The position numbers and the translations under genes are program-made. A stretch of DNA of 64,000 nt from Pacificibacter marinus (GTDB lineage: Bacteria > Pseudomonadota > Alphaproteobacteria > Rhodobacterales > Rhodobacteraceae). The notes beneath the pieces are model-generated. The model saw only the letters and a program-made list of their open reading frames with translations. It had not been told where the DNA came from and searched no databases. The stretch spans positions 124,001 through 188,000 of the forward strand of contig NZ_FNZV01000003.1 in the NCBI RefSeq assembly GCF_900109555.1, read 5' to 3'. How positions within the stretch are numbered: position 1 is the stretch's first letter; every line of letters begins with the position of its first letter. Of this stretch, positions 1-64,000 are shown piece by piece.

Positions 1-1
1 T

Positions 2-70
2 GACGCGCACAAACGCCAAGAAAGCGGCCGCGTGATCGGCAAGCAGGTTCTTCCTGGTTTGTCCGCATAA
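2..70 (+). CDS. C-terminal end of a zinc-type alcohol dehydrogenase / NADPH:quinone reductase (partial at window edge)
   Basis: An open frame enters from the left edge and stops with TAA at 68-70, giving 22 codons. The tail reads like the end of the medium-chain dehydrogenase/quinone-reductase family, where a conserved helix of the form AH..ESGRVIGK is followed by a short beta strand and the C-terminus. The catalytic and Rossmann parts lie outside the window. It is co-oriented with the DUF1330 gene 22 bases downstream, so the two may be co-transcribed. The assignment rests on a short tail only. Confidence 0.5.
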   Translation, partial: DAHKRQESGRVIGKQVLPGLSA

Positions 71-92
71 CTTTGAAAGGAAGGAAGTAATT

Positions 93-395
93 ATGACTTA
101 CTACTCAGTACTTGATGTGACCCCCACCAGCGAAGACTGGATTCCTGACTACCTGCCGGCGGCAAATGCTCGTGTAGCAGCCCACGGCGGGCGCTACATC
201 GCCCGCACAGCCAGTCACGAACAAGTCGAAGGCTCACCCCAAGAGGCTGGACTGCGTATCATCATCGAATGGCCATCCAAAGACGCCGCAGAGGCCTTTA
301 TGGCGGACGACGAATATGCGCCGCACCTCGCGGAGCGGAGCAAAGGTTCTGTCAGCCATCATTACCTGATCGCGGGCAAAGACGACCTTGCCTAA
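93..395 (+). CDS. DUF1330 family protein
   Basis: This 100-residue protein has the size and pattern of the DUF1330 family, a dimeric ferredoxin-like alpha/beta barrel related to EthD and antibiotic-monooxygenase folds. The centre shows the usual GGRYIAR strand, followed by an acidic linker and a strand ending in IEWPS, then the helix with DAAEAF. There is no signal peptide or membrane segment, so it should be cytosolic. A good ribosome binding site (AAGGAAGGA) lies just before the ATG at 93. It heads a run of redox genes (LLM oxidoreductase, SDR), which suggests a role in the same pathway. The family has no firmly known reaction, so no substrate is proposed. Confidence 0.8.
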   Translation: MTYYSVLDVTPTSEDWIPDYLPAANARVAAHGGRYIARTASHEQVEGSPQEAGLRIIIEWPSKDAAEAFMADDEYAPHLAERSKGSVSHHYLIAGKDDLA

Positions 396-447
396 TACCG
401 CTGCGTCGCCCCGTCAAAGGGGCGGCGCACATCACAGGAGACCTCAA

Positions 448-1410
448 GTGCGCGACGAGACCAATACCCCCTTTCCGCAAATCAATCGCGGCTTTGATGC
501 GACGTTTCAGAACGGTCAACTCAGCCTCGGTCTGGTCGTGCCGATCGCACAATACGGGCAAAGCCCCGTGCCGGATATGTCTGACCACCTGCGCCGTGTG
601 CAACAAGCCGAGACGCTTGGCTTCAAGGCTGTCTGGTTGCGCGACGTCCCGTTCAATGTGCCCACCTTTGGGGACGCAGGGCAGCTCTTTGATCCGTTCA
701 CCTATTTGGGGTTTCTGGCGGGGCAAACCTCGAACATTGCCTTGGGCGTTGCCAGCATTGTCCTGCCCCTGCGCCACCCCGCGCACGTGGCCAAATCCGC
801 TGCGAGTGCCGATGTGCTGTCAGGCGGACGCTTGATCCTCGGCGTGGCCTCTGGTGATCGCCCTGAAGAATATCCAGCCATGAACGAAAACTTCGATGCA
901 CGCGGCGATGCTTTTCGTGAGAGCTTTGAATACATCCGCGCCATGGGCCAAACGGTTCCGCAGGTCAGCAACGGCTTTGGTTCGGTAAACGCGTCCGTCG
1001 ATATGCTACCAAAACCTACCGGAACAAAACTGCCACTTTTAATCACAGGATCAAGCCGCCAATCCCCCGACTGGATTGCAAAGAATGGCGACGGCTGGAT
1101 GACTTACCCACGCCCCGGCGTGGCGCAAGACCGCGTTCTGCAAGACTGGCGCGAAACCTTGTTACGACTCGGGCAGCCATCGAAGCCGGTATTGCAACCA
1201 CTATATATCGATTTGGCCGAAGACCCTGATGAGGCCCCGAGCCCGATCCACCTCGGTTTTCGATCCGGCCATCGCCCGCTGACGCGCTACTTAAAGCAAC
1301 TCGAAGAGATCGGCGTAAACCACGTCGCTCTGAACCTACGGTTTAGCACCGGCCCCATTAAAGATACGCTCGTTCAACTTGCCGAGCATGTTTTGCCAAC
1401 TTTCAGTTAA
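448..1410 (+). CDS. LLM-class (luciferase-like) flavin-dependent oxidoreductase
   Basis: The 320-residue product belongs to the luciferase-like monooxygenase superfamily, TIM-barrel enzymes that use FMN or F420. Family features visible are AETLGFKAVWLRDVP near residues 52-66, the LGV.SIVLPLRHP strand, the GRLILGVASGDRP segment that forms the flavin pocket, and the LLITGSSRQSP strand near residue 200. I prefer the GTG start at 448 because AGGAG sits 7 bases upstream (436-440); an upstream in-frame ATG at 388 overlaps the previous gene and adds 20 residues unlike the family. A cut paralogue lies at 5115-5553. The SDR follows after 10 bases, so the two are almost surely one operon. Substrate unknown. 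Confidence 0.85.
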   Translation: MRDETNTPFPQINRGFDATFQNGQLSLGLVVPIAQYGQSPVPDMSDHLRRVQQAETLGFKAVWLRDVPFNVPTFGDAGQLFDPFTYLGFLAGQTSNIALGVASIVLPLRHPAHVAKSAASADVLSGGRLILGVASGDRPEEYPAMNENFDARGDAFRESFEYIRAMGQTVPQVSNGFGSVNASVDMLPKPTGTKLPLLITGSSRQSPDWIAKNGDGWMTYPRPGVAQDRVLQDWRETLLRLGQPSKPVLQPLYIDLAEDPDEAPSPIHLGFRSGHRPLTRYLKQLEEIGVNHVALNLRFSTGPIKDTLVQLAEHVLPTFS

Positions 1411-1420
1411 GGAAGCTAAA

Positions 1421-2212
1421 ATGACAAAAACCATCCTGATTACCGGCGCAACCGACGGTATTGGCCGTGCCACCGCTTTGGCCCTTGCAGCTCAAGGGCA
1501 CCGCATGATCGTTCATGGGCGCAGTGCTGAGAAACTGAATGCTTTGGTGCAAGAGATTGGCGGCGATGCCACGACTGTTCAGGCCGATATGTCGGATCTA
1601 TCGCAGGTCGCCGAAATGGCGCGCGACCTCAAGAACAGCAACGATAGGATCGACGTTGTGATCAACAACGCGGGCGTGTTCAAAGTCCCCGAACCGCTTA
1701 CGCGTGATGGTTTGGATGTCCGATTTGTAGTGAACACATACGCGCCTGCACTCCTCTCTAACCTCTTGCTGTCCATCATGCCGAACGACGGACGGTTGGT
1801 GCATTTGTCGTCAGCCGCGCAAGCACCCGTCGACATTGATGCGATGGAGGGCAAGCGCCGGCTGAACGACATGGGGGCCTATGCGCAAAGCAAACTGGCG
1901 CTGACTATGTGGAGCCAGGATTTCGCAGCACATCACCCCGACGGACCACTGTCGGTCGCCGTGAACCCGGGGTCTCTACTGGCCACGAAGATGGTGCGTG
2001 AGGGCTTTGGCACCGCAGGAAATGATCTGAATATCGGCGTTGATATCCTGACCCGTGCGGCGCTTTCGGATGAGTTTTTAGATGCGTCGGGTCGGTATTT
2101 TGACAATGATTCTGGTGCATTTGCGGCGCTACATCCCGATGCGGCTGATGCGGACAAAGTCGCAAAGGTTGTTGCCGCGATTGATAGACAGATTAACGGC
2201 GCGCTTACATAG
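1421..2212 (+). CDS. SDR-family NAD(P)-dependent oxidoreductase
   Basis: A 263-residue classical short-chain dehydrogenase. It opens with the Rossmann motif TGATDGIG, has the NNAG motif near residue 80, the serine in HLSSAAQ, and the catalytic pair in YAQSK. The C-terminal part is typical of the retinol-dehydrogenase/WW-domain-oxidoreductase-like group. The start at 1421 follows the LLM stop by 10 bases with GGAAG upstream; a longer frame from 1379 would overlap the LLM gene and is less likely. Its last third, from 1931 on, lies inside an inverted repeat shared with 13019-13440, where only a deleted fragment of this gene remains. It is the intact copy. It converges on a LysR fragment 6 bases downstream. 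Confidence 0.88.
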   Translation: MTKTILITGATDGIGRATALALAAQGHRMIVHGRSAEKLNALVQEIGGDATTVQADMSDLSQVAEMARDLKNSNDRIDVVINNAGVFKVPEPLTRDGLDVRFVVNTYAPALLSNLLLSIMPNDGRLVHLSSAAQAPVDIDAMEGKRRLNDMGAYAQSKLALTMWSQDFAAHHPDGPLSVAVNPGSLLATKMVREGFGTAGNDLNIGVDILTRAALSDEFLDASGRYFDNDSGAFAALHPDAADADKVAKVVAAIDRQINGALT

Positions 2213-2464
2213 GGGCGGCTACAACATCAAATCAGAACGATGCGCGGTGAAGTGGTCAATAAGGCGTCGGGTCAGCGCTTTTTGCGGTCCGATGTCTGGC
2301 CAAACCGCGTAAATGCCCAATGTGGGCAAGTTCCAGTCAGGTAGAACGCGCTGCAATTGTCCACTTTCTATTTCGTGTTCGATCACGCTTCGCGGCAGAT
2401 GCCAGATACCAAGCCCAGCCAGCACGGCAGCCTTGGCGGCATTTACCTCAATACGCATGTTGGT
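1931..2464. repeat. Left arm of a large inverted repeat (partner 13019-13440)
   Basis: The 3' third of the SDR gene and the 3' end of a LysR gene, in convergent order, recur in inverse orientation at 13019-13440. Bases 2187-2335 match 13305-13157 perfectly (149 bp); outside this core the arms differ by scattered substitutions. Relative to the partner, this arm lacks 9 bases inside the LysR part but keeps 121 bases of the SDR that the partner has lost. Confidence 0.93.
2219..2464 (-). pseudogene. C-terminal fragment of a LysR-family regulator
   Basis: This minus-strand frame encodes about 80 residues nearly identical to the C-terminus of the complete LysR gene at 12380-13273, ending in the same residues (HRSDLML). 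The N-terminal helix-turn-helix and most of the effector domain are missing: homology stops at 2464 and unrelated sequence follows. A 9-base in-frame deletion removes three residues (N-T-V) compared with the full copy. It cannot bind DNA as a regulator. It converges on the intact SDR at 2212. The fragment is explained by the inverted repeat in which it lies. Confidence 0.93.
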
Positions 2465-2615
2465 TGGGGGGGAGCCGGACGTTCACGAATGTGAACGAAT
2501 GGCAGCTTCGCCCCACACAGCGGACCTTGACGCAGCAAGTTGCGAAGGTCGGGTTCAAGTTTTTTTGCCTAGGCCGTGTCTTTTGTCGAAGCCTCCGACC
2601 TCATCCCTGTGACTG

Positions 2616-2732
2616 TCAGCCTGCAATCGCTACTCCGATCTTGCCCATGTGCGATTTTTCCAGAAATGCTTTCTGCGCTGCGTGCAAATCGCGCAACGGA
2701 TACCAGCCGTTCGCAAGGGATCGCGCCGCTGC
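2616..2732 (-). pseudogene. C-terminal remnant of a zinc-type alcohol dehydrogenase / quinone reductase
   Basis: Read on the minus strand, about 38 residues ending at a TGA (2616-2618) show the family tail: GWYPLRDLHAAQKAFLE followed by K-S-H-M-G-K-I. This helix and strand close medium-chain dehydrogenases and quinone reductases. Nothing upstream in the same frame continues the gene. The rest of 2465-2853 holds no convincing gene. It could be a relic of the gene whose cousin enters at position 2 of the window, but the two tails are not identical. Confidence 0.65.
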
Positions 2733-2853
2733 GGTGTAGCTTCCAGGAAGCGATCATCTAAAAATATGTCGATAAAAGACTGACGGACAGTAACCTTTTG
2801 AGGCCACGCTTTGCTCGGAATCGTTATGCATACTGAAAGCTCGGGTGAATAAC

Positions 2854-3723
2854 TCAGCCTTCGCTAATGGTCCCCAACCAGTCCAGAAAAACGCTCAACC
2901 GGCGAAGGCCCGAGGCGCGGGTAAGGTAGAGCGCTGAGATATTCAAAGGGGCGGCGTCGAGCTGGCCGGGGAACAGATCAATCAAACGCCCAGCTTGGAT
3001 GTCTTCTGCGATCATGAAATCAGAAAATCGCGCGATACCCAGACCGCCTAATACCATCTGGCGCACGGCCTCTCCATTGCCTGCGGTCACGGCGGACGGC
3101 ACCGATACTGGGGAGGCCAGACCGGCGAAGCGCAGCGTATTGATATGATCTGGTGCCGCGAACCGAACTTGCTCCAGCTGTGCGAGGTCGGCTGGTGTTT
3201 TGGGCCAGCCGTTTCGGTCGAGATATTCCGGGGTCGCCACCAACTTCCAGTCCGTGCGTCCCAAGGGGCGGTGCAACATGTCGCTGTCAGGCAACTTTCC
3301 CAGCCTGATGGCAACGTCCGCGTGACTGCCGATCAGATCCACCAGCGTGTCTGTCATGTCGATAGACAGTTGGATGTCGGGGTATTGCGCGTGAAACTCG
3401 GCCAGACGCGGTGCGAGGACGTGTAAAACATACGGCACAGGCGCGTTCACCCGCAGCGGCCCGGCGGGGGCCTGTCCGCTGGTTGCTATCTCTTGCAGGG
3501 CTTCGCTCCGGTCCAGAATTTCACGCGCTTCTGCCACAACAGCGGCGCCTTCGGGGGTGATCTCGATAGACCGCGTGGTGCGGCGAAGCAATGTGACCTT
3601 CAACTGCTCTTCCAGTCGCGTGACCGACCGGCTGAGCGTAGAGGCAGACACCCCTCTGCGCCGTGCAGATTCAGCAAAGCCCCCATCATCGACGATCCCG
3701 ACAAACGCGGCCAAGTCTCCCAT
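2854..3723 (-). CDS. LysR-family transcriptional regulator
   Basis: A 289-residue LysR-type regulator in the CrgA/DsdC-like group. The N-terminal winged helix-turn-helix is clear (ESARRRGVSASTLSRSVTRL near residues 15-34), followed by the linker helix and a periplasmic-binding-like effector domain (PLRVNAPVPY onward). I take the ATG at 3723 (MGDLAAF), which aligns with where these proteins usually begin; the frame stays open to 3816 but those extra residues run into the promoter region. It is divergently transcribed from the MFS exporter at 3835, the standard layout for a LysR controlling its neighbour. Confidence 0.88.
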   Translation of the reverse strand: MGDLAAFVGIVDDGGFAESARRRGVSASTLSRSVTRLEEQLKVTLLRRTTRSIEITPEGAAVVAEAREILDRSEALQEIATSGQAPAGPLRVNAPVPYVLHVLAPRLAEFHAQYPDIQLSIDMTDTLVDLIGSHADVAIRLGKLPDSDMLHRPLGRTDWKLVATPEYLDRNGWPKTPADLAQLEQVRFAAPDHINTLRFAGLASPVSVPSAVTAGNGEAVRQMVLGGLGIARFSDFMIAEDIQAGRLIDLFPGQLDAAPLNISALYLTRASGLRRLSVFLDWLGTISEG

Positions 3724-3834
3724 GCGCAGTAATTCGTGCAGTTTTTGCAATGATCCATTCCAAACTTGCCTGTTCTCGCAATAGATAGCGGCTGGCATAT
3801 ACGGCGTCGACATCAAATTTATTGGAGAACACCG
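3724..3834. promoter_or_regulatory. Divergent promoter region between LysR and MFS exporter
   Basis: The 111 bases separate two divergent genes and must hold both promoters and, by LysR convention, the operator. GGAGA at 3824-3828 is the ribosome binding site of the exporter. I could not pick a clear -35/-10 pair or a clean T-N11-A operator by eye. Confidence 0.5.
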
Positions 3835-5016
3835 ATGCCACTTGCCCTTTGGGCGCTGACCATCAGCGCTTTCGCCGTCGGAACGACCGAGTTCGTTATC
3901 GTCGGCTTGCTTCCCACCATCGCCGCCGATCTTGGCGTTTCAATTCCTTCTGCAGGCCTTTTGGTCAGCCTCTATGCGCTTGGCGTGACCATTGGCGCGC
4001 CAGTGCTGACCGCCATGGCCGACCGTGTGCCGCGCAAAACGCTGTTACTTCTCTTGCTGGCGCTGTTCACGCTCGGCAATGCTTATGCCGCCTTTGCGCC
4101 GGATTACGGCAGCCTTGTCGCTGCGCGCTTTATTACTGGTCTCGCTCACGGCGTGTTCTTTGCAATCGCCTCGACCATCGCGACCGATCTTGTAGAACCT
4201 GAAAAGGAAAGCTCAGCCATTGCGCTGGTTTTCCTTGGTTTGACTGTCGCGCTTGTGACGGGTGTGCCCTTGGGGACGTTCATCGGCCAAAACTTCGGCT
4301 GGCAGTCAACTTTTCTTGGCGTTGTCGCGCTTGGCGTGATCGGTTTCATCGCTTCTGCCATCTTGTTGCCCGCCAATCTGACCAAGACCGCATCAGCGGG
4401 GATCAAAGCCCAACTACAGGTGCTGACTTCGCCGCGCCTTCTGCTGGTCTATCTGATCACGGCTGTCGGCTATGGTGGCAACTTCATCGCCTTTACTTTC
4501 CTCGCGCCGATGCTGAACGAAGTCACGGGCCTGTCCGCAGGCGCGGTTAGTCTTGTGCTATTGCTCTACGGTGCATCTGTCGCCGTGGGGAATATCGCCG
4601 GCGGCAAACTGGCTGACCGTATCGGTCCAGTAGCGTCCCTGACGGTGATCTTTGCTGGTCTTGCGATATCACTGGTCGCACTTGGTGCGTTCCTTACACA
4701 TCCGATTGCAGCCATCGCGGTTGCGGCTTTCTGGGGCGGTTTTGCCTTCGCCAACGTGCCGCCGCTGCAGTCTTACGTCGTGCAAATCGCACGCGAAGTC
4801 TCGCCGGGCGCGGTTGATGTGGCGTCCGGTCTGAACATCGGTGCGTTCAACCTCGGCATTGCTGGCGGCGCATGGGCTGGTGGACTTGTGGTGGAAGGCA
4901 TCGGCCTTGCCGCTGCGCCTTACATCGCCGCTGGTGTGGTGGTTGTCGGGATCGTTCTGGTGCGCCTGTCTGGTCGCTTGAACGCAACAGCACCCCAAGC
5001 TGTTGCTGCCGAATAA
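3835..5016 (+). CDS. MFS transporter, DHA1 family (AraJ/NepI-like efflux)
   Basis: A 393-residue major facilitator with 12 hydrophobic segments. The opening LALWALTISAFAVGTTEFV and the signature G-LLPTIAADLGVS are typical of the DHA1 sugar/drug/purine efflux branch (AraJ, NepI, YdhP). The loop after helix 2 carries the MFS motif ADRVPRKT, repeated in the second half as KLADRIGP. It sits in the inner membrane and should export a small hydrophilic compound in exchange for protons. The start at 3835 has GGAGA upstream; an earlier in-frame codon at 3766 lies inside the divergent promoter. The flanking LysR gene is its likely regulator. Substrate unknown. Confidence 0.9.
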   Translation: MPLALWALTISAFAVGTTEFVIVGLLPTIAADLGVSIPSAGLLVSLYALGVTIGAPVLTAMADRVPRKTLLLLLLALFTLGNAYAAFAPDYGSLVAARFITGLAHGVFFAIASTIATDLVEPEKESSAIALVFLGLTVALVTGVPLGTFIGQNFGWQSTFLGVVALGVIGFIASAILLPANLTKTASAGIKAQLQVLTSPRLLLVYLITAVGYGGNFIAFTFLAPMLNEVTGLSAGAVSLVLLLYGASVAVGNIAGGKLADRIGPVASLTVIFAGLAISLVALGAFLTHPIAAIAVAAFWGGFAFANVPPLQSYVVQIAREVSPGAVDVASGLNIGAFNLGIAGGAWAGGLVVEGIGLAAAPYIAAGVVVVGIVLVRLSGRLNATAPQAVAAE

Positions 5017-5114
5017 CCTCACTTGCCCCGCCGTATCTTTGTGGTGCGGGGGGGCAAACCAATCAAATGGAGCTTCGTATCATGTCTGCCCTAGATCTAA
5101 TCTAGAAAGACCGC

Positions 5115-5553
5115 ATGACTTTTGGCATTGAATTGCCGCTGGACCGCGACTGGACCGAAGCCGTCCAACGTCTTGCCCGTATCGAGGGTCGCCCCTTTGG
5201 CGTGCCGGACATCTCAAACCCCGCCAAGGGCGTGGAGCTGGCCGAGAGCCTTGGCTTCGATGCGGTCTGGCTGCGTGACGTGCCGGTTCACGATCCAAGC
5301 TTCGGGGATGCAGCGCAGATCTTCGACCCGTTTCCTTATCTTGGCTTTCTTGCAGGCTGCACCCGTCGCATTGCGCTTGGCACTGCGGGTATCGTCTTGC
5401 CGTTGCGCGATCCGATCATGCTGGCCAAGATGACGGCCAGCCTACATCATCTTTCTGAAGGGCGCTTTATCCTTGGGATCGCATCGGGGGACCGTCCGGT
5501 GGAATACCCCCTTATGGGTTTCGACTACGAGGCCCGCGGAGCCACCTTGCGCA
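5115..5553 (+). pseudogene. N-terminal part of an LLM-class flavin oxidoreductase, cut by an insertion remnant
   Basis: From the ATG at 5115 about 146 residues match the N-terminal half of the complete LLM protein at 448-1410: ELAESLGFDAVWLRDVPVHD, then IVLPLRDP, then GRFILGIASGDRP. After TLR (about 5553) the similarity ends. The frame runs into unrelated sequence and the C-terminal half of the TIM barrel is absent. An IS3-type orfA start lies on the opposite strand just beyond (5664-5732), so transposition or deletion around an IS is the likely cause. A 7-codon ORF at 5082-5105 precedes it and is probably not meaningful. The two LLM genes are diverged paralogues, not a recent duplicate. Confidence 0.85.
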
Positions 5554-5663
5554 TGCCCAGTCACCGTGCGCCCTTATCTGGAAGGGAAATGGCAGGTCGT
5601 GTCGTCGATTTATGACCGTTTCGGCGGATTGCATTTCCATGACTGGATGAAAGTGCGCCGCGC

Positions 5664-5732
5664 ACTCCGTGCAAAGTCAGCTTCGCGTAACTTCACGACA
5701 ATCTCTTCGGGCATGGGTCTCTTAATGGCCAT
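5664..5732 (-). mobile_element. IS3-family OrfA start, remnant
   Basis: On the minus strand an ATG at 5732, preceded by a GGAGGA ribosome binding site, encodes MAIKRPMPEEIVVKLREAD. This is the usual beginning of OrfA (helix-turn-helix subunit) of IS3-family transposases of the IS407-like group. The similarity ends after about 20 residues, and no OrfB or terminal inverted repeats can be seen nearby. The element is therefore a stub left by a deletion. It lies at the broken end of the LLM gene. Confidence 0.72.
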
Positions 5733-5800
5733 TGTTGGTCCTCCGCTTTCCTAGCTATAGGGGAGGCTCAAGTGTACTGGCGCTGCAAAGTAAAACCGAT

Positions 5801-6556
5801 TTAGTCTTCTCTGGCGCGTTGCCTCAGGCGTTTGAAAACGTCCTCAGTCCCGCTTTCTCCCTCAAGCAGCTGCCAACGTTCAAGCAGTGGTCGCCCGGAA
5901 TTGCGACAATGTAATGCCATCGCAGCGCGCGCACCTTTGGCGTCGTGTGCCGCAAGTGCGTTCACGATGGCCATGTGTTCGCCGCGCGAAAACTGCGCGA
6001 TGTCATCGGGGCTTTGTCGGTTGTTCAACCGCGTCCATTCGGGATAGCGCTGGCGCACGCGCCAAAAGTCTTTGACGACAGAAACAAAGACCGTATTACC
6101 AGTTGAGCGCGCAACGGTCAGGTGAAATTCGCTGTCGAAAGCTTCAATCTGGTCAAGGCTGACGGTCGTGGCGCACATTCCCTCGACGCAGCGTTCAAGT
6201 TGGGCGATTTCGGCTGGGGTGATCAGCGCTGCGGCGATTGATGCAATTTCCGGTTCGATTACAAAGCGTGCTTCGACCAGTTCAAAATAGCCAGGCAGGC
6301 CAGATGTTTCGATCTGAGTGTCGGGCAGAGTGCGCGTAACAAAAGCCCCAGCCCCATATCGGGTGACAACATAGCCCATCAATTCTAGCGCAATCATTGC
6401 CTCGCGCACCGTGGTGCGGCTGACACCAAGTTGTTCAACAAGATCCTTGTCCGCCGGCATTTTGCTATCAAGTGGAAGATCGCCAGCGCGAATACGCGCG
6501 GCGATCTCGTCTGCTACAAGGCGATAGCGGGGCGTTTGGACGATAGGGTTCAGCAT
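5801..6556 (-). CDS. GntR-family regulator, FadR/FCD subgroup
   Basis: A 251-residue regulator. The N-terminal winged helix (residues 10-75) includes PADKDLVEQLGVSRTTVREA and the GAGAFV wing. The C-terminal all-helical FCD ligand domain carries the metal-binding pattern of this class (ERCVEGM, FDSEFHLTVARSTGN, EHMAIVNALAAHDAKGARAAM). Such proteins usually sense a carboxylic or sugar acid. It is the third gene of an operon dctP-denD-gntR, starting 9 bases after the dehydrogenase stop, with AAGG upstream of the ATG. It most likely controls the promoter in front of dctP. Ligand unknown; an acid sugar such as erythronate fits the neighbours. Confidence 0.88.
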   Translation of the reverse strand: MLNPIVQTPRYRLVADEIAARIRAGDLPLDSKMPADKDLVEQLGVSRTTVREAMIALELMGYVVTRYGAGAFVTRTLPDTQIETSGLPGYFELVEARFVIEPEIASIAAALITPAEIAQLERCVEGMCATTVSLDQIEAFDSEFHLTVARSTGNTVFVSVVKDFWRVRQRYPEWTRLNNRQSPDDIAQFSRGEHMAIVNALAAHDAKGARAAMALHCRNSGRPLLERWQLLEGESGTEDVFKRLRQRARED

Positions 6557-6565
6557 ATATGCGCC

Positions 6566-7531
6566 TTAGGTGTTTGGAAGATCGTCTTCCATATAGTAAC
6601 GGACATTGTCCTCAAAGCTGGTATCCGCTTTCAACCCGAGTGCCAATGCCTTGTCAAACCGGTAGTCAAAGCGCCAGCCGCGAACGATAGCGGCAATGTC
6701 TGGTTGTGCTTCCCATTTAATCAGTTTCGCCGGTTTTGGTCCAGCGACGGCTGTCAGCGCGTCAATCATCTGCCGTATCGACAGGCGCTGACCTGGCAAG
6801 GTCATACAGCGCTGTTGACCCAAGTCTGGGGCGTTTAGCTCTGCTCCTTTAATCAAGTTTTCGACGCAACGGCGAGGCGATAGGTAGAAATGTTCTTGAT
6901 CCTCATCGACAGGACAGATCGCAGGTTCGCCATTCAATGGCTCGCGGATGATGGACGACATAAAGGAAGACGCCGCGCGATTGGGCTTGCCTGGCCGCAC
7001 GGAAATCGTCGGAAGACGGAACCCACGCCCGTCGACATAGCCTTTGCGGGAATAGTCGTTCAGCAACAGCTCGCCGATGGCCTTTTGCATGCCGTAACTG
7101 GTTTGCGGATTGGGGATCGTGTGATCGGTGATTGGGTCAGGTACCTCGCCACCGAAAACAGCAAGTGATGAGGTGAAGACAACAACGGGACATGTGCCGA
7201 GCATGCGGCACCGCTCAAGTATGTTGAGTGTCCCGTCGAGATTAACTTTCATCCCGACTTCAAAATCTTCTTCTGCATGAGAGGACACGACAGCCGCAAA
7301 GTGGAAAATCACGTCCGTGTCGGTGGTGATCAGTTGATCGACGGATGCGCGGTCGGTGATGTCGCAGGCCGTTGTATGGACAGCAAAAGGCGCATCAAGA
7401 GTGTCGGGTGCGGCAATGTCAGCAAGCGTCAGAGATTGAATGGTTTGTCCGCGTAGGCTGCCTTTTTCCGCAAGGCTTTGTGCCGTTTTGCGGCCAATAA
7501 AGCCGCCGCCGCCGATGATCGTTACATGCAT
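6566..7531 (-). CDS. denD: NAD-dependent epimerase/dehydratase-family protein, D-erythronate dehydrogenase-like
   Basis: The 321-residue protein is an extended short-chain dehydrogenase. It begins with the nucleotide motif TIIGGGGFIGRK, has the HFAAVVSSHAE segment, the S-S-L serine (FTSSLAVFG) and the YGMQK catalytic Tyr/Lys pair, then the FRLPTISVRPGKPN stretch. That stretch is characteristic of D-erythronate dehydrogenase (DenD), which oxidises four-carbon sugar acids at C2. Neighbours fit: a TRAP binding protein and a GntR regulator, the usual partners of such pathways. The kinase and aldolase/decarboxylase steps that complete the known pathway are not in the window. Symbol given by similarity; the exact sugar acid is uncertain. 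Confidence 0.78.
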   Translation of the reverse strand: MHVTIIGGGGFIGRKTAQSLAEKGSLRGQTIQSLTLADIAAPDTLDAPFAVHTTACDITDRASVDQLITTDTDVIFHFAAVVSSHAEEDFEVGMKVNLDGTLNILERCRMLGTCPVVVFTSSLAVFGGEVPDPITDHTIPNPQTSYGMQKAIGELLLNDYSRKGYVDGRGFRLPTISVRPGKPNRAASSFMSSIIREPLNGEPAICPVDEDQEHFYLSPRRCVENLIKGAELNAPDLGQQRCMTLPGQRLSIRQMIDALTAVAGPKPAKLIKWEAQPDIAAIVRGWRFDYRFDKALALGLKADTSFEDNVRYYMEDDLPNT

Positions 7532-7610
7532 TTTGATCGTTTTCCTAGGTATGGGAAGGGAGGAGAGATGGGAAGAGGAGCCGCCGATCGCAGCGGCGGC
7601 CCCAAGTTAG

Positions 7611-8627
7611 TTATTCGGCCTGCGGGCCAAGACCGATGCGCGCTAAGAATGCCTTGTGGCTATCGACCATTACCTGCGCTTCAGGTGTCTTTGCACCCCA
7701 GATATCCCAACGGCTGATCGCGGCCTTACGGAACGCGGCGCGGTCTTCTGCGGACCAATCATAAAAGGTCACACCGAGTTCAGGCAGTTGCGTCAATGCT
7801 TCGCCATTTTCGACGGTTGTCCGCATCATCAGGTTCAACGCAAGTGAGTCCATCGCAGTTTTCAAGATCATCTGCTGCGCTGGATCCAATCCATCCCAAA
7901 CGGTTTTGTTACACGCTAGGTGATCCGAGCTCATGGAATGAAAGCCAGGGTAGGTGGTGTGTTTGACGACATCGTAGATGCCTAAACCCACGTTATTGGC
8001 CAGTGTAGACGCGTCTGCCCCATCGATGATGCCAGTTTCAAGTGCTGTGAAAATCTCGGTGAAGTCCATGACCACAGGCGCGGAACCAAGCTCTGCAAAG
8101 ATTTCAGTTTCCATGCCTGGAGGTGAACGGAATTTCCATCCCTTGAGGTCTTCGATCCCGTTCAAGGGCTTGGAAGAGTTCATCGATTCCTGCCCGCCTA
8201 GATAGGAACCGACAAATTCCATGCCGCTTGCGTGGTACAATTCGTTCATGGCTTCACGACCACCGCCGTAGGAAATCCACGTCAGAAACTCAACCGGTGT
8301 GTCATAGCCACCCATCGTGTCTGCCGCGAACTGATAGGCTGGGTTAATGCCCGTCTGATAGCTTGGGTTGGTCATGTCGCAGTCAAGAACGCCGTTGGAC
8401 GCCGCAGAAAAGGTCTCGGCTGAGGCGACGATTGCAGAACTGTAAAACATTTCGATGTCAAGCGATCCATTCGACATGGCTTCGACCTGATTCACGAACT
8501 CTTTCACAAGTTGGCCAGAAGTGGATTCTGGTGACTGGTGCGTTTGAATGCGTAGGGTGGTCTGCGCGGATGCGCCTCCGGCTAAAAGCACAGAGCTTGC
8601 AAGAAGAGCGGTGAGTAATTTCGACAT
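7611..8627 (-). CDS. dctP: TRAP transporter solute-binding protein, DctP family
   Basis: A 338-residue secreted binding protein. The start at 8627 (GGGGGAC upstream) gives a clean signal peptide, SKLLTALLASSVLLAGG, cut after A-S-A. The mature part shows DctP features: SGQLVKEFVNQVEAMSNGSL, a GWKFRSPPGM segment containing the conserved arginine that holds the substrate carboxylate, and the TGIIDGADAS turn. It would deliver an organic or sugar acid to a TRAP permease. Oddly, no DctQ or DctM gene is adjacent: denD follows directly, and upstream is a gap and a receptor fragment. It is therefore an orphan binding protein unless it works with a permease elsewhere. Confidence 0.88.
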   Translation of the reverse strand: MSKLLTALLASSVLLAGGASAQTTLRIQTHQSPESTSGQLVKEFVNQVEAMSNGSLDIEMFYSSAIVASAETFSAASNGVLDCDMTNPSYQTGINPAYQFAADTMGGYDTPVEFLTWISYGGGREAMNELYHASGMEFVGSYLGGQESMNSSKPLNGIEDLKGWKFRSPPGMETEIFAELGSAPVVMDFTEIFTALETGIIDGADASTLANNVGLGIYDVVKHTTYPGFHSMSSDHLACNKTVWDGLDPAQQMILKTAMDSLALNLMMRTTVENGEALTQLPELGVTFYDWSAEDRAAFRKAAISRWDIWGAKTPEAQVMVDSHKAFLARIGLGPQAE

Positions 8628-8971
8628 TATGTCCCCCAAATATGTTTCATCAACACGGGTACTATAACTAAGCTTTGCCATATTGCCAGACAATTATACA
8701 ATACAGTTCTCAATTCAAATTCAATCAGTGCGCGCAGTTCATACTGTGACGCTCGGCGTATGACGAAGAAGATTCGTCTAATTTGAAGATTTGTCTTGGT
8801 CGATCTGAATCAAACGAGTGAGGTAGTCCCCATTCGCTGACCATTATCAGACATTTGAAGATTGCGCGCGATACAGCTATTACATCACGATCACAGATGA
8901 TGCCGTTCTGGACGATCGGATGGGCCGACCAAGCATTTTTGCCCGGTCGCCCTATAGTGTCTGACCGCCGA
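8628..8971. other. Gene-free stretch upstream of dctP, with a candidate promoter
   Basis: No supportable gene is seen in these 344 bases. On the minus strand a TATAAT hexamer lies at 8698-8693, about 70 bases before the dctP start, within an AT-rich tract. A matching -35 box at standard spacing is not obvious. The region may also have lost TRAP permease genes. Confidence 0.4.
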
Positions 8972-9330
8972 TTAGAATTCTCGGCTTAGAGCAAGCGATA
9001 CGACACGCCCTTCGCCTTTGGAACAACCGTAGCCATCATAATCGAGGCAGAGCGAGGCCTGATGGTTCGGCGCAAAGGCATTTTCATTGCCGATGAGCGA
9101 GCTGTCAGAGGACTCGGTGATTTCAGTTTCAAGATAGGTGTAGCTTGCCACACCCTGAAGCGTGTCTGTCAGGCGCCCGCGCGCCTCAAGTTCGATCCCT
9201 TGAGATTTCACCTCGCCATACCCATCGGGAACAATTCCAACAGCACCCACAAGGCTTTTTATCGAAAAGACAACATCGCGTGCGCGAAGCGCCTGCCGCG
9301 TAATTCTTTGGTTATTACTGCCCGCCCGCG
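8972..9330 (-). pseudogene. C-terminal fragment of a TonB-dependent siderophore receptor
   Basis: About 90-110 residues encode the end of an outer-membrane beta barrel: GYGEVKSQGIELEARGRL, then strands around YTYLETEITESS, then NHQASL. These are typical of FhuE/FpvA-type ferric-siderophore receptors. The plug domain, TonB box and most of the barrel are missing, and the last strand ends in ALSREF rather than the usual W-x-F/Y-x-F barrel end. The frame stays open leftward (to the stop at 8972) but there is no start codon in a plausible place. The left edge of homology near 9300 is approximate. Confidence 0.75.
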
Positions 9331-9357
9331 CCAGCCCTATATTTGTTTGTCAGCACT

Positions 9358-9966
9358 TCAAATTGACACCCGGACACGTCGACGGCGCACATTGTAAACC
9401 AGCCGATAGGTCTCCAGCGCAATCAGCGGTACAAAATGCACCATCGCGGCACCAACCCCGCCCCAATCATGCAGCGCTGCCCAATGCAAAAGCGTCAGCA
9501 CCGCTGCCCCATAAACGCCCCGCTGGAGGGTTTTCCAGCGAGGGCCCAGTTTGCGAACCCAGCCGTCTGTCGATGTGACAGCCAAGGGCAAGAAGATCAG
9601 GAAGGCAAGCCAACCGCTCCAGATGTAGAGTTTGGACATTTCGCCGCCCGAAAAGGCGACTGCACCTTCGTCAACAAGGTATAGGATTGTATGTGCCAAA
9701 GCATAACCGAATGCAGCAACGCCAAGATAACGCCGCCGCTTCATCAGCCAGCGTGGTCCACGCCAACCTTTGAACAGCATCATCAATGGCGTGATCATCA
9801 TCGCGATGATCATGAACCTTGCCGCAAATTCACCGGTTGGGTGCAGCAGTTGATGGACTGCTTCAGGATCGCCAGAGGTCAGGCCGATCACCATTGGAAT
9901 GGCAGGCAGCGTCAGGATGCCCCAAAAGGTATAGGGTGAATTGAAAAACGATTTTATTAAGGACAT
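9358..9966 (-). CDS. MsrQ/YedZ-like heme-binding membrane protein (ferric-reductase-like)
   Basis: About 202 residues with five or six hydrophobic helices. Conserved histidines sit in membrane segments (GYALAHTILYL and TLLHWAALHDW), the arrangement used to bind b-type heme in MsrQ/YedZ and the ferric-reductase transmembrane family. MsrQ passes electrons to the periplasmic MsrP that repairs oxidised methionines. No msrP lies here. The preceding gene is a quinone reductase wreck, so the electron partner is unclear. The start is uncertain: ATG codons at 9966 and 9981, both with weak ribosome sites, are possible. It is last in the minus-strand operon running from 12285. Confidence 0.75.
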   Translation of the reverse strand: MSLIKSFFNSPYTFWGILTLPAIPMVIGLTSGDPEAVHQLLHPTGEFAARFMIIAMMITPLMMLFKGWRGPRWLMKRRRYLGVAAFGYALAHTILYLVDEGAVAFSGGEMSKLYIWSGWLAFLIFLPLAVTSTDGWVRKLGPRWKTLQRGVYGAAVLTLLHWAALHDWGGVGAAMVHFVPLIALETYRLVYNVRRRRVRVSI

Positions 9967-10034
9967 TGAAGTTACTTTCATGTCGTGGCGTTTGGCTGAA
10001 TAGGGCACTCAAGCAGCAACGCAAAAAGGGGTTC

Positions 10035-10879
10035 TCAACCTGCGAGCGATCCGAAATAATCGGCCCAGCTTTGGTGGGGTCGGCCTGCTGCGGCTGCAAA
10101 ATCGCTGGGTGCATCGTAAATACCACGACGAATGCCTTCATATATACCGCCGATGATTGGGCCTATGAAATCGCCCAGTTCGGCTGTGCGATCCGCGACG
10201 TACTCTTCTGGAGACATCTCGCGATAGGTCAGCGACGTGCCGAATGCACCGTTCAAGTAATCGGTAAGCTCGGTTTGACTGATGGGAGTGCCCATAGGTT
10301 AAACGTCTGGCCGTTTAAGGTGTCGTTTCTTAACAAGCAGGCATAGGCATGGGCCAACTCAGAACGAGTCGTGTAGCCGCATTTGCCCGCACCGGCGCTG
10401 TTGGCGATTTCGCCTTTGGCTTTGTAGCTTTCGATATATTCCACGTCCGGTTCGATATAGATGCCGTTGCGCCCGATAGCATAGGCAAGCCCGCTGTCGC
10501 GCACGTCGGCTTCGGTCTGGCGGTTGCTTTGCACAACGGGGGAAAAGGCTGTGCCTTCTTCAACCCCTTGAATACTGGTGTAAACGATCTTTTGCACGCC
10601 GGCGGCCTTTGCTGCCTCAATGACGTTGCGGTGCTGCTGAATGCGGGCGTCAGGGGCATCCATGCCGGACACCAGCAACAAGGTATCAACGCCCGCTAAA
10701 GACGCTCGCAACTGCTCCGGTTGCCCGTAATCGCCAGCGCGGATTTCAATACCAAGATCTTTTGCGTTCGCAGGGGTGCGGGCAAGGCCGATGATGGTTT
10801 CGCCATCTGCGGTTTCGATCAGATTGCGGGCAATTGCTCCGCCAAGTTGGCCTGATACGGCTGTAATCGCGATTGTCAT
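10035..10879 (-). pseudogene. NAD(P)H:quinone reductase (QOR2/NmrA-like), frameshifted
   Basis: Two minus-strand frames together give a whole protein of the YtfG/QOR2 atypical SDR family. Frame one (10879 to about 10295) has the TAVSGQLGGAIARNL Rossmann start, the YTSIQGVEE strand and the GRNGIYIEPDVEY segment. Frame two (about 10294 to 10035) carries the C-terminal part with SQTELTDYLN and YEGIRRGIYD. They join at TTTAACCTATGGGCAC, where the family expects FNLWGTP. One G has been lost from a G4 run (10291-10293 on the plus strand). The first frame has AAGGA before its ATG. Without correction the protein would lack its C-terminal third. A sequencing error is the alternative. Confidence 0.85.
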
Positions 10880-10936
10880 TGTGGGGTTCCTTCATTGCGG
10901 CAGATGGGCGCAGGATGCGCCCATCTGATTAATCTC

Positions 10937-11428
10937 TTAGCCGTGGTAGGCTTGGCTGATCGCAAAGCTGTCTTCAAACCAGTTCCACAGAACCACCTGA
11001 CCATCACGCACTTTAGCACGCAGAGCAAATGTGAATTCACCGATTTCTTTACCGCTGTGGGTCGTGACGCCATTCATACGGCCAAACACGGCAACCGTAT
11101 CTCCAGAGGCGAAGGCGTCGGTGTTTTCCCATTTGGTTGTCTGAAAGTTGGCTGCAAAAACGCCAAGGAATTCAAAGATGGCTTCTTTGCCAACAGTCTC
11201 GCCAATCCAAGGCAATGATGTGTCGCCTTCGGTGTGCCAGACCATATCATCAGCCATTAGACTACCCATGGTTTCCATGTCTCCGCTGCCCATCGCGCCC
11301 ATAAAGGCCATGACAGTGTCAAAGCTGGCTTGTGTTGTTTCGTCCATGTTCTGCGCTTCTGCCTGTGTCCCAAGCATCAGCGCAAGCGCCGCGCCAAGGG
11401 ACGTTGTGAGTAAAGTTCTGCGATGCAT
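10937..11428 (-). CDS. Exported NTF2/SnoaL-like protein
   Basis: A 163-residue protein with an N-terminal signal sequence (HRRTLLTTSLGAALALMLG, cleavage near A-E-A; the RR pair may be a Tat signal). The rest fits the NTF2-like cone fold, with MGSGDMETMGSLMADDMVWH, LPWIGETVGKEAI and a late WNWFEDSF strand. The SD is perfect (AGGAGG) with the ATG at 11428. It follows the SnoaL-like gene and precedes the quinone reductase in the same operon. These folds act as small isomerases, cyclases or binding proteins; the reaction here is unknown. Location should be periplasmic. Confidence 0.8.
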   Translation of the reverse strand: MHRRTLLTTSLGAALALMLGTQAEAQNMDETTQASFDTVMAFMGAMGSGDMETMGSLMADDMVWHTEGDTSLPWIGETVGKEAIFEFLGVFAANFQTTKWENTDAFASGDTVAVFGRMNGVTTHSGKEIGEFTFALRAKVRDGQVVLWNWFEDSFAISQAYHG

Positions 11429-11482
11429 AATGTCCTCCTGCGGGGTGTTGGCCCAGATTTCTCTGGGCCATTACTTATTGAG

Positions 11483-11953
11483 TTATTGACCTGAAAGCTG
11501 TTGAAGCGCGCCTGCCCAGTCTTCGACGTGGTAAGTTTGTGTGATGACGCCATCTTCCAACTCGTGGATGTCGATGGTCATGATGTCAAAGCTGCGACCT
11601 TCACCATCAACACCAAAGAATGGCGCTACAGGCGTGCCAGTTGCACGGCTGCGCACAATGACAGTGTTACCGTCTTGGTGCATGTCTTGGATCGCCCAGT
11701 TCAGGTCTGGCATCAGTTGTCCAAAACCACCCACTTGACCGAGGAACGCTTCGCGGGTTTTGTTGTTGCCTGAATAATCGCCCATGCTGGTCCAGTCTTC
11801 AGATGTTGCTGCCTCAAACGCGGAGACGTATTCTGCGGAACCCGGGTTGCTAAGCAGATCGTAGAATGTTGTCACCGTGGCAGTATCATCAGCGAATGCG
11901 CCAGTTGCGAGTGTGGCAAGGGCTGCGGATGCAAAAAGAGTCTTAAGTGTCAT
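11483..11953 (-). CDS. Exported SnoaL-like / ester-cyclase-family protein
   Basis: About 156 residues. The start at 11953 gives a normal signal peptide (TLKTLFASAALATLATGAFA) with a weak TGGAAA site upstream; a longer frame reaches 12016 but would run into the previous gene. The mature protein has the SnoaL-like pattern: AFEAATSEDWTSMG, REAFLGQVGGFGQLMPDL, then VRSRATGTP and a final strand YHVEDWAGALQQL. This is the NTF2 fold used by polyketide cyclases and many stress proteins. It is a distant relative of the next gene (10937), so the operon encodes two exported NTF2-like proteins in tandem. Reaction not known. Confidence 0.8.
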   Translation of the reverse strand: MTLKTLFASAALATLATGAFADDTATVTTFYDLLSNPGSAEYVSAFEAATSEDWTSMGDYSGNNKTREAFLGQVGGFGQLMPDLNWAIQDMHQDGNTVIVRSRATGTPVAPFFGVDGEGRSFDIMTIDIHELEDGVITQTYHVEDWAGALQQLSGQ

Positions 11954-11991
11954 GATATTTTCCAGTCTTTGATTAAGGGGAGGGTAAAGGG

Positions 11992-12285
11992 TTAGGCGGA
12001 TACGACGGGCTGCCATTCAATCCGCGGGCTTTCGCGGAATGCGAACCGTTCCAGATGACTGCCGATCACGCGACATGCTTTGGTCAGGTCGGCTTGGGTT
12101 TCGGCATTTACAGTCAGGTCCAAAATGTCTTGCTCAGCGGCCAAGGCACATTGCCCAAAAGGGAAAGTGATCAGACCGAATTTAGGGCCAAACTGCACCT
12201 CGATCTTGTGCCCGAAGTGCTTGCACAGTTGTTGCAAGTACCCGCTGGCCCGTTCTGTTGTGAATTTTGCATTGCTTGTGAACAT
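11992..12285 (-). CDS. DUF2218 family protein
   Basis: The 97-residue protein matches the small DUF2218 family found mostly in proteobacteria and actinobacteria: an N-terminal segment with YLQQLCKHFGHKIEV, a central GLITFPFGQC strand, and a C-terminal helix LTKACRVIGSHLERFAFRE. No membrane segment or signal peptide, so cytosolic. The family often sits beside siderophore or iron-uptake genes, but no function is established. It heads the minus-strand operon (AGGAGA before the ATG) that continues into two NTF2-like genes, the quinone reductase and the MsrQ-like gene. It is divergent from the LysR gene at 12380. Confidence 0.82.
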   Translation of the reverse strand: MFTSNAKFTTERASGYLQQLCKHFGHKIEVQFGPKFGLITFPFGQCALAAEQDILDLTVNAETQADLTKACRVIGSHLERFAFRESPRIEWQPVVSA

Positions 12286-12379
12286 TGCTGTCTCCTGTGT
12301 GTTGAAGACAGAAATAGACAGAACGCGGCTTTATGATTATCCCACATGTTAAGAAATCATTTTTACAGGAATTAGAAAG
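12286..12379. promoter_or_regulatory. Divergent promoter/operator region between the DUF2218 operon and LysR
   Basis: These 94 bases separate the DUF2218 operon from its likely LysR regulator. An inverted pair ATGATT (12333-12338) and AATCAT (12355-12360), separated by 16 bases, lies close to the LysR start and is a candidate regulator site. The ribosome site for LysR is a weak AGAAAG. Confidence 0.45.
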
Positions 12380-13273
12380 ATGATCGAAGACTATCGTAGC
12401 CTCGCCGTTTTTGTGGCCATCGCTGACACGGGGAGCCTGAGTGCTGCGGGTCGGCGGCTCAAACTGTCAACATCTGTCATCAGCCACCATCTGTCGCGGT
12501 TGGAAGAACGTCAGGGTGTGACGCTGTTCTTTCGTTCGACGCGGTCCATGTCATTGACGCCCGAAGGCCAAATCGCGCTTGATCCCGCCCGCCGAATGGT
12601 CGCCGCAGGTGAGGAGGCCTTGGATGCGATTCATGCAGGAAACGAGGAACCCGTCGGGGCGCTTCGTGTGGCGATGCCTGCTTTTGGTGAGCAAAGTAAA
12701 CTGCATCAGGCGCTGTGGGATTTTGCACAAATGCATCCGATGGTCGCAATCTCACTCCAGTGCAGCGACATATCGACTGATTTGGTGAAGGATGGTTACG
12801 ATCTTGCGATCCGCTTGGGCACATTGCGCAGCAGCAACTTGAAAAGCCGCCGCATTGCCGATTTTGAACGCTTGCTGGTCGCCTCACCAGACTATCTGTC
12901 CACGTGCGCACCAATTGTGACGCCGCAAGATCTTGAGGCGCATGACTTTATCGCCGTGACGCAAATTCCATCCTTGATGACGTTGGAACGCAAAGAGCAA
13001 TCAGTGAGCATTGCCCCGACCAACATGCGTATTGAGGTGAACACTGTAAATGCCGCCAAGGCTGCCGTGCTGTCTGGGCTTGGTATCTGGCATCTGCCGC
13101 GAAGCGTGATCGAACACGAAATGGAAAGTGGGCAATTGCAGCGCGTTCTACCAGATTGGAACTTGCCCACATTGGGCATTTACGCGGTTTGGCCAGACAT
13201 CGGACCGCAAAAAGCGCTGACCCGACGCCTTATTGACCACTTCACCGCGCATCGTTCTGATTTGATGTTGTAG
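12380..13273 (+). CDS. LysR-family transcriptional regulator (intact copy)
   Basis: A full-length 297-residue LysR regulator. The helix-turn-helix spans roughly residues 18-38 (SLSAAGRRLKLSTSVISHHL), followed by the linker helix and the effector-binding domain (GALRVAMPAFGEQ onward; GYDLAIRLG is the classical LysR strand). It is divergent from the DUF2218/SnoaL/NTF2/quinone-reductase operon and probably controls it. Its C-terminal 85 codons lie in the inverted repeat. A truncated copy of that part is at 2219-2464. It converges on a fragment of the SDR gene that is intact at 1421-2212, so by reconstruction it once faced that SDR. Confidence 0.92.
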   Translation: MIEDYRSLAVFVAIADTGSLSAAGRRLKLSTSVISHHLSRLEERQGVTLFFRSTRSMSLTPEGQIALDPARRMVAAGEEALDAIHAGNEEPVGALRVAMPAFGEQSKLHQALWDFAQMHPMVAISLQCSDISTDLVKDGYDLAIRLGTLRSSNLKSRRIADFERLLVASPDYLSTCAPIVTPQDLEAHDFIAVTQIPSLMTLERKEQSVSIAPTNMRIEVNTVNAAKAAVLSGLGIWHLPRSVIEHEMESGQLQRVLPDWNLPTLGIYAVWPDIGPQKALTRRLIDHFTAHRSDLML

Positions 13274-13440
13274 CCGCCCCTATGTAAGCGCGCCGTTAAT
13301 CTGTCCATCAATCGCGGCAATAACCTTTGCGACTTTGTCCGCATCAGCCGCATTGGGATGTGGCGCCGCAAATGCACCATCTTCGTGGCCAATAGAGCCC
13401 CCGGATTCACGGCGACCGACAGCGGTCCGTCGGGGTGATG
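13019..13440. repeat. Right arm of the large inverted repeat (partner 1931-2464)
   Basis: This is the inverse copy of 1931-2464. Bases 13157-13305 match 2335-2187 exactly. A 121-base stretch of the partner's SDR part is absent here, joined at a TGGTGC hexamer (reverse complement at 13374-13379) that occurs at both deletion ends in the intact arm (1992-1997 and 2113-2118). Outside 13019 and 13440 the two loci are unrelated. Confidence 0.93.
13280..13440 (-). pseudogene. C-terminal fragment of the SDR gene with internal deletion
   Basis: Minus-strand remains of the SDR gene that is complete at 1421-2212. It retains the HHPDGPLSVAVNPG strand and the last 30 residues ending in DGQINGALT, but the intervening 121 bases are gone, which also shifts the frame. 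The N-terminal cofactor domain and the catalytic Tyr/Lys are absent. No start codon or ribosome site belongs to it. From 13441 to 13624 I see no gene. Confidence 0.92.
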
Positions 13441-13624
13441 CAGCATGCGACACAGGGCTTCCAGCCAGAAAGTCTGACAAAGGCGATGCAATATGTTCAC
13501 GCGATGCAATGGCAAAGCAAAGGTTTGAACAGTCCCATATTTGGCCGTTTTCGCGTGCGATAGCTGCTGGTGAGGGGCGACAGGCGCCACATATTTTTAG
13601 ACATCGCCCCGATGCTTTGTTTCT

Positions 13625-14284
13625 TTATACTGGCCAGATTGATTGAAGTTTTTCACCAGCAAGAATGCGATCTCGTGCAGCCGCTTCATCTTTGCCGAGT
13701 TCATCGGCTTGATCTGCAACGGCGCTCAGGTGTTCTTTGGGAATGCAAACAACCCCATCGATATCTCCGAAGATCACATCACCAGGCCGGATTGTCACTC
13801 GTCCAAAGGTGACGGGGACCTGTGCGGCGATAGGTTCTTTCTTGCCGGTGACACCAACAGGACTTGGTTCCGTGCCAAACAGCGGGTACCCGAGTGCGCG
13901 CACTTGAGCCAAATCACGAACGGTACTGTTGACAATAGTTGCGGCGGCTCCTCGTGTTTTGGCACCACTGCTCATGAGTTCGCCTGAACATGAGCCTGCT
14001 GCGCAAGATGCTTCGCAAACTAAAATGCCGCCTTCTGGTGCTTTGTCTACAGCGCCATGGTAGATATCTTGTGGCTCGCCTTTACGGTCAGAGAGGCCAA
14101 ACAGAACAGTCACCGCAGGGCCACATACTACTTTTCCGTCATCTAAGGCGCCCAACAGGCGGATGCCGTCAAGATGGCCCCAGAGGCCCAATGCCTCCAT
14201 ACTGTCATGGACGTCGCCAGAGTACCATTTCGACAGCCGCTTGATGGCCTCCCAATCCGTATCCGTATAGTTGTAGTCAGCCAT
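13625..14284 (-). CDS. RraA-family protein (HMG/CHA aldolase or oxaloacetate decarboxylase-like)
   Basis: A 219-residue member of the RraA/dimethylmenaquinone-methyltransferase-like family. These metal-dependent enzymes include 4-hydroxy-4-methyl-2-oxoglutarate aldolase and oxaloacetate decarboxylase; others bind RNase E. Seen are DGKVVCGPAVTV, the GAAATIVNSTVRD segment with the conserved R-D pair that binds substrate and metal, and the PGDVIFGDIDGVVCIP strand. Usual family proteins read G-x-V-x-D-G before the R-D; here it is V-N-S-T, a modest departure. It starts 2 bases after the GntR stop, so the two are co-transcribed. In this sugar-acid context an aldolase role is more likely than RNase control. 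Confidence 0.82.
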   Translation of the reverse strand: MADYNYTDTDWEAIKRLSKWYSGDVHDSMEALGLWGHLDGIRLLGALDDGKVVCGPAVTVLFGLSDRKGEPQDIYHGAVDKAPEGGILVCEASCAAGSCSGELMSSGAKTRGAAATIVNSTVRDLAQVRALGYPLFGTEPSPVGVTGKKEPIAAQVPVTFGRVTIRPGDVIFGDIDGVVCIPKEHLSAVADQADELGKDEAAARDRILAGEKLQSIWPV

Positions 14285-14286
14285 TT

Positions 14287-15057
14287 TTAAGTTTCCTCTC
14301 CCAGGTTTTTTTCAATTGCGATTCGTAAATAGTCAGCACTGTTATCGATTTGAGATCGCATTAGTGCTTTTGCTTGGGCTTCGTCTTTGCGACAAATGCG
14401 GCCATATATTTCCGCGTGTTCTTCATAAGCCGCTTCAAGCGATTTTGTAGGAACGCGACTTGTAAGTTGGATCACCTCATTAATTAGACCCGCAAAATTA
14501 TCGTAAATAATTGAGATGATGCCATTTTGAGCTGAGTGTACGAGCGCTAGATGAAATGCGGCATCCGCATCGACGAAGCTTGCAAAGTCACCCGCATCAC
14601 GTGCTTCCTTCATTTGTTCTAGCGCTTGCGTTACAGGAGCCGCGATCGATTCGGTTCCTTGGCACAGAAGCTCTATAACCTCTGTTTCAATCATGCGGCG
14701 TGCAGCCATCAGTTCTTCGAGATAGGTTGGGTCTGACGACAATCTTTGTCGTACAGTTATTGCCAGCGTGTCGAGAAATTCGCTTACATCTTCACGCACA
14801 ACAGTTGTGCGCCCGCCGTGGCGGCGCATGACTAATCCTTTTGTTTCCAACGTTTGAATTGCTTCACGGACCGCACGCGTGGAAACGCCAAATCCTTTCG
14901 CGATGGCGCTTTCTGACTCCAATTTGTCGCCGATTTTCAAATCACCGCTTAGGATACGTGCTTCCAAGGCTGCGGAGACTGTAGCGTGCAGGCGATCGCG
15001 CTGAACGGTCGGAGTATTTTGAGCTGCGGATTCCAATGTCTTGATTTCCCTAATCAT
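14287..15057 (-). CDS. GntR-family regulator, FadR/FCD subgroup
   Basis: A 256-residue FCD-type GntR protein. The DNA-binding domain includes ILSGDLKIGDKLESESAIAKGFGVSTRAVREAI and the GGRTTVV wing. The FCD domain shows FVDADAAFHLALVHSAQNG and YEEHAEIYGRI with the histidines of the metal site. It is divergent from the tctCBA-SDR operon and lies upstream of rraA. A palindromic site in the shared intergenic region (15132-15150) is the likely operator, which would make it both autoregulator and transporter regulator. Ligand unknown, presumably the sugar acid or carboxylate imported by TctC. Confidence 0.9.
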   Translation of the reverse strand: MIREIKTLESAAQNTPTVQRDRLHATVSAALEARILSGDLKIGDKLESESAIAKGFGVSTRAVREAIQTLETKGLVMRRHGGRTTVVREDVSEFLDTLAITVRQRLSSDPTYLEELMAARRMIETEVIELLCQGTESIAAPVTQALEQMKEARDAGDFASFVDADAAFHLALVHSAQNGIISIIYDNFAGLINEVIQLTSRVPTKSLEAAYEEHAEIYGRICRKDEAQAKALMRSQIDNSADYLRIAIEKNLGEET

Positions 15058-15101
15058 TTTCGATTTTTAGCGAAGCTGTCAAAAAAATAGTACGTGACCT
15101 G

Positions 15102-15150
15102 TTGACGACTTTGCTTTCTCTCGCCTACCTTACTTATGACATAAGTCATA
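15102..15150 (+). promoter_or_regulatory. tctCBA promoter with overlapping GntR-type palindrome
   Basis: TTGACG (15102-15107) and TACCTT (15126-15131) form a plausible -35/-10 pair with 18 bases between. Directly on the -10 edge is ACTTATGACATAAGT (15132-15146), a perfect 15-base palindrome around a central A, and the arms TATGAC/GTCATA extend to 15150. A repressor bound there would block the start site. This fits the FCD-type GntR encoded divergently. Confidence 0.65.
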
Positions 15151-15210
15151 TGTCAAGAGTTGCGCTAGGAGGAATATCAGCGCAACTTTTCAAAACCAAG
15201 GGAGGGTTTC

Positions 15211-16194
15211 ATGACGTTCAATTTTGCAAAAAATGCAGGCCGAATTCTGGGCTATGCTGGTGCTGTACTTACACTTAGCGCAACGACTGCGCTGGCCGAT
15301 TGGCCAGAAAAAGCTGTGACACTTGTTGTTCCATGGTCTGCTGGTGGCGGGACCGATGCCACTGCGCGTGCTGTGGCAGAAGGGTTGGAGGCGCGCTTTG
15401 GTCAGCCGTTCAATGTCGTTAACCGTACCGGAGGCGGTGGGCTGGTTGGGCACACTGCAATCGTGCAGGGAAAACCCGATGGCTATACACTTGGGGTGAT
15501 TACGATCGAAAGTGCCATGTATGCGTTACAAGGGTTGCCAGGAGTGACGCCTGAAGACTTCACCTATATCGGGCGCTTTAATGCCGACCCGATCGCAGTC
15601 AACGTGCGTGCAGATGCGCCCTATGATGATGTGCAGGGTCTCGTCGAGGCGGTGAAATCCGATCCTTCGGCGCTTGCAGCATCGGGCGCGAACCGCGGTG
15701 GGCTTTCGCATCTGGCATGGGTTGGATTATTGAGCGCAGTTGATATCGATCCAGCACAGATTAATTGGGTTGCATCCGATGGATCTGCCCCAGCGTTACA
15801 ACAGCTTGCGTCTGGAGCAATCGAAGTGGTTTCCACGTCGCCAGCAGAAGCGCGCGCGTTGGTTGAAGCGGGCGAAGCCAAAACACTCGCGTTGATCTCT
15901 GGCGAACGCAGCAGCCTTTATCCTGATCTTCCAACGACAGATGAAAGTTTCGGCATAGAATGGTCGCCTTTGCCATTTCGCGGCTTAGCTGGACCAAAGG
16001 ACATGCCAGCAGATGTGACTGAAAAGGTCAGTATCGCCCTGAAAGAGATTACTGAAGATCCAGAATTCTTGGAAATGATGTCTTCGCGTGGTTTTTCCGT
16101 TGCTTATCAGGATGCTGCAACCTTTTCCCAAACCGTTCACACTGCGGGAAGCAGCCTTGGTGTGGCAATGAAAGCCGCGGGCCTCGGACAATAG
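15211..16194 (+). CDS. tctC: Tripartite tricarboxylate transporter (TTT) substrate-binding protein, TctC family
   Basis: A 327-residue periplasmic binding protein with a signal peptide (LGYAGAVLTLSATTALA) and the TctC/Bug family motifs: WPEKAVTLVVPWSAGGGTDATAR, where the loop grips the ligand carboxylate, then NRTGGGGLVGH and KPDGYTLG. A strong GGGAGG site precedes the ATG. It heads an operon with tctB and tctA, the two membrane subunits, so the transporter looks complete. Bug-type proteins bind dicarboxylates, tricarboxylates or sugar acids. The downstream kinase and isomerase relics suggest a sugar-derived ligand. Protein intact. Confidence 0.92.
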   Translation: MTFNFAKNAGRILGYAGAVLTLSATTALADWPEKAVTLVVPWSAGGGTDATARAVAEGLEARFGQPFNVVNRTGGGGLVGHTAIVQGKPDGYTLGVITIESAMYALQGLPGVTPEDFTYIGRFNADPIAVNVRADAPYDDVQGLVEAVKSDPSALAASGANRGGLSHLAWVGLLSAVDIDPAQINWVASDGSAPALQQLASGAIEVVSTSPAEARALVEAGEAKTLALISGERSSLYPDLPTTDESFGIEWSPLPFRGLAGPKDMPADVTEKVSIALKEITEDPEFLEMMSSRGFSVAYQDAATFSQTVHTAGSSLGVAMKAAGLGQ

Positions 16195-16204
16195 GGCGAA
16201 TAAT

Positions 16205-16669
16205 ATGAAACTGAGTGATCGACTTATCGGCCCCGTACTTATCGCGGCAGGGGCAGGGGTTATCTATGCCGCTTCGCGTCTTTCCGATGTTCCGGGGGTG
16301 CGTTTTGGTGCGGACCTTATGCCGACAATATGTGGTGTAATGTTGATACTTTTTGGAGTCGTGATCACCCGTGCGGGCCTGCGTGATGCAGGCCCCACGG
16401 TCTCTATCGCAGAATGGCGCGTTCCTTTGCCCCAACTTCTTGCTGCGCTTTGGGCCATCGGCGGGCTTGTCGCTGGTGGGCTTTTGTTTGAGGCTCTTGG
16501 TTTTGTGGTCTTTGGTGTCGTATTTATGGCAGGTTTGATGCTGCTGATGGGCGCACGCGGAATTGTTGTGGCGCTTACTGGACCAGTCTTCGTTATTGCT
16601 CTGCACTTACTTTTCACCCGCGTCATGTTTGTGGATTTACCCGCAGGTATTTTGGAGGGGGTGTTATGA
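16205..16669 (+). CDS. tctB: TTT transporter small membrane subunit, TctB family
   Basis: The 154-residue product has four hydrophobic helices and the length of TctB subunits. The N-terminus (KLSDRLIGPVLIAAG) and the F-G-A-D-L-MP segment near residue 35 match the family. It should anchor the complex with TctA in the inner membrane; its precise role in transport is unclear even in studied systems. The stop codon overlaps the tctA start (ATGATG at 16666), which points to translational coupling. TctB proteins diverge quickly, so the name relies on position and topology as much as on sequence. Confidence 0.88.
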   Translation: MKLSDRLIGPVLIAAGAGVIYAASRLSDVPGVRFGADLMPTICGVMLILFGVVITRAGLRDAGPTVSIAEWRVPLPQLLAALWAIGGLVAGGLLFEALGFVVFGVVFMAGLMLLMGARGIVVALTGPVFVIALHLLFTRVMFVDLPAGILEGVL

Positions 16670-18219
16670 TGAGCTTTGAAGTTTTGATGCAAGCTCTCGG
16701 AAACGTCATGCAGCTTGGCGTGCTGACGGCTATTTTTCTTGGAGCGTCTTATGGACTGTTTGTTGGGGCATTGCCTGGACTTACAGCAACCATGGCAACT
16801 GCGTTGTTGGTCCCTGTGACATTTTACCTTGATCCGCTGCCTGCTGTCGCGCTGATTGTGTCATCCACGGCGATGGCAATAACCGCAGGTGATATTCCGG
16901 GGGCATTGTTGCGTATTCCCGGAACACCGGCCTCTGCGGCTTATACGGATGAAGCTTATGCAATGACCCGCAAAGGCAAGGCAAGTGAAGTGCTTTCGCT
17001 TGGGTTTTTCTTTTCAGCCATTGGTGGGTTGGTCGGAGCAATGGTATTGTTAATCACAGGTCCGCTCTTGGCGCGAGTGTCGCTCAACTTTTCCAGTTTT
17101 GAGTTCTTTTGGCTCGCATGTTTAGGCCTTTTGACCTGTGCGCTTGTGAGCAGTTCGACCCCGGCCAAAGGCGGTGTATCGCTGACATTGGGGCTTTTAG
17201 TGTCAACTGTAGGGTTGGACATTACCACAGGCCAACCGCGTTTCACATTTGGCAGTGTCGAGCTTTTCGGTGGGATTAGCTTTATCCCTGTCATGATTGG
17301 AATGTTTGCAGTTTCTGAAGTTCTGCGTGGATTTTCAGGTCGTGCAGAGGTCATACCACACCCGCCCAAGGGTGAAGTGTACCACCCGTATCGTGGCATG
17401 TTTTCATTGGTAAAGCGCTACCCCCTTAGTATCTTGCGCGGCACATCCTTAGGCGCAGCTATTGGTGCTTTGCCTGGTGTGGGCGGGGACCTTGCGGCGT
17501 GGATCGCGTATGGTGTGAGCCGTCGGTTTTCCCGTACACCTGAAAAGTTTGGAACAGGCCACCCTGAAGGGTTGATAGAGGCGACGTCATCTAACAACTC
17601 AGGTCTATCGAGCGCATGGATCCCAGCGCTTGTCTTTGGAATTCCAGGCGATGCAGTGACCGCCATCGCGGTGGGCGTGCTTTTCATGAAAGGCGTCGCG
17701 CCGGGGCCGCGATTATTCGTAGAAAACCCATCCATGCCTACGGCTATAATTTTGTGCTTTTTCTTAGCAAACCTATTGCTGTTTCCATTGGGTTACATCG
17801 CGATCAAGGCTGCGCGCCATGTTCTTTCGGTGCCTCGCGCAGTCATCGTACCGATGATCCTTGTATGCTGCTTTATTGGTTCATTTGCGGTCAACAACAC
17901 CATGTTTGGGGTTTGGACAATGCTGATTGCAGGCGTGATTGGTTACGTGATGGAGCGAAACCAATATCCAATTGCACCGGTTATCCTTGGGCTGGTTCTT
18001 GGCCCCGTTTTGGAACGTAACTTCATCATGTCTATGCAGATTTCTCATGGCGATCTTTTAGGCTTTTTTGAGCGGCCGGTTTCGGCCGTACTCGGTTTGA
18101 TTGTGTGTTCAATCGTAATTTTGACTCTCGTGCGCAGCTTAATGCGCAAGCCGAAGCTGACGATACCTGAAGTCGTTGCTTCCGATATTTCTCTACCTAC
18201 AAAAGGATCTTCCAAATGA
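16666..18219 (+). CDS. tctA: TTT transporter large membrane subunit, TctA family
   Basis: A 517-residue polytopic protein, the length of TctA. Diagnostic segments are GALPGLTATMATALLVPV early on, GDIPGALLRIPGTPASAAYT (the DUF112/TctA signature) and the mirrored GALPGVGGDLAAWIAYG in the second half, followed by EATSSNNSG and ALVFGIPGDAVTA. The G-x-x-PG loops come in an inverted duplicate, as expected for this fold. It forms the cation-coupled carrier in the inner membrane. Start at 16666 or 16669; both ATGs are in frame. Its stop overlaps the ATG of the next SDR (ATGA), so the operon continues. Confidence 0.93.
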   Translation: MMSFEVLMQALGNVMQLGVLTAIFLGASYGLFVGALPGLTATMATALLVPVTFYLDPLPAVALIVSSTAMAITAGDIPGALLRIPGTPASAAYTDEAYAMTRKGKASEVLSLGFFFSAIGGLVGAMVLLITGPLLARVSLNFSSFEFFWLACLGLLTCALVSSSTPAKGGVSLTLGLLVSTVGLDITTGQPRFTFGSVELFGGISFIPVMIGMFAVSEVLRGFSGRAEVIPHPPKGEVYHPYRGMFSLVKRYPLSILRGTSLGAAIGALPGVGGDLAAWIAYGVSRRFSRTPEKFGTGHPEGLIEATSSNNSGLSSAWIPALVFGIPGDAVTAIAVGVLFMKGVAPGPRLFVENPSMPTAIILCFFLANLLLFPLGYIAIKAARHVLSVPRAVIVPMILVCCFIGSFAVNNTMFGVWTMLIAGVIGYVMERNQYPIAPVILGLVLGPVLERNFIMSMQISHGDLLGFFERPVSAVLGLIVCSIVILTLVRSLMRKPKLTIPEVVASDISLPTKGSSK

Positions 18220-19034
18220 CATCTCAATTTTCTGTTCAAGATCGTGTTGCCGTCGTCACGGGTGGACTAGGCCAGATTGGTACTCAGTTTACCAAAACAC
18301 TCGCCGCAGAAGGCGCGAAGGTTGCTATCTTTAGTCGTCGTCCTTTTAGTGCCGCGCAAATCGCCGAAAAATTCCCGGAGCATACGGACCGCATTCGGGT
18401 TTATGTTGCAAGCGTCACAGACAAAGCAGCACTGGAAGCCGCCACTGCACAATTGATCGAGGATTGGGGCGTGCCACATATTTTGATCAACAACGCTGGC
18501 ATCGACAGTAAGCCTGATGGCAATGCGGACCAAAATGCACCTTTTGAAGATTACCCACAAAAATACTGGGATGAAGTGATCGACACCAATCTCACAGGGG
18601 TGATGCTAACCTCACAGGTTTTAGGGTCGAAAATGGCTGAGGCGGGGCGCGGATCAATCATTATGGTTGGCTCTATGTATGGCATGGTTTCCCCCAACCA
18701 AGCGCTTTACGCATATCGCGAAGAGCGCGATGGAAAACCATTTGTCAAAGCAATTTCTTATGCGGCATCCAAATCTGGCTTGTTGAACATGACGCGGTAT
18801 CTTGCGACCTACTGGGCTCAAAAAGGTGTGCGGGTGAACCTTGTTACTTTTGGCGGTGTGAAAACTGGTAGCTTCGACAAAGAGTTTATTGATGCATTTT
18901 TGGAGCGGGTACCAATGGGGCGCCAAGCAGAGATCGAAGAATTTGGCCCAATCGTTCAGTTCTTGGGGTCTGAAGCTTCCAGTTACATGACCGGTGCAAA
19001 TTTAGTGCTCGATGGCGGCTTTACTGCGTGGTGA
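18216..19034 (+). CDS. SDR-family oxidoreductase in sugar-acid operon
   Basis: A 272-residue classical SDR: TGGLGQIGTQFTKTL cofactor motif, NNAGID, the serine in IIMVGSMYGMVSP, and YAASKSGLL with the catalytic Tyr and Lys. The C-terminus shows SSYMTGANLVLDGGFTAW, typical of gluconate 5-dehydrogenase and 3-oxoacyl-ACP reductase relatives. The insert REERDGKPFVKAISY before the catalytic Tyr is seen in SDRs that act on sugar acids or polyols. Translation is coupled to tctA by an ATGA overlap. It probably oxidises the imported compound before the (now dead) kinase step. Exact substrate unknown. Confidence 0.85.
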   Translation: MTSQFSVQDRVAVVTGGLGQIGTQFTKTLAAEGAKVAIFSRRPFSAAQIAEKFPEHTDRIRVYVASVTDKAALEAATAQLIEDWGVPHILINNAGIDSKPDGNADQNAPFEDYPQKYWDEVIDTNLTGVMLTSQVLGSKMAEAGRGSIIMVGSMYGMVSPNQALYAYREERDGKPFVKAISYAASKSGLLNMTRYLATYWAQKGVRVNLVTFGGVKTGSFDKEFIDAFLERVPMGRQAEIEEFGPIVQFLGSEASSYMTGANLVLDGGFTAW

Positions 19035-19038
19035 TAGC

Positions 19039-20438
19039 ATGAGCTTTTTCTTAGGAGTTGATGTCGGCACAGGCAGCGCGCGAGCAGGCGTTTTTGACGC
19101 CAAAGGTACTTTGCTCGGCACATATGCCAAAGAGCTGGAAACGTACCGTCCGAAATCTGGGTTCGCACAACAGGCGTCTACTGAAATTTGGGATGCTGTT
19201 GTGGATGCTGTGAACGGAGCTGTGAGTGCGGCGGGAATTGATCCCGCCGCCGTGTCTGGGATTGGCTTTGATGCTAAGTGCTCTCTTGTCGTAACTGGTG
19301 ACCCGCAAAGTGTTGGGTTGAGTATTGATCCTGCAGGGTCGGTCGGCTCTTCTGGTGCAACGCAGGATGTCATCTTGTGGATGGATCATCGTGCGCAAAA
19401 GGATGCCGAGGCAATCAATTAAATCGGCGGCGCGCACCTTGAACATGTCGGTGGGCGGCATCTCACCAGAGATGGAGTTGCCGAAGCTCCGGTGGCTAAA
19501 ACGTGAGCTTCCTGATGTCTGGAAGGCGACTGACCGTTTTTGGGACCTACCTGATTGGTTGGTTCACCGCGCAACAGGCGACGAGCTACGTTCGCTTTGT
19601 TCGACTGTGTGCAAGTGGACCTATCTTGGCCACAAAGGCCAAAATGGTGAAGGGTGGGATGGCGATTTTCTCAAGGCAATCGGTCTTGATGATTTAACGC
19701 GCAATGACGCCGCCGCCCTCGGTGCTGCTCTAGCACCTCCTGGAGTAAAGGCTGGCGGTTTGACACGATTGGCTGCGAAAGAGCTGGGATTACCGGTTGG
19801 GACACCCGTCTCGACAAGTTTGATCGATGCGCATGCTGGGGCACTTGGAGCACTTGGGGCCGACCTGCCAGAAAACGGCCTAGATCAACGCCTTGCATTA
19901 ATTGCTGGCACATCCAGTTGTCACATTGCGCTCACGTCTTCGCCGATCTTCGTTCCTGGTATTTGGGGACCATATTTTGGTGTGATATTGCCCGACCTAT
20001 GGGCGCTGGAAGGCGGTCAGTCAGCTGCAGGAGCCCTTTTGGATGCCGTCATTGCACGGCACTCTGCTTCCGTGCCTTTGTACGACGAGCCTTGGAAACA
20101 GGGCAACGTGTCAGCGATTTAATCGAGGCGCACCTTGAGACAATGGCACAAGAAACGGCCATTCTCACCCATGATCGACATGTGCAACCTGACTTTCAAG
20201 GCAATCGTGCTCCTTTGGCGGAACCATCGCGCAAGGGCGCTATCAGCGGGCTAACTTTGAATGTTGGGCTTGATGATTTGGCCTGCGATTATCTCGCTAC
20301 AGTGCAGGCTCTGGCATACGGTACGCGTCACATTATAGAGGTTCTGCGCGCAAAAGGGTACAGATTGAGACGCTTGTGCTCAGTGGAGGCTTGGTCCGAA
20401 ACACGCTTTTTCAACGCGAAAATGCAGATGCCACTGCT
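19039..20438 (+). pseudogene. FGGY carbohydrate kinase (ribulokinase-like), multiply broken
   Basis: Pieces in three frames add up to most of an FGGY kinase: GVDVGTGSARAGVFD (ATP-binding start), GIGFDAKCSLVV typical of the YDR109C/ribulokinase branch, RELPDVWKATDRFWDLPDWL, GTSSCH, and LSGGLVRN near the end. Breaks seen: a TAA at 19420-19422 in place of a sense codon; a one-base insertion near 19453-19460; a frameshift between about 20075 and 20100; a one-base loss near 20361-20366. Finally the C-terminus is deleted and the frame fuses to the next gene near 20438. The kinase must be inactive. It starts 4 bases after the SDR stop, so it was part of the tctCBA operon. Confidence 0.9.
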
Positions 20439-21976
20439 GTACAATGCTGGCCCGCCCCAAAAGCGATGGAAAATTTCTTGACCGCGCAAGTGGCGAATTT
20501 GGGCCATGAATTGGTCAGGGTGCATCCCGTCAAACCACAGGGACATGGGTTCATTGCTTCACAGCGTGAAGGCATGGATATATTTGCAGCGCTTGACCCC
20601 GATGAACCATTGATCGTTGCTGAAGCTGTCTGGCAATACTCACATCACGTTCTTGCAGGCTTGATCTCGCACCGTGGGCCTATCTTGACCGTTGCGAATT
20701 GGTCCGGATAATGGCCAGGCCTTGTTGGGTTGTTGAACCTCAATGGGTCTTTAACCAAAGCGGGGGTGGATTACGCGTCTCTTTGGAGTGAGATTTTCGA
20801 CGATGATTTTTTCATCGATGGGCTGAAACAATGGTTGTCCGTTGGTAAAATTGACCATGACGCGCATCACCTGCGTGCCTTCGATCCACAGTCAGTGCCC
20901 GCCGACGATACCGCTATTGCGATGCGCATCGCGCAAGATCTACGGCATAATAAGCCGATTTTAGGTGTCTTCGATGAGGGCTGCATGGGGATGTACAATG
21001 CAATCATCCCTGATGAACTTTTAATGCCCATGGGAGTATTCAAAGAGCGCCTGTCACAATCTGCCTTGTATTTTGCCATTCAACAGATCCCTGAAACAGA
21101 CGGTCGCGTGGTCTATGATTGGATGCTTGCGCGCGGAATGATGTTCCATCTTGGGACTGATCCCGCAAAAGATTTAACTGAGGTGCAGGTCATTGATCAG
21201 TGCCGCATGTATATTGCAGCCGTACGGATGGCCGATGACTTTGGTTGTGAGGCGATTGGGATTCAGTATCAGCAAGGCCTAAAAGATCTGCTGCCTGCTT
21301 CTGATCTTGTCGAGGGCATGCTCAACAACGAAGACCGCCCCCAGTTAGGCGCGCGGACGGGTCTATTATCAGGGATGGGCAAGCAATCGTGCATTTCAAT
21401 GAAGTAGACGAATGTGCGGCGCTCGACGGTATTTTGATACAACGCTTGCACGGTGCCTTAGGCCAACCTGTGGAAAATACCTTGCATGATTTGTGGTGGG
21501 GCAGTGTGGCCCGCCATGCGGATGGAGAGGATTTCGTCTGGTTGTTTGAAATCTCTGGTGCGGCGCCGCCCGCTCATCATGAAGATGGATGGGCAGGCTC
21601 AGAAAGCCTACGCCAGCCGCCGATGTTTTTCCCTTTTGGTGGAGGAACTTTGCGTGGAGTGGCTAAAGCAGGTGACATTATCTGGTCGCGGATTTTTGTT
21701 TCAAATGGTGCTTTGCATATGGACATTGGGCGCGGACAGGCTGTGCGTCTGTCTGAGGCAGAAGAGCGAGCTCGTGCGGATGGGACTAATAAAGAATGGC
21801 CTATGATGAATGCTGTGTTGACAGGGGTAAGTCGGAACCAAATGATGGCGCGACATAAGGCAAACCATATTCAAGTTGTCTATGCGCATTCAGCTAAGGA
21901 TGCAGACCGAGCTATGTACGCACGCGCTAAACTTGCGCAGGAGTTGGGAATGCAAGTTACGATTTGCGGAGTATAA
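20439..21976 (+). pseudogene. L-fucose-isomerase-like protein, broken by deletion, nonsense and frameshift
   Basis: The region encodes nearly the whole of a bacterial sugar-isomerase-like protein (annotated as fucose isomerase in alphaproteobacteria): [96 protein letters not shown] and the late ARHKANHIQVVYA. The first 15 or so residues are missing through fusion to the kinase. A TAA at 20709-20711 replaces the expected Gln of SGQWPG, and one C has been lost from the run at 21338-21342, shifting the frame. The C-terminal frame then runs intact to 21976. It cannot be made as one chain. Confidence 0.88.
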
Positions 21977-22016
21977 TTCTGATCGCTTGGTCGAACACAC
22001 CAGCTAAACCACTACT

Positions 22017-22454
22017 CTAAGGCCTCAGAAACTCATCACCGGCATCGAATGGATCGACCTCCTTTATGTAGGCTCCTTCCCCGGTTTGCGGCCATGCGGC
22101 CAGCTTATCCTTTGCGATGGCTGACCGCATTTTTTTGATCTCTTCAAGTTTACTCGTGCGCATTCTAAAGCATTTGACGAGTTGCTCTGTTTTTAAGTGG
22201 TGGGGCCTTTTGAAAGTTTTTAAAATCTTTCTGGCTTATAGCGCTCAAGCCAATGATCGACGAGTGAAGCCGCCTCCGGAAGTTCCATCAGCATGTTTTT
22301 TTTCCTGCTTCCAGAGCGGCCGACTGCTTTACTGCTTCGGAGAGAATTTGGGTACGAAGGTAAATGAAGAGAAATTCAGGGCACCGAAACATCTAATTTT
22401 TTCGGGCCAGCGCCGTCGAAAATAGAACACACCGTTTCTTCGAACAAGGTGCAA
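22017..22454 (-). pseudogene. Tyrosine-recombinase (phage-type integrase) N-terminal remnant
   Basis: On the minus strand, just downstream of tRNA-Gln, four short frames chain together. The first gives HLVRRNGVFYFRRRWPEK (TTG start near 22454, AGAAGG upstream), the N-terminal signature of DUF6538-type integrases. Then come PEFLFIYLRTQILSEAVKQS, NMLMELPEAASLVDHWLERY, and a tail ending in DAGDEFLRP at 22017. Each junction is explained by one lost base: in a C run (22379-22381 plus strand), an A8 run (T8 at 22296-22303) and a T4 run (A4 at 22222-22225). The catalytic R-H-R-Y domain is absent. The call for the first segment is firm; the tail could be non-integrase. Confidence 0.68.
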
Positions 22455-22592
22455 ACCACACCTTCTACCTGAGACACGTGACCCACGTACGGGTCTATGT
22501 GAACCAGTTTGTGAACCACCTCGAGGTGGCGACGAGAGAGTGCCCGCTTGATCAACGGCTACCCCATTGGGGAGTATGATTTGTGTGTGTAA

Positions 22593-22667
22593 TGGCTGGG
22601 GTGGTAGGATTCGAACCTACGGTACATGCTACCAAAAAGCATTGCCTTACCGCTTGGCTACACCCCA
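22593..22667 (-). tRNA. tRNA-Gln (anticodon TTG)
   Basis: The minus strand folds into a full cloverleaf. The acceptor TGGGGTG pairs with CACCCCA, the D arm contains AGCCAAGCGGTAAGGC, the anticodon stem is ATGCT/AGCAT with the seven-base loop TTTTGGT (anticodon TTG), and the T arm holds GGTTCGAATCC. The discriminator is followed by an encoded CCA (22595-22593). The 3' end faces the integrase remnant, the usual position of an attachment site. Confidence 0.96.
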
Positions 22668-22827
22668 ACTTGGAGCGTTGATTAGTCCTTCATTGCGGGG
22701 GGCGCAACCCCTTTTTGTCGAAAATCGGTCAGTTGATGGAGAATTTTTTAAAGTTTTCAGAGCGCATGGTTTTGATGGGGCACAACACGCTGTGTTGGAT
22801 GTTTTGTTAATGAGTGCCCCATGCATT

Positions 22828-24663
22828 TTATCCTGAAATCTGTTCGCGCAGCACTGCGGCAGTCAAGGATGCCAAAAGATAGATGCCCGAGAAAAGCAAA
22901 AATGCCAGCACAGTATTTTCAAATTTGCGCGGATAGGTTGCCTCGTCTGGGGCCACCGGACTTGAGCTTGTTGACAGATAGCGTGTTTGTCTACCGGCTT
23001 CGATACGCGCGATTTCCAGTGATTGAATGGCCTGTTGCATCATCATTTGGCGGGTCTGAAGGTCAACTTCTGCCATCCGCAATTCAGCCGATATGCGTGC
23101 CAAAGATCCAGAGGAACCAGAGGCTTGGGTCATTTGTGAGCGTAGATTGGCGACGATGTTTTCGAGACGTCCAATATCGCCTTGTGTGCCTTCTACGCGT
23201 GCTTGGTTTGGACTGCTGTTGTCGAGCAACTGTTGCAGTTGCAGGTTTTTCTGTTGCAACTGGGTTTCAAAGGTCGTGATCTGCCCCATCAACGCGCCGG
23301 TTTCAGCCTCGGGGGAAATGATGCCAAGTTGCTCTTGCAGAGTCACAACGCTTTCCTGCGCGAGTTTCATCTTGGTTTCGGCGTCTTCCAAGCTTTCGCG
23401 TGCGCCCTTCATTTGGTCTTCGCGCTTGCGCTGGGTCAGATTGTCCACACGTTCTTCGGCGTATTTAATCAACTTATCGCTAAATTGTCTGGACACCTCA
23501 GGATCGGCCGCAACCACCTCCATTTTCAAAAGCCCTTCTGTCGGATCATACCCAATGGTCACGCGATCCGAGTATACTTTATAGGCTTTTTCATTCGAAG
23601 GGTTTTCGGGGAGGCGCTGAATGGCATCGATAGCCGGTGAGGAAAAGTGACTTTTAAATCCAACGTCTGCATCAAGGCGCAACATCGCATCACGGCTTTC
23701 AAGATAATCCTGTACCGTGATCGAATCTTGCGACCCTCCTAGCGGCGAACCAGAAAACAATCCGCCACCAGACCCCGCACTTGCTGAATCGGCTTGCTGG
23801 ATCACAAAGGCGGAATGGGTCGCGTACATTGGTGTTGCGATGGTGTAAAAATAGATGCCGGCAAAGAGCGTAGGAACGCCCACAAACACGGCGAGCCGCG
23901 AGATCAGCAACATAGTTTTGCGTCGACGCCGTTTGGCGATGTCGCGCTGAATTTGCGAAATATCGTTTTCCCGTGACAGCCGTTCCATAAGTTCAGGGGA
24001 CGGCATCTGTGCGGGGTCTACCGTTTTGGGCAGCTTGTTACCTGTTGTGGCGGGCAAATTGGTGTTGTCATCTTCGGTCGTGACCATATCGAGCATGGCG
24101 GAGCGTTGAAACGGATCTATACCTTTTTGGCGCAACAAGCGCACCGCGTCGAAATCTGAGGTTGGTGCAATATTGTGCTTTTGAGCCATGCGCCGCGCCA
24201 TGCGCAATTGGCGGCCTGTCAGCCCTTCGCGTTTGATCTTGTCTATTTCTTGATCTGGGGATTCTTTGCTCGCAGGTGCTGGTGCATTGGCACTGTCTGG
24301 AGCAGGGGATTTTGATGCGCCCTGCGCGAGGGTGTCGGAAATGGCACCACGTGACGTACGACGCTGAACAGCTGCAACAGGCGTGGCCTCAGATGCGGCA
24401 GCCCCAGGAAATGGGGTGTCGCCAAACCCATCATCGTCGCCGCCATTGTCGAACAAACGCGAGTCGTCGATTGCGGGTTTTTGGGAGGAAGGTGGCGCGT
24501 TATTTGGTGTTGTTTGTGCATCCGTTTGGACGGGCGCAACAGGTGCTGCGCTTTGGTTTGGGGTTGCGTCTGCTGCCCCGGCTTGCGCGGCAGCAGCAGA
24601 CACATGTGCCGCGCGAGGGGACCGACGGACCCGAAATTTTTGTGCTTTAGGCTTGGTAGTCAT
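22828..24663 (-). CDS. kpsE: Capsule polysaccharide export inner-membrane protein, KpsE-like
   Basis: The 611-residue protein is a polysaccharide co-polymerase-type exporter subunit. An unusually long, Ala/Pro/Gln-rich N-terminal cytoplasmic part (about residues 1-240) precedes a transmembrane helix (LLISRLAVFVGVPTLFAGIYFYT region), a periplasmic domain with coiled coils (residues 390-560; RKREDQMKGARESLEDAETK and following), and a second membrane helix near the end (LAFLLFSGIYLLASL). KpsE links the inner-membrane ABC exporter to the outer-membrane KpsD-type channel. The start codon overlaps the kpsT stop by 17 bases, so the two genes are coupled. The disordered N-terminal extension is longer than in E. 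coli KpsE (about 380 residues in total). Confidence 0.85.
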   Translation of the reverse strand: MTTKPKAQKFRVRRSPRAAHVSAAAAQAGAADATPNQSAAPVAPVQTDAQTTPNNAPPSSQKPAIDDSRLFDNGGDDDGFGDTPFPGAAASEATPVAAVQRRTSRGAISDTLAQGASKSPAPDSANAPAPASKESPDQEIDKIKREGLTGRQLRMARRMAQKHNIAPTSDFDAVRLLRQKGIDPFQRSAMLDMVTTEDDNTNLPATTGNKLPKTVDPAQMPSPELMERLSRENDISQIQRDIAKRRRRKTMLLISRLAVFVGVPTLFAGIYFYTIATPMYATHSAFVIQQADSASAGSGGGLFSGSPLGGSQDSITVQDYLESRDAMLRLDADVGFKSHFSSPAIDAIQRLPENPSNEKAYKVYSDRVTIGYDPTEGLLKMEVVAADPEVSRQFSDKLIKYAEERVDNLTQRKREDQMKGARESLEDAETKMKLAQESVVTLQEQLGIISPEAETGALMGQITTFETQLQQKNLQLQQLLDNSSPNQARVEGTQGDIGRLENIVANLRSQMTQASGSSGSLARISAELRMAEVDLQTRQMMMQQAIQSLEIARIEAGRQTRYLSTSSSPVAPDEATYPRKFENTVLAFLLFSGIYLLASLTAAVLREQISG

Positions 24664-25300
24664 ACAGCACCTTTGCCTCTTCTAATGTATCAAACATATG
24701 CAGTTTTCCTTTGCGCAGGACGGCCGCTGACCTACAAAACTTTTCCAAAGTGGATGCCTGATGGGACACAACAATGATTGTTGCTTTCTCTAATCTTTCA
24801 CGCAAGATTGCGCCAGCTTTACGGTTAAATTCCACATCAGCGGTAGAGGGCATGCCTTCGTCGATCAAGTAGATATCAAAATCGAGCGCCAATAGTAGCG
24901 CAAACGACAATCGTGCCCGCATCCCCGATGAATAGGTACCCACAGGCATATCGAAATACTCATCGATTCCACACAACCAGCGGCAAAATGCTTCGACGTA
25001 ATCTGGATCAAGATCGTAGAGCTGTGCGATAAAGCGCACATTTTCACGGCCCGTATGTTTGCCGATCAGCCCGCCCATGAACCCCAATGGAAATGACACG
25101 CGCGCCCCGCGGCGAATTTCGCCTTCGTCGGGTTTTTCCAAGCCGCTCATCATATTGATAATTGTGGTTTTGCCCGTGCCGTTGGGGGCCAAAATGCCAA
25201 GCGAATTGCCAAGCTCCACCCGAAAGGATGCTTGGTCAAGGATCACCTTGCGCTGTGTGCCCGTCCAAAAGGACTTGCTGACATTATCAAACTCGAGCAT
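24647..25300 (-). CDS. kpsT: Capsule polysaccharide ABC transporter ATP-binding protein, KpsT-like
   Basis: A 217-residue ABC ATPase of the polysaccharide-export group. It has a Walker A of the form GILAPNGTGKTT, a signature region YSSGMRARLSFALLLALDFD in place of LSGGQ (characteristic of KpsT/TagH-type exporters), Walker B DIYLIDEGM and the switch histidine in VVSHQ. GAGGCGAA lies before the ATG at 25300; an in-frame start further upstream (25327) is less supported. It pairs with kpsE, but the permease KpsM is not adjacent: the next gene upstream is nhaA. KpsM must be elsewhere if the exporter works. Confidence 0.88.
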   Translation of the reverse strand: MLEFDNVSKSFWTGTQRKVILDQASFRVELGNSLGILAPNGTGKTTIINMMSGLEKPDEGEIRRGARVSFPLGFMGGLIGKHTGRENVRFIAQLYDLDPDYVEAFCRWLCGIDEYFDMPVGTYSSGMRARLSFALLLALDFDIYLIDEGMPSTADVEFNRKAGAILRERLEKATIIVVSHQASTLEKFCRSAAVLRKGKLHMFDTLEEAKVLYDYQA

Positions 25301-25433
25301 GGATTCGCCTCGAAACTGCTTTCTCATTTATCCTTAACGGACTTTTATAGATGAGAATGCTACTTATTAAATGAGACGACATTATGACTTTAACAGAGCG
25401 TTTAATCCACCTGCGACAGCGGCTCTGATACAA

Positions 25434-25469
25434 AAATGAGGCCAAACTCGCAAGAATTTGACCTCATTT
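25434..25469 (-). terminator. Rho-independent terminator after nhaA
   Basis: AAATGAGG(T/C)CAAA arms pair across about ten bases with one wobble. On the minus strand the stem is followed by a run of T (25436-25432). It lies about 30 bases after the nhaA stop codon. Confidence 0.8.
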
Positions 25470-25499
25470 GATAGGGAATGCGACAGAAGCGCAGGTGGT

Positions 25500-26780
25500 T
25501 TAGTAGGATTGCTTTTGAACGCGGCACAGTTTGCCCGCGATGATCGATATCCCTGCCGCAGCGAATGAGAATAATGCACCCATTTTTGCAGCGTCTTGTA
25601 CCGGCGCGCCGTGCAGCATTGTTGAACTGTCAAAGGCGACTGAGGCAATAAACAACGATACGGTAAACCCGATCGCCGCCACACAGCCGATGACGAACAA
25701 ATCTATGGTGCGCATCCCTGCTGGAAGCCCGAGTTTGAACACATGGGCCGCAAGTGCGCCCATCAATAGAATACCCAATGGTTTTCCGATTAAAAGACCC
25801 GCTAGCACCAACCAAGTTGGTTCGCCGATCGCGTTAAATTCAACGCCAGCATTCAAAAGGCCAAAGAAGAACAAGATAATTTCAACAGGCACCTTGAGCT
25901 TGTGCTCGATGTCGTTCAACAGATCGCTTAGGTGCTCTTCTGCAGCAGCAAAAATACCGAACGCACGGTCCGCATGTGGGATCGTTGGTACGATGGGAAG
26001 CAGACCCAAAGCAGGGTGAATACCCGCCATCATAAAGCCGTACCAAGACAGGCAGGCCGCAACGAGGTAAGGCCAGAAATGCAGTTTTTGACGGACCCAA
26101 GTAGAGTTCGCGCGCAATTCATTGCCGCGGTCTAATTTGCGTGGCAACCAATTGGCCAAGAAAAACACGGTCAAAGCGGCAAAGGCAGATAAAAGCAACC
26201 ATTCGACAGCCAATTCAGAGCTTGGATAGAAGATAGCCAAAATCACAAGGCCCGCTGCGTCATCTGCGATGGCAAGCAACAACAAGAACCGAATGGCAGG
26301 GTGACCAGCACCAAAGACGATGCGTCCAACGAGATATGCGAATGCGATGTCTGTTGCGACAGGCACAGCCCAGCCGTTTTTCACTGCATCATAGGTGTCA
26401 GACCCAAGCACCGCAGCAAGGCCGAGATACACAAGGATCGGACCGACCATACCGCCAAAGGTCGCAACCAGAGGTGTGGCCGCTTTTTTACCCCGCAGAG
26501 AGCCGTTTTTCAAAATCACGGCTTCCCAAACTTCTTTGGCAGCAATGGCAAAGAAAAACGCCATCAAGAGATCGTTAAACAGGTAATGGAGCGTCAAAGT
26601 GCGATGAACATGTCCCGTGTCATCCAGATGCGGGTGGCCGATGAAAAAATCATCAACGATGACGAAATCCACCATCGCATGATAGGAATTGACGTCAACG
26701 TTTGCCCAGACCAGCGCAATTATCGCGCCGATAATCAACAGCAATGAATAGCCGGTTACAAAATTCCACACTCTGTACAT
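25500..26780 (-). CDS. nhaA: Na+/H+ antiporter NhaA
   Basis: A 426-residue inner-membrane antiporter with about 12 helices. The signature region is visible: VAVATDIAFAYLVG in the form AVPVATDIAFAYLVGRIVFG, followed by LLLLAIADDAAGLVILAIFY. The latter holds the two adjacent aspartates that bind sodium and protons in NhaA. The late helix NAGVEF and GKPLGI also match. It exports Na+ in exchange for protons and suits a marine lifestyle. The gene stands alone, with its own terminator; the 150 bases upstream should contain the promoter. Slightly longer than E. coli NhaA (388 residues), mostly in the amino-terminal loop (FFIGHPHLDDTG). Confidence 0.93.
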   Translation of the reverse strand: MYRVWNFVTGYSLLLIIGAIIALVWANVDVNSYHAMVDFVIVDDFFIGHPHLDDTGHVHRTLTLHYLFNDLLMAFFFAIAAKEVWEAVILKNGSLRGKKAATPLVATFGGMVGPILVYLGLAAVLGSDTYDAVKNGWAVPVATDIAFAYLVGRIVFGAGHPAIRFLLLLAIADDAAGLVILAIFYPSSELAVEWLLLSAFAALTVFFLANWLPRKLDRGNELRANSTWVRQKLHFWPYLVAACLSWYGFMMAGIHPALGLLPIVPTIPHADRAFGIFAAAEEHLSDLLNDIEHKLKVPVEIILFFFGLLNAGVEFNAIGEPTWLVLAGLLIGKPLGILLMGALAAHVFKLGLPAGMRTIDLFVIGCVAAIGFTVSLFIASVAFDSSTMLHGAPVQDAAKMGALFSFAAAGISIIAGKLCRVQKQSY

Positions 26781-26931
26781 TTTTAGACCTCCAGACCCTA
26801 TTGGGGTTCACTTATTTTGTTCTGCCTCAAATACGACACGGGGCTAGGCCGTGCAAGAGATGATGCCCTCAAGATGTGGCTTGGTATACGCTAATCGCTT
26901 GGTATTTTGATGATTTTGACCTAATTTACCT

Positions 26932-27519
26932 GTGATGCAACTGCTTCAAGACATACAAAACTGTACCTTATGTGCGGGTCGCTTTGCCGCCACGCAGACG
27001 GCGCATGCGCCACGACCAGTGCCGTGGTTTCAGCCGACCGCGCGTATTTTGATCGCAGGTCAAGCTCCGGGCGCGCGGGTGCAAGCCCATCCCAGCGGAC
27101 GCCCTTTTGTGGATCGATCCGGCGATAGGTTGCGGGTATGGCTTGGGGTGGACGAAGATACATTTTATGATCAAAACCGTATTGCGATTGTGCCGATGGC
27201 GTTTTGTTTTCCCGGCTATGACACCAAGGGATCAGACCTGCCGCCACCGCCTCTGTGCCGTGCGACATGGCATGCTCAGGTGATGCAGTCTTTGCCGCAT
27301 GTGCAATTGGTGCTGCCTGTTGGGCTGTTTGCGCAAAAGTATCATCTGGGGGCAAAGACAAACCTGACAGACACAGTGGCCGCATGGAAAACTTATGCTC
27401 CGCGCGCCTTTCCCTTGCCTCATCCATCGTGGCGCAATACGGGTTGGATTAAGAAACACCCGTGGTTCGAGGCCGAGTTGCTACCGAGCTTACGTCAGCG
27501 GGTTGAGGAGCTTTTATGA
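26932..27519 (+). CDS. Uracil-DNA glycosylase family protein
   Basis: A 195-residue member of the uracil-DNA glycosylase superfamily. It has the active-site segment GQAPGARVQAHPSGRPFVDRSGDRL (the GxAPG and GRPF motifs, the latter followed by SG), the strand VLPVGLFAQ, and the late PLPHPSWRN motif, corresponding to the DNA-intercalating H-P-S. Two cysteines open the protein (CTLC) but the full four-cysteine iron-sulfur set of family 4/5 is not evident; only C-x2-C is clear. It should remove uracil or a related damaged base. The start could be GTG 26932 or ATG 26935. The next gene overlaps by 4 bases (ATGA). Confidence 0.82.
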   Translation: MMQLLQDIQNCTLCAGRFAATQTAHAPRPVPWFQPTARILIAGQAPGARVQAHPSGRPFVDRSGDRLRVWLGVDEDTFYDQNRIAIVPMAFCFPGYDTKGSDLPPPPLCRATWHAQVMQSLPHVQLVLPVGLFAQKYHLGAKTNLTDTVAAWKTYAPRAFPLPHPSWRNTGWIKKHPWFEAELLPSLRQRVEELL

Positions 27520-28319
27520 CTGACCAAATACCATCTGATGCCACCCCCATTGATCTGGCCCACGCCGCGATGGAAGCCGCCCCCAACGACGACGCACAGC
27601 GCTTGCGATTTTTTGAACGTCTGGCGGATGGCGAGTTGTTTTTGCTGTTAGACGCTGAACCGATAGGGGATGGACCGATTGAACCGCGCGTGTTCCCAGT
27701 CGAGGATCAAAACTACGTTTTGGTGTTTGACCGCGAGCAACGCTTGGCAGAATTTGCGGGCTCTGCGCCCTATGCCGCTTTGTCTGGTCGTGTGTTGGCG
27801 CAGATGCTTGCGGGGCAGGGCATTGGTTTAGGGGTGAACCTGACGGTTGCGCCCTCGGAACTGTTGCTGCCGCCCGAGGCTATGGATTGGCTCAAAGACA
27901 CGTTGGCGCATGCCCCCACCGAAGCCGAAGCCAAACCCGAAGAAATCACTCCGCCGCATGGCTTGCCCGAACAATTGATCACGGCTTTGGATGCAAAGCT
28001 CGCGATTGCAGGGGGGCTTGCACGGGTCGCTTACTTGGCGGGCGTCACTTATGAAGGCGGCGCGAAATCACATCTTTTGGCCTATGTCGATCACATGCCA
28101 GGGTCTGAAGGCGCGCTGGCGCAACTGGTCGCGGAATCGCTGACCTTTTCAGGTATTGAGGCGGGCGCTTTGGATGTGGCGTTTTTCGCACCAAGTGATC
28201 CGATGTGTGCAAAGCTTGCGCGGCACGGATTGCGCTTTGATTTGCCAGTACCAGAATCGCAGTCCACTGGCCCGTCTGCCCCCGGAATGGATCCGAACAA
28301 ACCGCCTATTTTACGCTAA
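27516..28319 (+). CDS. SseB-family protein
   Basis: The 267-residue soluble protein fits the SseB domain family: it opens with a helical region (IDLAHAAMEAAPNDDAQRLRFFERLADGELFLLLD), then repeated beta-alpha units (RVFPVEDQNYVLVFDREQRLAEF), and a C-terminal SseB-like domain (GLPEQLITALDAKL onward). No signal peptide or membrane segment. It overlaps the glycosylase stop by 4 bases and is probably co-translated with it. SseB proteins were named for enhanced serine sensitivity, but the function is not established, so no specific role is claimed. The C-terminal tail is proline-rich. Confidence 0.72.
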   Translation: MTDQIPSDATPIDLAHAAMEAAPNDDAQRLRFFERLADGELFLLLDAEPIGDGPIEPRVFPVEDQNYVLVFDREQRLAEFAGSAPYAALSGRVLAQMLAGQGIGLGVNLTVAPSELLLPPEAMDWLKDTLAHAPTEAEAKPEEITPPHGLPEQLITALDAKLAIAGGLARVAYLAGVTYEGGAKSHLLAYVDHMPGSEGALAQLVAESLTFSGIEAGALDVAFFAPSDPMCAKLARHGLRFDLPVPESQSTGPSAPGMDPNKPPILR

Positions 28320-28368
28320 GTTTAAAGTCGTGCAAAATCAACGCGGTTGAGTTTAATAACCAGTGGAG

Positions 28369-29301
28369 TTAATAGCCCGTGGTGCGGTCAACAAGATGCC
28401 GCAATGGCTGGCCTGTCTCGCCGCGTTTTATATTGTCTGCGATCACTTGAGATGCGGTATCAGCCCGCGTTTCTGCTGCAATATGCGGCGTGACCGTGAC
28501 GTTAGGGCGGTGCCAAAACGGGTGATCTTGGGGCAAAGGTTCGATGCGAAATACATCCAGCGTGGCATGGCCAATCTGGCCTGTGTCCAAGGCTGACAAA
28601 AGCGCATCATCATCAATCAACGCTCCACGCCCCGGATTTAGGATCACCGCGCCTTTGGGCATCAGCGCCAAAGTTTGCGCGTTGAGAGTGTTTTGTGTTG
28701 CCATGGTGTTTGGTAGCAATAGCACACAAATTTCTGCGGTCGCCAGCGCGCGCTGCAATCCGTCAGGACCATGTTCACACGTGATGCCTTGGATCGTCTT
28801 GGCGCTGCGTGACCACCCCGTGACGTTAAATCCCAACTGCGCCAAAGCCTGCGCTGCTGCGGCCCCAAGCATGCCCAAACCCAAAATTGTGATATGTCGG
28901 TCGCGCGCCAACGGTGGCGTGGTTTGATCCCACACGCCGCGCAACCCGTGAATGTGGCGGTCCATCCCCAGATGGTGCCGCATGACATGCCCGACAACCC
29001 ATTCGGTCATGCCCAACTGCAATCCGTCATCGACCATACGGCACAAGGGCTGCGTTAAAGTGGTGTTTGATACAATGGTTTCGACCCCAGCCCACAAACT
29101 TAAAACAGCTTTTGTGCGCGTGAAGGGGGTGAAATCCGTTAAAGATGGGTTCGGGGCATAGACAATATAATCGGTGTCTTGCGCAGGCATGTCGGGGCTG
29201 ACCTGCGCCTCAATACCACACTCTGTAAGCGCTTGGTGCAGTGCGCCTTTGTATCTGTCCCAAAGTTTCGGTGGTGCAGAGAAAAGAATGTTCAACGTCA
29301 T
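28369..29301 (-). CDS. ghrA: Glyoxylate/hydroxypyruvate reductase A-like 2-hydroxyacid dehydrogenase
   Basis: A 310-residue D-2-hydroxyacid dehydrogenase. Features are HHLGMDRHI, the nucleotide motif ILGLGMLGAAAAQALAQLG, the catalytic arginine in ILNPGRGALIDDDAL, the catalytic glutamate in FRIEPLPQDHPFW and the histidine in VTPHIAAET. The R-E-H triad is complete. GhrA reduces glyoxylate and hydroxypyruvate with NADPH. Start at 29301 (ATG ACG TTG) with TGAGGC upstream; the in-frame TTG at 29313 is not favoured. It begins 15 bases after the rodA stop, so the cell-shape operon may read into it. Confidence 0.88.
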   Translation of the reverse strand: MTLNILFSAPPKLWDRYKGALHQALTECGIEAQVSPDMPAQDTDYIVYAPNPSLTDFTPFTRTKAVLSLWAGVETIVSNTTLTQPLCRMVDDGLQLGMTEWVVGHVMRHHLGMDRHIHGLRGVWDQTTPPLARDRHITILGLGMLGAAAAQALAQLGFNVTGWSRSAKTIQGITCEHGPDGLQRALATAEICVLLLPNTMATQNTLNAQTLALMPKGAVILNPGRGALIDDDALLSALDTGQIGHATLDVFRIEPLPQDHPFWHRPNVTVTPHIAAETRADTASQVIADNIKRGETGQPLRHLVDRTTGY

Positions 29302-29316
29302 GCTGTGCCTCAAGTG

Positions 29317-30465
29317 TTAGGATTTTGTACGTGGACGGTGGATGTGCGCCGATTGCACGATGCCAAAGGCGACCATCAACACCAGCATGGCGGACCCACC
29401 ATAGGACACCATAGGCAACGGTACGCCCACAACCGGCGCAAGGCCCATCACCATCGACATGTTAACAGCGAAAAACAAAAAGAACGTGGCCGCGATACCA
29501 ATGGTCACCAAAGCACCAAAGCGATCTTTGTTGTTCATCGCGGAAATCAAACAAAAGATCACGATCCCCGCGTAGAGCATGAGTAGTGAAATACCGCCTA
29601 AAAAGCCAAACTCTTCGGCGAGCGTGGTGAAAATGAAGTCGGTGTGTTTTTCTGGTAAAAAGTTCAATCGCGACTGTGTGCCTTGCATAAATCCGCGCCC
29701 TGTCCAGCCGCCCGACCCCAAGGCGATTTTGGATTGTGTGATGTGATACCCCGCGCCCAATGGATCGCTTGACGGATCAAGAAAGGTGTCGATGCGGCGG
29801 TATTGATAGTCTTTCAACAATTGCCACGGCGTGCCGCGTGAGGAAAAGACAAAGGTCACCAACGTGCCGCCCATGGCGGCAATCGCGCCAAAATACCACC
29901 AACTGACACCTGCAGCAAACATCACAATTGCGCCACCGAACACCAGCAAAAGCGAGGTGCCAAGATCGGGTTGTTTGAGCACCAAAGCCGTGGGCAGCAA
30001 GATCAAAAACACAGGGATCGCCACCCACAAAGGGTGTGATACTTTTTTGATGTCCAGCCAGTCATAATAGCCTGCAAGCAGCATCACGAGTGTGATTTTC
30101 ATCAACTCTGACGGTTGCAATCGCATAAAGCCAAGATCGATCCAGCGCTGGGCGCCCATGCCGACATCACCGAAAAATTCGACCACAAGCAGCAAGACCA
30201 GCGACAACACATAGCCCACGCCCGCCATATTGCGCCAAAACCAAATGGGCACCATGCCGATCATCAGCATCAATCCCAAACCCACACCGAACCGTTTCAT
30301 TTGCGGGGCAGCCCATGGATTGAACGCGCCGCCAGCATTGGAATAGAGCATGATAAAACCGATGCAGGCCACCGCTGTTAAAAGAACAACCAAAGCCCAA
30401 TTCACGAACAAAATTTTTGACAGGCCTGTGGGGACGGTCTTGAGATTGTGCTCTAAATAGCTCAC
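29317..30465 (-). CDS. rodA: Rod-shape-determining glycosyltransferase RodA
   Basis: The 382-residue SEDS-family protein polymerises lipid II in the elongasome with PBP2. About ten transmembrane helices are visible. SEDS hallmarks are the WIDLGFMRLQPSELMKI segment, LKQPDLGTSLLL, and GGWTGRGFMQGTQSRLNFLPEKHTDFIF near the centre, which includes the conserved region around the catalytic aspartate-bearing loop. It overlaps mrdA by 4 bases (ATGA). It is downstream of mreBCD and mrdA in one operon, the usual arrangement in alphaproteobacteria that grow by lateral insertion. Confidence 0.95.
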   Translation of the reverse strand: MSYLEHNLKTVPTGLSKILFVNWALVVLLTAVACIGFIMLYSNAGGAFNPWAAPQMKRFGVGLGLMLMIGMVPIWFWRNMAGVGYVLSLVLLLVVEFFGDVGMGAQRWIDLGFMRLQPSELMKITLVMLLAGYYDWLDIKKVSHPLWVAIPVFLILLPTALVLKQPDLGTSLLLVFGGAIVMFAAGVSWWYFGAIAAMGGTLVTFVFSSRGTPWQLLKDYQYRRIDTFLDPSSDPLGAGYHITQSKIALGSGGWTGRGFMQGTQSRLNFLPEKHTDFIFTTLAEEFGFLGGISLLMLYAGIVIFCLISAMNNKDRFGALVTIGIAATFFLFFAVNMSMVMGLAPVVGVPLPMVSYGGSAMLVLMVAFGIVQSAHIHRPRTKS

Positions 30466-32381
30466 GCATTGCTCCTTTTTGTGGCATTGTCGCCATCCGT
30501 GCGCAGTGGCAAGGCATCAAGAAGCGTCTTGATCGTCCCGCGCTGCGATTGCGGATATGAGGCCAAAGGTGGCACCGCGCCATGCAGGGCAAAAAGCATC
30601 AAATCGCGCGCAACAGGGGCTGCGGCCGTTGATCCGCCGCCGCCATGTTCAATCACCACAGACACAGCGTATTTAGGTGCATCATGGGGGGCAAAGGCCA
30701 CAAAAAGCGCGTGGTCGCGTTCTTCCCAAGGGACGTTTTTGTTGTTCACAACAGCGTTGCGCGTTTGACTGGTGCCCGTCTTGCCCGCCAGCCGCATTCC
30801 ATCTGTAACGATGCGCGAACTATAGGCCGTCCCGCGATTACTGTTGGATACTTCATACATGCCTTGGCGCACGGACCTAAGCATATTTTCGTTGATATTT
30901 AACGGCCCGCCGCTTTTGATTGGCTGTTCTACCCCATCAATGGATTTGATCAGGCGCGGAACAATTTCACGCCCTGTTGCCAATCGAGATGTCATCACGG
31001 CAAGCTGCATTGGCGTTGTCAGCACAAAGCCTTGGCCAATTGACGCATTCAAACTGTCACCGATCACCCAATCCGCACCGCGATTGTCACGTTTCCATTG
31101 TTTGTCGGGCATCAAACCCGACGACATGCCAGGAAGCGGCAGATCGTATTCTTCGCCCAAGCCCAGTCTTCGACCCATTGCGGCAATATTTTCAATGCCC
31201 GCACGTTGGGCCATTTCGTAGTAATAGACGTCGCAAGAATGTCTGAGCGAGCCAGTGAGATTGATGTTGCCGTGCCCCGCTCTTTTCCAACAGTGAAACC
31301 GGCGGCCGCCGACCTCTGTATGGCCCATGCAGCGCACTGTTTCATCAGGGGTCACAACGCCCGCTTCCAACGCGGCCAGCGCGGTCACCATTTTAAAGGT
31401 TGAACCGGGTGGATAGGCACCTTGGACAGACTTCGATGGCAAGGGTCTATAAATGTTTTCAAGCAAGGCATTGTAATTGATGATAGAAATACCGCGCACA
31501 AACAGATTTGGGTCAAAGGCGGGTGTTGATCCTGCGGCCAAAATATCGCCTGTTTCGACATCCATAATGACCGCTGATGCGCTTTCGCCAGCAAGCCGCG
31601 CTTGCACAAAGTTTTGCAACTGGTGATCAAGGGTCAATTGCAGATTGTTGCCTGCGATCCCTTCTTTGCGTTCAAGCTCGCGAATGATCCGACCGTGTAC
31701 GTTTTGTTCAACCCGCACCGTGCCAGCATTGCCGCGCAACGTGTCTTCCATCATTTTTTCCACACCGGACTTGCCGATGGGAAATTTGGGAATGCGCATT
31801 AAGGGATCAATGTGATCCATACGCGATAGATCATAACTCGACACGGGGCCGACATACCCAATGAGATGGGCAAAATCGTCTTTGAGAGGATAATCACGAG
31901 ACAGGCCAACCTCGGGCGACACGCCCGGCAACGCGGGGGCATTGGCCGCCACAGTGGAAAAAGCTTCCCATGTGAGACGGTCTAAAATGGTTACAGGTGC
32001 AGAAGGCCCCGCATTTTTAAGTTCCTTGCGGACGCGATCTTGGTCGTCTTGGGTTAAGCCAATCAACGTCTCAAGCTCGGCCAGAACCATATCCAGTTGG
32101 CTTGCATCCTCTTTACGGATCACGATCCGAAAGGTTTGTTCATTTTCGGCAATCACGGTGCCTGAGCGGTCGTAAATCAATCCGCGTGCAGGGGGTAAAA
32201 GATGGATTTTTAGACGGTTTTCATCGGCCAAAAGCCGGAACTCTTCTGCTTGATCCACCTGCATATAGCGCATGCGCAACCCCAAAGCGCCCATAAAGAC
32301 AAGCTGCGACCCGCCTAAAAACAGCGTACGTCGCGTGAGTTTTTTTGCGCTTTCAGCGGTGTCTGCGGGGGAACGTCTCAT
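30462..32381 (-). CDS. mrdA: Penicillin-binding protein 2 (peptidoglycan transpeptidase)
   Basis: A 639-residue class B PBP. One membrane helix (LFLGGSQLVFMGALGL) is followed by the pedestal domain and the transpeptidase domain. The active-site serine lies in PPGSTFK (S-x-x-K), the second motif is S-C-D (RHSCDVYYY), and the third is AGKTGTS. It cross-links peptidoglycan during elongation with RodA. The gene overlaps both neighbours by 4 bases (ATGA), which signals tight translational coupling in the mreBCD-mrdA-rodA operon. All key residues are present, so it should be active. Confidence 0.95.
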   Translation of the reverse strand: MRRSPADTAESAKKLTRRTLFLGGSQLVFMGALGLRMRYMQVDQAEEFRLLADENRLKIHLLPPARGLIYDRSGTVIAENEQTFRIVIRKEDASQLDMVLAELETLIGLTQDDQDRVRKELKNAGPSAPVTILDRLTWEAFSTVAANAPALPGVSPEVGLSRDYPLKDDFAHLIGYVGPVSSYDLSRMDHIDPLMRIPKFPIGKSGVEKMMEDTLRGNAGTVRVEQNVHGRIIRELERKEGIAGNNLQLTLDHQLQNFVQARLAGESASAVIMDVETGDILAAGSTPAFDPNLFVRGISIINYNALLENIYRPLPSKSVQGAYPPGSTFKMVTALAALEAGVVTPDETVRCMGHTEVGGRRFHCWKRAGHGNINLTGSLRHSCDVYYYEMAQRAGIENIAAMGRRLGLGEEYDLPLPGMSSGLMPDKQWKRDNRGADWVIGDSLNASIGQGFVLTTPMQLAVMTSRLATGREIVPRLIKSIDGVEQPIKSGGPLNINENMLRSVRQGMYEVSNSNRGTAYSSRIVTDGMRLAGKTGTSQTRNAVVNNKNVPWEERDHALFVAFAPHDAPKYAVSVVIEHGGGGSTAAAPVARDLMLFALHGAVPPLASYPQSQRGTIKTLLDALPLRTDGDNATKRSNA

Positions 32382-32917
32382 CGGGTTTGTCCAATCAACT
32401 CAGCTTCGGCAGTGGAAATTTTCGTCACTCCCATAAGTTTTACCGAAATCAACACGACGAAAGGATAGGCGCAAAATGTGGATATCTGCTGTAAAATTAC
32501 CAAACCAAGTGAAGTTTGCTCGACCATGAAAATACCCAAAGTCAGGCGGTAAAGCACGGCAAGCCCAAGCATCACAACGCCCACGGTGGCCCACTCGACC
32601 AAAAAAGGCATGTCGCGCGACGTGCCTTCGCGGTCGCGCAAGAATTCTAGGGCAAGCACGCTCAAGCCGGCCCAAAGACCGGGCGGCCGCATGTAAACAA
32701 AATCGCCAATTAAAAAGAGACAGCCCACCCAGAAAAGGGGCACATAAGACGGACGGCGCAGCACCCAAGCAAAAGCAAAGGCAAGTACCAGATCAGGGCC
32801 GGGCCAACGCCCTGAACCCACTTCAAGCGGCAAAATGGAAAAGAACAGCACGGTCATAAAGACCAGCGCAAAGCCACCGCGATACAGCCAGTTTTTGACG
32901 ACCCGAGGTTCAATCAT
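32378..32917 (-). CDS. mreD: Rod-shape-determining protein MreD
   Basis: The 179-residue hydrophobic protein has five or six transmembrane helices and the position of MreD between mreC and mrdA. I use the ATG at 32917 (MIEPRVVKNW), which overlaps mreC by 8 bases; the frame extends to 33019 but those residues are arginine-rich and antisense to the mreC end. MreD connects MreC to the SEDS-PBP2 complex. Visible segments are ALVFMTVLFFSILPL, PDLVLAFAFAWVL and FLVEWATVGVVML. The family is poorly conserved, so assignment relies partly on gene order. Confidence 0.88.
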   Translation of the reverse strand: MIEPRVVKNWLYRGGFALVFMTVLFFSILPLEVGSGRWPGPDLVLAFAFAWVLRRPSYVPLFWVGCLFLIGDFVYMRPPGLWAGLSVLALEFLRDREGTSRDMPFLVEWATVGVVMLGLAVLYRLTLGIFMVEQTSLGLVILQQISTFCAYPFVVLISVKLMGVTKISTAEAELIGQTR

Positions 32918-33842
32918 CGGTGCCCTCCGCCGCGGTCTCTGCCTCAGTTGGCGTACCTGCGTCGGGGGTAACGGGGGATGTAATCGGCGCATTGGGCAAG
33001 ATGAGCGACCCCGGGTCAACGATCCGTTCGCCTTTCAGGCTGCGCAAAACCCGCAAATAATCAAGCCGCTCATAGTCGGCGGCCAAAACCACGCGCAATC
33101 TGCGATCTGGCCCAAGGGCCACTTGGCCAATCAACAAACCGGGTGGGAAAATCCCGCCATCGCCCGAGGACACAACCCTGTCACCGGGGCGGACCAATTC
33201 CGGACTTTCAATAAACTCAAGCGGCGGGCGGGCTGTATTGTTGCCGGACAAAATAGCACGTTGCCCAGAGGGCTGAATGGTGACGGGCAAGCGCGAATTG
33301 CTGTCTGTTAGCAAAACAACGCGGGCCGTGTTCGCGCCCAGTCCAGAAATGCGCCCGACAAGTCCGATCCCGTCCATCGTCGCCCAGCCATCAACGATGC
33401 CATCTCGCGATCCGACATTCAAAAGCACAGATTGGCGAAAAGGCGACCCGCTGTCGGCCATCACAACCCCCGTTATATAGGTGTATTTGGGGTCAAGTTG
33501 CACATTGTTGAGATCCAAAAGCTTGGCGTTTTTTTGTTCCAGCTGCAGGGCGGCTTCTTTCCATGCTTGCATCTGGCGCAGTTCGCGGCGCAACTCTTGG
33601 TTTTGTTCGTAAATACGGCTGTAGCTTTGGAAATTCTCGACCATATCCACGGTCTTTGTCACGGGCAGGAGAGCCCATTCAAAGGATGGCACAATACGGT
33701 CAACCATTTGTGCCCGTATACGTTCGACCCGAGGGCTGTCTATACGCCAAAGAACAAAGATACCAAAAAGCACAAACACCAAAAGCGCAGACAAAAGTCT
33801 GCGCAATGGGCGGATGAAGTCATCAGATGTGTCTTTTGCCAC
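32910..33842 (-). CDS. mreC: Rod-shape-determining protein MreC
   Basis: A 310-residue bitopic protein with a single N-terminal membrane helix (LSALLVFVLFGIFVLW), a coiled-coil stretch (YEQNQELRRELRQMQAW) and a periplasmic beta-rich domain with the MreC pattern: GVVMADSGSPFRQSVLLNVG, GLVGRISGLG, and GDGGIFPPGLLIG. It forms filaments that activate PBP2. The start codon is GTG at 33842. The C-terminal 30 residues are Thr/Pro/Glu rich and likely flexible. mreD starts 8 bases inside its end. It is the second gene of the operon, 60 bases after mreB. Confidence 0.93.
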   Translation of the reverse strand: MAKDTSDDFIRPLRRLLSALLVFVLFGIFVLWRIDSPRVERIRAQMVDRIVPSFEWALLPVTKTVDMVENFQSYSRIYEQNQELRRELRQMQAWKEAALQLEQKNAKLLDLNNVQLDPKYTYITGVVMADSGSPFRQSVLLNVGSRDGIVDGWATMDGIGLVGRISGLGANTARVVLLTDSNSRLPVTIQPSGQRAILSGNNTARPPLEFIESPELVRPGDRVVSSGDGGIFPPGLLIGQVALGPDRRLRVVLAADYERLDYLRVLRSLKGERIVDPGSLILPNAPITSPVTPDAGTPTEAETAAEGTDD

Positions 33843-33902
33843 GGTTACTCTGACCCTTTAAGGATCGCAGGCGATAGCGCGAAGTGCGCGCGCGGCAGGC
33901 GA

Positions 33903-35210
<1,308 letters not shown>

Positions 35211-35229
35211 TCACATTTGAGTGAGGTGA

Positions 35230-36807
35230 TTAGCCCGCGTCTTTGTAGCTGACTTCTTTGGTGTCCGCGCCGGGGGCTGATTTGGTCCGACGGACGATCA
35301 AACGATTGACCGCGTTCACATAGGCTTTTGCTGAGGCAAACACCGTATCTGTGTCTGAACTTTGCCCCGTTGCGATGCGCCCGTCTTCTTCCAAACGCAC
35401 GGAAACTGTCGCTTGCGCATCTGTGCCTTCGGTCACCGCATTCACTTGGTAGATTTGCAAACGCGCTTGAGTTGGGTACAGCTCTTTGATGGCCTTGAAA
35501 GCTGCATCCACAGGCCCGTCGCCTTGCGCTGTGCAGTGCTTTTCCTCGCCGTCGATTTCAAGGATAATATCAGCAGTTTGAGGGGCTTCTGATCCGCAAA
35601 CTACACGCAGATGTTTGATCTTGATGTACTCGTTTTGACTCTCAGACCCTGTGTCTTGCATCAACGCGACGACATCATCGTCAAGCACTTCTTTCTTGCG
35701 ATCTGCCAGTTCTTTGAAGCGTACAAATACGTCTTTCAACTGGTTGTCGCCCAGCTCGTAACCCAGTTCTTCCAATTTCGCACGCAAAGCGGCGCGGCCA
35801 GAATGTTTGCCCAATGGCAGCGATGTGCCTGACAGGCCCACATCGGCAGGGCGCATAATCTCAAACGTTTCGGCATTTTTCAGCATGCCGTCTTGGTGAA
35901 TGCCAGATTCATGCGCGAAAGCGTTTTTACCCACGATGGCTTTGTTCGGTTGCACGACAAAACCAGACACCTGAGACACACGACGCGAGATGTTCATGAT
36001 CTTGGTGGTGTCGATTTTGGTGTTGTACGGCATGATGTCGTTGCGCACTTTGAGCGCCATCACGACCTCTTCCAGTGCTGTATTGCCCGCGCGTTCGCCC
36101 AGACCGTTAATCGTACATTCGATTTGGCGTGCCCCAGCTTCAACAGCGGCCAAAGAGTTGGCTGTCGCCATGCCCAGATCGTTGTGACAATGGGTGGCGA
36201 AAATGATGTCATCAGCACCAGGGACGCGTTCCAAAAGCATCTTGATGATGTCAGAGCTTTCACGCGGAATGGTGTAGCCTACGGTGTCAGGGATGTTGAT
36301 TGTCGTCGCACCCGCTTTGATCGCGATTTCAACGGTGCGGCACAGGTAATCATGTTCCGTGCGGATCGCATCCATCGGTGACCATTGCACATTGTCACAC
36401 AGATTGCGCGCATGGGTGACGGTCTCGTGGATTTTGTCCGCCATCTCATCCATCGTCAGCGCAGTAATGTCGCGGTGCAGGGGCGATGTGCCGATAAAGG
36501 TGTGAATGCGCGGTTGGGCTGCGTGTTTCACCGCCTCCATGCAACGATCAATGTCGCCAAAGCTGGCGCGTGCCAAGCCACAAATGACAGAGTTTTTCGA
36601 ATTCTTGGCGATTTCAGACACGGCATCAAAGTCGCCTTGTGAAGCAATCGGAAAACCGGCTTCGATAATATCGACGCCCATTTCATCCAAAAGGCTGGCG
36701 ATTTCGAGTTTTTCATTGTGGGACATTGTGGCGCCCGGAGATTGTTCGCCATCGCGCAGTGTGGTGTCAAAAATCAGAACGCGGTTTTTGTCGGATACAG
36801 ATGTCAT
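35230..36807 (-). CDS. leuA: 2-Isopropylmalate synthase
   Basis: A 525-residue enzyme that condenses acetyl-CoA with 2-oxoisovalerate, the first committed step to leucine. The catalytic TIM barrel begins with DTTLRDGEQSPGATM, has the metal histidines in THCHNDLGMA and EHDYLC, and GLGERAGNTALEEV. The C-terminal third is the regulatory LeuA allosteric domain (LRVVCGSEAPQTADIIL onward), where leucine binds for feedback inhibition. The start at 36807 (MTSVSDKNR) matches the family; the frame extends 19 codons upstream. A leucine-rich leader peptide and hairpin lie 90 bases upstream, indicating transcriptional control by leucine supply in addition to feedback. Confidence 0.96.
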   Translation of the reverse strand: MTSVSDKNRVLIFDTTLRDGEQSPGATMSHNEKLEIASLLDEMGVDIIEAGFPIASQGDFDAVSEIAKNSKNSVICGLARASFGDIDRCMEAVKHAAQPRIHTFIGTSPLHRDITALTMDEMADKIHETVTHARNLCDNVQWSPMDAIRTEHDYLCRTVEIAIKAGATTINIPDTVGYTIPRESSDIIKMLLERVPGADDIIFATHCHNDLGMATANSLAAVEAGARQIECTINGLGERAGNTALEEVVMALKVRNDIMPYNTKIDTTKIMNISRRVSQVSGFVVQPNKAIVGKNAFAHESGIHQDGMLKNAETFEIMRPADVGLSGTSLPLGKHSGRAALRAKLEELGYELGDNQLKDVFVRFKELADRKKEVLDDDVVALMQDTGSESQNEYIKIKHLRVVCGSEAPQTADIILEIDGEEKHCTAQGDGPVDAAFKAIKELYPTQARLQIYQVNAVTEGTDAQATVSVRLEEDGRIATGQSSDTDTVFASAKAYVNAVNRLIVRRTKSAPGADTKEVSYKDAG

Positions 36808-36870
36808 AGGAATACTCTCGATAATCTTAGCTTTGGGTGGTTGGATATGTGTGATCTGGCGCAAATGTCA

Positions 36871-36904
36871 CTTCTGAGCGTCGCGCCAAAGGCACGCTCA
36901 GAAG
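36871..36904 (-). promoter_or_regulatory. leuA leader hairpin (attenuator element)
   Basis: CTTCTGAGCGT (36871-36881) and ACGCTCAGAAG (36894-36904) form a perfect 11-bp stem around a 12-base loop. In the minus-strand transcript the stem begins inside the end of the leader peptide, covering its stop codon. A rival stem can form between TGGCGC in the loop and GCGCCA some 20 bases downstream. No U run follows, so the exact termination mechanism is not clear. Confidence 0.65.
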
Positions 36905-36978
36905 CAGCTAAGAAGTAGGAGCGCACGACGGCTGCGCGCAAGTGGTGCGCGGTCAGAGGTCGTTTTATGATCAGTCAT
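36898..36978 (-). CDS. leuA leader peptide
   Basis: A 26-codon frame (28 if the ATG at 36984 is used) upstream of leuA reads T-D-H-K-T-T-S-D-R and ends in R-R-A-L-L-L-L-S-C-F. The four consecutive leucine codons (CTC CTA CTT CTT) include the rare CTA and lie eight codons before the stop. The stop TGA sits in the 5' arm of the leader hairpin. This is the textbook layout of an amino-acid attenuator: a ribosome starved for leucyl-tRNA would stall on the run and change RNA pairing. No strong ribosome site is visible; a TATAGT hexamer lies just upstream, so the transcript may be nearly leaderless. Confidence 0.75.
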   Translation of the reverse strand: MTDHKTTSDRAPLARSRRALLLLSCF

Positions 36979-37075
36979 CAACATGGACGCGACTATAATC
37001 ACGGAACCCGTAAAGAAAACCCCAAAATGTGAACTTTTTTCGATTTCATACGTAGTCATAAAAAAGGAAATGCAA

Positions 37076-37738
37076 ATGCGAGCACTCATAATCGGACATA
37101 CGGGTGGCATTGGCAGTGCCGTGGCAAGCGCTTTGGGCAAGCGGGGCGTCGATGTGGTAGGGGTGTCTCGCAGCACACATGGGCTAGATTTGCGTAACCC
37201 TGAAAGTATTGAAGCTGTGTTCGCGGCCGTGTCGGGCCAGTTTGATTTGGTGATTGTTGCGACAGGGCAATTGGACGGCGCAGGGCGCAAACCTGAAAAA
37301 TCACTCAAAGCGTTGACCTATGACGCGATGGCCGATCAGTTTGCCGTCAACACCATCGGCCCTGCTCTGATTTTGCGCCAACTGCCGCGCCTTTTGCCAA
37401 AAGACAGGCCTTGTACTGTGGCTGTTTTAAGCGCACGGGTTGGATCAATTGGGGACAACAAAATGGGCGGATGGTACAGCTATCGGGCTGCCAAGGCTGC
37501 GACAAACCAAGTGGTACATTCCGCTGCAATTGAACTGTCGCGGTCCCACAAGCTGTCGTGCATTATTGCCTATCATCCGGGCACTGTGGCGACGCCATTC
37601 ACAGCTCAGCATCAAGGCAACAACAAGACTGTTGGCGCACAAGACGCGGCGCACAACATGCTTGCTGTTTTGGATGGGATGACGCCCTCAGACACAGGGA
37701 ATTTTTTTGATTGGCGCGGGGCCCCTGTGGTCTGGTGA
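37076..37738 (+). CDS. SDR-family oxidoreductase, C-factor-like
   Basis: A 220-residue short SDR. It opens with IIGHTGGIGSAVASALGKRG as cofactor loop, has IVATGQL where NNAG is usual, the serine in AVLSARVGSIG, and YSYRAAKAA with the catalytic Tyr and Lys. The C-terminus PSDTGNFFDWRGAPVVW matches the CsgA/C-factor-like group, which ends in a tryptophan-bearing tail. AAGGA at 37064-37068 favours the ATG at 37076; another ATG lies at 37070. It is divergent from leuA, with TATAAT at 36994-36999 as possible -10. Function unknown. Confidence 0.83.
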   Translation: MRALIIGHTGGIGSAVASALGKRGVDVVGVSRSTHGLDLRNPESIEAVFAAVSGQFDLVIVATGQLDGAGRKPEKSLKALTYDAMADQFAVNTIGPALILRQLPRLLPKDRPCTVAVLSARVGSIGDNKMGGWYSYRAAKAATNQVVHSAAIELSRSHKLSCIIAYHPGTVATPFTAQHQGNNKTVGAQDAAHNMLAVLDGMTPSDTGNFFDWRGAPVVW

Positions 37739-37763
37739 TCTGTGAGCGCGCCTGAAATAGCCG

Positions 37764-39203
37764 CTATTGCGCGGCAGTGTCGGATGCAGGTGTTTCCGGT
37801 TCAGTCTTGGTGATCAAAGCGCCCTCAGACCAATCGCCTGACGCAGTTTCCCCTGACGCATAAGTGATCGAGCCGCGTCCGTGACGTTTGCCGCCTTCAA
37901 ACAAGCCATCATAGATGTCACCATTTTCATAGGTTGCGATCCCGCGCCCGTTGATTTCGCCGTCTTTCCATTCGCCGACATATTTATAACCAGTTGGCAT
38001 GATCAATGTGCCTGTACCGTCTCGTTTACCTTTGGCAAAGTCGCCCTGATAGGTCGTGCCATCGGCGTAGGTCGCCATGCCTTTGCCTTCGCGTTGGCCA
38101 TTGATCCAGTCCCCGTCATAGACGAACCCATCGGTGTAAGTCATCTTGCCTTTGCCGTGGTTTTGCGCGTTCTTAAACATGCCTTCATAGACCAGCCCGT
38201 TGGCGTATTCCGCGCGGCCCATACCGTCGATCACGCCATCTTTCCACGCGCCTTCATAAGTGGTTCCGCCAGGATAGGTGATTTTGCCTGTGCCGTGGGC
38301 GAGGTCATTCAAGAATTCACCGACATAGACCGATCCGTCAGGATAGGTCACTTGCCCGATGCCTTCGATGCGCCCATTGGCCCATGCGCCTGTGTAGAGA
38401 TAGCCATCAGTGCCAGTGAATGTTCCTGTGCCATGACGTTTGTCGTCGTCAAAATCGCCGGAGTAGACATCACCGTTGCCGTAAACGACTTTGCCTGTGC
38501 CTTGGCGTTTGCCACCGACCAACATCCCCGTGTAGACATCGCCATTGGGCTGGGTGATCGTGCCTTCGCCGTTGCATTGGCCTGTCACCCATTGGCAGTT
38601 TAGGATCAAACCGTCTGCGAGGGTCAAAACGCCCATGCCGTGGCGGTCATCGCGGGCCATCATGCCCACGTATGTCGCGCCTTCGGGGTAGGTGATCGTG
38701 CCTTTGCCTTCTTTGACGCCATTCACCCAAGCGCCTTCATAGACATACCCAGTTGGGCTTTCCAAGCGGCCCATGCCGTGATGGTTGTTGGCTAGGAAAC
38801 CGCCTTCATAGGTGATGCCACTGGCATAAACCGCAGCGCCTGATCCGGTGATCGCGCCGTTTTCCCAATCGCCCTCGTATGTGCCACCATCTGCATAGGT
38901 GATTTTGCCAAATCCGTGCTGTTTGCCCTGTTCAAAGGCACCCTCATAGACCGATCCATCGGGGTAGCGTGCGACGCCTTGGCCTTTGATTTCGCCCATG
39001 ACCCAGTCGCCGGTGTATTCAAAGCCGTTGGGCAAGCTGTAGGTGCCTGTGCCGTCTTGCTGACCGTCTGTAAAGGTGCCCTCGTAGATGCCGCCTTCGT
39101 CATATTGACGGGTTTGGACTTTGCCATCTTGGGCCAAAAGGGCCATCGGGATTGCAAGGCTGGTTGCCACGCACAAGGCGACGCTAAGTTTGAAATTGGT
39201 CAC
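37764..39203 (-). CDS. Exported MORN-repeat protein
   Basis: A 479-residue protein made of an N-terminal signal peptide (TNFKLSVALCVATSLAIPMALLA) and then almost only MORN repeats. I count 18 units of exactly 23 residues from residue 38 to 451, plus a partial nineteenth, of the form Y-x-G-x-[FW]-x5-G-x-G-x5-G. The GTG at 39203 (AGGAAAACCAAA upstream) is the likely start; a frame of 14 more codons exists. MORN repeats form long curved beta sheets and bind lipids or proteins. The signal peptide places it in the periplasm or outside. Every repeat differs, so there is no recent array expansion. Role unknown. Confidence 0.88.
   Translation of the reverse strand: MTNFKLSVALCVATSLAIPMALLAQDGKVQTRQYDEGGIYEGTFTDGQQDGTGTYSLPNGFEYTGDWVMGEIKGQGVARYPDGSVYEGAFEQGKQHGFGKITYADGGTYEGDWENGAITGSGAAVYASGITYEGGFLANNHHGMGRLESPTGYVYEGAWVNGVKEGKGTITYPEGATYVGMMARDDRHGMGVLTLADGLILNCQWVTGQCNGEGTITQPNGDVYTGMLVGGKRQGTGKVVYGNGDVYSGDFDDDKRHGTGTFTGTDGYLYTGAWANGRIEGIGQVTYPDGSVYVGEFLNDLAHGTGKITYPGGTTYEGAWKDGVIDGMGRAEYANGLVYEGMFKNAQNHGKGKMTYTDGFVYDGDWINGQREGKGMATYADGTTYQGDFAKGKRDGTGTLIMPTGYKYVGEWKDGEINGRGIATYENGDIYDGLFEGGKRHGRGSITYASGETASGDWSEGALITKTEPETPASDTAAQ
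37851..39092 (-). repeat. 18 tandem 69-bp MORN-coding units with a 138-bp super-period
   Basis: Protein units are all 23 residues long. Two kinds alternate: those with F after the G-x motif and K/R/H-x-G in the middle, and those with W and N/D-G-x-I/K in the middle. Units 1-8 follow F-W order (unit 7 has M in place of F). Units 9 and 10 are both of the first kind, and 11-19 resume alternation. The array is old because copies are well diverged. Confidence 0.85.
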
Positions 39204-39394
39204 TTTGGTTTTCCTATTGCGGTGAGCTGCCAGCGACACTGCCATCCAACGGCCCTAAATATATGGCCTTGAGCGGCCAACTGTTGGCGGTAACCTAGCA
39301 GTCTCGTCTGTGCGTGCAAATGTTTTTGTCGGGATCGGCTTTCCCTTGCTGCTCAGTCTGCTAAACCTTCTTCAAAGTCTGAAAGGTCCGCGAT

Positions 39395-41053
39395 ATGACT
39401 GATACCTTCCGCCTGACACTGGCCCAATTGAACCCTACTGTTGGCGCGATTGACGCCAATTGCGATGCTGCGCGTGCCGCTTACGCCAAAGCGCAGGCCG
39501 CTGGCGCAGATATGATCGCCTTTCCCGAGATGTTTTCGACGGGGTATCAAACTCAAGATTTAGTGATGAAGCCTGCGTTTTCGGCCCATGCCATGCGTGC
39601 AATCAAAGCGCTTGCGCCGCTCACCGAAGATGGTCCTGCGATTGGGATCGGCGGACCTTATGCGTATGGTGATAAGCTGTACAATGGCTATTGGATTTTG
39701 GCCAAAGGCAAGGTGCAGACCGTCGTTTTGAAACATCATCGACCTAATGAAACCGTGTTTGATGAAGTGCGTTTGTTTGAAAGCGGTGATGTACATGGAC
39801 CGTACCGTGTTGGCCCTATCCGCATTGGAACGCCGATTTGCGAAGATGCGTGGCATCCTGATGTGTCTGAGGCTTTGGCGGAAACGGGTGCTGAAATCTT
39901 GCTTGTTCCCAATGGGTCTCCTTATTACCGCAACAAATACAATCGCCGTTTGGCGCATATGGTTGCCCGCGTGACAGAAACCAATTTGCCGCTGGTCTAT
40001 TTAAACATGGTTGGCGGCCAAGACGATCAGGTGTTTGATGGCGGCTCATTCGTGCTCAACCGTCACGGTAAAATTGCGCATCAATTGCCTGTGTTCGATG
40101 AACATCTGCGTCATGTGGATTTCGTTAAAACCGATGAAGGCTGGGTCGCCGAAAGCGGTGACATCACGCATCATCCTGATGAGTGGGAACAAGATTACCG
40201 CGCCATGGTCGAAAGCCTGCGGGACTATATGCGCAAAACTGGTTTCAAAAAGGTGCTACTTGGTCTGTCTGGCGGGATTGATTCCGCGATTGTCGCGACG
40301 ATTGCCGCCGATGCTTTGGGCCCTGAAAACGTGCGCTGTGTGATGTTGCCAAGTGAATACACATCCCAAAGCTCGCTGGATGACGCCAAAGACATCGCCA
40401 ATCGTTTGGGCTGTCACTATGATTTTGTGCCGATCAAAGCGGGGCGTGACGCGATCACTGATACGCTAGCGCCGTTGTTTGAAGGCTTCAAAGAAGACAC
40501 CACAGAAGAAAACGTGCAATCGCGTCTGCGCGGTCTTTTGTTGATGGCTTTGTCTAATAAATTTGGCGAAATGCTTTTGACCACCGGCAACAAATCCGAA
40601 GTGGCCGTGGGCTATTGCACGATCTATGGCGACATGAACGGCGGCTACAATCCGATCAAAGACATGTATAAAACCCGCGTGTTCGAACAATGTCGCTGGC
40701 GCAATGCCAATCATCGCCCTTGGATGATGGGGGCTGCGGGTGAAGTGATTCCTGTGTCGATCATCGACAAACCACCGTCAGCTGAGTTGCGCCCCGATCA
40801 ACGTGATGACGACAGTTTGCCGCCTTATGAGGTGCTGGATGCCATTCTTGAAGGGCTGGTGGATCATGAACAAAGCGTCGCCGAATTGGTCGATGCAGGG
40901 TTTGAGCAGGCTACGGTGAAACGTGTTGAACATCTGCTTTATATTTCTGAATACAAGCGTTTCCAATCTGCCCCAGGGACGCGCCTGACACCGCGCGCAT
41001 TTTGGTTGGATCGGCGTTACCCGATTGCAAACCGCTGGCGTGACACCGACTGA
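39395..41053 (+). CDS. nadE: Glutamine-dependent NAD+ synthetase
   Basis: A 552-residue two-domain enzyme. Residues 1-260 are a nitrilase-type glutaminase with the triad E45 (FPEMF), K113 (VVLKHH) and C149 (PICEDAW), which releases ammonia. Residues 270-552 are the synthetase, with the P-loop SGGIDS at 292-297 and the conserved TTGNKSE and YNPIKDMYKT segments that bind ATP and deamido-NAD. It makes NAD+ from nicotinate adenine dinucleotide. It stands apart from nadD, which is at 61063. All active-site residues are in place. Start ATG at 39395 fits the family N-terminus. Confidence 0.95.
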   Translation: MTDTFRLTLAQLNPTVGAIDANCDAARAAYAKAQAAGADMIAFPEMFSTGYQTQDLVMKPAFSAHAMRAIKALAPLTEDGPAIGIGGPYAYGDKLYNGYWILAKGKVQTVVLKHHRPNETVFDEVRLFESGDVHGPYRVGPIRIGTPICEDAWHPDVSEALAETGAEILLVPNGSPYYRNKYNRRLAHMVARVTETNLPLVYLNMVGGQDDQVFDGGSFVLNRHGKIAHQLPVFDEHLRHVDFVKTDEGWVAESGDITHHPDEWEQDYRAMVESLRDYMRKTGFKKVLLGLSGGIDSAIVATIAADALGPENVRCVMLPSEYTSQSSLDDAKDIANRLGCHYDFVPIKAGRDAITDTLAPLFEGFKEDTTEENVQSRLRGLLLMALSNKFGEMLLTTGNKSEVAVGYCTIYGDMNGGYNPIKDMYKTRVFEQCRWRNANHRPWMMGAAGEVIPVSIIDKPPSAELRPDQRDDDSLPPYEVLDAILEGLVDHEQSVAELVDAGFEQATVKRVEHLLYISEYKRFQSAPGTRLTPRAFWLDRRYPIANRWRDTD

Positions 41054-41190
41054 GCACGGCTGTCATGGGGCGCTGCGTGAGGGATCAGACTTTAGGCTTT
41101 TCTCTAAATTTGGCCCAAGGCGTCACGCGGGGTCTTGCACCCTTGCGGCGTCTTGGCTAGGACAGCGTTTTTCTGTCTTAGGAGCGCCCC

Positions 41191-42441
41191 ATGGAGCTGA
41201 CCGTTGGTATTGATTTCGGAACCTCCAACTCTGCGGTTGGCTTGGCTGTGAATGGTCAGCCTTGGCTTGTGGATATCGAAGAGGGATCAAAGACATTGCC
41301 CACGGCAGTGTTTTTCGATGCACGGGGCAATTTGCGTCTTGGATCTGCTGCCAACCGTGCTTTGATTTCCGGCGATGAAGGCCGCTATATGCGCGCTTTG
41401 AAATCAGTTTTGGGCACACCTTTGCTGCGCGAAGCGCGGATGATTGGCCCCAAGCGACAAAGCCTTTTGGATGTGATCACTCAATTCCTATCAGAACTGC
41501 GCCTGCGCACCGAAGCGCAAGTGCGCCAGTCTGTGACAGGCGTTGTGTCCGGTCGCCCTGTGCGATTTCATTCCCAAAACGATAAAGCCAATGCGCAGGC
41601 GTTGATTGACCTGACCGAAGCTTACACGCGCGCTGGTTTCAAGCACATCGACTTTCTGCCCGAACCCGAAGCAGCCGCTTTGGCCGCGCAAGATTTGGCG
41701 GCGGGCGAGATTGGCTTGGTCGTGGATATCGGCGGCGGTACGTCAGATTTCACAGTGTTTCGCAAATCTGATGGCAAGGCTGATGTTTTGGCCTCTTACG
41801 GTGTGCGGCTTGGCGGAACGCATTTGGATCGCGCTTTGTCGCTGGACCATGTGATGCCGTTGTTTGGCGCTGGCACCCAAGTGCGCCGTGCTTTGGCAGA
41901 TGGGCTATTGCCCGTGCCTGCGACGTTGTTCAACGACTTGGCCACGTGGCAAAAAATACCGTTTCTTTACACCAAAGACACCGAACGTTTGGTGAAAGAT
42001 TTGCAGCGTCATGCTGTTGAGCCAGACAAACTTGCGCGCTTGTTTGAAGTGATCGAAGCCGAGCTGGGCCATGATGTGGCCTTTGCCGTTGAAGCGGGTA
42101 AAATCGCGGTCAACACAGATGGGCAGGGTGTGATTGAACTTGGGCTTGTTGAAAAAGGTCTAAGCGCATCTTTGGATGAGGTTTCGATGAGCGCGTCTTT
42201 GGCGCGGTTCAAAACTGAGCTTTCAGAGGCCACGACCGAGACATTAAAATTGGCCGGCGTGAAAGCTGATGCCATCGGCGCTGTCGTTTATGTCGGCGGC
42301 ACCAGTTTGATGTCGATCGTACCAGACGCGATAAAAGATGTGATCCCAAATGCGCGGTCGATCAAGTCAGAGGCCTTTACCGCCGTGGTCGATGGCTTGG
42401 CGATTGCGGCTGGGCAAAAGCAACTGGCGCAAAGCGCCTAG
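41191..42441 (+). CDS. Hsp70-family protein (YegD-like)
   Basis: The 416-residue protein is an Hsp70/actin-fold ATPase lacking the usual C-terminal peptide-binding domain. Nucleotide motifs are present: GIDFGTSNSAVGLA at the start, [15 protein letters not shown] near residue 180, and VVYVGGTSLMSIV near 370. Bacterial YegD-type proteins have this layout. The start follows AGGAGCGCC. The gene overlaps the convergent metallopeptidase gene end by 4 bases. Role unknown, probably a chaperone-like or regulatory ATPase. A clear ATP site does not by itself show chaperone activity. Confidence 0.86.
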   Translation: MELTVGIDFGTSNSAVGLAVNGQPWLVDIEEGSKTLPTAVFFDARGNLRLGSAANRALISGDEGRYMRALKSVLGTPLLREARMIGPKRQSLLDVITQFLSELRLRTEAQVRQSVTGVVSGRPVRFHSQNDKANAQALIDLTEAYTRAGFKHIDFLPEPEAAALAAQDLAAGEIGLVVDIGGGTSDFTVFRKSDGKADVLASYGVRLGGTHLDRALSLDHVMPLFGAGTQVRRALADGLLPVPATLFNDLATWQKIPFLYTKDTERLVKDLQRHAVEPDKLARLFEVIEAELGHDVAFAVEAGKIAVNTDGQGVIELGLVEKGLSASLDEVSMSASLARFKTELSEATTETLKLAGVKADAIGAVVYVGGTSLMSIVPDAIKDVIPNARSIKSEAFTAVVDGLAIAAGQKQLAQSA

Positions 42442-42851
42442 TATTCCCACCATTTGTCGATTTTGGCGATGTCATCATCTGACCACCCAAAGTGATGCGC
42501 CAATTCGTGAACGGTGACATGGGCGACCATTTGCAGCAACGTCACGTCGCCGCGCAGACACCATTCGTCCAAGATAGGGCGGCGAAATAACCATATTGTG
42601 TCGGGGGTTGTGGCCTGATCCATGGTTGATTTTTCGGGCATCGGAATGCCTGTATAAAGCCCCGTCAGCGCAAATGGATCATCCAGTCCGATTTCAGCCA
42701 TCAAATCTTCGGGCACAAAATCCATCACTGTGACACCAATTGAGGCGGCCAACACGCGGTGCGCTGCGGGCAATTGCGCAATCGTCGCGAGCGCGATCTG
42801 TTCGATCATGTCCAGGTCAGGGGCGGTGGCGTTCATTAAGTTGGCTGTCAT
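42438..42851 (-). CDS. Zincin-like metallopeptidase family protein (DUF1025-type)
   Basis: A 137-residue small metallopeptidase-like protein. The zinc motif is H-E-L-A-H-H (an HExxH), followed by FGWSDDDI, the standard C-terminal feature of the MPN-unrelated DUF1025/zincin family. GGAG before the ATG at 42851 supports this start over the one four codons upstream. No signal peptide or membrane segment. Such proteins are common in actinobacteria and alphaproteobacteria, with no known substrate. It runs convergently to the Hsp70-like gene with a 4-base overlap of ends. Confidence 0.85.
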   Translation of the reverse strand: MTANLMNATAPDLDMIEQIALATIAQLPAAHRVLAASIGVTVMDFVPEDLMAEIGLDDPFALTGLYTGIPMPEKSTMDQATTPDTIWLFRRPILDEWCLRGDVTLLQMVAHVTVHELAHHFGWSDDDIAKIDKWWEY

Positions 42852-42960
42852 GTCTGGCTCCAATGCGGCGGTGCGCGTTCATGTGTCATGCGGTATGCGC
42901 GCGCTCACATATGGACTCTTTGGCCACAATATGAAAGAGCAAGCGCAACAGGAGATCACC

Positions 42961-44283
42961 ATGACCGTCACACGTTTTGCACCAAGCCCCACAGGCTATA
43001 TCCACGTCGGCAACCTTCGCACGGCGCTTTTCAATTACCTGATCACACGCAAAGCTGGCGGTCAGTTTATTTTGCGCATCGATGACACCGATCCTGTGCG
43101 TTCAAAACAAGAATACATTGACGCTTTGAAAGAAGATCTGACATGGCTTGGCCTGACGTGGGATCGTACAGAGCGTCAGTCTGATCGCTTGGACCGTTAC
43201 AATGCCGCGATGGAAGATTTGAAAGCTGCGGGGCGTTTGTACGAATGTTTCGAGACGCCAGTAGAGCTTGATCTCAAGCGTAAAAAACAACTCAACATGG
43301 GCAAGCCGCCTGTGTATGACCGCGCGGGTTTGAACCTGACGGATGCTGAAAAAGACGCGCTGCGTGCGGAACGCGGTGATGGTCACTGGCGCTTCAAGCT
43401 TGATCTTGAGCGTGTCGAGTGGACTGACGGCATCTTGGGCGATATTTCTATTGATTGCGCTTCTGTTTCTGATCCGGTTTTGGTCAAAGCGGATGGGCAA
43501 TTTTTGTACACGCCAGCATCTGTGTGCGACGATATCGACTATGGCATCACCCATGTTGTGCGCGGCTCTGACCACGTGACAAATACTGCGACTCAAATCC
43601 AAATCATCAAGGCTTTGGGCGGCACAGTGCCAACATTTGCGCACCACTCTTTGCTGACAGGCTCACAAGGCGAAGCATTGTCCAAGCGTCTTGGTGTTTT
43701 GTCTTTGCGTGATTTGCGCGCACAAGGGATCGAACCAATGGCGCTGATGTCTTTGATGGCCCGCACAGGGTCGTCGCAACCTGTCGAAGTGCGTTCTACT
43801 ATGCAAGAACTGATCGAAGGGTTCGACATTTCGACCTTTGGTTCTGCTCCGACAAAGTTCGACGAAAAAGATTTGTTCCCATTGACGGCTCAAGTGAACA
43901 TCGCGCGGCCATTCGCCGATGTGGCAGACGAGATTTCCGCCTTGGGTGTGCCTGCTGACAAAGCCGAATTGTTTTGGAGTGTTGTGCGTGAAAACATCAC
44001 TGTGAAAGCTGACATGGCTGGCTGGTGGACGCTGTTCCGCGATGGCGCAACGCCGCTTGTTGCCGACGAAGACAAAGATTTCGTGGCTGAGGCTTTCGCC
44101 ATGATGCCCCAGCCGCCCTACACGCAGGACACTTGGAAAGAGTGGACAACAGCTGTGAAAGACGCAACTGGCCGTAAAGGCAAAGGGTTGTTTATGCCGC
44201 TGCGTAAAGCCGTCACAGGGTTGGAACGTGGGCCAGACATGTCCAACGTGATGCCACTGTTGCAAAAAGCGCCCGCTTTGTAA
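42961..44283 (+). CDS. gltX: Glutamate--tRNA ligase
   Basis: A 440-residue class I synthetase. The HIGH-type motif is in PSPTGYIHVGNLRTALFNYL, the WDRTERQSDRLDRY stretch binds glutamate, and the KMSKS-type motif is ALSKRLG. The length is that of the GluRS found as one of two in many alphaproteobacteria; the second copy often charges tRNA-Gln for the GatCAB route. AGGAGA lies before the ATG at 42961. An upstream in-frame ATG at 42730 lies in the antisense of the metallopeptidase gene and is rejected. A strong terminator follows. Confidence 0.95.
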   Translation: MTVTRFAPSPTGYIHVGNLRTALFNYLITRKAGGQFILRIDDTDPVRSKQEYIDALKEDLTWLGLTWDRTERQSDRLDRYNAAMEDLKAAGRLYECFETPVELDLKRKKQLNMGKPPVYDRAGLNLTDAEKDALRAERGDGHWRFKLDLERVEWTDGILGDISIDCASVSDPVLVKADGQFLYTPASVCDDIDYGITHVVRGSDHVTNTATQIQIIKALGGTVPTFAHHSLLTGSQGEALSKRLGVLSLRDLRAQGIEPMALMSLMARTGSSQPVEVRSTMQELIEGFDISTFGSAPTKFDEKDLFPLTAQVNIARPFADVADEISALGVPADKAELFWSVVRENITVKADMAGWWTLFRDGATPLVADEDKDFVAEAFAMMPQPPYTQDTWKEWTTAVKDATGRKGKGLFMPLRKAVTGLERGPDMSNVMPLLQKAPAL

Positions 44284-44306
44284 GCGCAGATCAATTTGAG
44301 TGTTTG

Positions 44307-44343
44307 AAAACCCGCCAAGCCTATGCGCTTTGGCGGGTTTTTT
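44307..44343 (+). terminator. Rho-independent terminator after gltX
   Basis: AACCCGCCAAGC pairs with GCTTTGGCGGGTT around a short loop, followed by six T. It lies 25 bases after the gltX stop and separates this gene from the glycine riboswitch. Confidence 0.93.
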
Positions 44344-44414
44344 ATGCAGCCCATAACATTCTTAGTGTGGGGCCTCTTGCCTGAATCAGTTGCCTCGCAT
44401 AACGTATTTTCAAC

Positions 44415-44580
44415 ATCTTCGTTGGGAGAACGGGGCATACAGTTTGTGTACCCGTGCCGAAGGAGCAACCGCCCCGGTAAACTCTCAGGCAAACGGACCT
44501 TCGAAGATCATAAAACTCTGGAGAGTGGCGTGGATACGCCCGCCGAAGGGATAACGATCTCAGGCGCAAGGACAGAGGGG
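44415..44580 (+). promoter_or_regulatory. Tandem glycine riboswitch upstream of gcvTHP
   Basis: Two consecutive glycine aptamers are visible. The first runs from about 44415 (ATCTTCG pairing with CGAAGAT near 44502-44508) and contains GGAGA, GCCGAAGGAGCAA, ACTCTCAGGCAAA and GGACC. The second (about 44516-44578) contains GGAGAG, GCCGAAGGGATAA, ATCTCAGGCGCAAGGACAGAGG. The tandem form is typical for glycine catabolism operons, switched on at high glycine. Downstream, GCATCA (44581-44586) can pair with TGATGC (44629-44634) around a CCGG hairpin, a likely expression platform. Confidence 0.94.
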
Positions 44581-44668
44581 GCATCAGGCAAAGGATTGCT
44601 TTGTCGTGGTGCCGGGATTTTCCGGTTTTGATGCTCGGCGTGCGGATTGCGCGCTTGGAAAGGACAAG

Positions 44669-45796
44669 ATGACGGATCTACAGCGCACGCCCCTTTACGA
44701 TTTTCACGTGGCCCATGGCGGCAAAATGGTGCCTTTCGCAGGCTATGATATGCCCGTGCAATACCCCGCTGGCGTGATGAAAGAACACTTGCAAACGCGT
44801 ACATCTGCAGGCCTGTTTGACGTTTCGCACATGGGGCAGGTGGAATTGAAGTCATCGCAAGGGCTTGAGGGCGCGATGTTGGCGCTGGAAACTTTGGTGC
44901 CTGTCTCTGTTGCTGGTCTGAAAGCCGATCGTCAACGCTACGGGATTTTCACCAACGACACTGGCGGCATTTTGGATGATTTGATGATTGCCAACACGGG
45001 TGACCATTTGTTTCTAGTGGTCAATGCTGCCTGCAAAGCCCAAGACATCGCGCATATGCAAGCCAATCTGCCAGACCACGTGACCGTCACGGAAATCACC
45101 GATCGTGCATTGCTGGCATTGCAAGGCCCCAAAGCCGAAGACGCCCTTGCGCGCCTCGTGCCGCACGTCACGTCCATGCGGTTTATGGACAGTCACCGTG
45201 TCGATGTGAACGGCGTTGAATGGTGGATTTCGCGCTCTGGTTACACTGGCGAAGATGGGTTTGAAATTTCTATCCCTGCAGATATCGCCACTGATGTCGC
45301 CGCGCAATTGGAGGCGATGGATGAGGTTGAATTGATCGGTCTTGGCGCGCGCGACAGTTTGCGGCTTGAAGCGGGTCTGTGCCTGTACGGTCACGACATC
45401 GACACCACCACGTCGCCCGTTCAGGGCAACATCGCTTGGGCGATCCAAGGCATCCGTAAAACGGGCGGCGCGCGTGCTGGCGGTTTCCCCGGTGCAGACC
45501 GCATTCTTTCTGAATTTGACAATGGCGCGGATAAATTGCGGGTTGGGCTTTTGCCCCAAGGCCGCGCGCCGATGCGCGAAGGCACGCCTTTGTTCGCCAC
45601 GGTCGATAGCACAGATCAGATCGGCGCAATCACATCTGGCGGTTTTGGCCCCTCGGTCGAGCGCCCGATTGCTATGGGCTATGTCCCAACAAAGTTTTCA
45701 CAAGACGGCACCGAGATTTTCGCAGAACTGCGCGGCAAGCGATTGCCCGTGACTGTCGCGCCCATGCCGTTTCGCCCCTCAACATACAAACGCTAA
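44669..45796 (+). CDS. gcvT: Glycine cleavage system T protein (aminomethyltransferase)
   Basis: A 375-residue folate enzyme that takes the aminomethyl group from lipoyl-GcvH to tetrahydrofolate and releases ammonia. The N-terminus (LYDFHVAHGGKMVPFAGYDMPVQY) and AGLFDVSHMGQ are classical, as is SGYTGEDGFEI with the aspartate/glutamate region that binds folate. GGAAAGGACAAG precedes the ATG at 44669. First gene of gcvT-gcvH-gcvP, under the tandem glycine riboswitch. Length and motifs normal. Confidence 0.95.
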   Translation: MTDLQRTPLYDFHVAHGGKMVPFAGYDMPVQYPAGVMKEHLQTRTSAGLFDVSHMGQVELKSSQGLEGAMLALETLVPVSVAGLKADRQRYGIFTNDTGGILDDLMIANTGDHLFLVVNAACKAQDIAHMQANLPDHVTVTEITDRALLALQGPKAEDALARLVPHVTSMRFMDSHRVDVNGVEWWISRSGYTGEDGFEISIPADIATDVAAQLEAMDEVELIGLGARDSLRLEAGLCLYGHDIDTTTSPVQGNIAWAIQGIRKTGGARAGGFPGADRILSEFDNGADKLRVGLLPQGRAPMREGTPLFATVDSTDQIGAITSGGFGPSVERPIAMGYVPTKFSQDGTEIFAELRGKRLPVTVAPMPFRPSTYKR

Positions 45797-45817
45797 AACA
45801 CTCCAAGGAACAGACCT

Positions 45818-46177
45818 ATGAAATTCACTGAAGAACACGAATGGCTCCGCGTTGAAGACGATCTGGTTGTCGTTGGCATCACCGAACACGCCGCCGCGCA
45901 GCTTGGCGATGTTGTGTTTATCGAATTGCCTGATGAAGGCATTACAGTGACCAAAGACGAAGAGATTTGTGTCATTGAAAGCGTCAAAGCAGCTTCAGAT
46001 ATTTTGGCACCACTTGATGGCGAAATTGTTGAAGTGAACAGCTTGCTTGTGGATGAACCATCCAAAGTGAATGAGGACGCAATCGGCGATGCTTGGTTCT
46101 TTAAGATGAAGATCGAAGACCTGTCTGTGCTCGATGACTTCATGTCAGAAGCCGAATACAAAGCCCTTATCGGCTAA
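45818..46177 (+). CDS. gcvH: Glycine cleavage system H protein
   Basis: A 119-residue lipoyl carrier protein. The lipoylated lysine is in ESVKAAS, preceded by the acidic strand; the opening KFTEEHEWLRVEDD and closing AEYKALIG are typical. It shuttles the aminomethyl intermediate between GcvP, GcvT and the L protein. AAGGAACAG lies before the start. It sits between gcvT and gcvP, 21 bases after the former. The lipoamide dehydrogenase (GcvL) is not in the operon and must be shared. Confidence 0.96.
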   Translation: MKFTEEHEWLRVEDDLVVVGITEHAAAQLGDVVFIELPDEGITVTKDEEICVIESVKAASDILAPLDGEIVEVNSLLVDEPSKVNEDAIGDAWFFKMKIEDLSVLDDFMSEAEYKALIG

Positions 46178-46257
46178 CATTTTCGGGGTCAAAACGCAGC
46201 TGCGGTTTGGCCCTTTTGCTGCATGCCCTGTGCTAGCTCGCATACAAGGAACGTTCC

Positions 46258-49104
46258 GTGGCCTATACCCCATCTACTTATAATCCTTATGATTTTGCCA
46301 ATCGCCGCCACATTGGTCCATCGCCTCAAGAGATGAAAGACATGCTGGATGTGATTGGTGCGTCCTCTTTGGATGCGCTGATTGATCAAACTGTGCCCAT
46401 GGGCATTCGCCAACTTGAACCGCTCAGCTGGGGCCCAATGACCGAACACGAAGTGTTGGATGCAATGCGCAAAGTCGCTGGCAAAAACAAGGTTATGACA
46501 TCGTTGATCGGGCAGGGGTATTACGGCACCGCGACGCCCCCCGCGATCCAGCGCAATATCTTGGAAAATCCAGCTTGGTATACGGCCTACACACCCTACC
46601 AACCCGAGATCGCCCAAGGCCGTCTAGAAGCGCTTTTGAACTACCAAACCATGGTGTCGGACATGACGGGTCTTCCCGTTGCCAACGCATCTTTGCTGGA
46701 TGAATCCTCTGCCTGTGCGGAAGCTATGACCATGGCGCAGCGTGTTTCTAAATCCAAAGCCAAGGGGTTTTTCATCGATGAGAACTGCCATCCGCAGAAC
46801 ATCGAAGTGATGAAAACCCGCGCTGCGCCGCTCGATATCGACGTGATCATTGGCGATCCAAAAGACATGGATGCCAGCAAGGTGTTTGGCGCGATTTTCC
46901 AATATCCGGGCTCCGATGGCAATGTGCGTGATTATACGGCAGACATCGAAACTCTGCACGCGGCCAAAGCTGTTGCTATTATGGCGACTGATTTGATGGC
47001 ATTGACGCTGCTCAAAGATCCGGGTGCAATGGATGCCGATATTGCTGTCGGATCCGCGCAGCGTTTTGGCGTTCCTATGGGATTTGGCGGGCCGCATGCT
47101 GCGTTTATGTCGTGCAAAGACGCGATGAAACGCTCTATGCCGGGACGCATTGTTGGTGTGTCTGTTGATGCCAATGGCGGACGGGCGTACCGATTGTCAC
47201 TGCAAACCCGCGAGCAACACATCCGCCGCGAGAAAGCGACCTCAAATGTCTGTACGGCGCAAGCTTTGCTGGCTGTGATGGCGTCGTTTTATGCTGTGTT
47301 CCACGGCCCACAAGGGCTGCGTGCCATTGGTGAACGCATCCATTTCAATGCAGTACGTTTGGCGGAAGGTTTAAAAGCATCAGGCTTTAAAATTGCACCA
47401 GACAATTTCTACGACACTTTCACCGTCGATGTGGGCCCGATGCAAGGTGTGATCTTGCGATCTGCCGTGGCTGAGGGCATCAACTTGCGCGCTGTCGGCG
47501 CTGACAAAATCGGCATTTCTGTTGATGAAATGGTCGACGCTGAAATCATTGCAAAAGTCTGGCGTGCCTTTGGGCATGAGGCCGAAGCGGGCACTGAACC
47601 AACGGCTTTGGGCTTTGACGATACGCTGATCCGCAGCAGTGATTATCTGACCCATCCGATCTTTGGCATGAACCGTGCCGAAGGCGAAATGATGCGTTAC
47701 ATGCGTCGTTTGGCTGATCGAGATTTGGCGCTGGATCGCACGATGATCCCACTGGGGTCATGCACGATGAAGCTGAACGCGGCTGTGGAAATGATGCCTG
47801 TCACATGGCCTGAATTCAACATGATCCACCCCTTTGCGCCTGTTGATCAGTCAACTGGCTATGCTGAGATGATCAAAGATTTGTCAGCCAAACTGTGCGA
47901 AATCACAGGCTATGACGCCATGTCTATGCAGCCAAATTCGGGCGCTCAAGGCGAGTACGCGGGCCTGTTGGCTATTATGGCCTATCACCGATCCAACGGG
48001 CAGGGCGGTCGCGATATCTGCTTGATCCCGCGTTCTGCACATGGCACCAATCCTGCTTCTGCACACATGTGTGGTATGAAGGTGGTTGTGGTTAAAACGG
48101 CTGAAAATGGCGACATCGATATCGATGATTTCCGTGCCAAAGCGCAAGCAGCAGGCGACAAGCTGGCAGCGTGTATGATCACCTACCCATCCACCCACGG
48201 CGTGTTCGAGGAATCGGTCAAAGAGGTGTGCAACATCACCCACGAATTTGGCGGTCAGGTGTATCTTGATGGTGCAAATTTGAATGCGATGGTTGGCTTG
48301 GCCAAGCCGGGTGAAATTGGATCAGATGTGAGCCACTTGAACCTGCACAAAACCTTTTGCATTCCGCATGGTGGCGGTGGCCCCGGCATGGGACCGATTG
48401 GAGTGAAAGCGCACCTTGAACGCTTTTTGCCTGGGCATCCTGAAACGGGTGGCGAAACTGGGCCAGTTTCTGCAGCACCTTATGGGTCTGCATCGATCCT
48501 GCCGATCTCTTGGGCATACTGCATGCTTATGGGGGGTAAAGGATTGGCGCAGGCGACAAAGGCTGCGATCTTGAATGCCAACTATATTGCTGCGCGTTTG
48601 GATGCTGCTTTTCCTGTGCTTTACAAGGGCAAGCAGGGACGTGTGGCCCATGAATGTATCATCGACCCACGGGCCTTTGATGACAGTGTGGATGTCAACG
48701 TTGATGATATTGCCAAGCGCCTGATGGACAGCGGATTTCACCCGCCCACCATGTCTTTTCCCGTTGCTGGCACTTTGATGATTGAGCCAACTGAATCTGA
48801 GACCAAAGCTGAGTTGGATCGCTTTATTGAGGCTATGTTGTCGATCCGTTCAGAGATTGCTCAGATTGAAAGCGGTGAGCTGCCAGTGGACAACAATCCG
48901 TTGAAACATGCACCGCATACGGTCAATGATTTGGTTGCGGATTGGGATCGGCCTTACAGCCGTGAACAGGGTTGTTTTCCTCCCGGATCGTTCCGCGTCG
49001 ACAAATACTGGCCTCCTGTTGGGCGCATCGACAATGTGCATGGTGATCGCAATTTGATCTGCCAATGTCCGCCGATTGAAAACTACGTTGAAGCTGCTGA
49101 CTAA
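46258..49104 (+). CDS. gcvP: Glycine dehydrogenase (decarboxylating), P protein
   Basis: A 948-residue homodimer-type P protein, made of two aminotransferase-like halves fused in one chain. The pyridoxal-phosphate lysine lies in [18 protein letters not shown] near residue 700. Other marks are [11 protein letters not shown] at the start, MIGQGYYG in the form LIGQGYYGT, and [14 protein letters not shown]. It decarboxylates glycine and loads GcvH. The start codon is GTG at 46258. The third gene of the operon, followed by a hairpin terminator. Full length with no breaks. Confidence 0.96.
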
Positions 49105-49109
49105 TTTTG

Positions 49110-49133
49110 GGCCCTGATCGTTGGATCGGGGCC
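49110..49133 (+). terminator. Hairpin terminator after gcvP
   Basis: GGCCCTGATC pairs with GATCGGGGCC around a GTTG loop, 6 bases after the stop codon. The T run is weak (TTGAATTTT), so termination may be partial. Confidence 0.65.
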
Positions 49134-49194
49134 TTGAATTTTACCCTGCATGGGGCGATATATTCAGTAGGCTGAATTTCAAGTGGATCACACG

Positions 49195-49641
49195 ATGAGT
49201 TACCCCGTTAAAATTGCTTGCCTCAAATGTGGACAGGCCAATCGTGTGCCCGCTGAAAAGTTGATTTCATCACCTAAATGTGGGACATGTGGTGGAGCGC
49301 TGGTCAGCGATAAAGTCGCTGAGTTGAACCCAACGTCTTTGGCAAAGGCCGCCAAGCTGGATGACATGCCTTTGTTGGTGGATTTTTGGGCCCCGTGGTG
49401 TGGACCGTGCCGCCAGATGGCCCCTGATTTTGCCAAGGCTGCGATTGCTTTAAAAGGCCGTGCGCGCTTTGCTAAAATCAACACACAGGACTTTCCTGTC
49501 GTATCCCAAAAGAACAACATTCGCGGCATCCCTGCATTGATTTTGTATCAAGGCGGCAAAGAGGTGGCTCGTCTGGCTGGGGCTCGCCCTGCGCGGGACA
49601 TTGCACGCTTTGTACAGCAAAACGCCAAACCGCTGAGTTAA
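49195..49641 (+). CDS. trxC: Thioredoxin-2-like protein with N-terminal zinc domain
   Basis: A 148-residue thioredoxin. The N-terminal 30 residues carry two C-x2-C pairs (CLKC and CGTC), the zinc finger that sets thioredoxin 2 apart from thioredoxin 1. The active site is WAPWCGPC, followed by the conserved cis-proline region (RGIPALILY). It reduces protein disulfides, and the zinc part is linked to oxidative-stress response. Start at ATG 49195 is more likely than the GTG at 49183; the ribosome site is weak for both. It is a single gene, about 90 bases after gcvP. Confidence 0.92.
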   Translation: MSYPVKIACLKCGQANRVPAEKLISSPKCGTCGGALVSDKVAELNPTSLAKAAKLDDMPLLVDFWAPWCGPCRQMAPDFAKAAIALKGRARFAKINTQDFPVVSQKNNIRGIPALILYQGGKEVARLAGARPARDIARFVQQNAKPLS

Positions 49642-49684
49642 CATCTATGAGGCCTAATCTGCCGTCAGGTCCATATGATGCGCT

Positions 49685-52600
49685 TCAGTAATCTTTTTCG
49701 AAAAACACCCCAAGACTTGTGGCACCGCTGGGTGACATAGACCCTTTGAACGTCACCGTATCAGAGGCATCCAAGTTTAGGTTGATCACAGACTTGCCGC
49801 TGCTGTCGATGGTGACATCTGTATAAACATCGTCAGACAGGTATTTGCCCACGCGCAAGGCCGTGTCGCCTTCGTCAGATGTTGTGACATCCAAATCGTC
49901 TACCCCGATAGAGTCGCGGATCGAACCAACAATGCCGTTGCCGCCCCCAGTTAATGTCGCAACCGCAGCAGCCATTTGGGCGGCTTGAAATGCCGAAATC
50001 TCGGTCAAGGCACGGCCAAATAAAAGCTGGGCTAGAATTTCGTCCTCAGGCAGTTCAGGTGATGATGTTAGGTCTACCGCAGGCGCGCTGACACTGCCGG
50101 ATGTGGTGACTTGAATGGTCATGTCATCCGTATTGGTTTCCGCGACAAGCTTAAAACTTGGGTCAAAGCTGCCTTGCAGATAAAGTTCCCCCTCTGTCAG
50201 CTCGATCCGATTTCCAAGTAGGCTAAGACGACCGCGTATCAGAGAAAACTGACCGATAGGCACGATGTTTTGCGTTGATCCAGTCAGGCGCAATCTGCCG
50301 CCCAGTTCGGCGTCCAGCCCGCGTCCGCGTACGAACACTTGGTTCGGTGCATCGACTGTTACATCCAGCTGGACACCATATGCAGCACTGTCATTGCTGT
50401 CTGTGGCAAGCACCCCTGCACGGGCGCGGGTTTGTCTGACGTCACTTGGTTCCGACAGGTGCGTTATGGGTAGAATGTCACCGCCTGCGCCTAATGCCAC
50501 TGAGGCCACACGCACGTCGGTTTGCCCAAGTGTCAATGCGCCAACAATTTTGGGCCCTGTTAAAAGCGCCCCTGTGATGGCGATGTTGCCATTCACCGTC
50601 GTGCTGTAAAGGTCTGGATCGCTAACTGTCAGATTATTCACAATCACTCGCAAATCTGTTTGCAAACCTGAGGTCACACCAATGCGCCCCTCGGCTGTCA
50701 GTCGTCCACCAGTGTCCGCACGTGCAATGGCAGAAATTTGGGCATTGTCATTGTCGAGGCGGGCTTCGAATTTTTCAAAAGACAGTGATAACCCTGTCGC
50801 GGGCAGCACCGCGCGTGCGCCCTCTTGGGTTGTGATCGTTCCAGACACAGAAGACAACGCCAGCGGCCCATCAAGACGCAAATTAAACGCTGCGGTTCCC
50901 TGAACAAGAGCGGCAGTGGTCATGTTATTGGCCAACCCTAATGGGGCCGTTCCCACAAGTTGCAGCGCAGCCGTGTTGAATGTGTTGGCAATGGATCCTG
51001 AAAGGTTTGCTTGTGATCCGCCGGGGCCGGTCATGGTGGCCGTGGTTTGCCATGGCCCTGTTGGTGTCGATTGCGAAACATTTGCGTCCACCGATAACGG
51101 CCCGCTGACGCCTGCGTTCAGGCGCGCGGTATCATCAAGACGCACTGCAAGTTCGAGATTAGAGCTTTCGCCTGTCAGCGTCCCGCTGCCTTGTGCTGTG
51201 ATGGCAGGCGTTTGCAATGTGAGTGAGTCAAAGTTCAGTCCCGTTTCATCGCGCCGCGCAGTCAGTGCGAATTCACTGCGGCCATTTATAAGCGCATCTA
51301 CTTTGGGAATGCCCATTTCTAGGTTTTGCCCCAACCCTGTGATTTGGGCGTCAAACCCACCGCCAAGCGGGGTGAATACGCCTTGGGCTGTCGCGTTTAC
51401 GGCCCCTTTGAGTGGGCGACCAGCGAGAGGCGCAAAGCGGGACAGACGAGGCGTGTCCAAGGCGACGTTGCCTTTGAATGTAAAGCCGCTGTCCAACCCT
51501 GAAACAGTTCCTGCGGCATTCAATTTGGTGTCTTGTGACAAGACTATGAAATCACTGATGACAAGCTTGCCATCGTCGCGCCACGTCAATTGTGTATCTG
51601 CTGCCAGTTCTGGCCCAACAGCTGTTTGCAGGGCTGGGTCTGTAAATGCGATGCCAGATGCCATGATTTGGATGTTGGCTTCTAGCGCACGCAATATCTG
51701 TGACAATTCTGCGTGTCGTTTGCGCGAAATAAGTCCTTTGGCGGTCACAGACACATCTTTGATGGTGAGATCGGTTTGGTCAAAACCAGACAGTTGTGCT
51801 TTTGCACTCCAGACTTCGCCACGTGTGGCATCATATTGAGCTGATATTTCGGCGCGGTCGATAAAGCGCTTGTCCCCTGCAAGGGGCAGCAATGTTGGCG
51901 TGCCGTCTTTGGTTTGTATGGTGCCCGAGATGTCAAAAGACGTTGGCAAGGCATCTGTGCCAATGGCCAATGCACCGCTAAGCGACAAGGCATCGGTGCC
52001 CAAGGAAAAGTCATCAAGTGTCATGCGGCCATCTGGATAAGACACGCCATTTACGGTCAGCTGAGTGGATGCGCCAAAAAACGCGGCGTATTCTGGATCA
52101 AACAGAGGCGTCACATCCCCTCTGATATCGGCAAAAAACGAACGTGTTTTGGGTTGGGGTACAGACGTTGCGGTTTGCGCACCCTCATCGGTTTCTTGCA
52201 GTTCGCTTGGGTCCACAATCGTAGACACTCCGACGCGCCCCGCGAGCCGTGGTTGCCCAAGTGTGGCCAACTCAATATCGGCTATAAACGTATCAAGCGG
52301 TCCTGATCCTTTGGCGGTCAGGGACAAATCTGGCGTGCCAGGCAGGCCGATCATTGTGGCCACCAAACCATTTTGGCCTTCGGTGAGCGACAGGTCTAGA
52401 TCAAGGTTTGCATCTGCATTGCTATAGGCGGTGTCTAGGCGAAAGCTGCCAACCGGCCCTTGCAACCTGTCAATTTCTAGCGTGGCCGCGCCGTTTCCAT
52501 CCTTAAGCGAGGCTGTGCCAAACACCGATAGTAAAATTGGATCCTGCGTGCCGATAATTTCGGGGCCTAGGTGAACTTCGTCCACTGAAAACGCGCCTAT

Positions 52601-53020
52601 ATCTATGCTCACGGGCAGTTCAGGCAAGGAAAAAACTGAGGCTTCGGGAGTGGTTGTCGTCGCGGCAGTTTCAGGTCGCCGAATGAGTTCAATCGACGCC
52701 GCAGATAATTTTTCAACCTCAAGACGTCCGGACAACAGCGCAGATCGGTTCCAATCCAGAACCGCATCGGTGAGCGTCAGCCATACGCCTTGGTCGTCAG
52801 AAATCGTTAGACTCTCCAACGTTGCCTCAGATGACAAAAGCCCCTTGAAGCCATCGATGCGAATATTGCGACCCGCCCCCGATAGATTGTCTTCAAGAAA
52901 CCCGACAATCAAAGAACGATCGCGCTCTGACGTGTCTTGTGTTTGGGCCTGTGCCGCTGTTTGGACCAATATGGCCAAGGGCAAACACAGGGCCGCGAAA
53001 AGGCGAATTCGCTTGTTCAA
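49685..53020 (-). CDS. tamB: Translocation and assembly module subunit TamB
   Basis: A 1111-residue protein, anchored by an N-terminal helix (RLFAALCLPLAILVQTAA) and otherwise a long repetitive beta structure ending in the DUF490/TamB domain (LAQLLFGRALTEISAFQAAQMA and the final strands). It spans the periplasm and, with TamA, helps insert outer-membrane proteins and move phospholipids. The start TTG at 53020 overlaps the tamA stop (TTGA). The C-terminus ends in GVFFEKDY, a usual TamB tail. Gene order tamA-tamB is the typical one. Confidence 0.93.
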   Translation of the reverse strand: MNKRIRLFAALCLPLAILVQTAAQAQTQDTSERDRSLIVGFLEDNLSGAGRNIRIDGFKGLLSSEATLESLTISDDQGVWLTLTDAVLDWNRSALLSGRLEVEKLSAASIELIRRPETAATTTTPEASVFSLPELPVSIDIGAFSVDEVHLGPEIIGTQDPILLSVFGTASLKDGNGAATLEIDRLQGPVGSFRLDTAYSNADANLDLDLSLTEGQNGLVATMIGLPGTPDLSLTAKGSGPLDTFIADIELATLGQPRLAGRVGVSTIVDPSELQETDEGAQTATSVPQPKTRSFFADIRGDVTPLFDPEYAAFFGASTQLTVNGVSYPDGRMTLDDFSLGTDALSLSGALAIGTDALPTSFDISGTIQTKDGTPTLLPLAGDKRFIDRAEISAQYDATRGEVWSAKAQLSGFDQTDLTIKDVSVTAKGLISRKRHAELSQILRALEANIQIMASGIAFTDPALQTAVGPELAADTQLTWRDDGKLVISDFIVLSQDTKLNAAGTVSGLDSGFTFKGNVALDTPRLSRFAPLAGRPLKGAVNATAQGVFTPLGGGFDAQITGLGQNLEMGIPKVDALINGRSEFALTARRDETGLNFDSLTLQTPAITAQGSGTLTGESSNLELAVRLDDTARLNAGVSGPLSVDANVSQSTPTGPWQTTATMTGPGGSQANLSGSIANTFNTAALQLVGTAPLGLANNMTTAALVQGTAAFNLRLDGPLALSSVSGTITTQEGARAVLPATGLSLSFEKFEARLDNDNAQISAIARADTGGRLTAEGRIGVTSGLQTDLRVIVNNLTVSDPDLYSTTVNGNIAITGALLTGPKIVGALTLGQTDVRVASVALGAGGDILPITHLSEPSDVRQTRARAGVLATDSNDSAAYGVQLDVTVDAPNQVFVRGRGLDAELGGRLRLTGSTQNIVPIGQFSLIRGRLSLLGNRIELTEGELYLQGSFDPSFKLVAETNTDDMTIQVTTSGSVSAPAVDLTSSPELPEDEILAQLLFGRALTEISAFQAAQMAAAVATLTGGGNGIVGSIRDSIGVDDLDVTTSDEGDTALRVGKYLSDDVYTDVTIDSSGKSVINLNLDASDTVTFKGSMSPSGATSLGVFFEKDY

Positions 53021-54798
53021 AACGCTTGTCCAATCCCAACATAGATTTGTACGCCGTCGCCGGTTGAGCCCGACACTGGGGCCGCGATATCAAGCCTGAT
53101 AGGGCCAAATCCGGTGTCATAGCGCAAGCCCAACCCCGCACCTGCGTGCCAGTTCATCGTGTCATCGGGGATCGCATTTGCGCCAATGCCCCCAAGATCG
53201 GCAAAACCAACCAACGATAGTTTTTCATTAATTCCCGCGCGCAATTCTGTGGACAGGCCAACAAAACTTGTTCCGCCAGTTTCGGTTCCGCCGCCCAAAT
53301 CAACATTCAAAGATTGATAGGGTTGCCCGCGCACGGTGCCGCCGCCGCCAGAGTAGAACAATAAATCAGGCGGTGTGGTTGTCGTGTCACTGCCGACGAT
53401 GGACCCTGCCAAAATACGTGCGGCAAACACAAAGCGATCATCATTGCCAAAGCCCAGATAACCACGCCCATCGGCATAAAAACGTGCACCACTTTCCGAG
53501 CCGCTTAAGCCCAGGTAGGGCATGATTTGCGCGTAAAAATACGTCCCAGATGTGGGGGACATAACGTTGTCTCTGTAGTCGCGTTCGCCTTCTATTGGAA
53601 AGATAACGTGTGAAAAGTTACGCTGGCCTACATCGTCCGTCACATCGGAATAGCGAAAGCCGATCCCGCCATTGAAATAGCTGTGCTCTGAAATTATTTT
53701 TTCTGCAACCACCATCAATTTTGTCAGATCAGACAGGTAGTTTGGTTCGTCCAAATGAGACACTTCGGCTTCCGCGATCAACGTCAAAGCAGGGCGTGTA
53801 AGAGCGGGGCGGCGGTAGTTGGCCTTGATCGAATAGTCCACGCCTGTGGATGATCCTAATCCGCCAATTTCCGCATCAAAGCGCAGCCGATCCGCTTTGC
53901 CTGAAATGTTACGGTGCAGCCAATACGCGGATAGTGTGCCGCCTTCGAGCGAATCGATTTCAGCGCCAAACCCCAGACGGCGTGGTGCTGCGTCGGTAAC
54001 TGTTGCGAGAATATCTAGACTGTCATCCGCATTCAAACTGTCTGCTTCGGTGATCGACACGGATCGAAATGCCCCTGTGCGACGCAAACGCGCTGCTGCT
54101 GTATCAAGCAATTCAGGGTCGAAAGTTTTGCCCGTGATCGCGCCTGTGATCTTTTCCAAACGCTTTGGCGAGACACGTTTGGTGCCAGCAAAGCGCAATT
54201 CCCCAAACGTTGCCTTGGGGCCAGGCCCTATGCCCAAATCCACATTTAAGGTGTTGGTGTTGTGATCCGCGACGATGGACTGATCGGTCAAAGTGGCCTT
54301 TGGGTGGCCCGCAGCGCGCCATCCATCAATCGCGGCATCTTTGGCTGTGCCAACTGCACCCGAGCGTGCTGTTTTACCTGTTGAAAACTCTAAAGGCACA
54401 AGCGTTTCGGGCGTCACTGGAGCGATTTTTGCCGTGCCAAAAGTGAATTTAGGACCTGTGTCGACCGATATAACAACCTTGGAAATTCGTTCTGGTAGGG
54501 TGATCAAAGACAGCGTGCTGCCCTCGCGCCCATCGACGGAAATACGCACAACAGGGGCGTAATAGCCTGATTTGTATAGTGCTCCAAGTAAGCTGCGATA
54601 GTCAGATTGCACCGCCGCAATGATATCGGAAGGTTGCGTAATCTCATCACGTTCGGCCTCTAAAACGCTAGACGCCGCAGACAACCGATTGCGTACACTT
54701 CCTGACGCGGTTGTGGTCAAAGTGGCCTCAAACCCAAATGCTGGTACGGACAGACCTGCCCATAAAGCTGTTGCGATTAGTATGCTTCGAAACGTCAT
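53017..54798 (-). CDS. tamA: Translocation and assembly module outer-membrane subunit TamA
   Basis: A 593-residue Omp85-family barrel. A signal peptide (TFRSILIATALWAGLSVPAFG) is followed by POTRA domains (residues about 30-270, for example PERISKVVISVDTGPKFTFG and ELRFAGTKRVSPKRLEKITG) and a 16-strand barrel with the late GLGLRYDTGFGPIRLDIA, the Omp85 C-terminal signature, ending in GIGQAF. I use the ATG at 54798. The in-frame GTG at 54828 is possible but would spoil the signal. It is coupled to tamB by an overlap. Confidence 0.93.
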   Translation of the reverse strand: MTFRSILIATALWAGLSVPAFGFEATLTTTASGSVRNRLSAASSVLEAERDEITQPSDIIAAVQSDYRSLLGALYKSGYYAPVVRISVDGREGSTLSLITLPERISKVVISVDTGPKFTFGTAKIAPVTPETLVPLEFSTGKTARSGAVGTAKDAAIDGWRAAGHPKATLTDQSIVADHNTNTLNVDLGIGPGPKATFGELRFAGTKRVSPKRLEKITGAITGKTFDPELLDTAAARLRRTGAFRSVSITEADSLNADDSLDILATVTDAAPRRLGFGAEIDSLEGGTLSAYWLHRNISGKADRLRFDAEIGGLGSSTGVDYSIKANYRRPALTRPALTLIAEAEVSHLDEPNYLSDLTKLMVVAEKIISEHSYFNGGIGFRYSDVTDDVGQRNFSHVIFPIEGERDYRDNVMSPTSGTYFYAQIMPYLGLSGSESGARFYADGRGYLGFGNDDRFVFAARILAGSIVGSDTTTTPPDLLFYSGGGGTVRGQPYQSLNVDLGGGTETGGTSFVGLSTELRAGINEKLSLVGFADLGGIGANAIPDDTMNWHAGAGLGLRYDTGFGPIRLDIAAPVSGSTGDGVQIYVGIGQAF

Positions 54799-54948
54799 TG
54801 TGGTTGGTCCATTTTTTGCGCGCGACACATTGAGTAAATATGGTCTGTTTCACATGTGGTTTCCAGCAAGAACCGCATAACGGGGCGGTTTGTTGCTTGC
54901 TCTGTTTTGGGTGCAGGCCTAGGGTCCGCTCAGAAAATGGAGGGCGTT

Positions 54949-55458
54949 ATGGCCGATTGTGAAATTTGTGGTGCGTCAGGCACATTGACCGAAGTATCTG
55001 TGGCCCCGCGCCCCGATGCCGTGGCCTTGTGTGACACCTGTGCGGACGGCCTTAAAGGCGAGGTTGTGCCTGAGGGGCATTGGAATGCGCTTTCGACGTC
55101 GATGTGGTCAGAATCAGATGCCGTAAAAGTTTTGTCTTGGCGACTTTTGATGCGCCATGCCGAGGAATCATGGGCCGCAGATGCGCTTGATATGCTCTAC
55201 CTTGAACCTGATGTTGAAGAGTGGGCCAAGTCTGGCGGTCCTGATGTGATCCACCGCGATAGCAATGGCGCTGTTTTGTCGGCGGGCGATACCGTTGTGT
55301 TGATCAAAGATTTGCCTGTTAAAGGCGGTGGATTTACGGCCAAACGCGGAACCGCCGTGCGCGGAATTTCATTGGTGGCCGATAATGCTGGGCATATTGA
55401 AGGCCGCGTCGAAAGCCAACGGATCGTGATTTTGACTGAATTCGTCAAAAAGAAATAA
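54949..55458 (+). CDS. PhnA-like zinc-ribbon protein
   Basis: A 169-residue protein of the PhnA/alkylphosphonate-utilisation-operon protein family. The N-terminus has two C-x2-C pairs (CEIC, CDTC) forming a zinc ribbon, a middle helical part (WRLLMRHAEESW), and a C-terminal SH3-like domain (DGAVLSAGDTVVLIKDLPVKG form, here SNGAVLSAGDTVVLIKDL). In spite of the name it does not cleave phosphonates, and no reaction is known. GGAGG precedes the ATG at 54949; an upstream frame to 54856 is rejected because it lacks a site and family match. Confidence 0.88.
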   Translation: MADCEICGASGTLTEVSVAPRPDAVALCDTCADGLKGEVVPEGHWNALSTSMWSESDAVKVLSWRLLMRHAEESWAADALDMLYLEPDVEEWAKSGGPDVIHRDSNGAVLSAGDTVVLIKDLPVKGGGFTAKRGTAVRGISLVADNAGHIEGRVESQRIVILTEFVKKK

Positions 55459-55485
55459 AGGCGATACAGCGATAAAACGACAAAA

Positions 55486-55513
55486 GGCGCGGGGGGAACC
55501 TCGCGCCATTTTT
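55486..55513 (+). terminator. Rho-independent terminator after the PhnA-like gene
   Basis: GGCGCGGGG pairs with CCTCGCGCC (nine pairs, one wobble) around a short loop, followed by TTTTT at 55509-55513. It lies 27 bases after the stop. Confidence 0.9.
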
Positions 55514-55535
55514 ACATCAAACCATTGATCAAACA

Positions 55536-55569
55536 TAAAAAAACGCTCGATGCGAAAGCACCGAGCGTT
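55536..55569 (-). terminator. Rho-independent terminator after csp
   Basis: AACGCTCG and CGAGCGTT arms form an 8-bp stem. On the minus strand they are followed by a run of seven T (A run at 55537-55543). It faces the plus-strand terminator above, so both transcripts end in this gap. Confidence 0.92.
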
Positions 55570-55589
55570 ATCTCAAACGAGAGTGTAGA

Positions 55590-55796
55590 TTATTCTACAG
55601 TCAAGTTAATCGCAGATTCGCGACCGTCACGGCCAGCTTCGATGTCGAAAGTAACTTTCGCACCGTCGCGAAGACCTGTAAGGCCGGAACGTTCAACAGC
55701 AGAGATGTGAACGAACACGTCTTTGTTGCCACCTTCTGGCTCGATAAAACCGAAACCTTTAGTGGAATTGAACCATTTTACTGTACCATTAGCCAT
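55590..55796 (-). CDS. cspA: Cold-shock protein
   Basis: A 68-residue single cold-shock domain. RNP1 is KGFGFIEP and RNP2 is VFVHISA; the start NGTVKWFNSTK is canonical. It binds single-stranded nucleic acid and melts RNA structure. The upstream 5' leader (from about 55797 on) is AT-rich, as in many csp genes, and may hold a thermosensing structure, which I could not resolve. A strong terminator follows. Full length, no anomalies. Confidence 0.95.
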   Translation of the reverse strand: MANGTVKWFNSTKGFGFIEPEGGNKDVFVHISAVERSGLTGLRDGAKVTFDIEAGRDGRESAINLTVE

Positions 55797-56070
55797 TGTA
55801 TTTTCTCCTTAATCACTGCCCACGATATTGCGGCAGATCGGCGTGTCAGGGGTCTGATCGAAGACTGAGTGCCGGATAAGGGAAAACAGAAGGGTCGATA
55901 GAGATAACGTCGCAAGGCCCATAGAGCACATTTTTCGCCCTATGCAAAGGAAATTTTAATGCACAGCACATTTGATCATATTCCCGCTGACCTTTTTCAA
56001 CCCGCCATGCTATATTTTGTGAAACCAACGGCATAGCCCACTATAGATGGGTGTTAAGGACATATTTACC

Positions 56071-56550
56071 ATGACAACTATTTTGCTCTCCGGGCTCTTA
56101 ATGGGCCTTGGCGCGACAATCGCAATGGATCTCTGGGCGCTCGCCCTGAATCGGGTGTTCGGCGTGGGCCTGTCAAACTGGGGCAACGTAGGCCGTTGGG
56201 TGGTGCATCTGGGCCGTGGCACGATGTTTCACGATAACATCTCAAATGCCGCGCCGGTGCACAACGAAACCACCATCGGCTGGCTGTTCCACTACGCGGT
56301 CGGATTGGCATATGGCGTTGTTTTGGCAGTGATAATGGGCGCGGATTGGCTTGCATCCCCCACGTTTTTACCCGCATGGATATTCGCCATTGTGACCATC
56401 GGCGCGGGGTGGTTTATCTTGCAACCGGGCTTGGGCGTGGGCATCGCCGCGTCCAAAACCGCGACCCCTTGGAAGGCCCGTGGCATGGGACTTTTGGCGC
56501 ACACTGCGTTTGGGTTTGGTCTGTGGATTACGGCTGTTATTTTGGCCTAA
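56071..56550 (+). CDS. DUF2938 membrane protein
   Basis: A 159-residue protein with four or five hydrophobic segments (TTILLSGLLMGLGATIAMDLWALAL form, GWLFHYAVGLAYGVVLAVIMG, AWIFAIVTIGAGWFIL, LLAHTAFGFGLWITAVI), the layout of DUF2938. Conserved bits include NWGNVGRW and HDNISNAAPVHNE. It lies in the inner membrane and has no known role. AAGGA lies 12 bases before the ATG at 56071; the ATG at 56047 is an option. 200 bases upstream separate it from csp (divergent). Confidence 0.82.
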   Translation: MTTILLSGLLMGLGATIAMDLWALALNRVFGVGLSNWGNVGRWVVHLGRGTMFHDNISNAAPVHNETTIGWLFHYAVGLAYGVVLAVIMGADWLASPTFLPAWIFAIVTIGAGWFILQPGLGVGIAASKTATPWKARGMGLLAHTAFGFGLWITAVILA

Positions 56551-56768
56551 AACGACGCGAAGCGCGCGGCGCATCACACGACATAAAACGCATAAATGTT
56601 AACGACACAACAGGGCGGATTTGCCCCGTCTGCACTCCGTCTGCTTTGTGTATGGCTGTCGTATGGCACCTGTCTGCGGTGTGTCGGGCGGCGCGCGATG
56701 GGCAAAAGTGACGTTAACCTTTTGGCGCGAGACTGGGACACTGATCCCATTGTCCTACGAGGTTCGCC

Positions 56769-57155
56769 ATGCGCCGCACCAAAACCGAACAATTTGCCGT
56801 TGACCGTTTTTACAATCGCGCTTCTGAGTTGCGCGATGATTTGTACAGCTTTCAAGACATCAAAGAAATAGTCCCCAAGGCGTGGTTCACGTTGGACCAA
56901 GATATGCCCGCAACGGAAAACAAGGTGAAGGTGACGCTGCGCTTGGATGAAAGCGTGGTCGACTTTTACCGCGCCACGGGCCCCGGTTATCAAGCGCGGA
57001 TCAACCGCGTGCTGGCGACCTATGCGCAATTGCGGATCGGGCAGATCGAGACACGAAACGCCAAGGTCGCCGCCTATCGAAAATCACTGCGCATGGGGAT
57101 TGATCCCGACACCGAAGATATCCACGGCGCACCGCCTGTTGATGTGAAGGAGTGA
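56769..57155 (+). CDS. BrnA-like antitoxin-domain protein
   Basis: A 128-residue protein. Residues 50-95 (KVKVTLRLDESVVDFYRATG, then GYQARINRVLATYAQLR) match the BrnA/DUF4415 antitoxin domain, which binds DNA by a ribbon-helix-helix-like fold and usually neutralises the RNase BrnT. The N-terminal 50 residues are extra compared with typical BrnA (about 80-100 residues). No BrnT gene is beside it, upstream or downstream. It may be an orphan antitoxin or a regulator. The start at 56769 has GAGGTTCGCC upstream, a weak ribosome site. Confidence 0.75.
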   Translation: MRRTKTEQFAVDRFYNRASELRDDLYSFQDIKEIVPKAWFTLDQDMPATENKVKVTLRLDESVVDFYRATGPGYQARINRVLATYAQLRIGQIETRNAKVAAYRKSLRMGIDPDTEDIHGAPPVDVKE

Positions 57156-57272
57156 GCCCTGAGCCGTTTACGGTCTCTACTTTTCAAAGATGCTTGCATC
57201 TTTGACGCGTCTGACCCGCCCCCACGGGTCTGCGCGTTTCACGCACACCTCCTCGGGGCAGTCGCTGGAGGC

Positions 57273-57926
57273 TTAACTTCGTCCTAATTCTACCAGATAA
57301 TTATCCAGAATACGTGGCATGAAGAGTTCAATTCGTTCCTGAATTTTATCTTTATCAGAAGTTTGTGATGCCCAGCGCTCTTCTGAAATTTTGCTTAGCT
57401 CACCGGACCATGCCCTTTTAAGATTGTGAAAGTCGGTATTAAACCGACAGTAGTGCTTGTACTGTGTATAGTGGTTTCCCCCGACTATTCTTCGCAGACC
57501 AATGCGAGCGTATTGATCCCACATTGCAAACTCATTGGGTTTCCAATGTCCTAAAAGCTTGCTGAATAGGGATACGCGTTTTTGAGTTGTAAGCTCGTTT
57601 CTTATATTGTCTTCGATTACTTTACATTTTTCGTGAAATCCGACGAATTGAGCGTTAAATTCATCTTGGTCGCGACCAAGCTCGGTAGCTGGTACAAAAG
57701 TGGTTAGCCATTTACGCATCTCATCGCATTCGCGTGAATTAAGGCCGCGTGTAACCGAGTAGTCGGCGCCAAATCCTCTAAATCGAGAAAAGGTTTGTAG
57801 AATAGGTAGTGCGCCAAAGTCGCCTTTATATAGGTAGTCGTCTTCCCACCATTCCCAGTTGGTCGCAGCATCATCGGTGGCTTTTTTGAGAATTGTGCTA
57901 TCTGGATGTGAAATTGTATTTGTCAT
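57273..57926 (-). CDS. Unknown 217-residue protein
   Basis: I do not recognise this protein. It is soluble in appearance, with no signal peptide or membrane segment, and is rich in aromatic and charged residues (NWEWWEDDYLYKGDFG, FSRFRGFGADYSV, GHWKPNEFAMWDQYARIGLRR, NHYTQYKHYCRFN). The middle W-Y-A-R-I-G-L-R-R portion resembles the tail of nucleotide-binding or DNA-binding helical proteins, but this is only impression. Its base composition is clearly AT-richer than the neighbours, a sign of transfer. GGGAAA lies 9 bases before the ATG. It is oriented like ettA and separated from it by a bidirectional terminator. Role unknown. Confidence 0.7.
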   Translation of the reverse strand: MTNTISHPDSTILKKATDDAATNWEWWEDDYLYKGDFGALPILQTFSRFRGFGADYSVTRGLNSRECDEMRKWLTTFVPATELGRDQDEFNAQFVGFHEKCKVIEDNIRNELTTQKRVSLFSKLLGHWKPNEFAMWDQYARIGLRRIVGGNHYTQYKHYCRFNTDFHNLKRAWSGELSKISEERWASQTSDKDKIQERIELFMPRILDNYLVELGRS

Positions 57927-57941
57927 TCAATGTTTCCCAAT

Positions 57942-57973
57942 AAAAAAGCCCCGCCAGTAGACGGGGCCTTTTT
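57942..57973. terminator. Bidirectional terminator between ettA and the unknown gene
   Basis: GCCCCG and CGGGGC pair around an 8-base loop (57948-57967), with six A on the left (minus-strand T run) and five T on the right. It closes the ettA transcript on the minus strand, 100 bases beyond its stop. Confidence 0.9.
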
Positions 57974-58078
57974 ATATGAGCACTCAGTTGCGCTTGAGGC
58001 AAGCATCACATGTGGGTCGAAAGGAGGAGCGAGCGCTCAGTGAACTGTCTCGCCCCCTCGTAATAAACGCTTTGCGTT

Positions 58079-59737
58079 TTAGGACCGAACAAACTTTTTG
58101 TGCTTCAAGCGTTTTGGCTCAAGGGCGTCTGCGCCGAGGCGACGTTTTTTGTCTTCCTCATAGTCTTCAAAGTTGCCTTCGAACCATTCGACGTGGGCAT
58201 CGCCTTCGAACGCCAGAATGTGGGTACAGATGCGGTCAAGGAAGAAGCGATCGTGCGAGATCACGACAGCACAGCCTGAGAAATCTGTCAGGGCATCTTC
58301 GAGGGCGCGCAGTGTATCGACATCAAGGTCATTGGTCGGCTCATCGAGCAACAAAACGTTGCCGCCAGCGCGCAGCAAGCGTGCCATGTGAACGCGGTTG
58401 CGTTCGCCGCCTGACAGGATACCGACTTTTTTCTGTTGATCGCCGCCTTTGAAGTTAAAGGTCGAACAATATGCGCGGCCGTTGACCTCGGCATCGCCCA
58501 GCATGATGATGTCTTGGCCATCGGAAATGGCTTCGAACACGGTGGCGTTGGCGTCTAGGTCATCGCGGGATTGATCGACGTATGACAGTTTGACGGTGTC
58601 GCCGTATTCCACGGTGCCTTCATCGGGTTGTTCTTGGCCCGTGAGCATACGGAACAGCGTGGTCTTACCCGCGCCGTTGGGGCCGATCACGCCCACAATG
58701 CCACCGGGTGGCAAAGAGAATTCAAGGTCTTCGACCAAAAGCTTATCGCCCATGGCTTTTTTCAAGCCGTTGACTTCGATCACTTTATTGCCAAGGCGCG
58801 GGCCGTTGGGGATGACGATTTGGGCGCGGCCCACTTTGTCACGCTCGGATTGTCCTGCAAGTTCGTTGTAGGAATTGATCCGCGCTTTTTGTTTGGCTTG
58901 GCGCGCTTTGGGCGACTGACGCATCCATTCAAGTTCGCGTTCAAGGGTCTTTTGTTTTGACTTATCTTCACGGGATTCTTGGGACAGGCGTTTGGCTTTT
59001 TGTTCAAGCCATGAGGAATAGTTGCCTTCCCAAGGGACGCCCGCGCCACGGTCGAGTTCCAAGATCCAGCTGGTGATGTCATCAAGGAAGTAGCGGTCGT
59101 GGGTGACGATAAGGATGGTGCCTTTGTAGTCGATCAAGTGCTGTTGCAGCCAAGCGATTGTTTCAGCGTCAAGGTGGTTGGTCGGCTCATCGAGCAGCAA
59201 CATATCGGGCGCTTCGAGCAAGAGTTTGCACAGGGCCACGCGACGCTTTTCACCACCGGACAGATTGGCGACATCGGCGTCATCGGCAGGGCAACGCAGG
59301 GCTTCCATCGACACGTCAACTTGGCTGTCGAGATCCCACAGGTTTTGTGCGTCGATCTCGTCTTGCAGCTTGGCCATTTCGTCGGCGGTTTCATCGGAAT
59401 AGTTCATCGCGAGTTCGTTGTAGCGATCGAGAATGGCTTTCTTTTCGGCCACGCCCAGCATCACGTTTTCGCGCACGGATAGAGTTTCGTCCAATGTGGG
59501 TTCTTGCGGCAGGTAGCCGACTTTCGCGCCCTCGGCCGCCCAAGCTTCGCCTTGGAATTCTTTATCCATGCCAGCCATGATGCGCATCAGCGTGGATTTA
59601 CCCGTGCCGTTGACGCCGACCACACCGATTTTCACACCGGGGAGGAAGTTGAGGCGGATGTTTTCAAACACCTTTTTCCCGCCGGGGTAGGTTTTGGACA
59701 CGCCGTCCATGAAGTAAACGAATTTATTAGCTGCCAT
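58079..59737 (-). CDS. ettA: Energy-dependent translational throttle protein EttA (ABC-F)
   Basis: A 552-residue ABC-F protein with two ATPase domains and no membrane part. Walker A motifs are GVNGTGKST and GPNGAGKTT; signatures are LSGGEKRRVAL and LSGGERNRVHMAR; Walker B regions end in LLDEPTNHLD and LLDEPTNDLD. Between the domains is the interdomain linker (SSWLEQKAKRLSQESREDK) that touches tRNA in the ribosomal E site. EttA gates entry into elongation when ADP is high. AAAGGAG precedes the ATG at 59737. Flanked by two AT-rich genes. Confidence 0.95.
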   Translation of the reverse strand: MAANKFVYFMDGVSKTYPGGKKVFENIRLNFLPGVKIGVVGVNGTGKSTLMRIMAGMDKEFQGEAWAAEGAKVGYLPQEPTLDETLSVRENVMLGVAEKKAILDRYNELAMNYSDETADEMAKLQDEIDAQNLWDLDSQVDVSMEALRCPADDADVANLSGGEKRRVALCKLLLEAPDMLLLDEPTNHLDAETIAWLQQHLIDYKGTILIVTHDRYFLDDITSWILELDRGAGVPWEGNYSSWLEQKAKRLSQESREDKSKQKTLERELEWMRQSPKARQAKQKARINSYNELAGQSERDKVGRAQIVIPNGPRLGNKVIEVNGLKKAMGDKLLVEDLEFSLPPGGIVGVIGPNGAGKTTLFRMLTGQEQPDEGTVEYGDTVKLSYVDQSRDDLDANATVFEAISDGQDIIMLGDAEVNGRAYCSTFNFKGGDQQKKVGILSGGERNRVHMARLLRAGGNVLLLDEPTNDLDVDTLRALEDALTDFSGCAVVISHDRFFLDRICTHILAFEGDAHVEWFEGNFEDYEEDKKRRLGADALEPKRLKHKKFVRS

Positions 59738-59821
59738 GAGCCGCGCTCCTTTGGAGAATAACGATTTGAGACGGTTTACCGTGTGTGAGCGAGAAGGGGA
59801 AGGGGCGGTCAAAGATGTTTA

Positions 59822-60895
59822 CTAGAAAGGAATTTCTTCGTCGTCCATTCGGATACTTGTGCGGATTTTTCCGGATGTAACTTTCAAACTTTTGGTATGC
59901 AAACCTGCAATCGTCAGTCGTCTAATGATTTTTCTTGCTAGATCAGCAAATGGTACATTTCCTTCTTCGTAGAACAGACCTGCTTCAATAAAATAGCACC
60001 ACAGAAGGTCAAAAGATTCCGAAGTCACGCTGTGTCCATTCAGAGCATTTTTTTCACATACGACGGCTAGTAGTTGACCCATTGTCTCGCGTGTAGCGGT
60101 CTTATCAAGCACAAAGTATTCTTCGTCATTCCAATCGTTATATGAGATTTGAGCACTGCGATGAAATGCTATGAAAAATGAAAGCCAAGTCCCACTGATA
60201 CTTGCGAGCAAATCGTTGTTATCATAACCGCCGATATTCGCGTGTGTGTGAATTTGAACTTCGACAGTATCTTGTAAATCAGGAAGTTCAGGCAAGCTCG
60301 ATGTTTCAAATGCGGGATGTTTGAAAATTTCCAATTTTTTGTTTTCTTTACGCAGCGCTTCAAGTTCTTGAAGCGCTGCGGTGCTGGCAATTGTATCGCC
60401 CTTTACCCATCCGGTGCGTTTTTTGGTCTTTTTTGCGTGATCAACGGCTTCTCGAACACATAGCTTTAGTCCGTCTGTCGTGTCCCAACTTTTTCTAATG
60501 CGACCGTCCGATGCCAATGCTGTGAATGTCTTAAGCTTTTCGTGTCCTTCTGAGGTTTCCTCAGTTTTGTTGCGCGGCAATTCTTCTGGATTTGAGTGCA
60601 CAAGAACAATAACAGGCACGCCTGTTTCAACGGCATGATGAAACTCTTTTTCGGTATAGCTTTGTCCATCTGAGGTAATTGATCCGTATCGGCCGCCAAT
60701 GATTAAAATGTAATAGTCACAGGCCTCAATAAGCGGTTTGATGTATTCGAGTTGCTCTTCGTCAGAAGCTGGAAAGGACTCCATTTGAACAGGGAAGTCT
60801 CCCATGCTGATCAAAGTGTCTTGGACCGCTCGCCGTTCTTCTTTGAGGTCTTCGTAGGTAGAACTAATAAATACTTGGTATCTTTTGTCAGTCAT
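59822..60895 (-). CDS. DUF4062 domain protein (possible defence or signalling protein)
   Basis: A 357-residue protein. Residues 5-150 form a DUF4062 domain, related to TIR/SEFIR folds: YQVFISSTYEDLKEERRAV, then a FPVQMESFPAS strand, then CDYYILIIGGRYGSI, then the SYTEKEFHHAVETGVPVIVLV segment. The start at 60895 lacks a ribosome site; the frame is open 52 codons upstream but that stretch is not domain-like. The C-terminal half, after a coiled region (ALQELEALRKENKKLE), is unrecognised, with HANIGGYDNNDLLAS and a helical part with SESFDLLWCYFIEAGLFYEE. DUF4062 modules occur in antiphage and signalling proteins, often beside NTPase domains. No NTPase domain is seen. Sequence is AT-rich. Confidence 0.8.
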   Translation of the reverse strand: MTDKRYQVFISSTYEDLKEERRAVQDTLISMGDFPVQMESFPASDEEQLEYIKPLIEACDYYILIIGGRYGSITSDGQSYTEKEFHHAVETGVPVIVLVHSNPEELPRNKTEETSEGHEKLKTFTALASDGRIRKSWDTTDGLKLCVREAVDHAKKTKKRTGWVKGDTIASTAALQELEALRKENKKLEIFKHPAFETSSLPELPDLQDTVEVQIHTHANIGGYDNNDLLASISGTWLSFFIAFHRSAQISYNDWNDEEYFVLDKTATRETMGQLLAVVCEKNALNGHSVTSESFDLLWCYFIEAGLFYEEGNVPFADLARKIIRRLTIAGLHTKSLKVTSGKIRTSIRMDDEEIPF

Positions 60896-61062
60896 AATTA
60901 AAATCTGGCCATATATACGTTTGTTAAAGAACGTGAACCAGAGTTGTTGATTAAGCAATAGGGGCCTTAGCAGAAGAATGCCCTCGCATTGGCAACCCCA
61001 CACCACGCCCAGCGTGTTTAGCCAATTGACACAAAAGCATTTCCCCACCACAACCTGCGCTC

Positions 61063-61668
61063 ATGCGTCATGCTTTGCCATATGCTCGTGCTGGTCAGGT
61101 GATCGGTTTGCTCGGGGGGTCTTTTGATCCCGCGCATGAGGGCCATGTGCATATCACCAAAGCAGCGCTCAAACGGTTTGATTTGGACCGTGTGTGGTGG
61201 CTGGTCAGCCCTGCCAATCCGCTCAAATCCGTCGGCCCAGCGCCGATTGAAAAACGGTTGCAGCGCGCGCGGGCGGTGATGGATCATCCTCGGGTTGAAG
61301 TGACCGATTTGGAAAGCCAATTGGGCACGCGGTATACGGCGCAGATGCTGGACAAGCTGCATCAGATGTATCCCGGAGTGACGTTTGTTTGGCTTATGGG
61401 TGCAGATAATTTAAAGCAATTTCATCGTTGGCAAAACTGGCGCGGTATTTTGGCGACGACACCTATTGGTGTGATTGCGCGCCCCGGTCAGCGCGTTGCG
61501 GCGCGCACGTCAGTGGCGGCGAGTATTTTTGAATGTGCAAGGCTGCCAGCACGAGCATCGCATTTGTTGGGCCAAGTGGGCACGCCTGCGTGGTGTTTTG
61601 TGAATGTGCCGATGAATGACGCGTCATCGACTGAAATTCGCAACGCGGGCGATTGGCAACGCGGCTGA
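61063..61668 (+). CDS. nadD: Nicotinate-nucleotide adenylyltransferase
   Basis: A 201-residue enzyme that transfers AMP from ATP to nicotinate mononucleotide. The start motif is [19 protein letters not shown], with the H-x-G-H pair, followed by [22 protein letters not shown] and, near the end, DASSTEIRN, the ISSTxIR phosphate motif. Start ATG at 61063. It precedes dacB with a 67-base gap. NadE is the next enzyme of the pathway and lies at 39395 in the same window. Confidence 0.93.
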
Positions 61669-61735
61669 GCGATGAAGCACGATTTTACCATCCTGCCGAC
61701 TTGCAGCCGCCCTGAGATCAAGGTTTACTCCGCGC

Positions 61736-63280
61736 ATGTTGAATAAGAACCACACCAGATCTACGACTGTTTTGACGCGCCGCACCGCGCTGGGCTTGAT
61801 GTTTGGCGGTGTGGCGGGGGCGGCGATGGCGCAAACCGTGCCGTCTGTTGATCGCTCGCCCTTTCCCAAAGCGCGCCCTGAGGGACTGCACAAGCGTGCT
61901 GTGCCATCGGGTGCAGATTTGGTGGCGCAGGCAGGCGTGTCTGGCGCGGTGTCTTATGCGGTGGCCACGTTGCATGGCGAGACTGCGGGCGAGATTTTAG
62001 AGACACGCGGGCCAGTGTTGCGGATGCCGCCAGCATCAGTCGCGAAAGTCACCACATCGATTTATGCGCTAGAGCATTTGGGGCCTGATTTTACCTTTCA
62101 AACCAAGGTGATCGCAGCGGGGCCAGTCGTCGACGGCAAGATCGTGGGCGATTTGATTTTGCAAGGCAGCGGCGATCCCACGTTGGATACCGATATGTTG
62201 GGCGACTTGGCGGGGCAGTTGGCCGCGCAGGGGGTAACGGGCATCACGGGCGGGTTTTATGTAGATGGTACAGCGTTGCCGCGCATCGAGATTATAGACA
62301 ACGAGCAGACCGAATACGCGGGATATAATCCGACGATTACGGGGCTGAATGTGAACTACAATCGCGTGCATTTCGAATGGAAAAAGCAGGGCGATGGGTT
62401 TGCGTTAAAGATGGATGCGCGGGCCAAAAGATTTGCGCCGGATGTGAAGATTGCATCGATGACGATTGCGGATCGGGGTCTGCCAGTGTTCGATCATGTG
62501 GCGGGGCAGGGGCGCGATGATTGGAGCGTGGCGCGGTCTGCGTTGGGCAATGGCGGTGCGCGGTGGTTGCCGGTGCGTTTGCCAGTGCTGTACGCGGGCG
62601 AAGTTTTTGCCGCTGTGGCGCAGGCGCAAGGGGTGCTGTTGCCTAAAGCGCAGCCGATTGTGGCACGCGGGGACAGTGCCGTGCCGTTGACGGAAATTGC
62701 CCGTCACGACAGCGCGGCTTTGACTGATCTTGTGCGCGATATGTTGAAATACTCCACCAATTTGACGGCGGAAATTTTGGGTCTGGCGGCCAGTCGAGCC
62801 CGCGGATTGGACCCGAAAGATTTGAAAAGCTCGGCACAGGCGATGTCTACGTGGGCGCAAACGCGGCTTGGCACGCGTCATTTGGCGTTTGTCGATCATT
62901 CCGGATTGGGCGGCGCATCTTTGGTGAGCACGACGGATATGGTGCGGCTTTTGTCTGCGTCAGGCGTGGAGGCTTTGATCGGGCCGTTGTTGAAACCCAT
63001 CGCGCCGCGAGATGATGCCTATGAGGTGATCAAGACGCCGAGCTTTGGCATCGACGCCAAAACCGGCACGCTGGATTTTGTATCGACTTTGGCGGGGTAT
63101 ATCACCGCACCAGATGGCACGCGGCTTGCCTTTGCCAGTTTCGCGGCGGATGTGCCCGCGCGGGTGCAGGCCAAAGCGCTGGGGCTTGAGGTGCCACGCG
63201 GGGCGCGCACGTTTAATGCCCGTGCCAAACGGTTGCACCAAGCGCTGATCGCGCGCTGGGCCGTGGTGTATGGCAGCTAG
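61736..63280 (+). CDS. dacB: D-alanyl-D-alanine carboxypeptidase/endopeptidase (PBP4 type)
   Basis: A 514-residue class C penicillin-binding protein. After a Tat-like or Sec signal (TRRTALGLMFGGVAGAAMA, with an RR pair), the active serine lies in PPASVAKVTT, the second motif is YSTNLTAE (S-T-N), and the third is DAKTGTL (KTG). The inserted domain between first and second motifs is typical of PBP4. It trims or cleaves peptidoglycan crosslinks in the periplasm. All three motifs are intact. It follows nadD, likely as a transcription unit. Confidence 0.93.
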   Translation: MLNKNHTRSTTVLTRRTALGLMFGGVAGAAMAQTVPSVDRSPFPKARPEGLHKRAVPSGADLVAQAGVSGAVSYAVATLHGETAGEILETRGPVLRMPPASVAKVTTSIYALEHLGPDFTFQTKVIAAGPVVDGKIVGDLILQGSGDPTLDTDMLGDLAGQLAAQGVTGITGGFYVDGTALPRIEIIDNEQTEYAGYNPTITGLNVNYNRVHFEWKKQGDGFALKMDARAKRFAPDVKIASMTIADRGLPVFDHVAGQGRDDWSVARSALGNGGARWLPVRLPVLYAGEVFAAVAQAQGVLLPKAQPIVARGDSAVPLTEIARHDSAALTDLVRDMLKYSTNLTAEILGLAASRARGLDPKDLKSSAQAMSTWAQTRLGTRHLAFVDHSGLGGASLVSTTDMVRLLSASGVEALIGPLLKPIAPRDDAYEVIKTPSFGIDAKTGTLDFVSTLAGYITAPDGTRLAFASFAADVPARVQAKALGLEVPRGARTFNARAKRLHQALIARWAVVYGS

Positions 63281-63293
63281 TGGCTTGAGTTGA

Positions 63294-63716
63294 TTATAGC
63301 GTGATGTAACGCGCGCGAGCGCCACGTTCGATGGCGGCGGCGTGCAGGCGATCCAGATCAAGTTCGTACCGGATTTCTTCGAGCAAGCGCAGTTCTGCTT
63401 CGCGGGTTCTGCCATCGGATGCTGCCACGTCACAGGCCAGCGCATAGGCGGTCTCGAAAAGGCGCTCTGGCAGGTTGTCTCGCACAAGGCCAAACAGCGC
63501 ATCCAGACCGTCTTCTTCGGAAAACAGATCAAAGACAGTCGAAGAGACCGTTTTGATCCGGTCCGCATCGTATTTGGCAAAAACAGGCAAATGATTGACG
63601 ATGGTTTCGATCGTCATCAGTTCCGAGGTGCGGATATTTTCATCGGATACAGACACAGCGACCATGATGGCCACAAGACAATCTTGTTCGGTCATAGAAT
63701 GTGGAGCGTCTGTCAT
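63294..63716 (-). CDS. TerB-family (tellurite-resistance B-like) protein
   Basis: A 140-residue all-helical protein. The domain is TerB-like: EQDCLVAIMVAVSVSDENIR, ELMTIETIVNHLPVF, and ALACDVAASDGRTREAELRLLEEI. The acidic surfaces near helix ends are thought to bind metal ions. No signal peptide. Its stop lies 13 bases from the dacB stop (convergent). Roles in stress response or membrane processes are inferred for the family; no gene around it points to tellurite resistance. The ATG at 63716 precedes TerB homology by few residues. Confidence 0.82.
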   Translation of the reverse strand: MTDAPHSMTEQDCLVAIMVAVSVSDENIRTSELMTIETIVNHLPVFAKYDADRIKTVSSTVFDLFSEEDGLDALFGLVRDNLPERLFETAYALACDVAASDGRTREAELRLLEEIRYELDLDRLHAAAIERGARARYITL

Positions 63717-63895
63717 GAGTTGTCCTTTGGGGCTGGGGTGTCTTTAAGATATGCGGATGGGGGGGCTCATTCAAGCACCGTGGCGGATTTAGCGGGTCTT
63801 TTGGCGCAGATATTGTTGACCAAAGCCCGCATGCGCAATACATGAGGCACTTGCGGCCACGGGGGTCGCACCAATTGATTTCAAGGATTGCTATC

Positions 63896-64000
63896 ATGAC
63901 TGACCTGCGCACTGCTGGTATGAGCTCCAAAGCCTGGCCTTTTGAAGAGGCCCGCAAAGTTCTCAAACGGTATGAGCAATCCAAGGACAAGAAAGGCTAT
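63896..64000 (+). CDS. lysS: Lysine--tRNA ligase, class I, 5' end (partial at window edge)
   Basis: The first 35 codons open with T-D-L-R-T-A-G-M-S-S-K-A-W-P-F-E-E-A-R-K, the start of class I (archaeal-type) lysyl-tRNA synthetases used by many alphaproteobacteria. The KAWPFEEARKVLKRY stretch precedes the HIGH-motif region, which is outside the window. No clear ribosome site lies before the ATG at 63896: GGATTGCT is weak. The gene continues beyond 64000. Confidence 0.85.
   Translation, partial: MTDLRTAGMSSKAWPFEEARKVLKRYEQSKDKKGY

Follow-up and report, generated by a model that had tools for sequence, protein, structure and literature searches.

A reciprocally truncated inverted repeat around a 10.5-kb segment of Pacificibacter marinus, possibly the scar of one local rearrangement

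In the window (the whole stretch of 64,000 nucleotides that we analysed), an intact SDR gene and an intact LysR gene lie at opposite ends of a segment of about 10.5 kb, and each is followed by a headless, inverted stub of the other. The two genes stand tail to tail in three other genomes. We suggest that the window carries the scar of an ordinary rearrangement, one inversion with a duplicated breakpoint, although we hold this reading with about as much doubt as belief.

Base-level alignment of the arms places the inverted repeat at 1931-2469 (539 bp, left arm, forward strand) and 13014-13440 (427 bp, right arm, reverse strand), with 418 shared columns, 14 mismatches (3.3% divergence) and two gaps, and confirms the reciprocal truncations that a preliminary description of this DNA had reported. 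The left arm holds the 3′ end of the intact SDR gene (1421..2212, forward strand; Pfam PF00106), which has near full-length orthologues in an uncultured Sulfitobacter (locus L035, 94%) and in Roseovarius aestuarii (L048, 85%), and then a LysR 3′ stub comprising residues 211-297 (2219..2469, reverse strand). The right arm holds the 3′ end of the intact LysR gene (LysR1; 12380..13273, forward strand; PF00126/PF03466; 92% identity to P. marinus F2R14) and a stub of the C-terminal part of the SDR (13280..13440, reverse strand). Both deletions are located on the stub halves. The right arm lacks the counterpart of 1992-2112, a gap of 121 bp whose length is not divisible by three and which is bounded by direct repeats of TGGTGC, while in the left arm 9 bp of LysR are missing. 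The similarity breaks off sharply at either end of the repeat, with a few shared bases at most by eye. A search of the strain's own genome with 1900-2500 matched just two places, the right-hand one split in two pieces.

The preliminary description had reconstructed, by flipping the segment on paper, a single locus with the SDR and LysR genes side by side, and this locus indeed occurs in relatives. Genome contigs scanned with the LysR protein yielded 26 loci (at L058 and L059 the match covers only part of the gene), beside which SDR hits below 38% identity were discarded. The SDR and LysR genes are tail to tail in three of the 26, and in two of these the junction sits inside a wider cluster: L035 has the order SnoaL-NTF2-LysR1 / SDR-LLM-DUF1330-quinone reductase-LysR3, and L048 has NTF2-LysR1 / SDR-LLM-quinone reductase-LysR3, with no match to DUF1330 or SnoaL. 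At the third, L057 of Roseovarius sp. ZX-A-9, the junction is present and the SDR is broken into two pieces that lack the N-terminus. The SDR-side block in the window and the stretch leftward of it has the matching content, LysR3-quinone reductase-DUF1330-LLM-SDR, in which the DUF1330 gene (93..395, forward strand; PF07045) is syntenic in L035 and the gene for the luciferase-like monooxygenase (LLM; 499..1410, forward strand; PF00296) in both L035 and L048. With the junction of the three relatives as a guide, the inverted segment would be 2470..13013 (10,544 bp).

The stretches compared show one copy of the joint in each of the three relatives that carry it in full, and no inverted second copy at any of the 26 loci. 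No SDR match lies beside LysR in the other 23 loci, which include F2R14, the closest in the LysR tree, so that the ancestral order rests on three other genomes. Among the 20 genomes of the genus, this one included, there is no other case of the SDR-LysR junction. In a survey of 394 genomes of the family, where six candidates were scored per genome and the counts are lower bounds, LysR was found at E<=1e-110 in at least 8 genomes and SDR at E<=1e-90 in at least 27 (own genome included in both counts); besides our own genome, only G041 and G267 had both among the six candidates, and there on different contigs. A plasmid search returned five records, which match solely the side of the segment with LysR2 and the MFS transporter.

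In our model, the ancestor would have had a single locus with the SDR and LysR genes tail to tail, and an inversion would have turned about 10.5 kb, with one break at the SDR/LysR joint and the other past LysR2, in a spot rich in relics. The first of these breaks would have been staggered, or copied in repair, such that about 0.5 kb with both gene tails came to stand at either end of the segment as inverted copies. Each arm would thus have received an intact copy of one gene and a headless stub of the other, both genes would have survived, and the stubs would later have lost 121 bp and 9 bp. Reciprocal truncation is to be expected under this mechanism, since a joint that was staggered or copied over about 0.5 kb, and whose far side is rejoined in inverted orientation, would leave one intact and one truncated copy of each gene. 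We infer that a single event brought about both the inversion and the duplication, and the same standing applies to which block turned and to the route of repair.

The arms themselves point to an origin of the duplicate in this lineage. For LysR, a tree of 18 rows makes the stub sister to the intact gene (support 96/91) and places F2R14 next to the pair (clade support 99/97); on this side the arms are identical at 242/248 positions, where the best of the six relatives compared reaches 92.6%, and the stub is 97.6% identical to its own LysR gene versus 86.6% to L035. On the SDR side, the pairing of the arms is weaker (support 82/78, tree of 5 rows) and the arms are identical at 156/164 positions, with 91.6% for the best of the three relatives compared. 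From the sisterhood of the arms and their identity to each other, it is therefore most likely that the duplicate arose in this lineage. Ten of the 14 mismatches could be polarised, one arm's base being absent from the three relatives, and they fall five on the intact halves and five on the stubs, which means that the stubs are not marked as faster-changing.

Most of the interior of the segment appears to be an older unit. The segment contains LysR2 (2854..3747, reverse strand; identified by Pfam), which is contiguous with the MFS transporter (3838..5016, forward strand; PF07690) in F2R14 as well; a 4.4-kb stretch (5068..9480) in which Pfam identifies an LLM fragment, a GntR regulator, an epimerase, DctP and a fragment of a TonB receptor; a ferric-reductase-like membrane protein (9358..9990, reverse strand; PF01794); and, all on the reverse strand, an NmrA-like protein of 208 residues (10253..10879; Pfam; 281 residues in F2R14), a SnoaL-like protein (10937..11428; PF12680) and a SnoaL/NTF2-like protein divergent from LysR (11483..11956; PF07366). 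In F2R14 the LysR2-MFS pair is joined to the NmrA-SnoaL-NTF2-LysR1 block, without the SDR. At the nucleotide level, F2R14 lacks 5068-9480 and 9682-9925 of the window, and the remaining pieces (2718-5067, 9481-9681 and 9926-13272) follow one another there with their internal order unchanged, and we therefore see an older unit in the larger part of the segment. The stretch 5068..9480 was either gained in the lineage of the window or lost in F2R14. A plasmid of Paracoccus seriniphilus matches on to 5552, beyond the end of the F2R14 match, and on the basis of this match 5068-5552 may have been lost in F2R14.

The far breakpoint would have fallen among relics, in our reading a quinone-oxidoreductase-like tail on the left, inside the segment, and a helicase tail on the right, outside it. 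The first is a C-terminal relic just inside the left arm (2616..2711, reverse strand), the frame of which ends in NGWYPLRDLHAAQKAFLEKSHMGKIGVAIAG before its stop codon; it looks like the tail of another quinone oxidoreductase. A first-look search, with two candidates scored per genome and of value as a lead only, gave short DNA matches to it in other genomes of the family. The second (13441..13529) abuts the right arm and matches in its DNA the C-terminal, zinc-ribbon end of a UvrD-like helicase gene, a name that comes from the Pfam assignment of the long gene in F2R14 (G010); it is internally deleted. Its first piece is 93-96% identical over 53-65 bp to G000:C32, G010:C63 and G002:C1, and its second piece is 85-94% identical, with a short piece in G009. 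We rejected this relic as a mark of the original neighbour because it recurs elsewhere, at one further place in the own genome and in G010 and G002; the sequence upstream of it at those places bears, by eye, no likeness to the left interior of the segment. No fetched locus matches across the join of a reconstructed empty site (the reverse complement of 2850-2470 followed by 13441-13640), and the matches stop at that point. Flanking landmarks give conflicting hints. In L035, beside a gene that we take by its sequence to be nrdJ, LysR has the same strand as nrdJ, which also holds for the window, and the SDR block is reversed; at face value, this order would mean that the SDR block was moved and turned, rather than that the LysR segment simply inverted. 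In L038, however, the cluster lies near a tRNA-Gln gene and gives a hint of the opposite sense. As the landmarks disagree on which block moved, we have not used them to choose.

The longest mismatch-free run between the arms is a perfect core of 149 bp (2187..2335 on the left, 13157..13305 on the right). The preliminary description had taken it for the product of recent recombination or gene conversion. The run is real, but we dropped it as proof after testing its length: a run of at least 149 occurs in 2.9% of 20,000 uniform draws that scatter 14 mismatches over 418 columns, and in 2.4% of draws when sites variable among the three relatives are favoured (with weights of 1 and 0.15, our own choice). 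Such sites are nearly equally frequent in the core (33/149) and in the remainder (66/269). The core is thus mildly unexpected (p about 0.03) and suggestive only; later conversion or crossing over, at which it hints, is possible but not proven.

The core is central to one alternative, in which the duplicate arose before or with the rearrangement and the segment flips at low frequency by RecA-type recombination through the 149 bp, as a passive and unregulated process that may keep both orientations present in the population. Today's arms are just what a crossover in the core would produce, the flipped order is the order of the three relatives, and the mismatch-free run (p about 0.03) fits as well. 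Against this, the arms have diverged by 3.3%, only one orientation is seen, in a single assembly, and no lone double stub is present in the stretches compared for the 26 loci. We therefore regard such flipping as unlikely. That the segment is still flipping through the core today, with split and joined forms of a catabolic locus in one population, seems to us somewhat less likely again; were it so, the LysR gene would lie either beside the LLM-SDR genes or 10 kb away from them.

We give no more and no less credence to an origin from two longer inverted copies, each of which lost a complementary part, whether they came from a duplication within the genome or were imported as two related stretches at nrdJ/tRNA-Gln. 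The DNA there is patchy and contains relics, and in comparison with L035 the SDR block is at 92% and the LysR block at 85%, which could mean separate imports. However, for L048 and L057 the distance to the two blocks is about the same, and an L035-like donor would not account for the LysR stub, given its much closer identity to the LysR gene of its own genome noted above. More events are also required than in the single rearrangement that we prefer.

An error of assembly is a little more doubtful than either of these. The LLM-SDR/LysR locus would then in truth be intact, with a decayed double stub besides, and the wrong sides would have been joined through the core. The genome is a draft of 43 contigs, and the stub halves, which carry both deletions, would in that case share one remnant. 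The identical core is longer than common short-read k-mers; yet ordinary read pairs span 149 bp and would be expected to bridge it.

A programmed inversion switch with a dedicated recombinase, the live or recent switch of the preliminary description, is very improbable: a segment with a regulator gene is flanked by inverted repeats here, as invertons and other phase-variable invertible segments are, but the window has no match to the two recombinase families searched (PF00589 and PF00239), a Pfam scan of 17 of its proteins shows no recombinase among them, and the arms are two gene tails, long, diverged by 3.3% and with deletions in both stubs, instead of short matched sites. On the contig, the nearest PF00589/PF00239 matches lie past the end of the window by about 86 kb (C26:273981) and 109 kb (C26:297148). 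By the layout of the genes, the intact SDR and LysR would keep their own upstream regions in either orientation, so no promoter would be turned and what drives each gene would be unchanged, again unlike in invertons.

The rearrangement that we favour resembles events described in other organisms. Duplication associated with inversion (DDAI) reportedly goes back to a paper in PNAS in 2011. It has been reported in Thermus tengchongensis for about 128 kb, and bacterial DDAI is also treated in a second report (PMC8963470 and PMC4671568). As there, an inverted copy of formerly single-copy breakpoint DNA is located at the ends of the inversion, and gene fragments are by-products. The present case differs from the Thermus one in its size (about 10.5 kb) and in that both intact genes survive; moreover, the joined state is known here from other genera only, and the original join of the other breakpoint was not found. 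In Drosophila, inversions by staggered breaks are expected to give the same reciprocal pattern when the far side of the staggered joint is rejoined in inverted orientation, and end joining is the repair proposed there (PMC3355041); that is a eukaryote, and end joining is for our segment an analogy only. By title, none of the open-licence papers listed on DDAI, staggered-break inversions or invertons concerns this group of bacteria, which does not exclude work in print.

The window would thus offer a compact case in which an inversion splits a gene pair and loses neither gene, because the breakpoint was copied. Such a reading of an inversion can be put to the test with the gene order of relatives, and mirror-image pairs of truncated genes are by themselves not evidence of a switch.

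A UvrD-like helicase gene has left relics of its zinc-ribbon tail at two places in the Pacificibacter marinus genome: at 13441-13529 of the window, where the relic abuts the right arm of the inverted pair formed by the SDR and LysR tails, and on a second contig at G000:C32:21180-21364 (G000 being this genome). In P. marinus F2R14 (G010) and in another of the compared genomes (G002), the same tail is part of a long open reading frame, 965-967 codons in length. Among the loci retrieved with the LysR protein, that of Ahrensia kielensis holds a partial second LysR tail (L042:19549-19728), some 9 kb away from the complete gene and in direct orientation relative to it. In Roseovarius sp. ZX-A-9 the SDR adjoining LysR is broken, as it is in the window, into two pieces here that lack the N-terminus (L057:4448-4934).

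Between the arms, a 4.4-kb stretch at 5068-9480, made up of an LLM fragment, GntR, an epimerase, DctP and a TonB-receptor fragment, found no match in the F2R14 region by nucleotide comparison, and the sequences that flank it sit side by side in that strain. The match of a Paracoccus plasmid to the window runs on as far as 5552. On a larger scale, tRNA-Gln at 22593-22667 closes an interval that opens about 6.3 kb to the left of the window, at a gene that we take to be nrdJ. In one compared genome (G014), the next gene follows closely behind nrdJ; in F2R14, nrdJ and the match to that gene are about 39.5 kb apart, and the copy in our own genome gave zero matches in a Pfam scan. This interval between nrdJ and tRNA-Gln appears to be a variable region composed of catabolic modules.
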